Of a stretch of 38,900 nt of DNA, positions 1-38,900 are shown piece after piece. Under the pieces are notes generated by a model. That model saw only the letters and a program-made list of their open reading frames with translations, had not been told where the DNA came from and did no database searches. Within the stretch, counting starts at the first letter, position 1. Each line of letters begins with the position of its first letter. Both the position numbers and the translations under genes were made by a program. The DNA comes from Deltaproteobacteria bacterium (GTDB lineage Bacteria; Desulfobacterota; WTBG01; CAIYCZ01; CAIRTM01), in contig VGSH01000017.1 of assembly GCA_016875025.1 (NCBI GenBank), positions 1 through 38,900 on the forward strand, written 5' to 3'.

Positions 1-60
1 TATCCGGTTCTTGTTCATCGGCTCGCAGCTTCGCTCCACGCTTCCTCCCCACGCTCGGTC

Positions 61-149
61 GCCCTCACGCAGTTGCGCTTCACTTCGTTCGCTGTGATCA
101 ACTTACGGCGGGACTTACACCCGCAAGAGTGCGCCCATGCTGGGCGCAC
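61..149. repeat. Paired hairpins in gene-free left edge
   Basis: I see no gene in bases 1-150. Two short hairpins follow each other: GCGGG at 108-112 pairs with CCCGC at 120-124, and TGCGCCCA at 130-137 pairs exactly with TGGGCGCA at 141-148. The form is that of a short interspersed palindromic element downstream of a tRNA. The limits are approximate and no second full copy is visible in this window. Confidence 0.35.
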
Positions 150-151
150 CA

Positions 152-184
152 TAAAAAATCCCCTCCAGAATTCTGGAGGGGATC
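152..184 (-). terminator. Rho-independent terminator after the tRNA-Asn 3' fragment
   Basis: Read on the minus strand, a perfect self-complementary stem (158-183, ATCCCCTCC with its complement around an AATT tip) is followed by a run of six T. It lies about 10 bases beyond the CCA-like end of the tRNA-Asn fragment at 193-226. The intact tRNA-Asn further right has its own hairpin at a similar distance, so the tRNA-end-plus-terminator arrangement occurs twice. Confidence 0.7.
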
Positions 185-192
185 ATAAAAGC

Positions 193-226
193 TGGCTCCC
201 CAGTGCAAACTCGACTCCACCCAGAC
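193..226 (-). pseudogene. Partial tRNA-Asn 3' end (att-like remnant)
   Basis: On the minus strand this stretch ends in GCACTGGGGAGCCA, identical over 14 bases to the acceptor stem and CCA end of the complete tRNA-Asn at 575-650. Similarity continues into the T-arm (TCGAG is shared) with a few substitutions and small gaps. The 5' half of a tRNA cannot be folded from the neighbouring bases, so it is not a working tRNA. A displaced tRNA 3' end beyond an inserted gene is the usual footprint of integration into a tRNA gene. It could also be a decayed duplicate tRNA. Confidence 0.6.
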
Positions 227-265
227 GGACTGGCTGCCTCCGGCGGAAACAGCCATCATAAGCGG

Positions 266-538
266 TCATATCCCCAGCTTCTCTTTTCGCCATTCACGCC
301 CCTTGCCGGATTTCAAAAACTTCTCCCGTCGAATCGCTATTGTTTTCGATTCATATTTCTCAACGTGCAGCAACTCCCATATACCGCTGTCGGGCCCCGT
401 ATATTTTTGCCGAGAACCCGAATGCCTGTTGTGTTCTTTTAACCTGCGCTGCAGATCAGAAGTTTGACCGGTGTAAAGTTGATCAGCATTACTGTTTCGG
501 AGAATATAAACGTAATGAGTCTCTGCAGCCCCTCCGTA
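266..538 (-). CDS. GIY-YIG nuclease-like protein (UPF0213/YhbQ type), start unclear
   Basis: This is a small single-domain GIY-YIG protein of the type often found as a lone ORF in bacteria. The conserved core is visible: YVYILRN opens the domain, LYTGQTSDLQRRLKEHN supplies the second half of the GIY-YIG signature and the conserved Arg, and REKFLKSGKGREW is the typical C-terminal motif. The usual length is about 85-100 residues. No ATG, GTG or TTG lies in frame between the tRNA terminator hairpin and YVYIL. The only upstream in-frame start is a GTG at 599-601 inside tRNA-Asn, which is implausible. I give the reading frame from just after the terminator. A GGAGG at about 530-534 could be a ribosome site left behind by a lost start codon, so the gene may be decayed. 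It sits between a full tRNA-Asn and a tRNA-Asn 3' fragment. Confidence 0.65.
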   Translation of the reverse strand, partial: YGGAAETHYVYILRNSNADQLYTGQTSDLQRRLKEHNRHSGSRQKYTGPDSGIWELLHVEKYESKTIAIRREKFLKSGKGREWRKEKLGI

Positions 539-570
539 AAAAAGCCCGATTCCTTGCGGAATCGGGCTTT
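538..570 (-). terminator. Rho-independent terminator of tRNA-Asn
   Basis: On the minus strand, GCCCGATTCC pairs perfectly with GGAATCGGGC around a four-base loop and is followed by six T. It begins a few bases after the CCA end of tRNA-Asn and precedes the GIY-YIG frame. Confidence 0.85.
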
Positions 571-574
571 TAAT

Positions 575-650
<76 letters not shown>

Positions 651-856
651 TCAAATTATTTACTCAGTGACAAAGATGAGAAATTATATGGTATTTTAAT
701 CCCCTGTCAATCTTTTTTTAAAAATGCGGCGCTGTGGATTAAACGGGGAGTCGGCCTTGCATCCGGAGCTGCCATTGCCCTGTTCGGCACGCTTTTCTGT
801 ATAGCGAATATCACTGCGGTGCTGTAGTAGAGCAGACTAGAGCATGTAACTTTTTC

Positions 857-947
857 CTGTAGCCTTTTTCAGAAAAAATGTGCCCCCGTTCATGGTTCGA
901 CAGGCTCACCACGAACGGGGTTACATCTTCTTTTAAAAAGGCTGCAG
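857..947. repeat. 91-bp imperfect palindrome (MITE/REP-like)
   Basis: The two 40-base arms, CTGTAGCCTTTTT... and the complement of ...AAAAAGGCTGCAG, match at roughly four of five positions around the core TCGACAGGCTC. The inner part, CCCCGTTC(A/G)TGGT, recurs in the repeat cluster at 7290-7417, so this is a family. On the minus strand the inner hairpin is followed by a T-rich stretch and may terminate porin transcription. The rest of the gap 651-963 shows nothing else I can name. Confidence 0.7.
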
Positions 948-963
948 AAAAACAATAAATACT

Positions 964-2172
964 CTATAAAACCACGTGCAGACGCAGGCCGAATGTAGTG
1001 ACGGTGTTGGCCTTGCGTGCACCGGTAAGATTATGCGCCACCTGAATATCGGGGCTGATAAAGATGTGCTTGTTGAGCTTGAAATTATAGTAGGCCTCAA
1101 TCCGGCCTTCATCGGCCGTGCGGATGGCATCGGCGCGCAATTGATCCCGGAACGCCCCGCCCGGCACAGCCCGGCCGTAGGCCAGGCCGAACACATCATC
1201 GGGCCGCTGCCAGGCGCTACCCGCAACCTGGACGCCCAGGCTCCAGGCCTGCTTCGCCTCATAAATGTCGCTGCTTTGTCTGCCCCAGCGCGCAAAAGCG
1301 CACACATTGTCGGTAAGATACTGGTCAAAGCTTATGCCGAAGCCGGTGCCGGATTCATTGTTGTTTTGAGGGTTTCTGAGTTTTTCATGGTCGCTGCTGT
1401 TATGCCAGGCATATATGCGATAGGTGCCGGCGCGGCCGAGCAGTTCAGGCATAACGGCAAGCTCGCCAATTGAAAGACGGTCTTTTGATATGTTCGCAAA
1501 TTTGCGCCCATCCTCAAACACGCCCGCGCTCAACGCAATCCATGCAAGCGGGGTAACGGTGATGCGCGCGCCGTAAGCGTACTCAGGGCTGTCGATGGCA
1601 AGGCTGTTGACGAACTGGCTTGACAGGAACTGGCCGCGCTCATTATTGGCGACCTCGTTGGTGTCAAAATACGCGAACGGATCGAGCCGGCCCAGCGTGA
1701 TCACCAGGCGCTCATCAAACAGCGCCTGCTCGATCCAGAACTCTGCAACCTTTTCATCAAAGTCTTTGACATTGTCATTGACTCCCGTCAGGCCGCCGGC
1801 CTGCCGGGAGAGCCCGGTTCCGTCGGCCGCCTCAACGCGCGCCAGTGCGGATGCGCCCTGCCACAGCCGCGCTTCAAGTTTAAGGTCGGTGAGAACCTGC
1901 AGCTTTTCCCTGTCGTGGCGGGTGGGATAGCCGGGAACGCGTTTCCAGTTGTGATTATTATTAACTGAACCCTGCAAAACGGTTACGGCCTCAAGGCCGA
2001 ATGTAAACCTCTCAAAGAAAACATAGCCGGTTTCTTCTTCCTGCGCCCGGATGTCGTCCACTCCGGCGCACCATGCCGCCTGCGCTGAGGCTGCAACGCT
2101 TGCCATGCACATACACAGCGCCGCAATCAGCCGGACAGTGCGGTTTTTCCCTCGTGTATTTTTTAATTCCAT
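964..2172 (-). CDS. OprB-like outer-membrane porin
   Basis: The 402-residue product starts with a basic stretch and a hydrophobic segment (about residues 13-35), a Sec signal peptide, so the mature protein is exported. The remainder alternates short aromatic-rich beta strands and ends in LRLHVVL, compatible with an outer-membrane barrel. FAYFDTNEVANNERGQF and the segment around FARWGRQSSDIYEAKQAW recall the carbohydrate-selective porin OprB/alginate-porin families. It lies 31 bases downstream of the NikMN-type permease on the same strand and probably shares its transcript. From this context I infer that it may admit nickel or cobalt complexes rather than sugars. The substrate is not shown by the sequence. 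Confidence is high for a porin and moderate for OprB. Confidence 0.75.
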   Translation of the reverse strand: MELKNTRGKNRTVRLIAALCMCMASVAASAQAAWCAGVDDIRAQEEETGYVFFERFTFGLEAVTVLQGSVNNNHNWKRVPGYPTRHDREKLQVLTDLKLEARLWQGASALARVEAADGTGLSRQAGGLTGVNDNVKDFDEKVAEFWIEQALFDERLVITLGRLDPFAYFDTNEVANNERGQFLSSQFVNSLAIDSPEYAYGARITVTPLAWIALSAGVFEDGRKFANISKDRLSIGELAVMPELLGRAGTYRIYAWHNSSDHEKLRNPQNNNESGTGFGISFDQYLTDNVCAFARWGRQSSDIYEAKQAWSLGVQVAGSAWQRPDDVFGLAYGRAVPGGAFRDQLRADAIRTADEGRIEAYYNFKLNKHIFISPDIQVAHNLTGARKANTVTTFGLRLHVVL

Positions 2173-2203
2173 GCTTCTGTATCCTTTCCGTTGACGATTG
2201 AAA

Positions 2204-3106
2204 TTATACTATGCCAGTCCGTGTTGTTCTTAACATCCGCCCGATTGCAAAGGTACAGGCGAAAACAATACCGCTGCCGATACACCCGGCGATCACGGTT
2301 GAGAGCCCGGGATTGTTGATGAATGTCGCCTGATAATCAGGGAATATGGCCGGGATATCCAGGCCGTTAAACGCTGCAAATGACAACTTTTCCGCAACCC
2401 ATTCGAGCCCGTCCGGAAAACCGCTGGCAAACGGACTTACTGAGGCCGCAACAATCGCAAGCGCCGCCGCACCCACTGCACAAGCGTGTTCATGTGAGCT
2501 CCACTGCTTTTCCGCCCTGTGCAGTACCGTAACGACCGCTACTGTCAAAAGAGCTTCGCCAAGCCCGATCACGGCATGCACTGAAAGCATGGCAGGCATG
2601 ACCCGGCCGAATTCGACAGCCCCTGACATGGCAACCTGAATTGAACAGACCGCTGCTCCGGCAAGAACTGACAGAAATGACGCCACGGCCAGCGCTGCCG
2701 TATGGGGCACCCCGACTTTGACAGCCCTGTGAAAAACAAACCCCAGCAGGCCTGCGCCGATGCAAGCCATATTGAGAATATTGGCGCCGAGCGCATTGAC
2801 ACCGCCGTCGCCGAAGAAGAACGCCTGCACTGCCAGCACACTTGAGAGCGAAATGACCGCAAACGGAACGCCCAGCAGCGCAACCGCCAGCATGGCTCCC
2901 ACCATGTGGCCCGATGTCCCGTCTTGAACCGGGTAATTGAGCATTTGCAGGGCAAAAATCAGCGCAGTAACAGCAGCAAAGCGCGCGGGCGAGGGTTTTT
3001 CCTGTGCCGTGCGGGCTGCCAGGGCTGCGGCAACGACACCAGCCGCGCCGGCAACCAGCGTTACAGAACACACCGATCCATTTAACATTGATGCGGGGAT
3101 ATGCAT
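2204..3106 (-). CDS. NikMN/CbiMN-type nickel or cobalt ECF permease component
   Basis: This is the substrate-specific membrane component of a metal ECF transporter. The N-terminus MHIPASML matches the invariant Met-His start of NikM/CbiM, where the free amino end and His2 bind the metal. GTSGHMVGAMLA holds the second conserved His. About six hydrophobic segments span residues 10-200. The C-terminal third carries PDGLEWVAEKL, the PDGLE motif of NikN/CbiN, so the M and N parts are fused. The start is firm: TAAGGAG lies seven bases upstream. No ATPase (NikO/CbiO) or NikQ/CbiQ gene is adjacent, so these must lie elsewhere. Two NikR-box-like sites upstream and larB elsewhere in the window favour nickel over cobalt. 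The metal choice is inference. Confidence 0.85.
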   Translation of the reverse strand: MHIPASMLNGSVCSVTLVAGAAGVVAAALAARTAQEKPSPARFAAVTALIFALQMLNYPVQDGTSGHMVGAMLAVALLGVPFAVISLSSVLAVQAFFFGDGGVNALGANILNMACIGAGLLGFVFHRAVKVGVPHTAALAVASFLSVLAGAAVCSIQVAMSGAVEFGRVMPAMLSVHAVIGLGEALLTVAVVTVLHRAEKQWSSHEHACAVGAAALAIVAASVSPFASGFPDGLEWVAEKLSFAAFNGLDIPAIFPDYQATFINNPGLSTVIAGCIGSGIVFACTFAIGRMLRTTRTGIV

Positions 3107-3121
3107 GGTATTTCTCCTTAT

Positions 3122-3148
3122 TTGCTACGATAATTACGTTTGTGCTAC
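3122..3148 (-). promoter_or_regulatory. Second NikR-like site, degenerate, next to the permease RBS
   Basis: TTGCTAC, 13 bases, then GTGCTAC. It carries the 13-base segment GCTACGATAATTA (3124-3136), which also occurs in opposite orientation in the better site at 3275-3287. It touches the ribosome site of the nikMN-type gene. The right half is not a proper inverted half-site, so this call is weaker. Confidence 0.35.
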
Positions 3149-3261
3149 TTTTGGGTAAGCCAAAAACCGCTGCATGCCACTGTATCAACCATAGATTCAA
3201 AAATATTTAAGCTTATGACCTCCTTTCACAATTTTTTACGAACGTCTTTGTTATATTTATT

Positions 3262-3288
3262 TTGTTACGAATTTAATTATCGTAGCAC
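3262..3288 (-). promoter_or_regulatory. NikR-box-like operator
   Basis: TTGTTAC, 13 bases, then GTAGCAC. The NikR box described for Desulfovibrio and Geobacter relatives is GTGTTAC-N13/14-GTAACAC, so each half differs at one position and the spacing agrees. It lies about 155 bases upstream of the nikMN-type start in AT-rich DNA with -10-like hexamers. Nickel repression is inferred. Confidence 0.5.
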
Positions 3289-3423
3289 AACATTCCTGTG
3301 TGTCAATGTTTTTTTCAGCGCAACGTTGTACCGGTACATCCGGCCTGTCGGTCAGGTCGGATTGCGTGAAACAGTAGTAAGACCGGAGCACAAGGCGGCG
3401 TTGTCGTGCGCACAATTGCATGT

Positions 3424-3567
3424 TCAGGTTCCTTTCGAAGGCACAGTATATGCGGTTTTGAGACAAGTGCAGCCGCAGCATTTCCCGCTGCATCCACCTT
3501 GTTTGCCGGTCATGGTACGGCAGAACGATCTCCCCGCGATAAAAGCCACGACAGCAACGATTTTCAC
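3424..3567 (-). CDS. Small Cys-rich membrane protein, FeoB-associated-like (47 aa)
   Basis: A 47-codon frame starts at GTG 3567 (MKIVAVVAFI...). An in-frame TGA about 45 bases upstream and the TGA at 3424 bound it. Residues 2-13 are one short hydrophobic segment. They are followed by basic residues and a Cys cluster, CSGKCCGCTC (Cys26, 30, 31, 33, 35). This N-terminal anchor plus Cys-rich tail is the plan of the FeoB-associated Cys-rich membrane proteins. It lies 86 bases downstream of another Cys/His-rich small gene, and both follow a DtxR-like box. Its likely role is binding iron at the inner membrane next to FeoB. The ribosome site is weak, so the exact start is uncertain; ATG at residue 19 is an alternative. 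Confidence 0.5.
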   Translation of the reverse strand: MKIVAVVAFIAGRSFCRTMTGKQGGCSGKCCGCTCLKTAYTVPSKGT

Positions 3568-3653
3568 GACAACGCGTGCGGGGCCTGTCCCGTTGTTGCC
3601 TCATCCGGAGATTTTAAACAGCCTGCGAAAAAAGATTCGTTGCCGAATGCCTG

Positions 3654-3845
3654 TCAGATGTGGGCCGGGTCCAGGTACGTCGCCGCGCGCTCAATCAGGC
3701 TGAGTGCCAGCAGGCGTTCGCGTTCCCTGCGCTTGCAGGCGCAGTGTGCGCCGCAGGTGCCGCCGCATCCGCAGGTATGTCCGCATGAGTGGCCGGCGTG
3801 CTGCGCGTGTTCATTCGTGCTGTTTGCTTTCAATACGTTTTGCAT
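3654..3845 (-). CDS. Small Cys/His-rich putative metal-binding protein (63 aa)
   Basis: The product has a short polar N-terminus, a dense metal-ligand block at residues 13-38 (HAQHAGHSCGHTCGCGG, then TCGAHCACKRR: six Cys and five His), and a C-terminal helix (RRERERLLALSLIERAATYL). There is no membrane segment or signal peptide, so a cytosolic location is expected. An AAGGA lies about nine bases before the ATG. The gene is the first after a -10-like TATAAT overlapped by a DtxR/IdeR-like box (3962-3975). The feo genes end just upstream on the same strand. I do not recognise a named family. An iron- or other metal-binding accessory of the Feo system is my inference. Confidence 0.6.
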   Translation of the reverse strand: MQNVLKANSTNEHAQHAGHSCGHTCGCGGTCGAHCACKRRERERLLALSLIERAATYLDPAHI

Positions 3846-3961
3846 GATGCATCCTTTCCTTCCCTTGGGTTGTGTGGTCTTCGGCCGCAGGCTTCTGCCT
3901 TGCTGCCGGAGCGACTGCGTGATACAACGTCAGACTTGCCTCTCAATTACTATCAACATGG

Positions 3962-3986
3962 TTAGGTTGGCCTAACTTTTATTATA
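3962..3986 (-). promoter_or_regulatory. DtxR/IdeR-like box abutting a -10 hexamer
   Basis: GTTAGGTTGGCCTAAC (3961-3976) holds TTAG-N6-CTAA and closely matches the core of the IdeR/DtxR consensus TTAGGTTAGCCTAACCTAA. On the minus strand a TATAAT (3981-3986) lies just before it, so a bound regulator would cover the transcription start of the two small Cys-rich genes. No good -35 is visible. Confidence 0.6.
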
Positions 3987-4108
3987 AAAAAATATTTTCA
4001 TTGTTTATCGTGCTCACCTCGGACAGTGAACGAAAAAACCCGTCGCTTTCCCACCTGCCTTCATAAACCCGCCACTGCATGAGTACATAAAACTTTCGTG
4101 TTGTGCTG

Positions 4109-4294
4109 TCAGGCCGTCATTGCCGGCGGATCTTTTTTCTTGCCTTCCGCAGTACCGCACTGCGCGCGCACGGCACCAGGGCTGCAGGATCTGCACGCGC
4201 AGCCGCAGCCGCTTACAGGCCCCCGTTTCATGAAGCGGCGCACAAGCAGGGCCACGGCAGCAAAAACAATGCACAGTACAATGAGCGTTTCCAT
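4109..4294 (-). CDS. FeoB-associated Cys-rich membrane protein
   Basis: The 61-residue product has one membrane helix at residues 3-18 (LIVLCIVFAAVALLVRRF). A cytosolic tail follows with Cys at 30, 32, 34, 37 and 46 (CGCACRSC) and a Lys-rich end. This is the plan of the FeoB_associated family, small proteins encoded after feoB and thought to serve the FeoB pore. The ATG shares its A with the TGA of feoB (TGATG), which implies translational coupling and fixes the start. A longer upstream frame exists but lies inside feoB. Confidence 0.8.
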   Translation of the reverse strand: METLIVLCIVFAAVALLVRRFMKRGPVSGCGCACRSCSPGAVRAQCGTAEGKKKDPPAMTA

Positions 4295-6504
4295 CAGATA
4301 AACAGCTTTCCGACCTGGTAAATCGCCACTGACATGGCAAATGCCAGCCCCGTGTTGAACACTATTGAAAAGGCTCCCCATTTCCAGGAACCGGCCTCGC
4401 GCGCGATGCACACCACGGTCACAAAGCAGGGCGCATAAAACATGACGAACACCAGCAGGCTGACGGCTACCAGCGGGTTCCAGCCGGGAGATGAGGCCAG
4501 TGTTTCAGGGAGCGAGCCGGTTTCCTCGGGAGCGATCTCGCCCAGCGAGTAGGCTGTGCCAAGCGTGGACACGATGACTTCTTTGGCCGCAAAGCCCCCG
4601 ACGAGAGCGATATTGGTGCGCCAGTCAAAGCCGGCCAAACGGCTTATGCCTTCAAGCGAGGTGCCGATTCGGCCGGCAATGGAGTTGCGCAGCGCTGCTT
4701 CAGATTCTTTGCGGTCGACTGCGTCAAGTGCCTGCCTGAGCTGCAGCGCGGATTCGCTCAGTTCAGCGTCCTCTTCGGCGCTGTCGAGCTCCTGCGCGGC
4801 CGCGGGCGCGGAAATCAGTTCTTCGGTGCGCAGCTTTTCATAGGTGTGCAGCGATTGAGCGGGCAGCTGCGGAAAGGTCATCATGGCCCAGACCACGATC
4901 GAGATTGCCAGAATCACGGTGCCGGCCTTCCTGATGTATTGCCAGGTACGCTCCCAGGTGTGGATCAGCAGGCCCTTGACCGTGGGCAGACGATAGGGCG
5001 GCAGTTCCATGACAAACGGGGTTGATGCTCCGGCGATGACGGTTGAGCGCAGCAGCCGGGCTGACAGCAGCGCGACCGCCCAGGCCAGCAGCGTCAGCAA
5101 AAACATGACCAGCGCTTCGTGGCTGGCAAAAAACGCGGCGATCATCAAGGCCATGACCGGCAGCTTGGCACCGCAGTTCATGAACGGCGCGGTCAGCAGG
5201 GTTGCCAGTCGTTCGCGCGGCGAGCGCAGGGTGCGCGCGGCCATGACCCCCGGCACAGCGCAACCGCCGGCAATGCCGCCGGAAATGATGTAGGCCATCA
5301 CCGAGCTGCCGTGCAGCCCGAACATCCTGAATACGCGGTCGAGCATAAAGGCGACCCGGGCCAGATAGCCCGTGTCTTCGAGAATGGCGATACCGAAGAA
5401 CATGAACATGATAAGCGGAACAAACCCCAGAACACCGCCGGCGCCGTCGATGATGCCTGATATGATCAGTGATTTAAGCAGTCCGTCGGGCAGCGCACGG
5501 TCGGCCAGGTCCCCCAGATATCCGAACATGCTTTCACACCAGCCGACCGGCACCTCGCTGTAGGTAAACGTGAACTTGTACAGACCCAGCAGGATAAGCA
5601 GCATAATGAGCGGACCCACGAGCCGGTTGGTGAGCACCGCATCCAACGTATCTGAAAGATACATGCGGTCTTTGGTTGCTTGGCGCTGCACAACGCCTTT
5701 CATCATCGCGTGTATATAGCCGTAGCGGTGGTCGGCGATCAGGGCCTCAGGGTAGGTGTTCAGTGTCGCGCTGATATGGGCTGCCGTGCGCAGGGCGATG
5801 GCTTCAAGCTGACCGGAGATGTCCGCTGCAGCGATGCGCCCTTTCTCAAGGATCTGGGCGTCTTTCTCAAGGTATTTCAGGGCGGTCCAGCGTGCCGGAT
5901 ACGTTTCGGTCAGGAAGGCCCCGTGAATGATGATCTCCTCCATGGCAGCCAGGGCGCTGTCCAGGTCCTCGCCGTAGGATATTTCAAAGGTGCGCGGCCT
6001 GATTCCCGCGCGGGCTGCCTCAATGGCGGTCTCGATGAGCTGTGTTCTACCCTTGCCGCTGCGGGCCACTATCGGCACGACCGGCACGCCCAGAAGTTCG
6101 GCCAGCCGGTCCGCATCAATGCGCAGGCCGCGGCTTTCAGCAACATCCATCATATTGAGCGCAATCATGATCGGTATGCCGAGTTCCAGCAGCTGCAGGG
6201 CAAGATAGAGATTGCGCTCGAGGTTGGAAGCATCCACGATGTCAATGGTCAGCGCGGGGCGATCCTGCACGAGAAAATCGCGGGCCACAACCTCTTCCAG
6301 AGAATAGGCGGTCAGGGAATAGGTGCCGGGCAGGTCAACCACGCGCAGGCGCTCGCCGTTATGCTCACACATGCCATGCTTTTCCTCCACGGTCACGCCG
6401 GGGTAATTGCCCACGTGCTGGCGCGCGCCGGTCAGGCTGTTGAACAGGGTTGTCTTGCCCGTGTTGGGGTTGCCTGCAAGGGCAACGGTCAGGCCGGTAT
6501 CCAT
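4294..6504 (-). CDS. feoB: Ferrous iron transport protein FeoB
   Basis: FeoB is the GTPase-coupled inner-membrane permease for Fe(II). The N-terminal G domain shows GNPNTGKTT (residues 11-19), DLPGTYSL (G3) and NMMD (G4). A helical linker follows, then the polytopic C-terminal part with two Gate regions. The conserved Cys-containing motifs PFMNCGAKLPV and FYAPCFVTVVC line the proposed pore. At 736 residues it is a typical length. The start is well placed: GAGGAG of the ribosome site overlaps the feoA stop codon. Two feoA genes precede it and a Cys-rich partner follows with a one-base overlap. DtxR-like boxes upstream indicate iron- or manganese-responsive control. Confidence 0.97.
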   Translation of the reverse strand: MDTGLTVALAGNPNTGKTTLFNSLTGARQHVGNYPGVTVEEKHGMCEHNGERLRVVDLPGTYSLTAYSLEEVVARDFLVQDRPALTIDIVDASNLERNLYLALQLLELGIPIMIALNMMDVAESRGLRIDADRLAELLGVPVVPIVARSGKGRTQLIETAIEAARAGIRPRTFEISYGEDLDSALAAMEEIIIHGAFLTETYPARWTALKYLEKDAQILEKGRIAAADISGQLEAIALRTAAHISATLNTYPEALIADHRYGYIHAMMKGVVQRQATKDRMYLSDTLDAVLTNRLVGPLIMLLILLGLYKFTFTYSEVPVGWCESMFGYLGDLADRALPDGLLKSLIISGIIDGAGGVLGFVPLIMFMFFGIAILEDTGYLARVAFMLDRVFRMFGLHGSSVMAYIISGGIAGGCAVPGVMAARTLRSPRERLATLLTAPFMNCGAKLPVMALMIAAFFASHEALVMFLLTLLAWAVALLSARLLRSTVIAGASTPFVMELPPYRLPTVKGLLIHTWERTWQYIRKAGTVILAISIVVWAMMTFPQLPAQSLHTYEKLRTEELISAPAAAQELDSAEEDAELSESALQLRQALDAVDRKESEAALRNSIAGRIGTSLEGISRLAGFDWRTNIALVGGFAAKEVIVSTLGTAYSLGEIAPEETGSLPETLASSPGWNPLVAVSLLVFVMFYAPCFVTVVCIAREAGSWKWGAFSIVFNTGLAFAMSVAIYQVGKLFI

Positions 6505-6510
6505 GCGTAT

Positions 6511-6753
6511 TTACTCCTCATCAGTTTCCACGGTTATGTAATCAGCTTCATTGTTGCGCAGCATCAGGGTGAAATCCTGCAGGCGCAGCGCAACGGGATC
6601 TTTCAGGGGCGCTCTTCGCACAACCGTAAGCACGGCCCCCGGCACAAGCCCCATATCGCGGATGCGCCGACCCATCTCGGCTTGCGCTCCGATCGAAGCA
6701 ATGGTGCCGCTTTGGCCTAATTTCATCTGTCGAAGGCAAAGAGTCCTTTTCAT
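6511..6753 (-). CDS. feoA: FeoA domain protein (proximal to feoB)
   Basis: This is an 80-residue SH3-like FeoA protein, the cytosolic partner of FeoB. The family pattern is clear: LRQMKLGQSGTIASIG, then RRIRDMGLVPGAVLTVVRRAPLKDP, then LMLRNNEADYITVE. It ends in acidic residues whose GAGGAG codons double as the feoB ribosome site, six bases before feoB. A TTAG-N6-CTAA site sits in the 73-base gap upstream, so it may have its own regulated promoter. Confidence 0.93.
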   Translation of the reverse strand: MKRTLCLRQMKLGQSGTIASIGAQAEMGRRIRDMGLVPGAVLTVVRRAPLKDPVALRLQDFTLMLRNNEADYITVETDEE

Positions 6754-6794
6754 ACGTTTTTAAACCTCACGTTTTTTAATGAACATTAACTATA

Positions 6795-6808
6795 TTAGTT
6801 ATGGCTAA
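6795..6808 (-). promoter_or_regulatory. Second DtxR-like box, between the two feoA genes
   Basis: TTAG-TTATGG-CTAA lies in the AT-rich gap between the two feoA genes. It keeps the TTAG-N6-CTAA frame of the boxes at 3962 and 7125 but has a less symmetric centre. It could control an internal promoter for feoA-feoB. Confidence 0.45.
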
Positions 6809-6826
6809 TTAAAAAGCTAAAAAAAA

Positions 6827-7072
6827 TCACCTTACCAGTATTTTTTTTGCCATTCCCCGGCCGAGCGTGATCCGGCTGTCTCCCAGGCCGACAAGCAGCG
6901 GCCCCTGCCCGTGGTTCAGAATAATATTGACCTCAGCCTCTTTAACAAATCCCATGGCCAGAAGCCGGCCCTGTAAATTGTTGCCTGCCTGGACACCCGC
7001 TATGCGCACCCTGCGGCCGGGCGCAATGCTTGATAGATCCGTGCAGGCAATGTGAAGCGGTGTTTGTTTCAT
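6827..7072 (-). CDS. feoA: Second FeoA domain protein
   Basis: This 81-residue FeoA-fold protein shows APGRRVRIAGVQAGNNLQGRLLAMGFVKEAEVNII, then a C-terminal strand pair with LVGLGDSRITLGRGMAKKILV. It is only distantly similar to the other FeoA and lacks its acidic tail. Paired feoA genes before feoB are common in anaerobic and deltaproteobacterial feo operons. It is the first gene after the DtxR-like box at 7125-7138. It may fill the FeoC-like or a second FeoA position in the complex. Confidence 0.9.
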   Translation of the reverse strand: MKQTPLHIACTDLSSIAPGRRVRIAGVQAGNNLQGRLLAMGFVKEAEVNIILNHGQGPLLVGLGDSRITLGRGMAKKILVR

Positions 7073-7124
7073 AGTGTATGATATGCAAGCTTTCTTGTGA
7101 TGTAGTTATATTCAAGAAACAATA

Positions 7125-7138
7125 TTAGATTAACCTAA
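7125..7138 (-). promoter_or_regulatory. DtxR/IdeR-like box upstream of the feo operon
   Basis: TTAG-ATTAAC-CTAA, with flanks extending the match to the IdeR/DtxR consensus (TTAGATTAACCTAATTTAA, about 15 of 19 positions). On the minus strand TATAAC about 18 bases downstream is a possible -10, so the box would overlap the -35 region. The gap 7073-7446 otherwise holds only the repeat cluster. Confidence 0.65.
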
Positions 7139-7289
7139 TTTAATGACCCTGGCAAGTCTTTTTTTTATTTAATAGAAAAATTTTTGCAAACCGCGGGGTT
7201 GCAGCATACAGGCGGTGTGCGGACCAATACCGGCCAGGCATGTGCGGTCGGCGATCATCGATAAAGAGAGCCCGGAATGTGCCGGTTAT

Positions 7290-7417
7290 CCGTTCATGGT
7301 GAGTTCGCTTTTCCGTTCGTGGTGAACTCGCTTCTCCGTTCGTGGTGAGCCTGTCGAACCATGAACGGATTTATCTGCGCCCCGTTCTACCCTTCGACAG
7401 GCTCAGGGCGAACGGAC
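7290..7417. repeat. Cluster of CCGTTC(A/G)TGGTGA repeats and hairpins
   Basis: Three copies of a roughly 23-base unit starting CCGTTC(A/G)TGGTGA follow in tandem from 7290. The last copy forms a hairpin with ACCATGAACGG (7336-7368). A variant hairpin arm with TTCGACAGGCTCAGGGCGAACGG follows. The same core (TCGACAGGCTC between CCGTTC and GAACGG arms) occurs at 857-947. Confidence 0.7.
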
Positions 7418-7446
7418 GATGTTGTTAAAGTATTGCGATAGGTGCT

Positions 7447-7953
7447 TTACTGACGGGGTGTTACTTTTGTGAGGCAGTCTTTAATACAGTCTTCGCAATC
7501 AGCACCCATGGTGCCGCGCTGACAGAACGTTTTAAATTCCTGTATCCACTGCGTTCCGACGCGCGGGCATTGCTGCGTGAAATCAATAAAGCTGATCAGG
7601 CGTTCAAGGACCGCGGGCGATATGGCGTGCTCGAGTTTGCAGGCACCGTCCTGCGCCTCCTGTTCATCAAGCCCGAGAATGTCTTTGAGAAAATGATGCA
7701 GAGTGCTGTGCCGTTTGACCACATCACGTGCCAGCCGGTTTCCCTCATCCGTCAGCGTGATGATATCGTAGGGCGCGTAATTGATAAGGCTTTTTTCAGC
7801 AAGCATGCGCAATGCGCCCGTTACTGAAGGGGCCTTCACGCCCAGCTCGGCGGCAATATCCTTGGCCCGCACAGCCTGCCTTTTATTCACGATTTGATAA
7901 ATGGCCTCCAGGTAGTCTTCAAGGCTTGCGCTGAGATGGGCTGTTTCGTCCAT
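7447..7953 (-). CDS. DtxR/MntR-family metal-dependent transcriptional regulator
   Basis: The 168-residue protein has an N-terminal winged helix-turn-helix (SASLEDYLEAIYQIV, then RAKDIAAELGVKAPSVTGALRMLAEKSLI). The DtxR dimerization and metal-binding region follows (RHSTLHHFLKDILGLDEQEAQDGACKLEHAIS), where the His, Glu and Cys ligands of the family are recognisable. No SH3 domain is present. The C-terminus adds a Cys group (FCQ...DCEDCIKDC) seen in some anaerobe members. I start at ATG 7953 because the conserved protein begins there; the frame runs 33 codons further upstream without similarity. It lies beside the feo operon, whose promoters carry matching boxes, so it is the likely iron-responsive repressor. 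No box is seen before its own gene. Confidence 0.88.
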   Translation of the reverse strand: MDETAHLSASLEDYLEAIYQIVNKRQAVRAKDIAAELGVKAPSVTGALRMLAEKSLINYAPYDIITLTDEGNRLARDVVKRHSTLHHFLKDILGLDEQEAQDGACKLEHAISPAVLERLISFIDFTQQCPRVGTQWIQEFKTFCQRGTMGADCEDCIKDCLTKVTPRQ

Positions 7954-8313
7954 AATGTTCAACCGGATATAATGGATTGAAGAGATGGCATGTATATATG
8001 ATGTAACCTCTGCCGCAGTGTTAGCAATACCAAAAAATGCACGCTGCTGCAAAGACTTTTTACCCCATTAGCCGGTGCGCCCGTCGTCCAGCCGCACTAT
8101 CCTGCCCGGATGGCGAAAAAACCTATTCCTCGTCTGTGCATTGAACCCGCTGTTTTTAAATCCGCTCAACTGCATGCGGCCGGTTCGAAGCACAGCCCGC
8201 GGCCCGCGCAACGTTATGCGTTCCGGCGCTTTTTGTGACACGCCACCGGGTTGTCCCCCGTTGAGCGTTATGTTAATTTTTTTTAAAATTTGCCGTTCCG
8301 TGGGTCATGGTGA

Positions 8314-8340
8314 TTGACTTTTTCTGCGCCGGGGTATAAC
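8314..8340 (+). promoter_or_regulatory. Possible promoter for the LA_2272-type protein gene
   Basis: TTGACT (8314-8319) and TATAAC (8335-8340) are separated by 15 bases, shorter than ideal. They lie about 125 bases before the ATG at 8464. The gap 7954-8463 contains no other feature I can support. Confidence 0.35.
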
Positions 8341-8463
8341 AATACAAGAGATTTTTTATCCGCCGGCATTCAAGAGTACGGTGTTCAGAGACGGGCAAAC
8401 CGTGAGCCGGCGCGTTTGGCAAAGGTCCGGGAGTTTCGGTGTAAACGCAGAAGGAGACACGAG

Positions 8464-9003
8464 ATGAAAAAAACACTGTTGCTTGTATGCCTGATTATGT
8501 TGCTGACAGCCGGCCGGGCTGCGGCTGCCTCCATGTTTCAGCTCAGCCTGACGCCGGACATCGCCCTGCACGACCGCGACACACGCATTGAAGGCATGTC
8601 GTTGAACATCTGGGGTGAAAATGAGCAGTCATCATTTGCCTTGGGGCTTGTAAACGGCTTCAAGAACCAGAGCGAAGGGGCGGCCATTGGCCTGTTCAAT
8701 TATTCCGACGGCTACACGGGCTTTCAGTTCGGCCTTTTTATGAATTATACGAACGGATCCATGCTTGGATGGCAGGTAGGAATTTGTGATTACACCGTAG
8801 GCACAATGCAGGGTGTGCAGATCGGCGGGGTAAACTACGCCGGGAACCTGAAGGGCCTCCAGCTCGGCCTTGTGAACTATGCCGCTGCAGTGGCAAGCGG
8901 TATTCAAATCGGCATTGTCAATATCATTCCCACCAATGAATGGTTCACGCGCTTTCCGGATCAGATTGCGCCCGCCATGTTCATTTTCAACTGGCGTTTT
9001 TAA
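8464..9003 (+). CDS. Exported LA_2272-type surface repeat protein
   Basis: The 179-residue product has a clear Sec signal peptide (MKKTLLLVCLIMLLTAGRAAAA). From about residue 60 it consists of short repeats of the form x-QxGLVNY/GxxxGxQxGL (AIGLFNYSDGYTGFQFGLF, VQIGGVNYAGNLKGLQLGLVNY, IQIGIVN). This pattern matches the LA_2272 family of surface repeat proteins, predicted beta-strand-rich exported proteins of unknown function. AAGGAG lies eight bases before the ATG and a terminator follows the stop. Repeats number about six, fewer than in long family members. No partner gene is adjacent; a PilZ gene converges from the right. Confidence 0.7.
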   Translation: MKKTLLLVCLIMLLTAGRAAAASMFQLSLTPDIALHDRDTRIEGMSLNIWGENEQSSFALGLVNGFKNQSEGAAIGLFNYSDGYTGFQFGLFMNYTNGSMLGWQVGICDYTVGTMQGVQIGGVNYAGNLKGLQLGLVNYAAAVASGIQIGIVNIIPTNEWFTRFPDQIAPAMFIFNWRF

Positions 9004-9042
9004 TACGCTGCAGACGGCACATGTTTGATGCAAACGCAAGCT

Positions 9043-9076
9043 CAGGCCGCGCCCGCAAGGTGCGGCCTGATTCTTT
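9043..9076 (+). terminator. Terminator after the LA_2272-type gene
   Basis: CAGGCCGC (9043-9050) pairs exactly with GCGGCCTG (9062-9069) and ATTCTTT follows. It lies between two converging genes. Confidence 0.65.
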
Positions 9077-9094
9077 CAGGCAAGGCAGCGGGGG

Positions 9095-9433
9095 CTAATT
9101 TTTCCGTATGAGCTGCTGCACCATGGTTTCACTGAGTATGTCGGCGAATCTGACACCGAATGAAACTGCATTGCCCTGACGGGTGACCCACATGATTTCG
9201 CCCGTGGTCGGAACATGCAAAATAGTGTGCGGGATAAAAATTTTCAGGGCAATGCGCATGCCGACCCTGACATGCAGGGTTGTATCAAAATGCAGGCGGG
9301 CGCCGGTTGCGCTCAGGTTTGATACGCGCAGCTCATGCTCGGCCGTCCCTTGGCCTTCAAGGCTGCCTGCTGCCTGGAGGCTGACGGAAAAGCGCTGCTT
9401 GATCCGCATTTCTTCGTGTGTTGCCGTAGTCAT
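9095..9433 (-). CDS. PilZ domain protein (c-di-GMP receptor)
   Basis: The 112-residue single-domain protein carries both c-di-GMP motifs: RIKQR (residues 10-14, RxxxR) and NLSATG (39-44, N/DxSxxG). A beta-barrel follows (MRIALKIFIP, GEIMWV, VSFGVRFADI). There is no output domain, so it probably acts by binding a partner. A possible promoter lies at 9547-9575. The large chemosensory operon ends 430 bases to the right on the same strand, making a link to surface motility plausible but unproven. Confidence 0.88.
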   Translation of the reverse strand: MTTATHEEMRIKQRFSVSLQAAGSLEGQGTAEHELRVSNLSATGARLHFDTTLHVRVGMRIALKIFIPHTILHVPTTGEIMWVTRQGNAVSFGVRFADILSETMVQQLIRKN

Positions 9434-9546
9434 GCCCTCTTACCCCTTTATCTGCCCTGTTTCGTGAGTGCTGCATCGTGCGCTGCAGATGCCCGGTACA
9501 TTTTTCTGCTGAACGCGCCGAGTATAGTTTTTATCAAAACGATTGA

Positions 9547-9575
9547 AGTGTATAATAGTTATCAACACCAGTCAA
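9547..9575 (-). promoter_or_regulatory. Possible promoter of the PilZ gene
   Basis: On the minus strand TTGACT (9575-9570), a 17-base spacer and TACACT (9552-9547) lie about 113 bases before the PilZ start. The surrounding gap 9434-9866 is markedly AT-rich and holds no gene I can support. Confidence 0.4.
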
Positions 9576-9866
9576 GAAAATATATATTGTTTTTCGATTT
9601 TAATATTCTTTATTTAACAATTCATGATAAATATAATAATAAAGTATAAATTTTTCAAAAAAATTTAAGCGAGCTGTTCTGTTTTATATGTTTTTTGTTA
9701 AAATTTTGAAGCTTTTTCAGATAGGGATCGCGCTATATGTGCGCTGTAGTGTCCGGCAGGTCTATAAGGACATCGGCCATGGGGAGCGCGGCGATGCAAT
9801 GTCCCCGGCAGCACAATCAGTATGGCGTGGCCCTCTCTGCCACAGCGAGAAAGACCGGGGAATATG

Positions 9867-10280
9867 TCAGCTGACATCCTGCTCCTTTATCAGGCGGCCA
9901 AGCCTTTTATCGATGGTGCGGATATGATGCGTGATCCATTCATGCAGATCATAGCACAGTGAAGCGGCGGTGAGCTGTGCCCCGGTGCCTTCGAAATTGC
10001 GCAGATCTCTGAGATTGTCGCGGAACTGCTGATGCGCGCGTGCATGCCCACGTATCTCCGGATCATGCATAACTTCCATGTAGCGCTCTTCCATACTGAA
10101 ATGGTTTTCAATGTAGCTTTCCAGAAAATCAATCATGCTGCGCAGCTCGGATTGGGCCTGCTTATCAATGATTGCCTGATGCAGGCGGTTGATGCGCGCG
10201 ATCAGCCCGGCATGCTGAAAATCCTGCCATAGAATGCCCGTGGCAAGACTGTCCGACCACTCGACCATTGTTCCCTTCAC
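9867..10280 (-). CDS. Bacteriohemerythrin
   Basis: This four-helix non-heme diiron protein binds O2. The ligands are in place: His23 (QDFQH), His60 and Glu64 (NHFSMEE), His83 (RAHQQF), and His119 and Asp124 in the family signature WITHHIRTID, with His113 or His118 also nearby. I start at GTG 10280 because GGAGG lies seven bases upstream, giving 137 residues, the usual size; ATG 10268 is an alternative. It lies about 110 bases after cheA on the same strand and is probably the last gene of the chemosensory operon. An oxygen-sensing or O2-scavenging role for that system is my inference. Confidence 0.9.
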   Translation of the reverse strand: MKGTMVEWSDSLATGILWQDFQHAGLIARINRLHQAIIDKQAQSELRSMIDFLESYIENHFSMEERYMEVMHDPEIRGHARAHQQFRDNLRDLRNFEGTGAQLTAASLCYDLHEWITHHIRTIDKRLGRLIKEQDVS

Positions 10281-10390
10281 GGTTCCTCCTCCCGGCAGCT
10301 GCCGGAGTATGGTTTGTTTTTTTTCAATGCCTGCGATGCCGGCGGCGCAGTGAGCGGCGATATGCAACCTTGCAATCTATCGCCATTGGA

Positions 10391-13150
10391 TCAGTCGTCT
10401 CGCGACTGGTTCACCAGATGCCTGATTGTAGCGCGCATGGTGTCGTCATTGTAGGGCTTGACGATGTATTCGGCGGCCCCGAGCTCAAGCGCGCGCAGCC
10501 GGTGTTTTTCACCTGCCCGCGATGTCAGCATAACGACCGGTATGCGCCGCCACAGGTCGCGGCTTTTCAGGCGCGCCAGCAGCTCATAGCCGTCCATGCG
10601 GGGCATCTCGACATCCAGCAGGATGATGTCGGGCCGCTTTTCATGGCGCTGCAGCACCTCAAGTGCGGCGAATCCGTCTGAAGCTCCAAGCGCCCTCCAT
10701 CCGCACGACTCGATCAGATTGGAGACAACCTGGCGCACGCTGATTGAATCATCGACAATCATGACGGTCAGCTGCTCATGCTCGCGCAGGGTGCGCACCT
10801 GTACCTGCGCGGTCGGGGTCGGCTGCATGGCGTCGCCCGGCATGCCGATGTCAAGCGGATTTATTATGAGCAGGACTTTGCCGTCGCCGAGCACGGTTGC
10901 GCCGGAAATGCCGCGCACGCGCTGCAGAAGCGTGCCGATATTTTTGACCACGACTTCACGCTCTCCCAGGATTTCGTCGACCTGCAGCGCGGCAAAGCGG
11001 TTACCCACATCAACAATCAGAAGCGCAACCGTGTCCGTACCCTGCTGCGCCTGCGGCCTGCACCCCATAAAGCGGCCCAGATGCACGCAGGAGTAGCGTT
11101 CATTTCCATGGACAATTTCCTGCGGACCGTCCGGGGCGGGAAGCTGATCGACGGGGATCCTGACGATCCGCTTCAGCGAACTCAGCGGAACAGCATAGCG
11201 CTCGCCCCAGACCTCAACGAGCAGGGCCCTGCGTATTGAAAGCGACATGGGCAGCCGTATGGTGAGCAGCGTGCCCCGTCCCGGCGATGATTCAAGCAGC
11301 AGGGTGCCCTGCAGCCTGTTGACCTGTCGCTTGACCACATCCATGCCGACGCCACGGCCCGAGACTTCACTGATATGCTCAGCCGTGCTGAAATGTGAAT
11401 GGAATATCAGCTGATAGAGCTCGTCTTCGGACATGGTCCGGCTTTCCTCTTCGCAGATCAGGCCTCGGGCCAGGGCTGCGGCGCGAATGCGCTCGAGCTG
11501 CAGCCCGGCGCCGTCATCGCTGACAGCGATCACGATTCTGCTGCCCTCGTGATAGGCGCGCACCCTGATCAGCCCGCGCTCATGCTTGCCCAGCGCACGG
11601 CGTTCCTCCGGCGTTTCAATGCCGTGATCGATATCATTGCGGATCACGTGCATCAGCGGATCAACCATCTCATCCAGCACTTTTTTATCTATTTCGATGT
11701 GCTCTCCCTCGATCACCAGATCAACGAGCTTGCCCTGCGACTGTGAAACCGCGCGCACGATCTGCCGCAGGCGGTTCGCGATCGAGGACAGCGGCACCAT
11801 GCGCACGTCCATCAGCTTTTCCTGGATATCGCCGGACAGGCGCCCCTGCTGCGCCGAAGCCGCAGAGCATTCGTTCATGACGGTTTCGATATCATGCCGG
11901 CATGTTTTCAGATCGGTTGCAGCCTCGCTGAGCTGGCGCAGCAGATGGTGGAATTCGGTATAGCGGTCCAGCTCAAGCTCGTCGAAATCATGGCGGTCGG
12001 CCGCGCCCGGGGTGAGGGCCGGTCCCCCGCGGCTCATTCCGGCAAGTTCATATTCGGTTTCAAGACGGCTGGAGACCGTTCGCAAACGGTCGACAACCGG
12101 GTCCAGCGCGTGCAGGCGTCCCTCCAGAGAACCCAGATGCTGCTGCAGCGTGGAGCGGTTGATTACCAGCTCACCCACCGCTTTTATCAGCCCGTCGATG
12201 CGATCCTGTGAAACACGCACCAGGTCATCGGCTGCTGAGCCTTCTGATGGTTCGCGCGGCACGGCGCGGCGGTCAGTAATGCCGCTGCGGCGCTCGACAT
12301 TCAGGTCGGAATCCGCCGGCGCTGCGCTGTCGAGCATGGCGGTAAGCCGTGTGCACACATCAGTACGGGCACCCTGCTCAGCCCTGTTGTCGGCAGTATC
12401 TTCAAGAATGTCGGCCGCGTCGGCAAGCAGTCGCACAGCCTCTGGGCTCATGGGTATGGTGGCGTCATAGAGCGCATCGAGCAGGTCTTCCATGCGGTGC
12501 GCCAGTCCGGCCAGCTCCGCAAATCCGACCGCACCTGCCGAGCCTTTAAGGGTGTGTACGGTGCGGCGCAGATCCTGGATAAGCTCACTGCTGCCGGGGT
12601 CGCTGCGCAGGCCTTCCAGCTGCCGCCGGATTGCATTGAAATGGTCCTGTGCTTCAAGCTTGAACACCTCCAGCAGCTCGCGCGGTATTGCCCTCTGCTG
12701 CGTAGTCCCGGTGCCGGCGGGCGGTGTCCCGTCCGCACGCGTCAGCAGGGACGGCGGAATCGATCCCGTTACCGCGCGCAGCGCTCCGAGCAGTTCATCA
12801 AAGCCGTCACAGGCTGCCGTCTCAGGGGTGTCAGCAGAATCGATGCAGGCCCTGATCAGATCAAGGCAGCGCTCAAGCAGCCCGGCCAGCTCGTCGGTGA
12901 GAACCAGAGCATCGCTTTCCAGGGCTTCAAGGATCGTTTCCAGCTCCGCCGCCGTACGGCCCAGCGTTTCCATGCCGGTCATGGCGGAGGCGCCCTTGAT
13001 GATGTGTACCTGGCGGCGGGCCTCTGCCAGCTCAGTCCGGCAGGCTGTGTCGCGGCGGAACCTGCCCAGAGCAGCGCGCACGGCCGGCAGATACCCGCGG
13101 ACCTCATCGCGATAGGCGTTGAATACTTCCGGTCTGATCTGTTTAGACAT
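10391..13150 (-). CDS. cheA: Hybrid chemotaxis histidine kinase CheA (Hpt-Hpt-CheA-CheW-REC)
   Basis: The 919-residue protein contains, in order: Hpt1 with phospho-His49 (VHIIKGAS); Hpt2 with His199 (VHTLKGSAG); a dimerization region about 310-440; a HATPase domain about 445-635 with N box HVIRNDIDHG (501-510), G1 DDGAG (545-549) and G2 GRGVGMD (598-604); a CheW-like domain 638-770; and a C-terminal receiver with Asp800/801, phospho-Asp846 and Lys898. Two Hpt domains and a fused receiver resemble PilL/ChpA of the type IV pilus (Pil-Chp) systems rather than flagellar CheA. I use ATG 13150 since GGAG lies ten bases upstream; ATG 13159 is only one base from it. The receptor gene is 58 bases upstream. 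Confidence 0.95.
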   Translation of the reverse strand: MSKQIRPEVFNAYRDEVRGYLPAVRAALGRFRRDTACRTELAEARRQVHIIKGASAMTGMETLGRTAAELETILEALESDALVLTDELAGLLERCLDLIRACIDSADTPETAACDGFDELLGALRAVTGSIPPSLLTRADGTPPAGTGTTQQRAIPRELLEVFKLEAQDHFNAIRRQLEGLRSDPGSSELIQDLRRTVHTLKGSAGAVGFAELAGLAHRMEDLLDALYDATIPMSPEAVRLLADAADILEDTADNRAEQGARTDVCTRLTAMLDSAAPADSDLNVERRSGITDRRAVPREPSEGSAADDLVRVSQDRIDGLIKAVGELVINRSTLQQHLGSLEGRLHALDPVVDRLRTVSSRLETEYELAGMSRGGPALTPGAADRHDFDELELDRYTEFHHLLRQLSEAATDLKTCRHDIETVMNECSAASAQQGRLSGDIQEKLMDVRMVPLSSIANRLRQIVRAVSQSQGKLVDLVIEGEHIEIDKKVLDEMVDPLMHVIRNDIDHGIETPEERRALGKHERGLIRVRAYHEGSRIVIAVSDDGAGLQLERIRAAALARGLICEEESRTMSEDELYQLIFHSHFSTAEHISEVSGRGVGMDVVKRQVNRLQGTLLLESSPGRGTLLTIRLPMSLSIRRALLVEVWGERYAVPLSSLKRIVRIPVDQLPAPDGPQEIVHGNERYSCVHLGRFMGCRPQAQQGTDTVALLIVDVGNRFAALQVDEILGEREVVVKNIGTLLQRVRGISGATVLGDGKVLLIINPLDIGMPGDAMQPTPTAQVQVRTLREHEQLTVMIVDDSISVRQVVSNLIESCGWRALGASDGFAALEVLQRHEKRPDIILLDVEMPRMDGYELLARLKSRDLWRRIPVVMLTSRAGEKHRLRALELGAAEYIVKPYNDDTMRATIRHLVNQSRDD

Positions 13151-13208
13151 CAAAACCATACTCCGTCATTGCGCGTACGGGGCGCTGCAGCACAGCGGCC
13201 AGCACCTT

Positions 13209-15101
13209 TCAGCCCTGCCGTATTCCGGCAGCAAAATCCGTTTCGGCTTCGGGCAGTTTAAACGTGCTGACCGAACCGCGCAACTCATCTGCAAGGGTTG
13301 CCAGCTCATGTATCGATGCGGCTGCCTGTTTGGTTCCGTCAGCCGTCTGCTGGGTGATTTCAGAAATCTGGTTCATGGATATGGAAATATCATCGGCTGC
13401 GCGGGCCTGCTGGCGTGAGGAAAGCGATATCGATTGGATCAGTTCGGCCAGCTGATTTGAAATACTTTCAATCTGGCTGAGGGCCTTGCCGGCATCCTGG
13501 GAAAGCCGTGAGCCGGCCACCACCTCACGGGTTGTTTCCTCCATGGCCACCACGGTTTCATGCGTTTCACCCTGAATGGCTGAAATAAGCCCGCCGATCT
13601 GGCCGGTAGCGCGGGCCGAGCGCTGGGCAAGACGCTCAACCTCCTCGGCCACCACGGCAAAACCGCGCCCCTGCTCGCCGGCCATGGCGGCCTGAATCGA
13701 TGCATTCAGGGCCAGGATACTGGTGCGGTCTGCAAGGTCGTTGATCACCTGGACGATTTCGCCGATTTCCTGAGAGCTTTCACCGAGGCGCTTGATGCGC
13801 TTGGCGGTTTCCTGCACGCGTTCCCGAATGCGGCCCATGCCCTCGATCGTGGCCTGCACGGCCCTGGCGCCCTTCTGGGCGCCTTCGAGCGACTTCGTAG
13901 CGACGTCGGCCGACTGCGCTGCGTTATCAGACACCGCCTGAATCGAAGCCGCCATTTCATCAATCGCCGCGGTAATGGTTGAGACACCCATGGCCCCGGA
14001 TTCGTTCCCGTGGGCGATCTGTTCGGCTGTTTTGTAGATCTTATGCGCAGAGCTGCTGACCCGGTTGGTTGAGTCCTGAACGCGGCGAATGATTTCGCGC
14101 AATTGCGCAATCGTCATATTGAAGGCATCGGCGATGGCACCGGTAAACTCCTCGGTAACTTCGGCCTCCCTGCTCAGATCTCCGTCGGCGAACCGGCTGA
14201 CGTCTTCGAGCAGTTTCATGATGGCGGTCTGCATCCGGTCGCGCTCCTCGCGGGTCTGGATGAGCACCACGATATTATCAAGCATTTTGTTGAGCGATCC
14301 CGCCATGGCGCCCAGCTCATCGTTGCTTGTGACCGGTGTTCTGGCCCGGTACTCGCCAACGCCGATTTTTTCAAGCAGACGCATGATATGACGTGCCTGT
14401 TTTATGATGCCCCCTGAAAGCCGGGCCGTGAAAATCAGGGCCAGCACCACAGCGCAGGCGGTTATGCCCATAATGATCAGGCGCGTCGTGCGCGAACGGT
14501 GTTCCATCTGCAGAAGCGCCTGATCGCTCTTTGCGCGGGCATCAGCGGCGAATTGAGCCAAAACCGGCCTGAGGGTCTGAACGGCATTCCCGGGGCCTTC
14601 GGCGGAAAGGTTTGCAATGGCTGCCTCGGCTGAACGCAGGCGCGATTCAGCCGTGTTCTCTCCGGAGGAGCTTTCCTTGAGAGAGGTTTCAAGCTGCGTC
14701 AGGTATTCTTCATACGCGTCAAGAAGCTTGAGAAGTTCGGCGGATGTGCGCTGCAGAGTCCGGTCAACGTTGAGTTTACTGATGGCCGCAAGGTTATCGC
14801 GCATCGTTGCGACGGTTGCGCGGGCATCATCGCCGGCTTTGAACGCTGCCCCGATGCCCTGCAGGGCGAACTGCAGGGCAAGGTCTTTTTCAAGAGACTG
14901 CAGGCGCAGGCGCGCATTTTCGGTCTCGCGCGTCAGCCGATCAAGTTCACCGTAGGTGCCGAGCAGCTGATTGAATTTTCCATCGACCTGCAGCAGGCTG
15001 AGATAGGCTGACGCGCTCACGAGCATGAGCAATACGATGATAAAGCCGAAGGAAACGATCAGCTTTGTCCGGATACCGAAACGAACCCCGCTTGTTTTCA
15101 T
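13209..15101 (-). CDS. Methyl-accepting chemotaxis protein, PilJ-like
   Basis: The 630-residue receptor has TM1 at about 14-33, a helical periplasmic region (34-207) with no recognised ligand fold, and TM2 at about 207-229. A HAMP domain and a second HAMP-like stretch ([19 protein letters not shown]) follow, then a long signalling coiled coil. The hairpin tip reads [20 protein letters not shown], then [25 protein letters not shown] in place of the usual EAARAGE is characteristic of PilJ receptors of the twitching system. AAGGAG precedes the ATG. Its place between the cheW-like and cheA genes makes it the dedicated receptor of this pathway. Its stimulus is unknown. Confidence 0.93.
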
Positions 15102-15251
15102 GATGAAAGCTCCTTGTTAATAATCATTTGGCAGCCTGCTCCACAACGCCCATCTGCAGCGTTGCATGTGTGCCCGTCCTTCGCAGTAGACCTGCTGCGG
15201 AGGATGGCCATTTTTGGACAGCCTGCATATAAAAACTTTTTCAACACCCTG

Positions 15252-16859
15252 TCAGAGTGCTCGAAATTGCTGCATATCATCAGACAGCAGCATGCTTTCT
15301 ATATCCAAAATCACAATCGTCCGCCCATCCCGTTCATACACACCGCCGATGTACGGCTCACTGTCCCGGCCTCCGGCACCATTGATGATGATGTCTTCGT
15401 CGGCGACATGGTGCATACCGACAATACGATTGACGACGACCGCCGTGCACAGGTCCTCATTGAACGACCGCAGCATGATAATCCGGTCATGCATGCCGGC
15501 GTCGAACGGCCCCATGCCGAGAAATTTCTTGATGTCGACAAGTGATACAATATCTCCGCGCAGGTTTGCAATGCCCAGCAGCCAGTCAGGAACATTCGGC
15601 ACCCGCGTGATTTCCGGAACCAGGCCGATTTCAGACGTATTTTCAACCGGCACGGCAAATTCAGATGAATCCAGGGCAAAAATGAGGAATTGCCGGCGTT
15701 GGTCGCCGGGATGTATTGCCGGAGCTGTTTCGTCATGCGCGCCTGCGCCGGATGGCGGCACGAGGGCGGAAGCCGGCAGGTTGACCCAGCCTTCCGGAAT
15801 CAAGCGGGACAGGCGGCGTGCAAACTCAAGCTTATCTTCTTTCTCAGGCTCAAAGCCTGTCAGCGGACGTGAGACCTCCCGGGCTGCGGATACTGCGGCA
15901 GTCGGCTCAGGCTGCTGCGGAACGCAGGGTTCATCAGCAAGCCGGTCAAAAAATGCGGGCACCGGCATGTCAGGCGCTGCTGCTTCCTGAACTGCCTCTG
16001 CTGCAGGCCTGTCTTCAGCCTCAAGCTCCTGCGGCTCTTCGATCTCAAGGCTGTCTTCAGCCTCAAGCTCCTGCGGCTCTTCGATCTCAAGGCTATCTTC
16101 AGCCTCAAGCTCCTGCGACTCTTCGATCTCAAGGCTATCTTCAGCCTCAAGCTCCTGCGACTCTTCGATCTCAAGGCTATCTTCAGCCTCAAGCTCCTGC
16201 GGTTCTTCGATCTCAAGGGCCTCTTCAGCCTCAAGCTCCTGCGGTTCTTCGATCTCAAGGGCCTCTTCAGCCTCAAGCTCCTGCGGTTCTTCGATCTCAA
16301 GGCTGTCTATGCTGCCGGGTGACCGGAGTTCTTCGGTTTCTATGCTTTCCCCGCCGCCGAAGTCCAGGAACTCTTCGATCTCGAGGCTTTCTCCGGCATC
16401 GAGGATCCGGGGCGCGCCGATCTCGAAACCTTCCTCTATGGTAAGCTCTTCGGGTTGTGCAATGGCAGGGCCTTTTTCCCGTTCACAGTGCTGATATGTT
16501 TCGAAATCGAATGTCCCTTCTGTTGAAAGCCCCTGCTGTTTTTCAGCAACGTCTGATTCGAGTTCGGACTGCGCAGGGGGTTCACTTTCACTGATGCTTT
16601 CACGAGCAGGTTCGCGGGCGGTATCAATGGCGACAGGGGTTTCGGCTGTAATCCCGGCGTGTTCTTTCTTCTCAGCTTCGTTCAGCGCTTCGAGCAAAGC
16701 GGCCTGTAGCTCCTCCCGCTCAAGAATAAAGCTTGCTCCGCATGAACTGCACTGTGCAATTCTATGATGCAGGATATGTTCATACGGTACTCTGCGGAAC
16801 GTCCTGCCGCAGATTTTGCAGTCAACCCGGATGAATTGTACGAAATGAGAGTCGGTCAT
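15252..16859 (-). CDS. CheW-domain scaffold with N-terminal zinc ribbon and 7 x 14-residue acidic repeats
   Basis: The 535-residue protein has three parts. Residues 14-39 form a CX2C-X18-CX2C zinc-ribbon-like module (CKIC...CSSC). A long acidic, Glu-rich linker contains seven nearly identical 14-residue repeats, SLEIEEPQELEAED, encoded at 16011-16304. The C-terminal 150 residues are a CheW domain (RRQFLIFALDSSEFAVPVE, GIANLRGDIVSLVDIKKFL). CheW couples receptors to CheA at the membrane. I start at ATG 16859 with a weak GGAAA ahead; the frame continues eight codons upstream. A comparable Cys module ends the first protein of the operon, suggesting a shared docking or folding unit. The repeat copy number may vary between strains. 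Confidence 0.88.
   Translation of the reverse strand: MTDSHFVQFIRVDCKICGRTFRRVPYEHILHHRIAQCSSCGASFILEREELQAALLEALNEAEKKEHAGITAETPVAIDTAREPARESISESEPPAQSELESDVAEKQQGLSTEGTFDFETYQHCEREKGPAIAQPEELTIEEGFEIGAPRILDAGESLEIEEFLDFGGGESIETEELRSPGSIDSLEIEEPQELEAEEALEIEEPQELEAEEALEIEEPQELEAEDSLEIEESQELEAEDSLEIEESQELEAEDSLEIEEPQELEAEDSLEIEEPQELEAEDRPAAEAVQEAAAPDMPVPAFFDRLADEPCVPQQPEPTAAVSAAREVSRPLTGFEPEKEDKLEFARRLSRLIPEGWVNLPASALVPPSGAGAHDETAPAIHPGDQRRQFLIFALDSSEFAVPVENTSEIGLVPEITRVPNVPDWLLGIANLRGDIVSLVDIKKFLGMGPFDAGMHDRIIMLRSFNEDLCTAVVVNRIVGMHHVADEDIIINGAGGRDSEPYIGGVYERDGRTIVILDIESMLLSDDMQQFRAL
16011..16304. repeat. Seven 42-bp tandem repeats inside the cheW-like gene
   Basis: Seven contiguous 42-base units begin at 16011, 16053, 16095, 16137, 16179, 16221 and 16263. 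They differ by only a few bases: gtcttcag versus atcttcag or gcctcttcag starts, and Pro versus Ser at one codon. The unit length keeps the frame, so all alter only the number of 14-residue acidic repeats. The high identity points to recent expansion. Confidence 0.95.
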
Positions 16860-16923
16860 GGTGTTTCCACTGATGTAGAGCAAACATCACAGACCACAGA
16901 GCCGGACCGGGCGCCTGTGTATC

Positions 16924-17292
16924 TCAGCCCAGCAGCGCGCTGATATGGCTGAGTAAAGCTTCTTCAGTAAAAGGCTTGGCCAGGTACTCATCCGCGCCCT
17001 GTTTTAAACCCCAGAACCGGTCGCTTTCCTGGTTCTTGCTGCTGACGAACATGATTTTTATATCACGGGTGGCCGGATCGCTTTTGAGCTGCCGGCAGAC
17101 CTGAAAGCCGTTTTTTCCGGGCATCAGCACATCGAGCAGAATCAGCTGCGGGAGTTCCCTGGCCACAGCTTCCAGAGCTTCAATGCCGTTTGTTGCCGTT
17201 ATGACCCGATAGCCCCGGGCCAGAAGCGGTTCTACCATGAGCTGCAGCTCGGTCGGGCTGTCATCGACAACAAGGATTTTTGCTTCAGCCAT
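16924..17292 (-). CDS. Stand-alone response regulator (PilG/PilH/CheY-like)
   Basis: This is a single receiver domain of 122 residues. The acidic pair Asp10/Asp11, phospho-acceptor Asp54 (LILLDVLMPGKNG), the Ser83/84 switch and Lys106 (YLAKPF) are all present. No output domain follows, so it acts by protein contact like CheY, PilG or PilH. GGGAG precedes the start. It lies between the DUF4388 and cheW-like genes and is a likely phosphorylation target of the hybrid CheA. Confidence 0.92.
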   Translation of the reverse strand: MAEAKILVVDDSPTELQLMVEPLLARGYRVITATNGIEALEAVARELPQLILLDVLMPGKNGFQVCRQLKSDPATRDIKIMFVSSKNQESDRFWGLKQGADEYLAKPFTEEALLSHISALLG

Positions 17293-17342
17293 GAATTGCT
17301 CCCTGCCTGTGCACCGCCTGCAGTAGAAAATTTCCCTGCATC

Positions 17343-18233
17343 TTAGAATATTATTTCATCAACCGTCGCGCTTAAATCGGTTATAAACACGTTGCAGGCT
17401 TCCCGGCACTGCTCGGCGGTGTGCTGTGCATGAAAGCAGGCGATAAACATTGAAAAATACGTCTCCAGAACATCGACCATGCCGCGGCTCACGTCATGAA
17501 AGGTATGCTGCCGGCCGGCGGCATCCGCGGTCCAGTTGTCATACAGCGTGATGATTGTCGCCGCTGACAGACGATTATTCTCCGCCTGCAGCAGGCGGGC
17601 CCGCGGAAACATGTCGCCGGCCCTGACCAGAGCACGCGCCAGTTTGTCCGTATTAACACCGGCCGCCAAATGCTCTTCGGAAAAAAACACCACATCATTG
17701 ATCATTTTCGGCAGCAGTTCCAGCGCGAGCAGGGCTCTACGCTTTTTGGCCCGCCGGCCCAACCCGGCCATAATTTTTTCAAAGCGGCTTACCCGGCACA
17801 TCTGCATCTTGATCTGCTCAAACTGTGAGAGCAGCAGGACCAGGTCTTTCTCGAGATTCTGGTCCTGCTGAACCTGTTCAGGCGTCAGCTCTTCGCGCCG
17901 GCGCTCTGCATGGCCCTCGATCGCGTTCCACTCGTCAATCATCCGCAGGCCTTCCATGAGCAGCTGGCGCCAGGGGGTCTTGACCGTGCGCTTCAGCGTT
18001 TTAACATGATCATAAATCCGGAAGGTTCCCTTGTGCCAGCTCAGCAGGCGATAAAAAGCCAGTTCGCCGATAAAGCTGCCGGTCTGGGCATGGATCACGT
18101 CACCCTCGTTAATGCAGATAATGCCTTCTTCGCGATCGCGCTTGACCAGCAGCGTGGCCTGGGCATTTTCCAGGCAAATCATCTGCACCAGCGATGACAT
18201 GCCGATTTCTTTAAGATCGCCTTCAGTGGCCAT
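17343..18233 (-). CDS. DUF4388 (PATAN-like) domain protein with unknown C-terminal domain
   Basis: The 296-residue cytosolic protein begins with a DUF4388 domain (residues 1-90: GDLKEIGMSSLVQMICLEN, then the strand set ending in GDVIHAQTG and GELAFYRLLSWHKGTFRIY), a module common next to response regulators in surface motility and signalling loci. Residues 100-296 are mostly helical and rich in charged residues. I do not recognise this part. ATG 18233 is chosen since GGAG lies ten bases ahead; the frame has a TTG nine bases earlier. It starts 29 bases after the upstream regulator gene stop. PATAN-type proteins bind receiver domains, so it may be an effector of the two receivers beside it. Confidence 0.75.
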   Translation of the reverse strand: MATEGDLKEIGMSSLVQMICLENAQATLLVKRDREEGIICINEGDVIHAQTGSFIGELAFYRLLSWHKGTFRIYDHVKTLKRTVKTPWRQLLMEGLRMIDEWNAIEGHAERRREELTPEQVQQDQNLEKDLVLLLSQFEQIKMQMCRVSRFEKIMAGLGRRAKKRRALLALELLPKMINDVVFFSEEHLAAGVNTDKLARALVRAGDMFPRARLLQAENNRLSAATIITLYDNWTADAAGRQHTFHDVSRGMVDVLETYFSMFIACFHAQHTAEQCREACNVFITDLSATVDEIIF

Positions 18234-18262
18234 GCACAACAATCTCCGTAACGGCCCGGTAT

Positions 18263-19195
18263 TTACTCGACCAGGTTATCGCCAAGATGGAATCGGGTAC
18301 TGCACTGTTTACAGCGGGCATGCTTGTCATAGTTTTCCGGCCGAACATTTTTGAATATTGTTCGGCAGCCCGGGCAGCGTGAGCGAAACGGCGCGCTCGG
18401 GCGGGAGGGCCCGGCGCTGTCATCGTCATGATCAAGCTCGGCAAGCAGTTTATCAAGCTCAACGGTTCCATGCGCGGCAATCGGCGCCAGTGGCATCGGA
18501 TTTTTCGCCTCGCGCTGCGGGGTTGCAGAAGGCGGCGGAGTATCATCGTCCGGGGGCGGCAAATCATCAGCGCGGATTGAAAACGGCGCTGCGTTCTGAG
18601 ACGAAAAGGGTACGGTGTAAGCGGACGCACCGGCTGATGGAACTTCGCGAGACGGGGACGGCATTGCAAGTGCTGAGAGCTGGTCGGTCAGCAGTCGCGC
18701 GCTGCCCGCAGCTGCATTCCCGGATACGATCCTCTCATGCCCGTCCGCAGGGGCTTCAGGCGCTTTCTTCCTGGGCTTGTGGGGCGTCATGGGAATCAGC
18801 GCTGGTTTTACGTATTTTCTGACTTCCGAAATCAAAAGGTCGGGTTCAAACGGCTTGGTTATGTAGTTTGCGCAGCCGGCCATTTTACCGCGGACCTTGT
18901 CGAACAGGCCGTCCTTGCCGGAGAGCATCACCACGGGGATATGTTTTGTATCGGAGCTGTTTTTGATAATTTTACAGAGCTGGTATCCGTCGAGTTTGGG
19001 CATCGCGACATCGCACAGAATCAGATCTGGGTGCTCGTCCTTGAGGATGGCGAGCGCTTCAATGCCGTCGGCAGCGACAACAACCCGGTAGCCCTGTCCC
19101 TCCATGGTCATGCTGACCAGCTTGCGGATGGTCGGGCTGTCGTCAACGGCAAGAATGGTGCCGCGCAAAGTATCAAGCTGCGTGTCACTGGACAT
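18263..19195 (-). CDS. Response regulator with Pro-rich linker and C-terminal zinc ribbon
   Basis: The 310-residue protein has a PilG-like receiver (residues 12-130; Asp18/19, phospho-Asp62, Lys114 in YITKPFEP). A long low-complexity linker rich in Pro, Ala and Asp (about 135-270) follows, then a CX2C-X17-CX2C zinc-ribbon module (Cys274, 277, 295, 298) and a short tail. There is no DNA-binding or enzymatic output. The same Cys arrangement opens the CheW-like protein of this operon. It is the first gene of the operon, with an extended -10 promoter 67 bases upstream. The receiver call is secure; the role of the zinc ribbon is unknown. Confidence 0.87.
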   Translation of the reverse strand: MSSDTQLDTLRGTILAVDDSPTIRKLVSMTMEGQGYRVVVAADGIEALAILKDEHPDLILCDVAMPKLDGYQLCKIIKNSSDTKHIPVVMLSGKDGLFDKVRGKMAGCANYITKPFEPDLLISEVRKYVKPALIPMTPHKPRKKAPEAPADGHERIVSGNAAAGSARLLTDQLSALAMPSPSREVPSAGASAYTVPFSSQNAAPFSIRADDLPPPDDDTPPPSATPQREAKNPMPLAPIAAHGTVELDKLLAELDHDDDSAGPSRPSAPFRSRCPGCRTIFKNVRPENYDKHARCKQCSTRFHLGDNLVE

Positions 19196-19262
19196 GAAAT
19201 GTGTTGCTTTCGTTTATCGTATGGTTACCGGTTCAGCCTGTGGCGGGCTCATACCGCATGTC

Positions 19263-19271
19263 ATTATATCA
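19263..19271 (-). promoter_or_regulatory. Extended -10 promoter of the chemosensory operon
   Basis: On the minus strand TGATATAAT is a perfect extended -10 (TGnTATAAT), 67 bases before the first operon gene. No clear -35 is seen, as is common with extended -10 promoters. The gap 19196-19405 shows nothing else. Confidence 0.5.
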
Positions 19272-19405
19272 TATATGCACCGGTATCTGCTGCCGGTATG
19301 CGGCGGCAGTGCAGCCGCGACGCCATAGAATAGTATCGTTCAAAAAAAGATTTTGTTTAACAAGAAAAAACAATGCCTTGGCAAAACAACAGCTGTATAC
19401 GCCTG

Positions 19406-19798
19406 CTATCTATGGTCCGTATATACAATGCGCGCGCCGGTTATTTTCTTTTCAAGGTATGCGCGCAGTTGTGTTGTAACCGCGCCGCGCACAGCCGGCA
19501 CCAGCAGGGCCAGGCCGGCGCAGTCGGTAAGCAACCCCGGAGCTATCAGAAAGGCACCGGCAATCAGTATCAGCAGCCCGCTGCACAGCTCGTCGGCCGG
19601 AAATATTCCTGACTGAAGCTGCCGGCGTACGGTAAACAGGCACTGAATACCGGCGGTACGCGCCAGAATGGCTCCGGCCGCTCCGGTGAACACAATCAGC
19701 AGGATTGTGTCAAGCACGCCGATGATTGATCCCAGTTTGATGAGCAGCGCGAGCTCAACCAGCGGAACGATGGTAAACAGTGCGAACAGTTTCAGCAT
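19406..19798 (-). CDS. fxsA: FxsA family membrane protein
   Basis: The 130-residue inner-membrane protein has three to four hydrophobic segments. The family pattern is MLKLFALFTIVPLVELALLIKLG at the start, then GAAGAILARTAGIQCL, then a second half with LIAGAFLIAPGLLTD. FxsA of E. coli affects phage exclusion when overproduced; its normal role is unknown. The start overlaps the end of the DUF362 gene by seven bases, so the two are probably co-transcribed. Confidence 0.9.
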   Translation of the reverse strand: MLKLFALFTIVPLVELALLIKLGSIIGVLDTILLIVFTGAAGAILARTAGIQCLFTVRRQLQSGIFPADELCSGLLILIAGAFLIAPGLLTDCAGLALLVPAVRGAVTTQLRAYLEKKITGARIVYTDHR

Positions 19799-20919
19799 TC
19801 CCGGTTCCTCCCGGCGAGGGCTTCCTGCAGCAGTTCAAATACCGACTCCTTTGAGGGCGGGCAGCGCTCGATCCGGGGTCCGCATCCGGCGTGTGCGCAG
19901 GCGCATGTGCCGATGAAAACAGCATCGCGGAAGCGCTCCGCTGCGGGCTCCCTGCCGCACACCACGTCCCGGCTGCAGTGCTGCCCGAGGTCTTCAAGCC
20001 TGCGCAGGGCGGCAAACAGCGGAATCAGGCAGCCGCTGCAGGCATGCGCTGCATGCAGGCGCAGCGCCGGAAACGCCCGCTTGACATAGGCATGCGGGTT
20101 TTCGCTGCGCATGCTGATGCCGGCCAGATCATCACCCGCCGTATCAATGCGCGCCAGATCACACTCGCCCAGGCCCGCGGCATGGCCCAGCACAATGGTT
20201 TGAATGCTGTCGGGGCTGATGCCCATGAGCGCGGTGGTAAAAGCGTCAACGGCGACAATATCGGTGCCTGCCAGAACAAAGGGCTGATCGCAGAGCAGCG
20301 GAACCGTGCAGTCGACCACGTTCAGGCTCGGGCGGATAATGGTGCACAGGGCGGTGACCGAGCCGTGAATGCCGTCGTTGCCGCAGTAATGAAACGATGG
20401 TTTTTCCTCGCGCATGATAAAGCCCTTCAGGTTTTTCATCGCAATCGACACCGTCGTCAGGTAATGGGCCTTGGGCACCGGCACATTGATGATGTGATCC
20501 CAGCCGAATGCGTGTTCCGAGAGGTGAAACACCGGCGGGAGGGCCGGGCTGTGGTTTTTAAAGGCGCGGAAGCGCTCATTATCGAACAGAATCCAGCGGA
20601 CATTCTGGCGGCGGGCCACGTCCGCCATGCCGGTGCTCTCAAAGCAGGCCCTCAGGTCGGAGCGGGGCTGGAAATAGCTCGGACCCTCGCCGATGGCGAT
20701 TTCAGCCGCGCCGTGCGCGCGGCACCACACTATGAGGGCCTCGACCAGGGCTGGGCTGGTGGTCTGTCCCGTTGTGCAGGGCAGCGGTTCCACCAGGTTG
20801 GGCTTGATTAAAACCCTTCGTCCCCTGCAGGAAACAGCGTCGCAGAAAGGCGCCAGCGCGCGCTCGAGCGCGGCAGAGATGCCGGCACTCTTGATTTTTG
20901 CAAGCGAAACTAAGGACAT
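19792..20919 (-). CDS. DUF362 domain protein
   Basis: The 375-residue protein opens with the DUF362 core: VLIKPNLVEPLPCTTGQTTSP, EIAIGEGPSY, DHIINVPVPKAHYLTTVSIAMKNLKG and VVDCTVPLL. DUF362 proteins are often fused to ferredoxin domains and are frequent in anaerobes; their reaction is not established. Here no ferredoxin repeat is present. Two Cys groups near the end (HACSGC and GTCACAHAGC) could bind a metal or cluster. I start at MSLVSLAKIK (20919); the frame is open for 40 more codons upstream without similarity, and no strong ribosome site distinguishes the choices. It is transcribed divergently from lon. Confidence 0.8.
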   Translation of the reverse strand: MSLVSLAKIKSAGISAALERALAPFCDAVSCRGRRVLIKPNLVEPLPCTTGQTTSPALVEALIVWCRAHGAAEIAIGEGPSYFQPRSDLRACFESTGMADVARRQNVRWILFDNERFRAFKNHSPALPPVFHLSEHAFGWDHIINVPVPKAHYLTTVSIAMKNLKGFIMREEKPSFHYCGNDGIHGSVTALCTIIRPSLNVVDCTVPLLCDQPFVLAGTDIVAVDAFTTALMGISPDSIQTIVLGHAAGLGECDLARIDTAGDDLAGISMRSENPHAYVKRAFPALRLHAAHACSGCLIPLFAALRRLEDLGQHCSRDVVCGREPAAERFRDAVFIGTCACAHAGCGPRIERCPPSKESVFELLQEALAGRNREC

Positions 20920-21114
20920 ACCGTGGTTTCGATTCATGCGATGCGTGCTGTTCCAAAGCGCCAGCCCTCGGGCCGCCCTGCGCTTCGAGCGCATTAAACA
21001 ATGCGCATGCCTGTTTGTCAATTGAAAACCGCCCGGCATTGTTGCCGGAAAACATTTTTGCAGTAATCACGGGCAATTGCGCTGCTGCGGCAGGCCTCAG
21101 CTGAAAGTTACTGC

Positions 21115-21142
21115 TTGACGATGCCGGAAAAATGGTTATAGT
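21115..21142 (+). promoter_or_regulatory. Sigma-70-type promoter of lon
   Basis: TTGACG (21115-21120), a 16-base spacer and TATAGT (21137-21142) lie about 85 bases before the lon start. No heat-shock sigma-32 or HrcA (CIRCE) site is apparent. Confidence 0.6.
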
Positions 21143-21226
21143 GTTTGTGCTTCAAACGCAATGCAGCCGCTGCCTTTTTCAGCAGGCACCTCCACACAAT
21201 AATTTTGCAAAGGTGAAAAAAACCTG

Positions 21227-23671
21227 ATGGTGTATCAAATCGAGCGTGATCCTGTTGAAATCCCCGATACGCTCCCCCTGCTTCCGGTGCGCGATATCGT
21301 GGTCTATTCGTATATGTTCCTGCCGCTGTTCGTGGGGCGTGAATCCTCCATCAAGGCTGTTGAAGAGGCCATGGACAACAACCGCCTGATTCTGCTGGCC
21401 ACCCAGCGCGACCCGTCCAATGACAATCCGGGGCCCGAGGACATTTATTCCGTCGGCACGGTTGCCATGATCATGAAAAAGCTTAAGCTTCCGGATAACC
21501 GCATCAAAATACTCGTGCAGGGGCTGTCCAAGGCCAGGATACAGAGCTATCTGCAGACCGACCCGCTGTACAGGGTTGCAATCGAGAAGATCACCGAAGC
21601 GGTCCCGGAAGAGCTTACCGTTGAAACCGAAGCCCTGATGCGCAATGTGAAGGAGCAGTGCGAAAAGATACTCTCCCTCAAGGGACTGGTGTCTCCCGAG
21701 GTCATGGAAGTGCTGGAAAACGTCAATGACCCGGGCCGGCTGGCCGACCTGGTGGCCTCCAACCTGCGCCTCACCATCGAGGAGTCCCAGGCTGTTCTCG
21801 AAATACTGGAGCCGCTGGCGCGCCTGAGCAGGGTCAATGACCACCTGTCCAAGGAGCTCGAACTCTCAACCGTGCAGGCCCGCATTCAGTCGCAGGCCAA
21901 AGAGGAAATGTCCAAGACGCAGCGCGAGTATTTCCTGCGCGAGCAGCTGCGCGCCATCAAGGGCGAGCTGGGCGATCTGGATGAAAAAGCCCAGGAGGTC
22001 AGCGAGTTTTCAGATAAAATCAAGAAAGCCAAAATGCCGACGGAGGCTGAGAAGGAATCCCGCAAGCAGCTCTCCCGGCTTGACCAGATGCATCCTGATT
22101 CGGCCGAGGCCTCGATCGTGCGCACCTATCTTGACTGGATGGTCGAGATACCCTGGAACAAATCAACCAAGGACAAGCTTGATATCAAGCTGGCCGAAAA
22201 AATCCTGGACGAGGATCACTATGGCCTCTCCAAGGTCAAGGAGCGCATTCTCGAGTACCTCTCAGTGCGCAAGCTGAATAAGAACATGAAGGGACCGATC
22301 CTGTGCTTTGCCGGGCCTCCCGGCGTGGGCAAAACGTCGCTGGGCCGCTCGATCGCGCGCGCTCTCGGGCGCAAATTTGTGAGGGTTTCTCTGGGCGGCA
22401 TCCGTGACGAGGCCGAGATACGGGGTCACCGCAGAACCTATATCGGCGCGCTCCCGGGCCGCATCATTCAGGGACTGAAACAGGCCGGCACCAATAACCC
22501 GATTTTTATGATGGATGAGATCGACAAGGTCGGGGCTGATTTCCGCGGCGATCCCTCGGCCGCGCTGCTCGAAGTGCTCGACCCCGAGCAGAACTTCGCC
22601 TTCAGCGACCATTACCTCAACATTAACTTCGATCTCTCCAACGTGATGTTCATCACCACCGCCAACCTGGTGGAGCCGATCATGTCGGCCCTGAAGGACC
22701 GCATGGAGATCCTCGAGATCGCCGGCTATACCGACGAGGAAAAGCTCAAAATTGCACGCCAGTTCCTGATCCCGCGCCAGCTCAAGGAGAACGGCATATC
22801 GGATGAGTATTTCTCGATTTCCGATGACGCCATTTTGACAATTGTCAATGGCTATACAGCCGAGGCGGGCCTGCGAAACCTTGAGCGCGAGCTCGGCAGC
22901 GTGTGCCGCAAAGTGGCCCGCAAGGTGGCCGAAGGCCAGCTGGTGCAGCATAAGGTCACGAAGAATAATCTGAGCAAATTTCTGGGGCAGCCCAAGCGGC
23001 TGGCCGAAGAGGAGCTTGAAGTAAACGAAATCGGCATTGCCACCGGCCTTGCATGGACGCAGGTCGGCGGTGAAATCCTCTATATCGAGGCAACGCTGAT
23101 GCGCGGCAAAGGGGTGCTGGTCATGACCGGTTCGCTCGGGGACGTCATGAAGGAATCGGCCCAGGCGGCGCTTTCCTATGTGCGATCGCGCGCCGACCAT
23201 CTGGGGATAGATCACAGCCTGTTTGAGAAAAACGATATCCATATCCATGTTCCGGCCGGGGCTATCCCGAAGGACGGCCCGTCGGCCGGCATTACGATCG
23301 CGACGGCCCTTATCTCCGCGCTGACACAGCGGCCTACGCTCAAGGAATATGCCATGACCGGCGAGATCACCCTGCGCGGCCGGGTTTTGCCGATCGGCGG
23401 GCTGAAGGAAAAGGCGCTTGCAGCCGTGCGCAATAATATCAAAAATATTATCGTGCCGGATCGCAACCGCAAGGATTTGGAGGATATTCCGGAGACGATC
23501 CGCAAGAAAGTTACCTTCACGTTCGTGAAACACATTGACGATGTGATCGACATCGCAATCGCCAAGCCGGAAAAAGCCCGTGGCAAAAAAGAAACCGCCC
23601 GCACAAAAGCCCCCGCAAAGCCGAAAAAAAGCAGCGGGCCGCGCAGCAAAACCGCTCAGCTCAGTCGGTGA
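21227..23671 (+). CDS. lon: ATP-dependent protease Lon
   Basis: Lon degrades misfolded and regulatory proteins in the cytosol. The 814-residue product has the N-terminal substrate-binding LON domain (LPLLPVRDIVVYSYMFLPLFVGR), a coiled coil, and an AAA+ module with Walker A GPPGVGKT (Lys369) and Walker B IFMMDEIDK. The protease domain has catalytic Ser686 (PKDGPSAG) and Lys729. AAAGGTG is the ribosome site. The C-terminus ends in a Lys/Ala/Pro-rich basic tail of about 30 residues, longer than usual, which shares its DNA with the first codons of thiL in another frame. A clear promoter lies upstream. Confidence 0.98.
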   Translation: MVYQIERDPVEIPDTLPLLPVRDIVVYSYMFLPLFVGRESSIKAVEEAMDNNRLILLATQRDPSNDNPGPEDIYSVGTVAMIMKKLKLPDNRIKILVQGLSKARIQSYLQTDPLYRVAIEKITEAVPEELTVETEALMRNVKEQCEKILSLKGLVSPEVMEVLENVNDPGRLADLVASNLRLTIEESQAVLEILEPLARLSRVNDHLSKELELSTVQARIQSQAKEEMSKTQREYFLREQLRAIKGELGDLDEKAQEVSEFSDKIKKAKMPTEAEKESRKQLSRLDQMHPDSAEASIVRTYLDWMVEIPWNKSTKDKLDIKLAEKILDEDHYGLSKVKERILEYLSVRKLNKNMKGPILCFAGPPGVGKTSLGRSIARALGRKFVRVSLGGIRDEAEIRGHRRTYIGALPGRIIQGLKQAGTNNPIFMMDEIDKVGADFRGDPSAALLEVLDPEQNFAFSDHYLNINFDLSNVMFITTANLVEPIMSALKDRMEILEIAGYTDEEKLKIARQFLIPRQLKENGISDEYFSISDDAILTIVNGYTAEAGLRNLERELGSVCRKVARKVAEGQLVQHKVTKNNLSKFLGQPKRLAEEELEVNEIGIATGLAWTQVGGEILYIEATLMRGKGVLVMTGSLGDVMKESAQAALSYVRSRADHLGIDHSLFEKNDIHIHVPAGAIPKDGPSAGITIATALISALTQRPTLKEYAMTGEITLRGRVLPIGGLKEKALAAVRNNIKNIIVPDRNRKDLEDIPETIRKKVTFTFVKHIDDVIDIAIAKPEKARGKKETARTKAPAKPKKSSGPRSKTAQLSR

Positions 23672-24644
23672 ATTCGGACTGATCGACCTGATCGCCCGCA
23701 CAAGCGCCTGCGAGCGGCCGGACGTAGTGCGGGCCATCGGTGATGACGCGGCTGTCCTCAGCGCCGGGACGCGGACGTGCCTGCTTGCGACCGTTGATGT
23801 ACTGAACGAATCGGTCCATTTCAGCCTTGACAGCACAAGCCCGTATCTGCTGGGCCGCAAAAGCCTGGCCGTGAATATCAGCGATATCGCGGCCATGGGC
23901 GCACGCCCGCTCTACTGCCTTGTCGGGCTCTCTCTTCCAAAACACATGTCCCTTGATTTCGTGCGCGAGCTGTATCGCGGCATACAGGCCCAGGCAAAGC
24001 GCTTCAAAGTCGCGCTTGTGGGCGGTGATACGGTTGCCGCACGCGGCGTCCTTTCGATTGCGGTTACGCTGATCGGCCGGGCTGAAAAGCGCCGCATCGT
24101 GTACCGCAGCGGCGCGCGGCCGGGCGATCTCGTGTTTGTGAGCGGCACGCTTGGCGATTCGGCCCTGGGTCTCGCGCTGCTGCAGCAGGGCTCGCCGGTT
24201 TCATCACGCAATCATCTCATTCGCAGGCATTGTGACCCTGAACCGCGTGTAGCGCTGGGACAGGCGCTTGCCCACGCATGCCTTGCAACCAGTATGATTG
24301 ATATCAGCGACGGGCTCGCGGCTGATCTGGGACATATTCTTGAGCAGAGCCGCGTCGGAGCTGAACTGCAGCTTGAGCACCTGCCGCTCTCAAAGGCCTA
24401 CCAACGGCAGTGCCCTTCGTTGTGCGATGATTTTTACGCCCCGGCTGTGTGCGGGGGCGAGGATTATGAGCTGCTTTTCACTGCCGCGCCCCGGCGCCGC
24501 AAAGCAGTTGCGGAATGCAGCCGCACGGCCGGGGTCGCGGTGACCTGCATCGGCCGCATTACCGGCCCCGGAGGAAAACTGCGTATTTTTGATTCAACAG
24601 GACGGGAGTATACGCCTGTAAAAAAAGGATTCTGTCATTTTTGA
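23580..24644 (+). CDS. thiL: Thiamine-monophosphate kinase ThiL
   Basis: ThiL phosphorylates thiamine monophosphate to thiamine diphosphate in the cytosol. Family motifs are present: GEFGLIDLIA at the domain start, IGDDAAVL (metal and ATP binding), VNISDIAAMGARP, VGGDT, DISDGLAADLGHI and GGEDYELLF. The domain of about 325 residues is complete. The only in-frame start is GTG 23580, which lies 92 bases inside lon and adds a basic 27-residue leader (MAKKKPPAQKPPQSRKK) absent from typical ThiL. No start codon exists between it and the conserved GEFGLI. Translation is therefore probably coupled to lon, or begins at a non-standard codon near the lon stop. Confidence 0.93.
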   Translation: MAKKKPPAQKPPQSRKKAAGRAAKPLSSVGEFGLIDLIARTSACERPDVVRAIGDDAAVLSAGTRTCLLATVDVLNESVHFSLDSTSPYLLGRKSLAVNISDIAAMGARPLYCLVGLSLPKHMSLDFVRELYRGIQAQAKRFKVALVGGDTVAARGVLSIAVTLIGRAEKRRIVYRSGARPGDLVFVSGTLGDSALGLALLQQGSPVSSRNHLIRRHCDPEPRVALGQALAHACLATSMIDISDGLAADLGHILEQSRVGAELQLEHLPLSKAYQRQCPSLCDDFYAPAVCGGEDYELLFTAAPRRRKAVAECSRTAGVAVTCIGRITGPGGKLRIFDSTGREYTPVKKGFCHF

Positions 24645-24678
24645 TCAAGCCTTAAAAAGTGCGCCTCGAATTTTTTTA

Positions 24679-24908
24679 GTCATTCCGGCGAAGAGACTGT
24701 GTCGCAATTCACGAAGTGTCATTCTGAGAAGCCGAAGGCGACGAAGAATCTCTGCGTGTATATAAATTGACTGCGTGTGTTAAACCAGAGATCCTTCGCT
24801 TCGCTCAGGATGACATGCATTTTCAATTACGACACAGTTTCGAAGGCCGGAATCCATGCTTGCAAGTTCCGTGCAGGAATGCTGGACACCGGCCTTCGCC
24901 GGTGTGAC
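24679..24908. repeat. Three nested inverted repeats (REP/MITE-like)
   Basis: The gap between thiL and larB holds three inverted repeats one inside another. The outer arms GTCATTCCGGCGAAG (24679-24693) and CTTCGCCGGTGTGAC (24894-24908) match at 13 of 15. The middle arms ACTGTGTCGCAATT (24696-24709) and AATTACGACACAGT (24825-24838) match at 13 of 14. The inner arms are TGTCATTCTGAG...ATCTCT (24717-24753) and AGAGAT...CAGGATGACA (24787-24815). No gene is seen in 24645-24950. Confidence 0.75.
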
Positions 24909-24950
24909 GGTTCTTTACCAGGTCACTATTTTCAATGCCGGGGGAGCGTT

Positions 24951-25703
24951 ATGAAGGAACAGGATATTGAAAAAATTCTGCAATCGGTTGCCGAAGGCGC
25001 CATGACGGCTGCCTCGGCGCTCGAGCGTCTCAAGACCCTGCCGTTTGAGGACCTGGGCTATGCCGCTGTCGATCATCACCGCACCATCCGCCAGGGGTTC
25101 CCGGAAGTCATTTACGGTGAAGGCAAAACCGCCTCCCAGATCATCGGTATCATTGGCAACATGCTGCCGCGCAAGCATCCCATTCTGGCAACCCGCATCG
25201 ATGCTGATAAGGCCAAACAGATCAGGAAGCGCTTTCCGAAAGCAAAATATTATCCGGATTCGCGGGTTCTCACGCTTATCTCCGGTAAAATCCCCCTGCA
25301 GGGCAAAGGTCTGATACTGGTGATATCTGCCGGAACCTCAGACATCCCGGTCGCGGAAGAGGCCTTTTTAACCGCACAGATCATGGGCAACCGGGTCGAA
25401 TATCTCTACGATGTGGGTGTGGCAGGCATTCACCGGCTCATGAGCCGCACCGACAAGATACGCGAAGCCAACGTAATCATTGTGGTGGCGGGCATGGAAG
25501 GTGCGCTGCCAAGCGTTGTCGGGGGACTTGTGTCTCGCCCGGTTATCGCCGTGCCCACCAGCATCGGCTACGGAGCAAGCTTCGGCGGCATCGCGGCCCT
25601 GCTCGGCATGCTCAACACCTGCGCCGCGGGCGTCACCGTGGTCAATATCGACAACGGTTTCGGCGCGGGCTATTTCGCCAGCCTTATCAACCGCGAGGCC
25701 TGA
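24951..25703 (+). CDS. larB: Nickel-pincer cofactor biosynthesis protein LarB
   Basis: LarB carboxylates the pyridinium ring of nicotinate adenine dinucleotide and cleaves off AMP, giving pyridinium-3,5-biscarboxylate mononucleotide, the first step to the nickel-pincer cofactor of lactate racemase-type enzymes. The 250-residue length is normal. The C-terminal two thirds are PurE-like: ISAGTSDIPVAEEA, YDVGVAGIHRL, VVAGMEGALPSVVGGL, and the ending VVNIDNGFGAGYFASLINR. ATG 24951 follows GGGGGAG; the longer upstream frame crosses repeats and is rejected. No larC or larE is next to it. A toxin-antitoxin pair and a second copy of its 3' end follow. It ties in with the nickel permease in the same window. 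Confidence 0.93.
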   Translation: MKEQDIEKILQSVAEGAMTAASALERLKTLPFEDLGYAAVDHHRTIRQGFPEVIYGEGKTASQIIGIIGNMLPRKHPILATRIDADKAKQIRKRFPKAKYYPDSRVLTLISGKIPLQGKGLILVISAGTSDIPVAEEAFLTAQIMGNRVEYLYDVGVAGIHRLMSRTDKIREANVIIVVAGMEGALPSVVGGLVSRPVIAVPTSIGYGASFGGIAALLGMLNTCAAGVTVVNIDNGFGAGYFASLINREA

Positions 25704-25766
25704 TTACAGGGCACATCTTCCCCCGAAACCACTTTTTTAAAAAAAAGTTAGGGGCTGAAAAAAACG

Positions 25767-25811
25767 TTGAATTCGGTTGTTTTGTGAACTATTATATAAC
25801 CATAATGGTTC
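25767..25811 (+). promoter_or_regulatory. Promoter and palindromic operator of the toxin-antitoxin pair
   Basis: TTGAAT (25767-25772), a 17-base spacer and TATTAT (25790-25795) form a good promoter. A perfect palindrome AACCAT-A-ATGGTT (25798-25810) sits just after the -10. The outer GAAC (25786-25789) and GTTC (25808-25811) are also inverted. This is the expected site for autorepression by the ribbon-helix-helix antitoxin. Confidence 0.65.
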
Positions 25812-25827
25812 ATAGGAGAAAAATGTT

Positions 25828-26115
25828 ATGACAAGTCTCACGCTCAGGAACATTCCCGACGAAGTCATCGGCAAAGTGAAGGCGCTGGCAGCGCTCGAGC
25901 GCCGGAGCCTGAACAATGAGCTGCTTGTAGTGCTTGAAAAAGGCCTTGAAGGCGAAACACGCCTTCAGCAGGAAAAGGCTTCGGCAATACCGCCTTCCGC
26001 GCAAGCAGGCCTGTGGCAGGATATGTGCGGTCAGTGGCAGGACGAGCGCTCAACGCAGGAAATCATTAACGACATCCGCGCCAGCCGCACTATGGGCAGG
26101 GAGGTCTGCCTGTGA
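25828..26115 (+). CDS. Antitoxin, FitA/VapB-like ribbon-helix-helix
   Basis: The 95-residue product starts with SLTLRNIPDEVIGKVKALAALERRSLNNELLVVLEKGL, the ribbon-helix-helix of FitA-like antitoxins, which binds the operator as a dimer. The C-terminal half (QAGLWQDMCGQWQDERSTQEIINDIRASR) is the part that would wrap the toxin, and it carries the Arg-rich end typical for blocking a PIN active site. It overlaps the toxin gene by four bases. A promoter with palindromic operator precedes it. Confidence 0.88.
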   Translation: MTSLTLRNIPDEVIGKVKALAALERRSLNNELLVVLEKGLEGETRLQQEKASAIPPSAQAGLWQDMCGQWQDERSTQEIINDIRASRTMGREVCL

Positions 26116-26504
26116 TCATTGCCGATACGGATGTCTGCATAGAGCTGTTGCGCGGCAACCGGCGGATCATTGAAAAACGGCAGGCGTACGGCGATGAGAT
26201 CGCCGTATCGTTTATGACTGCGGCGGAGCTTTTTTACGGGGCGGAGAAATCTCAAAAACGACAGGCCAACTGTGACCTTGTCGAGCGTTTTCTGCTCAGC
26301 GTGCGTGTGGTGCATACCAGCGCCGGCATTGCGCGCCGGTTCGGTCAGCTGAAGGCGCACCTGTCGCAGGCCGGCATTCAGCTCCCCGATGCCGATATGC
26401 TTATTGCCGCCACGGTCCTGTCCGTGGACGCCACGCTCATCACCGGCAATGTGCGCCATTTTCAAAGAATCGCCGGGTTGAAAATAGAAAACTGGATTTC
26501 ATAA
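26112..26504 (+). CDS. PIN-domain toxin, VapC/FitB family
   Basis: The 130-residue PIN-domain ribonuclease carries the acidic Mg-binding residues expected: Asp5 (IIADTD), Glu39 (TAAELFYG) and Asp93/Asp95 (LPDADMLIAA). TLITGNVRHFQRI forms the typical C-terminal strand-helix. It starts at a GTG overlapping the antitoxin stop (GTGA), implying coupled translation. Downstream lies a partial copy of the larB 3' end rather than a terminator. Confidence 0.92.
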   Translation: MIIADTDVCIELLRGNRRIIEKRQAYGDEIAVSFMTAAELFYGAEKSQKRQANCDLVERFLLSVRVVHTSAGIARRFGQLKAHLSQAGIQLPDADMLIAATVLSVDATLITGNVRHFQRIAGLKIENWIS

Positions 26505-26513
26505 CAGTCCGCG

Positions 26514-26588
26514 GTCATCACCGTAGTCAACATCGATAACGGCTTCGGCGCGGGCTATTTCGCCAGCCTGGTCAACCGCGACGGATGA
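26514..26588 (+). pseudogene. Diverged second copy of the larB 3' end (25 codons)
   Basis: In frame, this reads VITVVNIDNGFGAGYFASLVNRDG and stop, against the true LarB end VTVVNIDNGFGAGYFASLINREA. Differences are mostly third-codon changes plus a few conservative substitutions, so the fragment comes from a diverged larB and not from a fresh local duplication. Nothing upstream encodes the rest of the protein. It marks the right border of the toxin-antitoxin segment. Confidence 0.85.
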
Positions 26589-26616
26589 TCAAAGAAGCGC
26601 TGTCAACTTTAAGAAA

Positions 26617-27540
26617 TCAGGGAAAGTGTCTCTGTTGTGCCTCTTTTTCAGCGTGCACGGTAGTATCCTCGATCGTCCGAAGCAGGTTATCGGAAACAGT
26701 ATTTCTAAATTTGCGGGCGAACAGGGATGAAGAGTTGAGAATCCGGGCGGTATCGGTATCGTCCAGTATTTTAGGCAGCGGCACGCCCGGGGCATTCCAG
26801 TCGATGTAATGGCAGCCATGCTCATTAAGGACGCGATAGCTGTCAGGGTCGCGCGCCTTCTCAAAATCATGGGAAACGCGCGCGGCAAACGGCGAGGCCT
26901 TGACGATCGAGTGGAAAAATATTTCATCGGGACAGCGCACATACCGGTGGAAAGCGGCATAGTCCCTGTTGCGTTCGAGGAATTCCATGATGTGGCGCAC
27001 GCAGGCGCCGGTGAGGGACCACCACTGCGAACCCTGGTACAGGATGATTTTACCGTAGAGTTTTCTCGGCAGCTTCTGGAGCCAGGAGCGGTTTTTCAGG
27101 AGCGCGCTGTCCATGAAATGGCAGCGGCGCACGTTATTCGTGTGGCTGTTGGCATCGGCAGGCCCAAGCCGCCGGTCGATCCGGATGTATTCGGTGTCGG
27201 AAGCAAGCGCTGATCGTATGAAATCCGGGGGTTTGACCGGAAAATCAGACCCGCTGAGCAGGCAAAAACGATCAAACTGTTCTCCGCACAAAAGGCTGCG
27301 GCGCATCAGGTTCAACGTTGCGTGCACGACGCTGAACCCGCCCCAGTTCACAGCGCTCCTGTGCCGGTCTTCAAGAATGAAGGTATTTTTTTGCGCAAGG
27401 ATCAGTTTTTTGAACGCCGGGAGATCGGCCCTGGCGTCGACATGAATAAAAATGCGCGCCCAGTCGCAGTCGAGACGGTTGACCAGCCGTGCCAGATGGC
27501 CGGGCTGGTCGTGCGCCAGTATCAGGATTGCCGCCTGCAT
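26617..27540 (-). CDS. GT14 family glycosyltransferase (core-2/I-branching type)
   Basis: The 307-residue protein matches bacterial members of the beta-1,6-N-acetylglucosaminyltransferase family GT14. It starts AAILILAHDQPGHLARLVNRL, has a strand pair IFIHVDARAD and the core VNWGGFSVVHATLNLMRRSL, then FCLLSGSDFPVKP, GSQWWSLTGACVRHIMEF and PDEIFFHSIV. There is no signal peptide or membrane segment. The likely role is adding a sugar to a surface glycan or secreted polymer. It stands alone, convergent with the toxin-antitoxin segment. The ribosome site is weak. Confidence 0.87.
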   Translation of the reverse strand: MQAAILILAHDQPGHLARLVNRLDCDWARIFIHVDARADLPAFKKLILAQKNTFILEDRHRSAVNWGGFSVVHATLNLMRRSLLCGEQFDRFCLLSGSDFPVKPPDFIRSALASDTEYIRIDRRLGPADANSHTNNVRRCHFMDSALLKNRSWLQKLPRKLYGKIILYQGSQWWSLTGACVRHIMEFLERNRDYAAFHRYVRCPDEIFFHSIVKASPFAARVSHDFEKARDPDSYRVLNEHGCHYIDWNAPGVPLPKILDDTDTARILNSSSLFARKFRNTVSDNLLRTIEDTTVHAEKEAQQRHFP

Positions 27541-28041
27541 GCCATGGATTCTCTTCCGGCAGCCGATGCCGCATGAACAGTCACGAGGGGATAGCAGCGC
27601 CCTCTGTCTCCGTTCTCCCTGATCTTTGGCGGACGCTGTCGAGTATACTGCGTATCTGTTTGATCGCCTTGTGTTTTCTTATACTGCGCCTGTCTGCTTC
27701 GATGATGCTCCTGCGCGTGTGCCCTGCTGCGGTTTGGGCTGAATCATGTATGGCTCTACGCGACAGTATACGCATTTATTTAAATCTGTATACTGAAAAA
27801 CCGTTGCATGGCAGTTGCAGAAATTTAAGCGCTTGAAAAACGGGGAACGGGATTTTTCTCCATCAAATCACGCTCAGCCTGCACAAGCCCTGCACATGCG
27901 CGCATACGCTGGATGTTCACTGCACTAATATATGCCGGGCGCGGTTAAAACCTCGTTTGGCCTTGTGTGTATGCTCTTGACAATCAGTGAGTGCTGATGC
28001 ATCGTGTGAGCAAACCCCAGACCAACTCAGGGAGGCATCGC
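27541..28041. other. 500-base gap without a supported gene
   Basis: A short open frame on the plus strand (27573-27836) encodes a hydrophobic stretch but has no ribosome site and no family resemblance. No tRNA, terminator or strong promoter was recognised. The gap separates divergently transcribed glycosyltransferase and SIMPL genes, so promoters for both should lie here. Confidence 0.4.
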
Positions 28042-28758
28042 ATGGAAAACAGGATCGCAAGCGCAGCGTTTATCAAGGGTATGTTCGTGTGTGCAGGCTT
28101 ATGCGTACTGGGCTACTGCCTGTACGCCGGCATCGTATATTTTAAGACCATCGACCGGAGCGTTTCAGTCAAGGGCCTCTCGGAGCGGGAGATACCGGCT
28201 GATGTCGCCATCTGGCCGATTAAGTTCAGCGAAGCCGGCAATGACTTAAACGAACTGTATGCCGCTATCGAGGCAAAGTCGCTCGCCATCATCGACTTTC
28301 TCAAACAGAAAGGCTTTGTTGACGAGGAAATCACCCGCTCCGCCCCGTCCATTACGGACAGGCAGGTTGAGTATTCGGACGCTCAGGCGCAAAGGCTGCG
28401 CTATACCGGTACAGCAACCATCACAGTGTACACGAAAAAAGTCGATGCCGTGCGCACGGCGGCCCAGGGCATGGTGGAGCTCGGCCGGCAGGGCATTGTG
28501 CTGGCAGGCGAAGACTACGATTCGAAAACGGAATTCATTTTCAACCGGCTCAACGAGCTGAAGCCCGCCATGATCGAGGAGGCCACCCGCAGCGCCCGCG
28601 AGGTCGCAACCAAGTTCGCCAAGGACTCCGACAGCAGGCTCGGCAAGATCAAAAGCGCTGCGCAGGGCCAGTTCAGCATCGAAGACCGCGACAGCACCAC
28701 ACCGTTCATCAAAAAAATCAGGGTCGTCTCGACGGTTGAGTATTACCTTGTGGATTGA
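28042..28758 (+). CDS. SIMPL (DUF541) domain protein with N-terminal membrane anchor
   Basis: The 238-residue protein has one membrane helix (about 12-35, MFVCAGLCVLGYCLYAGIVYF). A SIMPL/YggE-like domain follows: RSVSVKGLSEREIPADVAIWPIKFSEAGNDLNELY, then a C-terminal part with EEATRSAREVATKFAKDSDSRLGKIKSAAQG. The bulk should face the periplasm. E. coli YggE, a family member, has been linked to oxidative stress; the biochemical role is unknown. GGAGG seven bases before ATG 28042 fixes the start. It is followed by no same-strand gene. Confidence 0.88.
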   Translation: MENRIASAAFIKGMFVCAGLCVLGYCLYAGIVYFKTIDRSVSVKGLSEREIPADVAIWPIKFSEAGNDLNELYAAIEAKSLAIIDFLKQKGFVDEEITRSAPSITDRQVEYSDAQAQRLRYTGTATITVYTKKVDAVRTAAQGMVELGRQGIVLAGEDYDSKTEFIFNRLNELKPAMIEEATRSAREVATKFAKDSDSRLGKIKSAAQGQFSIEDRDSTTPFIKKIRVVSTVEYYLVD

Positions 28759-28930
28759 GGATGTCCGGCCGAACAGGCTGCAGGAATCCGCGGTATCTGC
28801 CTGCCGGGTATGCCCATCTGCAGTTTGAATCCCGCGTCCCGGCCGGCGCGCAACGGGAAGCGCTCGGGTTTGGATCGCATACACGCCCATGTTCCTGCGG
28901 ACCAGTATCCGGAACCGTAAGGGTGGCCCC

Positions 28931-29614
28931 CTATCCGTTGCATACTGTTGCAGGTTGCTTCTTCGGCATCAGATACAGCAGCCCCATGAGCAGCACAATC
29001 GCGACTGTCTGATAGTCATCCCCGAAAACCGCCCATGCTAACATGGAGATAAACGGCAGCGCGAGCACAAACAGGTGCAGACGCACGATCTCCTGCTCCA
29101 TCGGAAACACAACACGTTTCCACGGCTGCGGCCGCGTGAAGTCGGACCAGTTCGCTATCGCTATGCCAGCGCCAAGGGGCCAGAGGCGCTCAATGAGGTA
29201 CATGACCGGGGTGTAAAAATCGGAGTTGATAAAACCGTTTCTGCCGAAAAGCGCGTGCGGTTCCATCTCCGCAAACACCGACAAAAAAATCCCGTAAAAA
29301 CCGAACAGATAGTTATACAGGCGGAAGGCAAGCAGGGCCCCGCAGGCGGCAAGCACCGAAACGCCGAGAACAAAGGCGCCATGGGGAACGCGCCGCACAA
29401 ACGGCAGGCGCTTTTCGCATGCCGGCCGAAGGGAGCCGGCCACGAGCATGATGTGCACCGCTGCCGAAAAAACACACAGCCACGCGTAAAGCAGCCCGCC
29501 CAGCCATGTGGCCCAACAGAACTCGGGCAGGGACCACTTCTGCACAATAGCAAACCATGCCGCCAGCGCAAAGCCGGCACAACCGTAGGGATTGATCAAT
29601 GAGCGCAATTTCAC
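28931..29614 (-). CDS. Unrecognised multi-spanning membrane protein
   Basis: The hydrophobic protein has about five to six predicted membrane segments (GFALAAWFAIV, LLYAWLCVFSAAVHIMLVAG, AFVLGVSVLAACGALLAF, LFVLALPFISMLAWAVFG, VAIVLLMGLLYL). A longer loop with FAEMEPHALFGRNGFINSDFYTP lies in the middle. I recognise no family. The frame is open to 29746. I place the start at GTG 29614 (KLRSLINPYG), where hydrophobic structure begins, but no ribosome site supports it. It is the last of three same-strand genes after an exported Sm-like protein and a CIA30 protein. Confidence 0.6.
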   Translation of the reverse strand: MKLRSLINPYGCAGFALAAWFAIVQKWSLPEFCWATWLGGLLYAWLCVFSAAVHIMLVAGSLRPACEKRLPFVRRVPHGAFVLGVSVLAACGALLAFRLYNYLFGFYGIFLSVFAEMEPHALFGRNGFINSDFYTPVMYLIERLWPLGAGIAIANWSDFTRPQPWKRVVFPMEQEIVRLHLFVLALPFISMLAWAVFGDDYQTVAIVLLMGLLYLMPKKQPATVCNG

Positions 29615-29760
29615 GCAGGCGCCAAGACTGTGATGTGGTGCAAACGAAACCTCATTCCCGTCGCAAACCGCATGACTGAAGCAAGGGCTGCTTTGCCATA
29701 CCAAAATCTGCAGGGTGCGCTGCCCGGGCCGCCACTGCAATTGCAAAGCCCGCTGCGCCT

Positions 29761-30291
29761 TCAGGCAGACAACTCATCCCTGTATGCCTGTATCCAGTCG
29801 ATTTCGATCTTAAACGGCCCGGCCTGTTTGTCGGCGATCAAAAGCCCGACCGACTGAATGACACCGGGGTTGAGAGCAGGGGCGTCCGGCACCTGCTGGC
29901 CCCGGAATGAAGCCTTGAATTCGCCGAAAGGCGCTTGCACAACCATCCACTCGTCTGCCAGAACCGCAAAGCGGAACTGATAGGAAAATCCGCCGAAGGA
30001 CGCATCGTTTTTCAGGGTCAGTTTATAGGTCCTGCCGTCGCCTTTGCATCGCAGGGCAATGCCGTTAAATGCCGAAGCATCAACTGGCGCAGGCTGCCGC
30101 GAACTGACCGAGCAGAAGCCGCCGTAATTGTCAAGCGACACCTGCCCGGCGAAAACAGCCCCGGCCGGATCTGCCTTTGTGAACGTGCTGCGCGACACGC
30201 CGCCCATGACGCCGTCGTTTATCACCATCCACTGTTTGACCTGCTCGGCCGAAGTAAAATCATAGAGCATCAGCATGCGTGCATTGGACAT
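29761..30291 (-). CDS. CIA30 family protein
   Basis: The 176-residue protein has the CIA30 (complex I intermediate-associated protein 30) pattern: LYDFTSAEQVKQWMVINDGVMGGVSRS, then GQVSLDNYGGFCSVSS, FNGIALRCKGDGRTYKL and QAPFGEF, ending with GLLIADKQAGPFKIEIDWIQAY. It is a beta-sandwich related to carbohydrate-binding folds. In eukaryotes CIA30 assists assembly of respiratory complex I; the bacterial role is unknown. There is no signal peptide. AAGGAGG precedes the start. It lies 35 bases downstream of the Sm-like gene. Confidence 0.88.
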   Translation of the reverse strand: MSNARMLMLYDFTSAEQVKQWMVINDGVMGGVSRSTFTKADPAGAVFAGQVSLDNYGGFCSVSSRQPAPVDASAFNGIALRCKGDGRTYKLTLKNDASFGGFSYQFRFAVLADEWMVVQAPFGEFKASFRGQQVPDAPALNPGVIQSVGLLIADKQAGPFKIEIDWIQAYRDELSA

Positions 30292-30326
30292 GGCGGCACC
30301 TCCTTCATGCGCAGCCGAACCGGCAG

Positions 30327-30677
30327 CTATTCCTTCTTCCGTGACCTGAAGCGTGCGCCAAGAGCACTTATGTCTGCAATACGAACCAGGGCTTCATAGT
30401 ACTCCTTGTTTTGAATCTGCCCGAGGTGCACCATCCCGTCGCGCACTTTCATTATTTTCCCGCTGAAGACCGTGCCTGAGTTGAGCGTTATTGAAACCCA
30501 GCCGCCAAGGAGCTTATTGAGCTCTTCAGTGATAATTCCATCAACATCCGAAGCCGCGCTCACTGCGGGCACTGCTTCCTCCTGCGCCGCTGAAACAGCC
30601 GGGGCCATACACAGGATCAGCGCCCCGAGAGCCAGTAGTCCGAAAAACAGCTGCATTGCGGTGTAATGTGTTTTCAT
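30327..30677 (-). CDS. Exported small protein with Sm-like beta domain
   Basis: The 116-residue protein has a Sec signal peptide (about 1-30, MQLFFGLLALGALILCMAPAVSA) and an Ala/Glu linker. A compact domain follows at about 50-100 (LGGWVSITLNSGTVFSGKIMKVRDGMVHLGQ, then ALVRIADISAL). That strand pattern, G-x-x-V-x-V-x-L-x-x-G-x-x-x-x-G, is what Sm/Hfq or SH3-like small barrels show. An exported Sm-like barrel would not be expected to bind cytosolic RNA, so a scaffold role is more likely. GGGAGG precedes ATG 30677; an upstream extension in the frame is rejected. The fold call is from pattern only. Confidence 0.7.
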   Translation of the reverse strand: MKTHYTAMQLFFGLLALGALILCMAPAVSAAQEEAVPAVSAASDVDGIITEELNKLLGGWVSITLNSGTVFSGKIMKVRDGMVHLGQIQNKEYYEALVRIADISALGARFRSRKKE

Positions 30678-30806
30678 ACTGCCCTCCCTGTATGTGGTGA
30701 AGAGTTTACCGGCCGGACAGCGTGCCGCTCCGAATGCACGGTACGGCGCTGCCCTGCCCATGCAAAACATAAAACGGCAGCACAAAATATGCAAGCGCCT
30801 ATTTTT

Positions 30807-30862
30807 CCGCCTGCGCCGGGCTCCGATTCCGGCCCGGTTCAGGCAGGCGGTTGAATTTTTTT
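30807..30862 (+). terminator. Large hairpin followed by T-run
   Basis: CCGCCTG...CAGGCGG outer and GCCGGGC...GCCCGG inner pairing is followed on the plus strand by TTGAATTTTTTT. No plus-strand gene leads into it, so it may be a palindromic element or an outlet for antisense transcription. On the minus strand the T-run is missing. Confidence 0.45.
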
Positions 30863-30869
30863 ATCAGAG

Positions 30870-31631
30870 TTAAAACTCCGCCGACGGCGGATAGCTTAGA
30901 TCCACCAGCACTCCGGCCGGTATGCCCACGCCAAGCCCCATTTTTACGGCCACGTCTTTCAGGGTCAGATACTCAAGCCAGCGCCCGTTGCGGCGCAGCT
31001 TCTGCTTGACCAGCGCCTGCGTATACACCCGGTCACGGTTGAGCGCAAGCACCTCTTGATAGCCGTCGAAAAAAGCACGGTAGGCGGCAATGAATAAATC
31101 GAGCTTCTCCGGCCCAAGATGCATGAGCCGACAGCCGGCCCCGGCCGCAAGTGAAGCGCCCCAATGGTCCATGCGGTAATGGTCGGCAAGCCCAGCGCGC
31201 AGGGCCTGCCTGTCAACGCCGAACGTTTCGGCAACGCCGTCCATGGCGCTGCGCGCAGGAGCATAGGCCTGCGGGTCAGTGGCTGCCGGAAACACGTCAA
31301 GCATCATGTGATAGGGTCCCTGACCGGTCATGCCCCACTCGGTGTTGAAATGGCCCATGGGACACCAGGGGTTCTTTGGAAACACCTCTACCTGAAACAC
31401 CATGTAGTCGATCACGCAGTCAAGCTCCGGCGGTTTCACCTGGTTGAGCTTCATGTGCGTGACGCTGGCCTTCTCGATGGAGCCGCCCCGGATAATAGCC
31501 ACATCGGCCTGGCCCACCTTGAACGGCACGGTTGTGCGCTCGAGTCTACCTCCGCCGGAGGCCTCAAGCAACGCCGCAATAACCCCTTCGCGCGTTTCGT
31601 CAACAAAGGCTGTAATCTTTTCGTCGTGCAT
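30870..31631 (-). CDS. Coproporphyrinogen III oxidase (HemF)-like protein
   Basis: The 253-residue protein resembles the aerobic coproporphyrinogen oxidase fold. GGGRLERTTVPF and IIRGGSIEKASVTH correspond to the N-terminal strand with the family's ERGGVNxS-like element. VFPKNPWCPMGHFNTEW matches the HPxNPxxPxxHxNxR motif with its conserved His. NGRWLEYLTL...LGVGIPAGVLVDLSYPP matches the C-terminal GRYxExNLxxD...GxxTGGRxExILMSLPP. It is about 50 residues shorter than E. coli HemF and several motif residues differ, so a heme-synthesis role is uncertain. It starts 48 bases after alaS on the same strand. Confidence 0.55.
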   Translation of the reverse strand: MHDEKITAFVDETREGVIAALLEASGGGRLERTTVPFKVGQADVAIIRGGSIEKASVTHMKLNQVKPPELDCVIDYMVFQVEVFPKNPWCPMGHFNTEWGMTGQGPYHMMLDVFPAATDPQAYAPARSAMDGVAETFGVDRQALRAGLADHYRMDHWGASLAAGAGCRLMHLGPEKLDLFIAAYRAFFDGYQEVLALNRDRVYTQALVKQKLRRNGRWLEYLTLKDVAVKMGLGVGIPAGVLVDLSYPPSAEF

Positions 31632-31679
31632 AGTGGTGGCGTCTCTGATGGTTATGACTAAAACGATCCGTGTATCCTG

Positions 31680-34322
31680 CTATGCTGTCTGCTCAATTAT
31701 CCCAAGCGCGGCTTGGAGTGCCTGCTGCAAACCTTCGGCGTTTTTACCGCCGGCCTGGGCCATTTCAGGCTTGCCGCCTCCGCGGCCGTCGATGAGCGGT
31801 GCGATCTGCCTGATAATCGCGCCGGCTGAAAACCGTTGTGTCAAGTCAGGCGTCACCATGCAGACAAGCTGCGCGCCATCAGCGGTTTTGGCGCCGATCA
31901 CAATAATGCCGCTGCCGAGCCGCTCGCGCAGGCTGTCGCCGTAAGAGCGCAGTGCCTTTGGGTCGCTTTCATCAACGATCGCGCCCAAAACCCTGACCCC
32001 GCCAACCTCGCGCACAGTGTCAAGAATGTTTGCCGCCTGACCGGCGATCAGGCGGCTTTTCAGCGACTCGATCTCGCGCTCAAGCGCCCGGGTGTGCTCC
32101 TGCAGGCGTTCTATTTTCTCGACAACGCCGCTGGGGTCGGCCTTCAAAAGCTCGGCAGCACGGCGCAGCTGCTCTTCCTGTGCGGCTACGTAATCAAAGG
32201 CACCCGCTCCGGTCACGGCCTCGATGCGGCGCACGCCTGCGGCCACGGCGCTTTCGCTCACGATCTTGAACAGTCCGATTTCACCCGCGGCGCGAACGTG
32301 AGTGCCGCCGCACAGCTCCATACTGAAATCGGAAACAGAGACCACGCGCACATGATCGGCATACTTTTCACCGAAAAGGGCGGTTGCGCCGCGGCCGACC
32401 GCATCCTGCTGCGACATCTGCTCGGTCGCAACAGGCGCGTTAGCCCTGATTCGTTCATTGACCTGTGTCTCAATATCGCGCAGCTGTTCATCTCCCAGGG
32501 CCTCAAAATGCGAAAAGTCGAACCGCAGCCGCTGGGGCGTAACCAGCGAGCCGGCCTGCTTGACGTGTGATCCCAGGCACTCCCGAAGCACAGCCTGCAG
32601 GATATGTGTTGCCGTGTGATTGCAGGCGATTGCCTGGCGACGGGCGGCATCGACCTGGAAGAGCGCTTCCGTGCCGGGCTTGACCGTACCGGATACAACC
32701 TCACCCACATGCACGATCAGATCACCGACCGGCTTAACGGTGTCTGTAATTGTAACCTTAAAATCAGGCCCGATGATCTCGCCCGCATCGCCGACCTGGC
32801 CGCCGGATTCCCCGTAAAACGGCGTGTCCGCCGCGATCAGGTGCACGTTGGCGCCTGATACAGCCTCCGAAACCTCGGACCCGAGGATCAGCACCTTGAC
32901 GATCTTTGTTTTCAGGTCACAGGCCGCATAGCCCGTAAACGCTCCGTGCAGGCCCTGCTGCGCCAGTTCGCGATACACTCCGGCCACGGCCTCATCGCCT
33001 GAGCCCTTCCAAGCCTTGCGGGCCCGCGTCTTTTGCGCCTGCATCGCAGCCTCAAAGCCTTCCGTATCAAGATCGAGGCCCTGCTCGGCCGCGATGTCGC
33101 GCGTCAGATCAACGGGGAATCCATAGGTATCATAGAGCTTGAACACCGTATCGCCGGCAATGCGCTGCTCTCCGGACGCTTTCAGGCGTGCCATTTCATC
33201 GGCGAGTATTTTCAGGCCCGATTCAAGCGTCGCGGAGAAAGCCTGCTCCTCGTTCAGGACCGCCTTTGTTATAAAATCAAGTGAGCGCTGCACCTCGGGA
33301 TAGGCCTCACGCATCTGGTCGGCAACCACGCGCACGGTTTCGTGCAGAAATGGTTTGCTGATCTCGAGCAGCTTGCCGTGGCGCATGGCGCGCCGCATGA
33401 TGCGCCTCAGAACATAGCCCCGGCCTTCGTTGGAGGGCAGCACGCCGTCGGCTATTAAAAACGCGGCCGCGCGTGTGTGATCGGCGATCACGCGGATGGA
33501 TACGTCGTGGTCGGTGTTTTTCCCGTAGTTCTTTGCGCTGATGGTTTCAATCGAGCTGATCAGGGGGCGGAACAGGTCGCTGTCGTAGTTGCTCGAAACA
33601 CCCTGAATGACCGCAGTCACGCGCTCAAGGCCCATGCCGGTGTCGATGCTGGGCCGGGGAAGGGGCGTGAGCGCTCCAGACGTATCGCGGTTGTACTGCA
33701 TGAACACGAGGTTCCAAAGCTCGAGGAACCGATCACAGTTGCAGCCAAGCGCGCACTCAGGCCGGCCGCAGCCCGCGGCCGCTCCCTGATCGATATGAAT
33801 CTCTGAGCACGGGCCGCAGGGCCCGGTATCGCCCATTGACCAGAAATTGTCCTTCATGCCGAGGCGCACGATGCGGCCCGGCAGCAGGCCGGGCATGTTT
33901 TCCCACAATGTGTACGCCTCGTCGTCCTCCTCGTACACGCTCACCCACAGCCTGGCCGGATCAATGCCCAGCTCTGCCGTGATGAACTCCCAGGCAAAGT
34001 CAATGGCTTCTTTTTTAAAATAATCGCCGAAGGAAAAGTTGCCGAGCATTTCAAAAAAAGTGTGATGGCGCGCGGTGCGGCCCACGTTTTCAAGATCATT
34101 ATGTTTGCCGCCGGCGCGCGCGCATTTCTGCACTGAAGTGGCGCGGGTATAGGGCCGCTTTTCCTCACCCAGAAACACGGCCTTGAACTGATTCATGCCC
34201 GCATTGGTGAACAGAAGCGTCGGATCATTCTGCGGAACGACCGGCGAGCTTGTCACGATGGTGTGGCCGTTTCGCTTAAAATAATCCAGAAACGCCGTTC
34301 TGATTTCAGCTGCTGTTTTCAT
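31680..34322 (-). CDS. alaS: Alanyl-tRNA synthetase
   Basis: AlaS charges tRNA-Ala and clears misacylated Ser and Gly. The 880-residue length is standard. The class II catalytic domain shows SSPVVPQNDPTLLFTNAGMNQF and NVGRTARHHTFFEMLGNFSFGDYF. The editing domain has the zinc ligands HTATH and CGGTH. The C-Ala/DHHA1 domain has GRGGGKPEMAQAGG. It follows recX on the same strand with a 143-base gap holding a long inverted repeat. The recA-recX-alaS order is widespread in Proteobacteria and related phyla. Confidence 0.97.
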   Translation of the reverse strand: MKTAAEIRTAFLDYFKRNGHTIVTSSPVVPQNDPTLLFTNAGMNQFKAVFLGEEKRPYTRATSVQKCARAGGKHNDLENVGRTARHHTFFEMLGNFSFGDYFKKEAIDFAWEFITAELGIDPARLWVSVYEEDDEAYTLWENMPGLLPGRIVRLGMKDNFWSMGDTGPCGPCSEIHIDQGAAAGCGRPECALGCNCDRFLELWNLVFMQYNRDTSGALTPLPRPSIDTGMGLERVTAVIQGVSSNYDSDLFRPLISSIETISAKNYGKNTDHDVSIRVIADHTRAAAFLIADGVLPSNEGRGYVLRRIMRRAMRHGKLLEISKPFLHETVRVVADQMREAYPEVQRSLDFITKAVLNEEQAFSATLESGLKILADEMARLKASGEQRIAGDTVFKLYDTYGFPVDLTRDIAAEQGLDLDTEGFEAAMQAQKTRARKAWKGSGDEAVAGVYRELAQQGLHGAFTGYAACDLKTKIVKVLILGSEVSEAVSGANVHLIAADTPFYGESGGQVGDAGEIIGPDFKVTITDTVKPVGDLIVHVGEVVSGTVKPGTEALFQVDAARRQAIACNHTATHILQAVLRECLGSHVKQAGSLVTPQRLRFDFSHFEALGDEQLRDIETQVNERIRANAPVATEQMSQQDAVGRGATALFGEKYADHVRVVSVSDFSMELCGGTHVRAAGEIGLFKIVSESAVAAGVRRIEAVTGAGAFDYVAAQEEQLRRAAELLKADPSGVVEKIERLQEHTRALEREIESLKSRLIAGQAANILDTVREVGGVRVLGAIVDESDPKALRSYGDSLRERLGSGIIVIGAKTADGAQLVCMVTPDLTQRFSAGAIIRQIAPLIDGRGGGKPEMAQAGGKNAEGLQQALQAALGIIEQTA

Positions 34323-34367
34323 TTTTAAATTATTCCCGTTAATGTTTTGTATTACCTGCCTGCTTTC

Positions 34368-34440
34368 ATCGGGATCGCTATCGGTATCGGGGTCGGATTA
34401 TAGATAAAAAAACGATTGCGATACCGATAGCGATCCCGAT
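34368..34440. repeat. Perfect 22-bp inverted repeat between recX and alaS
   Basis: The arm at 34368-34389 (ATCGGGATCGCTATCGGTAT and two more bases) pairs perfectly with 34419-34440 around a 29-base AT-rich loop. The arms are built from ATCGSNATCG-like hexamers. A related element lies at 36773-36832. Confidence 0.9.
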
Positions 34441-34465
34441 TTGTTAAAAGGCAGAGCGGCCTAAA

Positions 34466-34969
34466 CTAATCTTCGATGTCATCCGCACGCCCGTTCTTTT
34501 TCTTCTCCCACTCGCGCGCGGCCTGATACACCACATCGGTGCCGAAACCGCGCGAGCGCAGGAAATTAACCACCCGCGAGAGTGGCACGCCGGCCGCTGC
34601 CTTGCCGAAGCGCCCGGACAGGGCCTGGCGGGCGCTGTCTATCTGCGGAAAATCCTGTTGCACCTCTCGCAGCACCTGCCGGGCAAGCTCGCGCTCAATG
34701 CCGCGCTGCTGCAACTGCTGCTCGGCTTTCAACAGCCCCCAGCAGCGCTCCTTAAGCATCACCTGCGCCCAGCGTCGGGCAACATCGCCGTCATCAAGGT
34801 AGCCGAGAGCCTCCAGGCGCTGCAGGCACTGCTCAATCAGCTCAGGCGCACATGCTTTGCGCTCCAGTTTCAAGCGAACCTGTTCGCGGCTGTGCGCGCT
34901 GCGCGCGAGCATGGCATACGCCGCGCTCATCACAACCCGGAGATCAGGCTCGTCAGGCGCTGCGGCCAT
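34466..34969 (-). CDS. recX: Regulatory protein RecX
   Basis: RecX binds RecA filaments and limits their extension. The 167-residue protein shows the three-helix repeats of the family: [44 protein letters not shown], then [11 protein letters not shown], then the C-terminal [21 protein letters not shown]. Its start lies 17 bases inside the 3' end of recA, with GGAAG ahead, so translation is coupled. Confidence 0.93.
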
Positions 34970-35999
34970 TTTCGCTTCCGGCTTTTTCAGGAGCAGCCTT
35001 GATCAATCCGGCTTTTTCACGGATAACGCGCTCGATCTCGGAGCTGATATCAGGATTCTCACGCAGGAACGTCTTCACGTTTTCGCGGCCCTGGCCCAGG
35101 CGGTCTTTCTTATAGGAAAACCATGCGCCGCTTTTTTCAATCACGCCGCACTCAACGCCGAGGTCAACCAGGTCGCCTTCGCGTGAAATGCCCTCGCCGA
35201 ACATGATGTCGAACTCCACCTCGCGAAACGGCGGGGCCATTTTGTTTTTAACGACTTTCACCCGCGTACGGCTGCCGCGCACCTGGTCGCCTTCCTTGAT
35301 GGCGCCGATTTTGCGGATGTCCATGCGCATGGTGGCGTAGAATTTCAGCGCGTTGCCGCCGGTCGTGGTTTCGGGATTGCCGAACATCACGCCGATTTTC
35401 ATGCGAATCTGGTTGATGAAGATAACCGCTGTGCGCGAGCGGTTGATTGAGCCCGTGAGTTTGCGCAGGGCCTGCGACATCAGGCGGGCCTGAAGGCCCA
35501 TGTGCGAATCGCCCATATCGCCTTCGATTTCGGCCCGGGGCACGAGGGCCGCGACCGAGTCAACCACCAGAACGTCCACAGCGCCGCTGCGCACCAGCAC
35601 TTCGCTGATTTCAAGGGCCTGCTCACCGCTGTCAGGCTGGCTGATCAGCAGCTCGTCGGTTTTAACTCCCAGCTTGCGGGCGTAGGTCACGTCCAGAGCG
35701 TGCTCAGCATCGATAAACGCGGCTGATCCTCCCATGCGCTGGGCCTCGGCAACCACATGCAGGGCCAGGGTTGTTTTACCGGATGATTCCGGGCCGTAAA
35801 TTTCAATCACGCGGCCGCGCGGAATACCGCCGATGCCCAGGGCCAGATCAAGGCTCAGGGATCCGGTCGGAATAACCGGCACATCCTTCACCAGCGCGCC
35901 CTCTTCTCCCAGGCGCATGATGGCTCCCTTGCCGAACTGCTTTTCAATCTGGCTGACCGCCATGTCAAGCGCGCGCTGCCGGTTATCATCGTTTGCCAT
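34953..35999 (-). CDS. recA: Recombinase RecA
   Basis: RecA drives homologous recombination and activates LexA cleavage. The 348-residue product has Walker [10 protein letters not shown], the DNA-binding loops L1 and L2 (the latter around [27 protein letters not shown]) and an acidic-poor C-terminus ending in [12 protein letters not shown] use ATG 35999 because AGGAGG lies seven bases upstream; a TTG six bases earlier is possible. It lies 26 bases after thpR and overlaps recX. I found no obvious LexA box before the operon. Confidence 0.98.
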
Positions 36000-36025
36000 A
36001 CTCAAGCCTCCTTCATGTGTTGGTG

Positions 36026-36586
36026 TTACAGTCTGGATTCATGCACTGTTGTGTAGACCGGGCCGGTGGGCTGCAGATCGCTCTCTATGAGCGCCAGCCT
36101 GACGGCCTGAAATTCACCGAAGCAATGATCACGCCGTTCTTCCAGCAGGCCGCGCAAAACGCTGCGCGCACTGCCGTCGCGCACGCGCCCGAGCGTTATG
36201 TGCGCTGCAAACGGTTTTTTATCCTTTTGAAAGCCGAGCTCTTCCAGGCCATCTGCAATCCTGCGCTGCAGGTCCGGCAGCGCTCCGCAGTCGCGCAGCC
36301 CGGCCCAGACAACCTTGGGATTGCGCTCATTGGGGAAGGCCCCGATACCCTGCAGGGTAAAATCGATCGGTTTGAAGAGCGCGGCTGTTTCCTGCACCAG
36401 GGTGCTGATCTGTGCAAAGGCTGCGGCCGGAGTTGCACCGAGAAACGCAAGCGTCAGATGAATCGCGCGGGGGTTGACCCACTTGACACCGCCGGTTCTG
36501 CCGGCCAGATACTGCTGCTCGCATTCCAGCGCGCGCAGCGCCGCATCAGGCAGCAGAAGGGCAACAAAGGTTCGCAGTGTCTCCAC
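36026..36586 (-). CDS. thpR: RNA 2',3'-cyclic phosphodiesterase ThpR (2'-5' RNA ligase family)
   Basis: The 186-residue product belongs to the 2H phosphoesterases, with the two catalytic HxTx motifs HLTLAFLG and HITLGRV. It opens 2',3'-cyclic phosphates on RNA ends; the ligase activity is an in vitro observation. I choose GTG 36586 since GGAGG lies six bases upstream and the family begins at [12 protein letters not shown]; an ATG 15 bases earlier would overlap that ribosome site. It is the first gene of thpR-recA-recX-alaS. Confidence 0.93.
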
Positions 36587-36772
36587 GCTTTTCCTCCGCA
36601 TAAAAAAATACACACGTAACACAGGCGCTGATTTTTGTCAATGAGCCGTTGCAGGCCCTGCGGATCCCGCGGCATACAGTTCTTTTGCCTTGCCCGCCGC
36701 TGGTAAAACAGATAGAATGTCACGGCTACGCATACACAGGCCCCATGTATGGTATTTAAAATCGGGATCGAA

Positions 36773-36832
36773 ATCGCTATCGGGATCGGCTTTTCTAAAA
36801 CCATCGATTTCGATACCGATCCCGATAGCGAT
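36773..36832. repeat. 17-bp inverted repeat of the same family
   Basis: ATCGCTATCGGGATCGG (36773-36789) pairs perfectly with CCGATCCCGATAGCGAT (36816-36832). The flanks extend the ATCG-rich pattern. It lies between thpR and the divergent P-type ATPase gene and shares its core hexamers with the element at 34368-34440. The rest of 36587-36917 shows no gene. Confidence 0.88.
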
Positions 36833-36917
36833 ATAGAGAGCAAATTCTTGATACAGGAACACAGTCTTCGCAGGGCACTGTACCCTGCAACCGTGCCCCC
36901 ACGAAAGAACCCGAAAC

Positions 36918-38900
36918 ATGACACCTTCTCCCTCGCCCGCATTCGACTGCCCTGAACCGCATGCCAGCACTCTCGATGATGTTATGGCCGCCCTGAACAG
37001 CAGCCCCGGGGGCCTGAGCGCTGATGAGGCCGCCCGGCGCCTTGCCGTGACCGGGCCCAACCTTTTACCCTCGCCGCCCGGCCCGGGCCTGCTCAGGCGG
37101 TTTTTCAAGCATTTCAATGACCCGCTTATCTATGTGCTGCTCGCGGCAGCGGGAGTAACAGCCCTGCTGCTACACTGGGTCGACACGGGTGTTATCCTGG
37201 GCGTGGTGGTAATCAACGCCATTATCGGCTTTATCCAGGAAGGCAAGGCTGAAAAGGCGCTTGAAGGCATCCGTAAAATGCTCTCTCTGCGCGCGCATGT
37301 TCTGCGCGACACTTTCTGGACGAATATTGATGCCGGGCATGTCGTTCCCGGCGATGTCGTGCGCCTGCGCTCGGGAGACCGCGTACCCGCGGACATGCGC
37401 CTGTTTGAGGTGCACAGCCTGTGCGTCGAGGAATCGGCCCTGACCGGCGAATCGGTCCCGGTGGAAAAAAATACCGCGGCAGTCGGTCGGGATGCCGTGC
37501 CGGGAGACCAGTCCTGCATGGCGTTTTCGGGCACGCTGGTTACGGCCGGCCGCGCAATCGGAGTGGTTATTGGAACGGGCTCGGCGACCCAAATCGGTCG
37601 CATCAGCACCATGCTCGCAGGGGTACAGACGATATCGACACCGCTGACCCGCCAGATGACGCGCTTCGGTACAATGCTCTCAATCGGTATCGTCGCCCTG
37701 GCAATCCTGATGTTTTTTACCGGGTATCTGGTTCATGACCGCGGCTTTGCGGAGCTTTTCTTCGCAGCCATCGGCTTTGCCGTGGCTGCCATCCCCGAGG
37801 GCCTGCCGGCAGTTCTCAGCATCACCCTGGCCCTTGGCGTCCAGCGCATGGCCCAACACAGCGCGATAACACGCAGGCTCAACGCGGTCGAAACCCTGGG
37901 CTCGGTCACGGTTATCTGTTCGGATAAAACCGGCACGCTCACCTGCAATGAGATGACCGCCCGGCATGTGATTACCCGCTGCGCGCGCTATGATGTTGAA
38001 GGCACCGGATATGCGCCGAACGGCTCCATTCTGTACGAGGGAAAATCTGTTACCACCGCTGAAAATGCTGATCTGCTTGGGCTCATTGAGGTCATGGCCG
38101 TATGTAATGACGCACATGTTGTCGAGGAAGACGGCCACTGGAAAGTGGTGGGAGAACCCACCGAGGGAGCGCTTCGCACGCTCGCACTCAAGAGCGCTTT
38201 TAATGCTGAAGACCACCGGCGACTGGCCGTGATTCCGTTCGAATCCCATAACAAATTCATGGCCGCTCTTGTCAGTGAACCCTCAGGGCAGCGAAGCATC
38301 CTGCTCAAGGGCGCTCCCGACCGTCTGCTTGAGCGCTGCACGCAACAAATCGGGCCCAAGGGCTCCCATGAACAGCTTGATCGCGCTTTCTGGGAGCGCT
38401 GCATTGATGAACTGAGCGCGCAAGGGCTGCGGGTGCTGGCGGCCGCCGCACGCGCTGCGGATACACAGGCTGACACGCTGGCCATCAACGAACTGCATGA
38501 CCTGACGTTCCTGGGTTTGGTCGGCATCATTGACCCGCCACGGCCCGAAGCGATCCGCGCAATCGCCCTGTGCCGCCAGGCAGGCATACGGGTCAAAATG
38601 ATCACCGGCGACCATGCCGGCACCGCTTGTGCCATAGGCCGCGAAATGGGCATCGGCTCTGAGGCGGGCGCCATTTCAGGCCATGACCTCGAAAAAGCAA
38701 CTGATGCAGAACTGCAGCGGATTGTCCAGCGCTATGATATTTTCGCTCGCACCAGCCCCGAGCACAAGCTGCGACTGGTGACCGCCCTGCAGGCCGAAGG
38801 AGAGGTCGTTGCCATGACCGGCGACGGCATCAATGACGCCCCTGCCCTGAAACGCGCCGACGTGGGCGTGGCCATGGGCATAAAAGGAACCGAGGCTACC
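36918..38900 (+). CDS. P-type cation-transporting ATPase (P2A-like), cut by the window end
   Basis: 661 codons are open from ATG 36918 to the window edge without a stop. The N-terminal cation ATPase domain (LSADEAARRLAVTGPNLLP) is followed by membrane segments. The actuator loop has TGES (176-179), and PEGLP sits in the ion-binding helix 4. DKTGT has phospho-Asp336, and the nucleotide domain runs to MTGDGINDAPALKRADVGVAMG near the edge. PEGLP with this length suggests the Ca2+/Mn2+ (P2A, PMR1/SERCA-like) branch; Na+/K+ export cannot be excluded. The last membrane helices lie outside the window. It is divergent from thpR. Confidence 0.95.
   Translation, partial: MTPSPSPAFDCPEPHASTLDDVMAALNSSPGGLSADEAARRLAVTGPNLLPSPPGPGLLRRFFKHFNDPLIYVLLAAAGVTALLLHWVDTGVILGVVVINAIIGFIQEGKAEKALEGIRKMLSLRAHVLRDTFWTNIDAGHVVPGDVVRLRSGDRVPADMRLFEVHSLCVEESALTGESVPVEKNTAAVGRDAVPGDQSCMAFSGTLVTAGRAIGVVIGTGSATQIGRISTMLAGVQTISTPLTRQMTRFGTMLSIGIVALAILMFFTGYLVHDRGFAELFFAAIGFAVAAIPEGLPAVLSITLALGVQRMAQHSAITRRLNAVETLGSVTVICSDKTGTLTCNEMTARHVITRCARYDVEGTGYAPNGSILYEGKSVTTAENADLLGLIEVMAVCNDAHVVEEDGHWKVVGEPTEGALRTLALKSAFNAEDHRRLAVIPFESHNKFMAALVSEPSGQRSILLKGAPDRLLERCTQQIGPKGSHEQLDRAFWERCIDELSAQGLRVLAAAARAADTQADTLAINELHDLTFLGLVGIIDPPRPEAIRAIALCRQAGIRVKMITGDHAGTACAIGREMGIGSEAGAISGHDLEKATDAELQRIVQRYDIFARTSPEHKLRLVTALQAEGEVVAMTGDGINDAPALKRADVGVAMGIKGTEAT

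Follow-up and report, generated by a model that had tools for sequence, protein, structure and literature searches.

A conserved Cys-rich peptide gene and a second FeoB_associated homologue beside a deltaproteobacterial feo cluster with DtxR-type operators

Introduction

Which component takes over Fe(II) from FeoB is an unsettled question. One accessory protein of the Feo system, FeoC, is a winged-helix protein. In E. coli, FeoC carries a C-terminal Cx4Cx2Cx5C motif and its cysteines matter for Feo function (PMC8749426), which makes a Cys-based Feo accessory plausible. Proteins of the PF12669 (FeoB_associated) type have already been reported downstream of feoB, and the translation of small Cys-rich ORFs adjacent to feoB has been described as an unanswered question (PMC8749426). 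For the control of such genes in delta-proteobacteria, a dFUR box with the consensus WTGAAAATNATTTTCAW was described (PMC545781). In three Bacteroidetes, DUF2023 together with flavodoxin ranks with the most strongly induced genes under iron starvation (PMC10434189).

The locus described here was found in a window of 38,900 nucleotides, the whole stretch of DNA that was analysed (contig C17, VGSH01000017.1), in a genome of the Thermodesulfobacteriota type comprising 3.25 Mb in 254 contigs. It resembles the FeoC arrangement in that small Cys-bearing accessory proteins are encoded after feoB, and Pfam and NCBIfam searches gave no match to the FeoC profile. As with the dFUR box, operators precede feoAB, but the window operator is a DtxR-type palindrome, TTAGN6CTAA, unlike the FUR-type signal (PMC545781). 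Compared with the open-licence literature, the new elements are the family of a 63-residue protein, a second PF12669 copy within one cluster, and DtxR-type operators of two classes that are nearly confined to the cluster. Three Cys-rich ORFs, one of them for a new conserved soluble peptide, together with a nearly cluster-unique box, make up a compact set to test.

Layout of the feo cluster

On the minus strand, the genes occur in the order dtxR-feoA-feoA-feoB-PF12669, followed, under a separate operator, by two small ORFs of 63 and 47 codons (Table 1), which lie at the place given in the first-pass annotation. The gap between the PF12669 gene and the 63-codon ORF is 263 bp. Beyond the small ORFs, a gene for a CbiM-type transporter and one for an OprB-type porin lie further downstream.

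Table 1. Features of the feo cluster and its surroundings, with related sites in other loci (window positions unless a locus is named)
Feature	Position	Strand	Remarks
DtxR/MntR-family metal-dependent repressor	7447..8052	-	PF02742, PF01325
DtxR-type operator before first feoA	7125..7138	-	overlaps -10 of promoter-like TTGCCA-N17-TAATCT
feoA (first)	6827..7072	-	PF04023, 60.6 bits
DtxR-type operator, T-tract class, before second feoA	6795..6808	-	
feoA (second)	6511..6753	-	PF04023, 70.5 bits
feoB	4294..6504	-	PF02421, PF07670, PF07664, PF17910
61-aa FeoB_associated protein	4109..4294	-	PF12669, 34.6 bits
T7 tract, at exactly 10 nt from the 3962 box on its upstream side	3986..3992	-	
DtxR-type operator ahead of 63-aa and 47-aa ORFs	3962..3975	-	TTAGGTTGGCCTAA / TTAGGCCAACCTAA
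63-aa soluble Cys/His-rich protein	3654..3845	-	ATG start
47-aa ORF, second PF12669 homologue	3424..3567	-	GTG start
T7-N10-TTAGN6CTAA sites	6795, 3962; L068 2733, 16318, 19216; L069 2230, 4424, 8006; L109 1735; L074 3717		
NikR-like half-site pair GTGCTAC-N13-GTAACA or GTAGCAC-N13-GTAGCA, respectively	3123-3148 and 3263-3288	-	
OprB-type porin	964-2172	-	
Group II intron fragment	1-68	-	RF02001
Repeat TTCGACAGGCTCA	896-908, 7346-7358, 7393-7405		
Type IV pilin-like gene	L069 831-1715; L068 13995-14909		G003 and G005

The real start codon of the repressor gene is probably further in than annotated, and its product is the likely reader of the TTAGN6CTAA boxes. The protein also has an extra C-terminal tail bearing Cys, CQRGTMGADCEDCIKDCL.

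The Cys-rich protein that the first-pass annotation had placed after feoB does exist. It is a full member of PF12669, scoring above the cut-off of 27 bits, with an ATG that overlaps the feoB stop codon and a gene-like synonymous codon score of 0.08.

A new family of 63-residue Cys-rich proteins

The 63-codon ORF is a real gene. An SD-like AAGGAAAGGA lies ahead of its ATG, and its synonymous codon score of 0.14 equals the median of the window's real gene chunks and lies above the 95th percentile of spurious ORFs. Searching 58 genomes, those of relatives and of the window itself, yielded one homologue in G003 and two in G005, both metagenome-assembled genomes and the closest relatives sharing the locus. 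Together with the window protein, they form a family of four proteins of 59-68 residues from three genera of one taxonomic family, with the invariant core C-x-C-x-G-x-C-G-x2-C-A-C-K. Nine codons specify the invariant residues; six of them vary, in every case at the third base only. Conservation in relatives had been set by the first-pass annotation as the test of both small reading frames, and the 63-codon frame passes it through these synonymous changes. A chance ORF is ruled out for this frame by the homologues and by the purely synonymous drift of the core.

The distribution of the gene is narrow. At the DNA level, the core motif occurred in 3 of 297 genomes of the phylum, all from this family, and was absent from the other 294; a profile search likewise placed the protein in three of the nine genomes of its taxonomic family. 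Among 84,980 species the motif gave ten matches, three of them in G003 and G005 and seven outside the family; the latter were rejected as homologues, being unrelated frames or Gly-rich repeats and proteins. The gene is absent from most of the family and from G001, the only genome of the same genus, which has no feo locus of this type either, and it was not found in G002, where feoB-PF12669 is present.

All six Cys residues lie within one stretch of 17 residues (C21-C37). The first-pass annotation had counted six Cys and five His; the Cys count was right, and the sequence has six His. The protein matches no Pfam or NCBIfam family and, in contrast to PF12669 members, has no membrane segment and no match to the PF12669 profile in Pfam. 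It represents a new, lineage-restricted family. The first-pass annotation had counted three small Cys-rich proteins for one Feo system, possibly an undescribed iron-handling relay; the three ORFs are borne out, and of the two after the separate operator the 63-residue protein is new, being conserved without a family match. AlphaFold, run on the four sequences, gave no reliable fold (mean pLDDT 52), as would be expected of a peptide folded by metal, although this proves nothing, and a profile search against the PDB returned chance matches only, to neuraminidase. The cluster also illustrates how genes of about 60 codons may be detected from conservation and operator instead of from gene-family models.

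Neighbourhood of the gene in relatives

Three of the four copies of the 63-residue gene come after feoB and PF12669. In G005, copy a follows these genes as in the window, with DUF2023 next, whereas copy b, about 15 kb from feo, is preceded by a PAS gene and DUF2325 and followed by DUF2023. The order in G003 is feoB, methyltransferase, PF12669, DUF2325, Cys-rich gene and DUF2023. DUF2023 directly follows each of the three copies that the relatives carry, and none was found in the window genome. This adjacency and the iron-type box are reminiscent of the DUF2023-flavodoxin operon of Bacteroidetes, for which the available part of the report mentions no Cys-rich peptide (PMC10434189); the window genome differs from that operon in having no DUF2023.

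A TTAGN6CTAA box heads the units of all four copies in the three genomes. It directly precedes the Cys-rich gene in the window genome (G000) and in G005 copy a, and stands further upstream in the other two, with DUF2325 in between in G003 and PAS-DUF2325 in G005 copy b.

In both G003 and G005, a type IV pilin-like gene occurs after the feo/DUF2023 block; no such gene is next to feo within the window.

DtxR-type operators of two classes

A DtxR-like, iron-type box before the small ORFs had been proposed from the first reading of the sequence, and the genome-wide counts agree with it. TTAGN6CTAA occurs only four times in the whole 3.25-Mb genome, and three of these sites are in the feo cluster, one ahead of each feoA and one ahead of the 63-codon gene; for the reversed control pattern the count is 35. 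None of 2000 dinucleotide shuffles of positions 3656-8052 yielded three boxes; the leader of the 63-codon gene, taken by itself, gave one box in 0.4% of shuffles. The box is also conserved in G003, G005, and G002. It is a strong, cluster-specific signal, far above chance. Two features of a DtxR-controlled feo operon are found here, namely a DtxR-family gene in the cluster and palindromes before its units that are enriched over the genome.

The promoter proposed along with the box fared less well. A TATAAT (3986-3981, minus strand) had been described as overlapped by the box, but the two are separated by 5 nt. The first base of the hexamer is the final T of the T7 tract, and the hexamer lies mostly inside the 10-nt spacer, which is variable; it is not conserved at homologous sites, and was therefore rejected as a conserved -10. 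Other -10 positions at the 3' end of the 3962 box are possible but weak, as are the promoter hexamers there.

The box sites fall into two classes. At the sites of dtxR and the first feoA, the box contains a -10-like hexamer, and a TTGCCA/TTGACA-like hexamer precedes the latter at a distance of 17 nt. At the internal sites (second feoA, Cys-rich unit, and DUF2325 unit), the place of the -35 is taken by a T7 tract at exactly 10 nt from the box. The window genome has two copies of the composite T7-N10-box, and both are in the feo cluster. All three composites of G003 and three of the four of G005 are on the feo contig, one is on the feoA contig of G002, and another was recognized by eye between feoA and feoB of G015, from another family.

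The 47-codon ORF as a PF12669 homologue

The second small ORF is of no new kind. It matches PF12669 at 20.6 bits (E 5.5e-4), below the curated cut-off, and when all six frames of the genome were searched with this profile it came second to the 61-residue protein, the next match outside the window reaching 13.9 bits. A PF12669 protein encoded behind feoB in G011, a genome of another family, is itself above the cut-off and shares 56% identity with the 47-residue sequence (E 1.2e-7); the local score of 110 compares with no more than 62 among 500 shuffles, and similarity is visible in the DNA. Both proteins have GRSF-x-RTMTGK (GRSFCRTMTGK in the window, GRSFYRTMTGK in G011) followed by the Cys cluster, and the 47-residue sequence is nearer to the G011 protein than to the 61-residue paralogue of its own cluster. 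The profile and the G011 homology identify it as a second FeoB_associated homologue, thus ruling out a new family and giving no support to the view of this ORF as something undescribed. A match of G004 to the G011 protein was taken as chance, since a stop interrupts its frame and a different reading frame overlaps it.

The five clustered Cys residues attributed to this protein are present, within a total of six. Its description as membrane-anchored is doubtful, since the hydrophobic stretch has only about 11 residues from the only available start codon. In the conservation test the 47-codon frame failed, no other genome of the family having it at this position.

Proposed role and alternatives

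We give about an even chance to the proposal that the DtxR-controlled feo cluster ends in an accessory unit, consisting of a DtxR-repressed gene for a metal-binding 63-residue peptide and a shortened PF12669 paralogue. With metal plentiful, the neighbouring DtxR-family repressor would bind TTAGN6CTAA and hold this unit down along with feoA and feoB; low iron, the presumed signal, would release it and allow its expression. The 63-residue peptide would then act in the cytosol as a soluble thiolate/imidazole metal binder through its Cys/His cluster, most likely for Fe(II), or for an Fe-S or Zn centre, and might buffer or hand on the metal that FeoB lets in. Beside it, a membrane-bound PF12669 peptide would be located at FeoB, and the 47-codon ORF would be a second PF12669 paralogue with a shortened 5' end, possibly decaying. 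In its favour are the invariant core with its synonymous drift and gene-like codon use, the box at the head of the unit of every copy, the place of three copies after feoB and PF12669, DUF2023 as the next gene in the relatives, and the near confinement of the box to a cluster that includes dtxR. Against this proposal are the absence of the 63-residue gene from most of the family and from the same-genus genome (itself devoid of such a feo locus), the feoB-PF12669 of G002 with no such gene nearby, the copy of G005 remote from feo, the failure of AlphaFold to give a fold, the readiness of C-x-C-rich peptides to bind Zn or Cu, and the weak promoter hexamers at the 3962 box. A more elaborate version, in which the soluble carrier and one or two membrane-anchored FeoB_associated peptides form a thiol relay that carries Fe(II) away from FeoB to its users in the cytosol, under two-class DtxR operators (a true -35 at dtxR/feoA, T7-N10 internally), appears quite improbable.

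The 63-residue protein could instead be a metallothionein-like sink, and no iron carrier, for Zn, Cu or other thiophilic metals that enter by leakage once Feo is derepressed. Zn or Cu is bound by C-x-C-rich peptides at least as readily as Fe. From its sequence and general knowledge, the C-x-C pairs, Gly spacing, and flanking His would fit thiolate clusters of the metallothionein type, and the protein is short, C-x-C rich, and contains His like SmtA/BmtA-type metallothioneins (PF02069); besides, the reported FeoB partner is PF12669 and not this protein (PMC8749426). However, it matches no Pfam metallothionein model, has only six Cys, all in the one stretch, and stands under an iron-type box with neighbours that suggest iron starvation; we regard a metal sink as rather unlikely. 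Another possibility is that the protein serves as partner of a DUF2325/DUF2023 iron-starvation module, perhaps in Fe-S or redox sensing, its adjacency to feo reflecting co-regulation only. The constant DUF2023 downstream in the relatives speaks for it, as does DUF2325, which twice precedes the gene, once in the copy distant from feoB; yet in the window genome, which is devoid of DUF2023, the gene remains with feo, and we consider this partnership unlikely.

It is hardly credible that the two small ORFs are nothing but chance frames within the leader of the cbiM-type gene that lies downstream. The GC-rich DNA here is full of short ORFs, but both frames have homologous proteins elsewhere, and the drift of the 63-residue core is synonymous throughout; for the 47-codon frame this refutes a chance origin and leaves its expression aside. 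This ORF may be either poorly translated or a relic, with a slight lean to the latter, and that it is an inactive, 5'-truncated PF12669 copy, translated to no purpose, is a reading we favour by a little and which is compatible with the accessory unit proposed above. The G011 gene begins with AGGAGGTTGTC-ATG-CTG-GAG, whereas the window copy has neither this ATG nor the AGGAGG, is about six helix residues short, and has a single available GTG with no SD ahead; in addition to scoring below the cut-off, it thus differs from PF12669 members in its start and part of its helix, and in its place in a separate unit after the 63-residue gene. Its synonymous codon score of -0.13 equals the spurious-ORF median and is lower than the 5th percentile of the real gene chunks, whereas the 63- and 61-residue genes score gene-like, and neither G003 nor G005 has a counterpart at this place. 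The missing ATG and ribosome site, the shortened helix, and the non-coding-like codon use would fit a decaying copy. On the other hand, the remaining frame is free of stops and frameshifts and has kept both GRSF-x-RTMTGK and the Cys cluster intact, the identity to the G011 protein is high for two clusters whose FeoB proteins are only 45% identical, and codon scores near zero were obtained for the FeoA genes, too.

Other elements around the cluster

Two pairs of NikR-like half-sites precede the CbiM/PDGLE gene and resemble the delta-proteobacterial NikR signal (PMC545781); this transporter may serve nickel. The OprB-type porin gene is also close to feo. At the beginning of the window, a group II intron fragment is broken off by the contig end. 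The repeat TTCGACAGGCTCA was observed three times against 0.03 expected by chance, and two of its copies lie between dtxR and feoA as an inverted pair.
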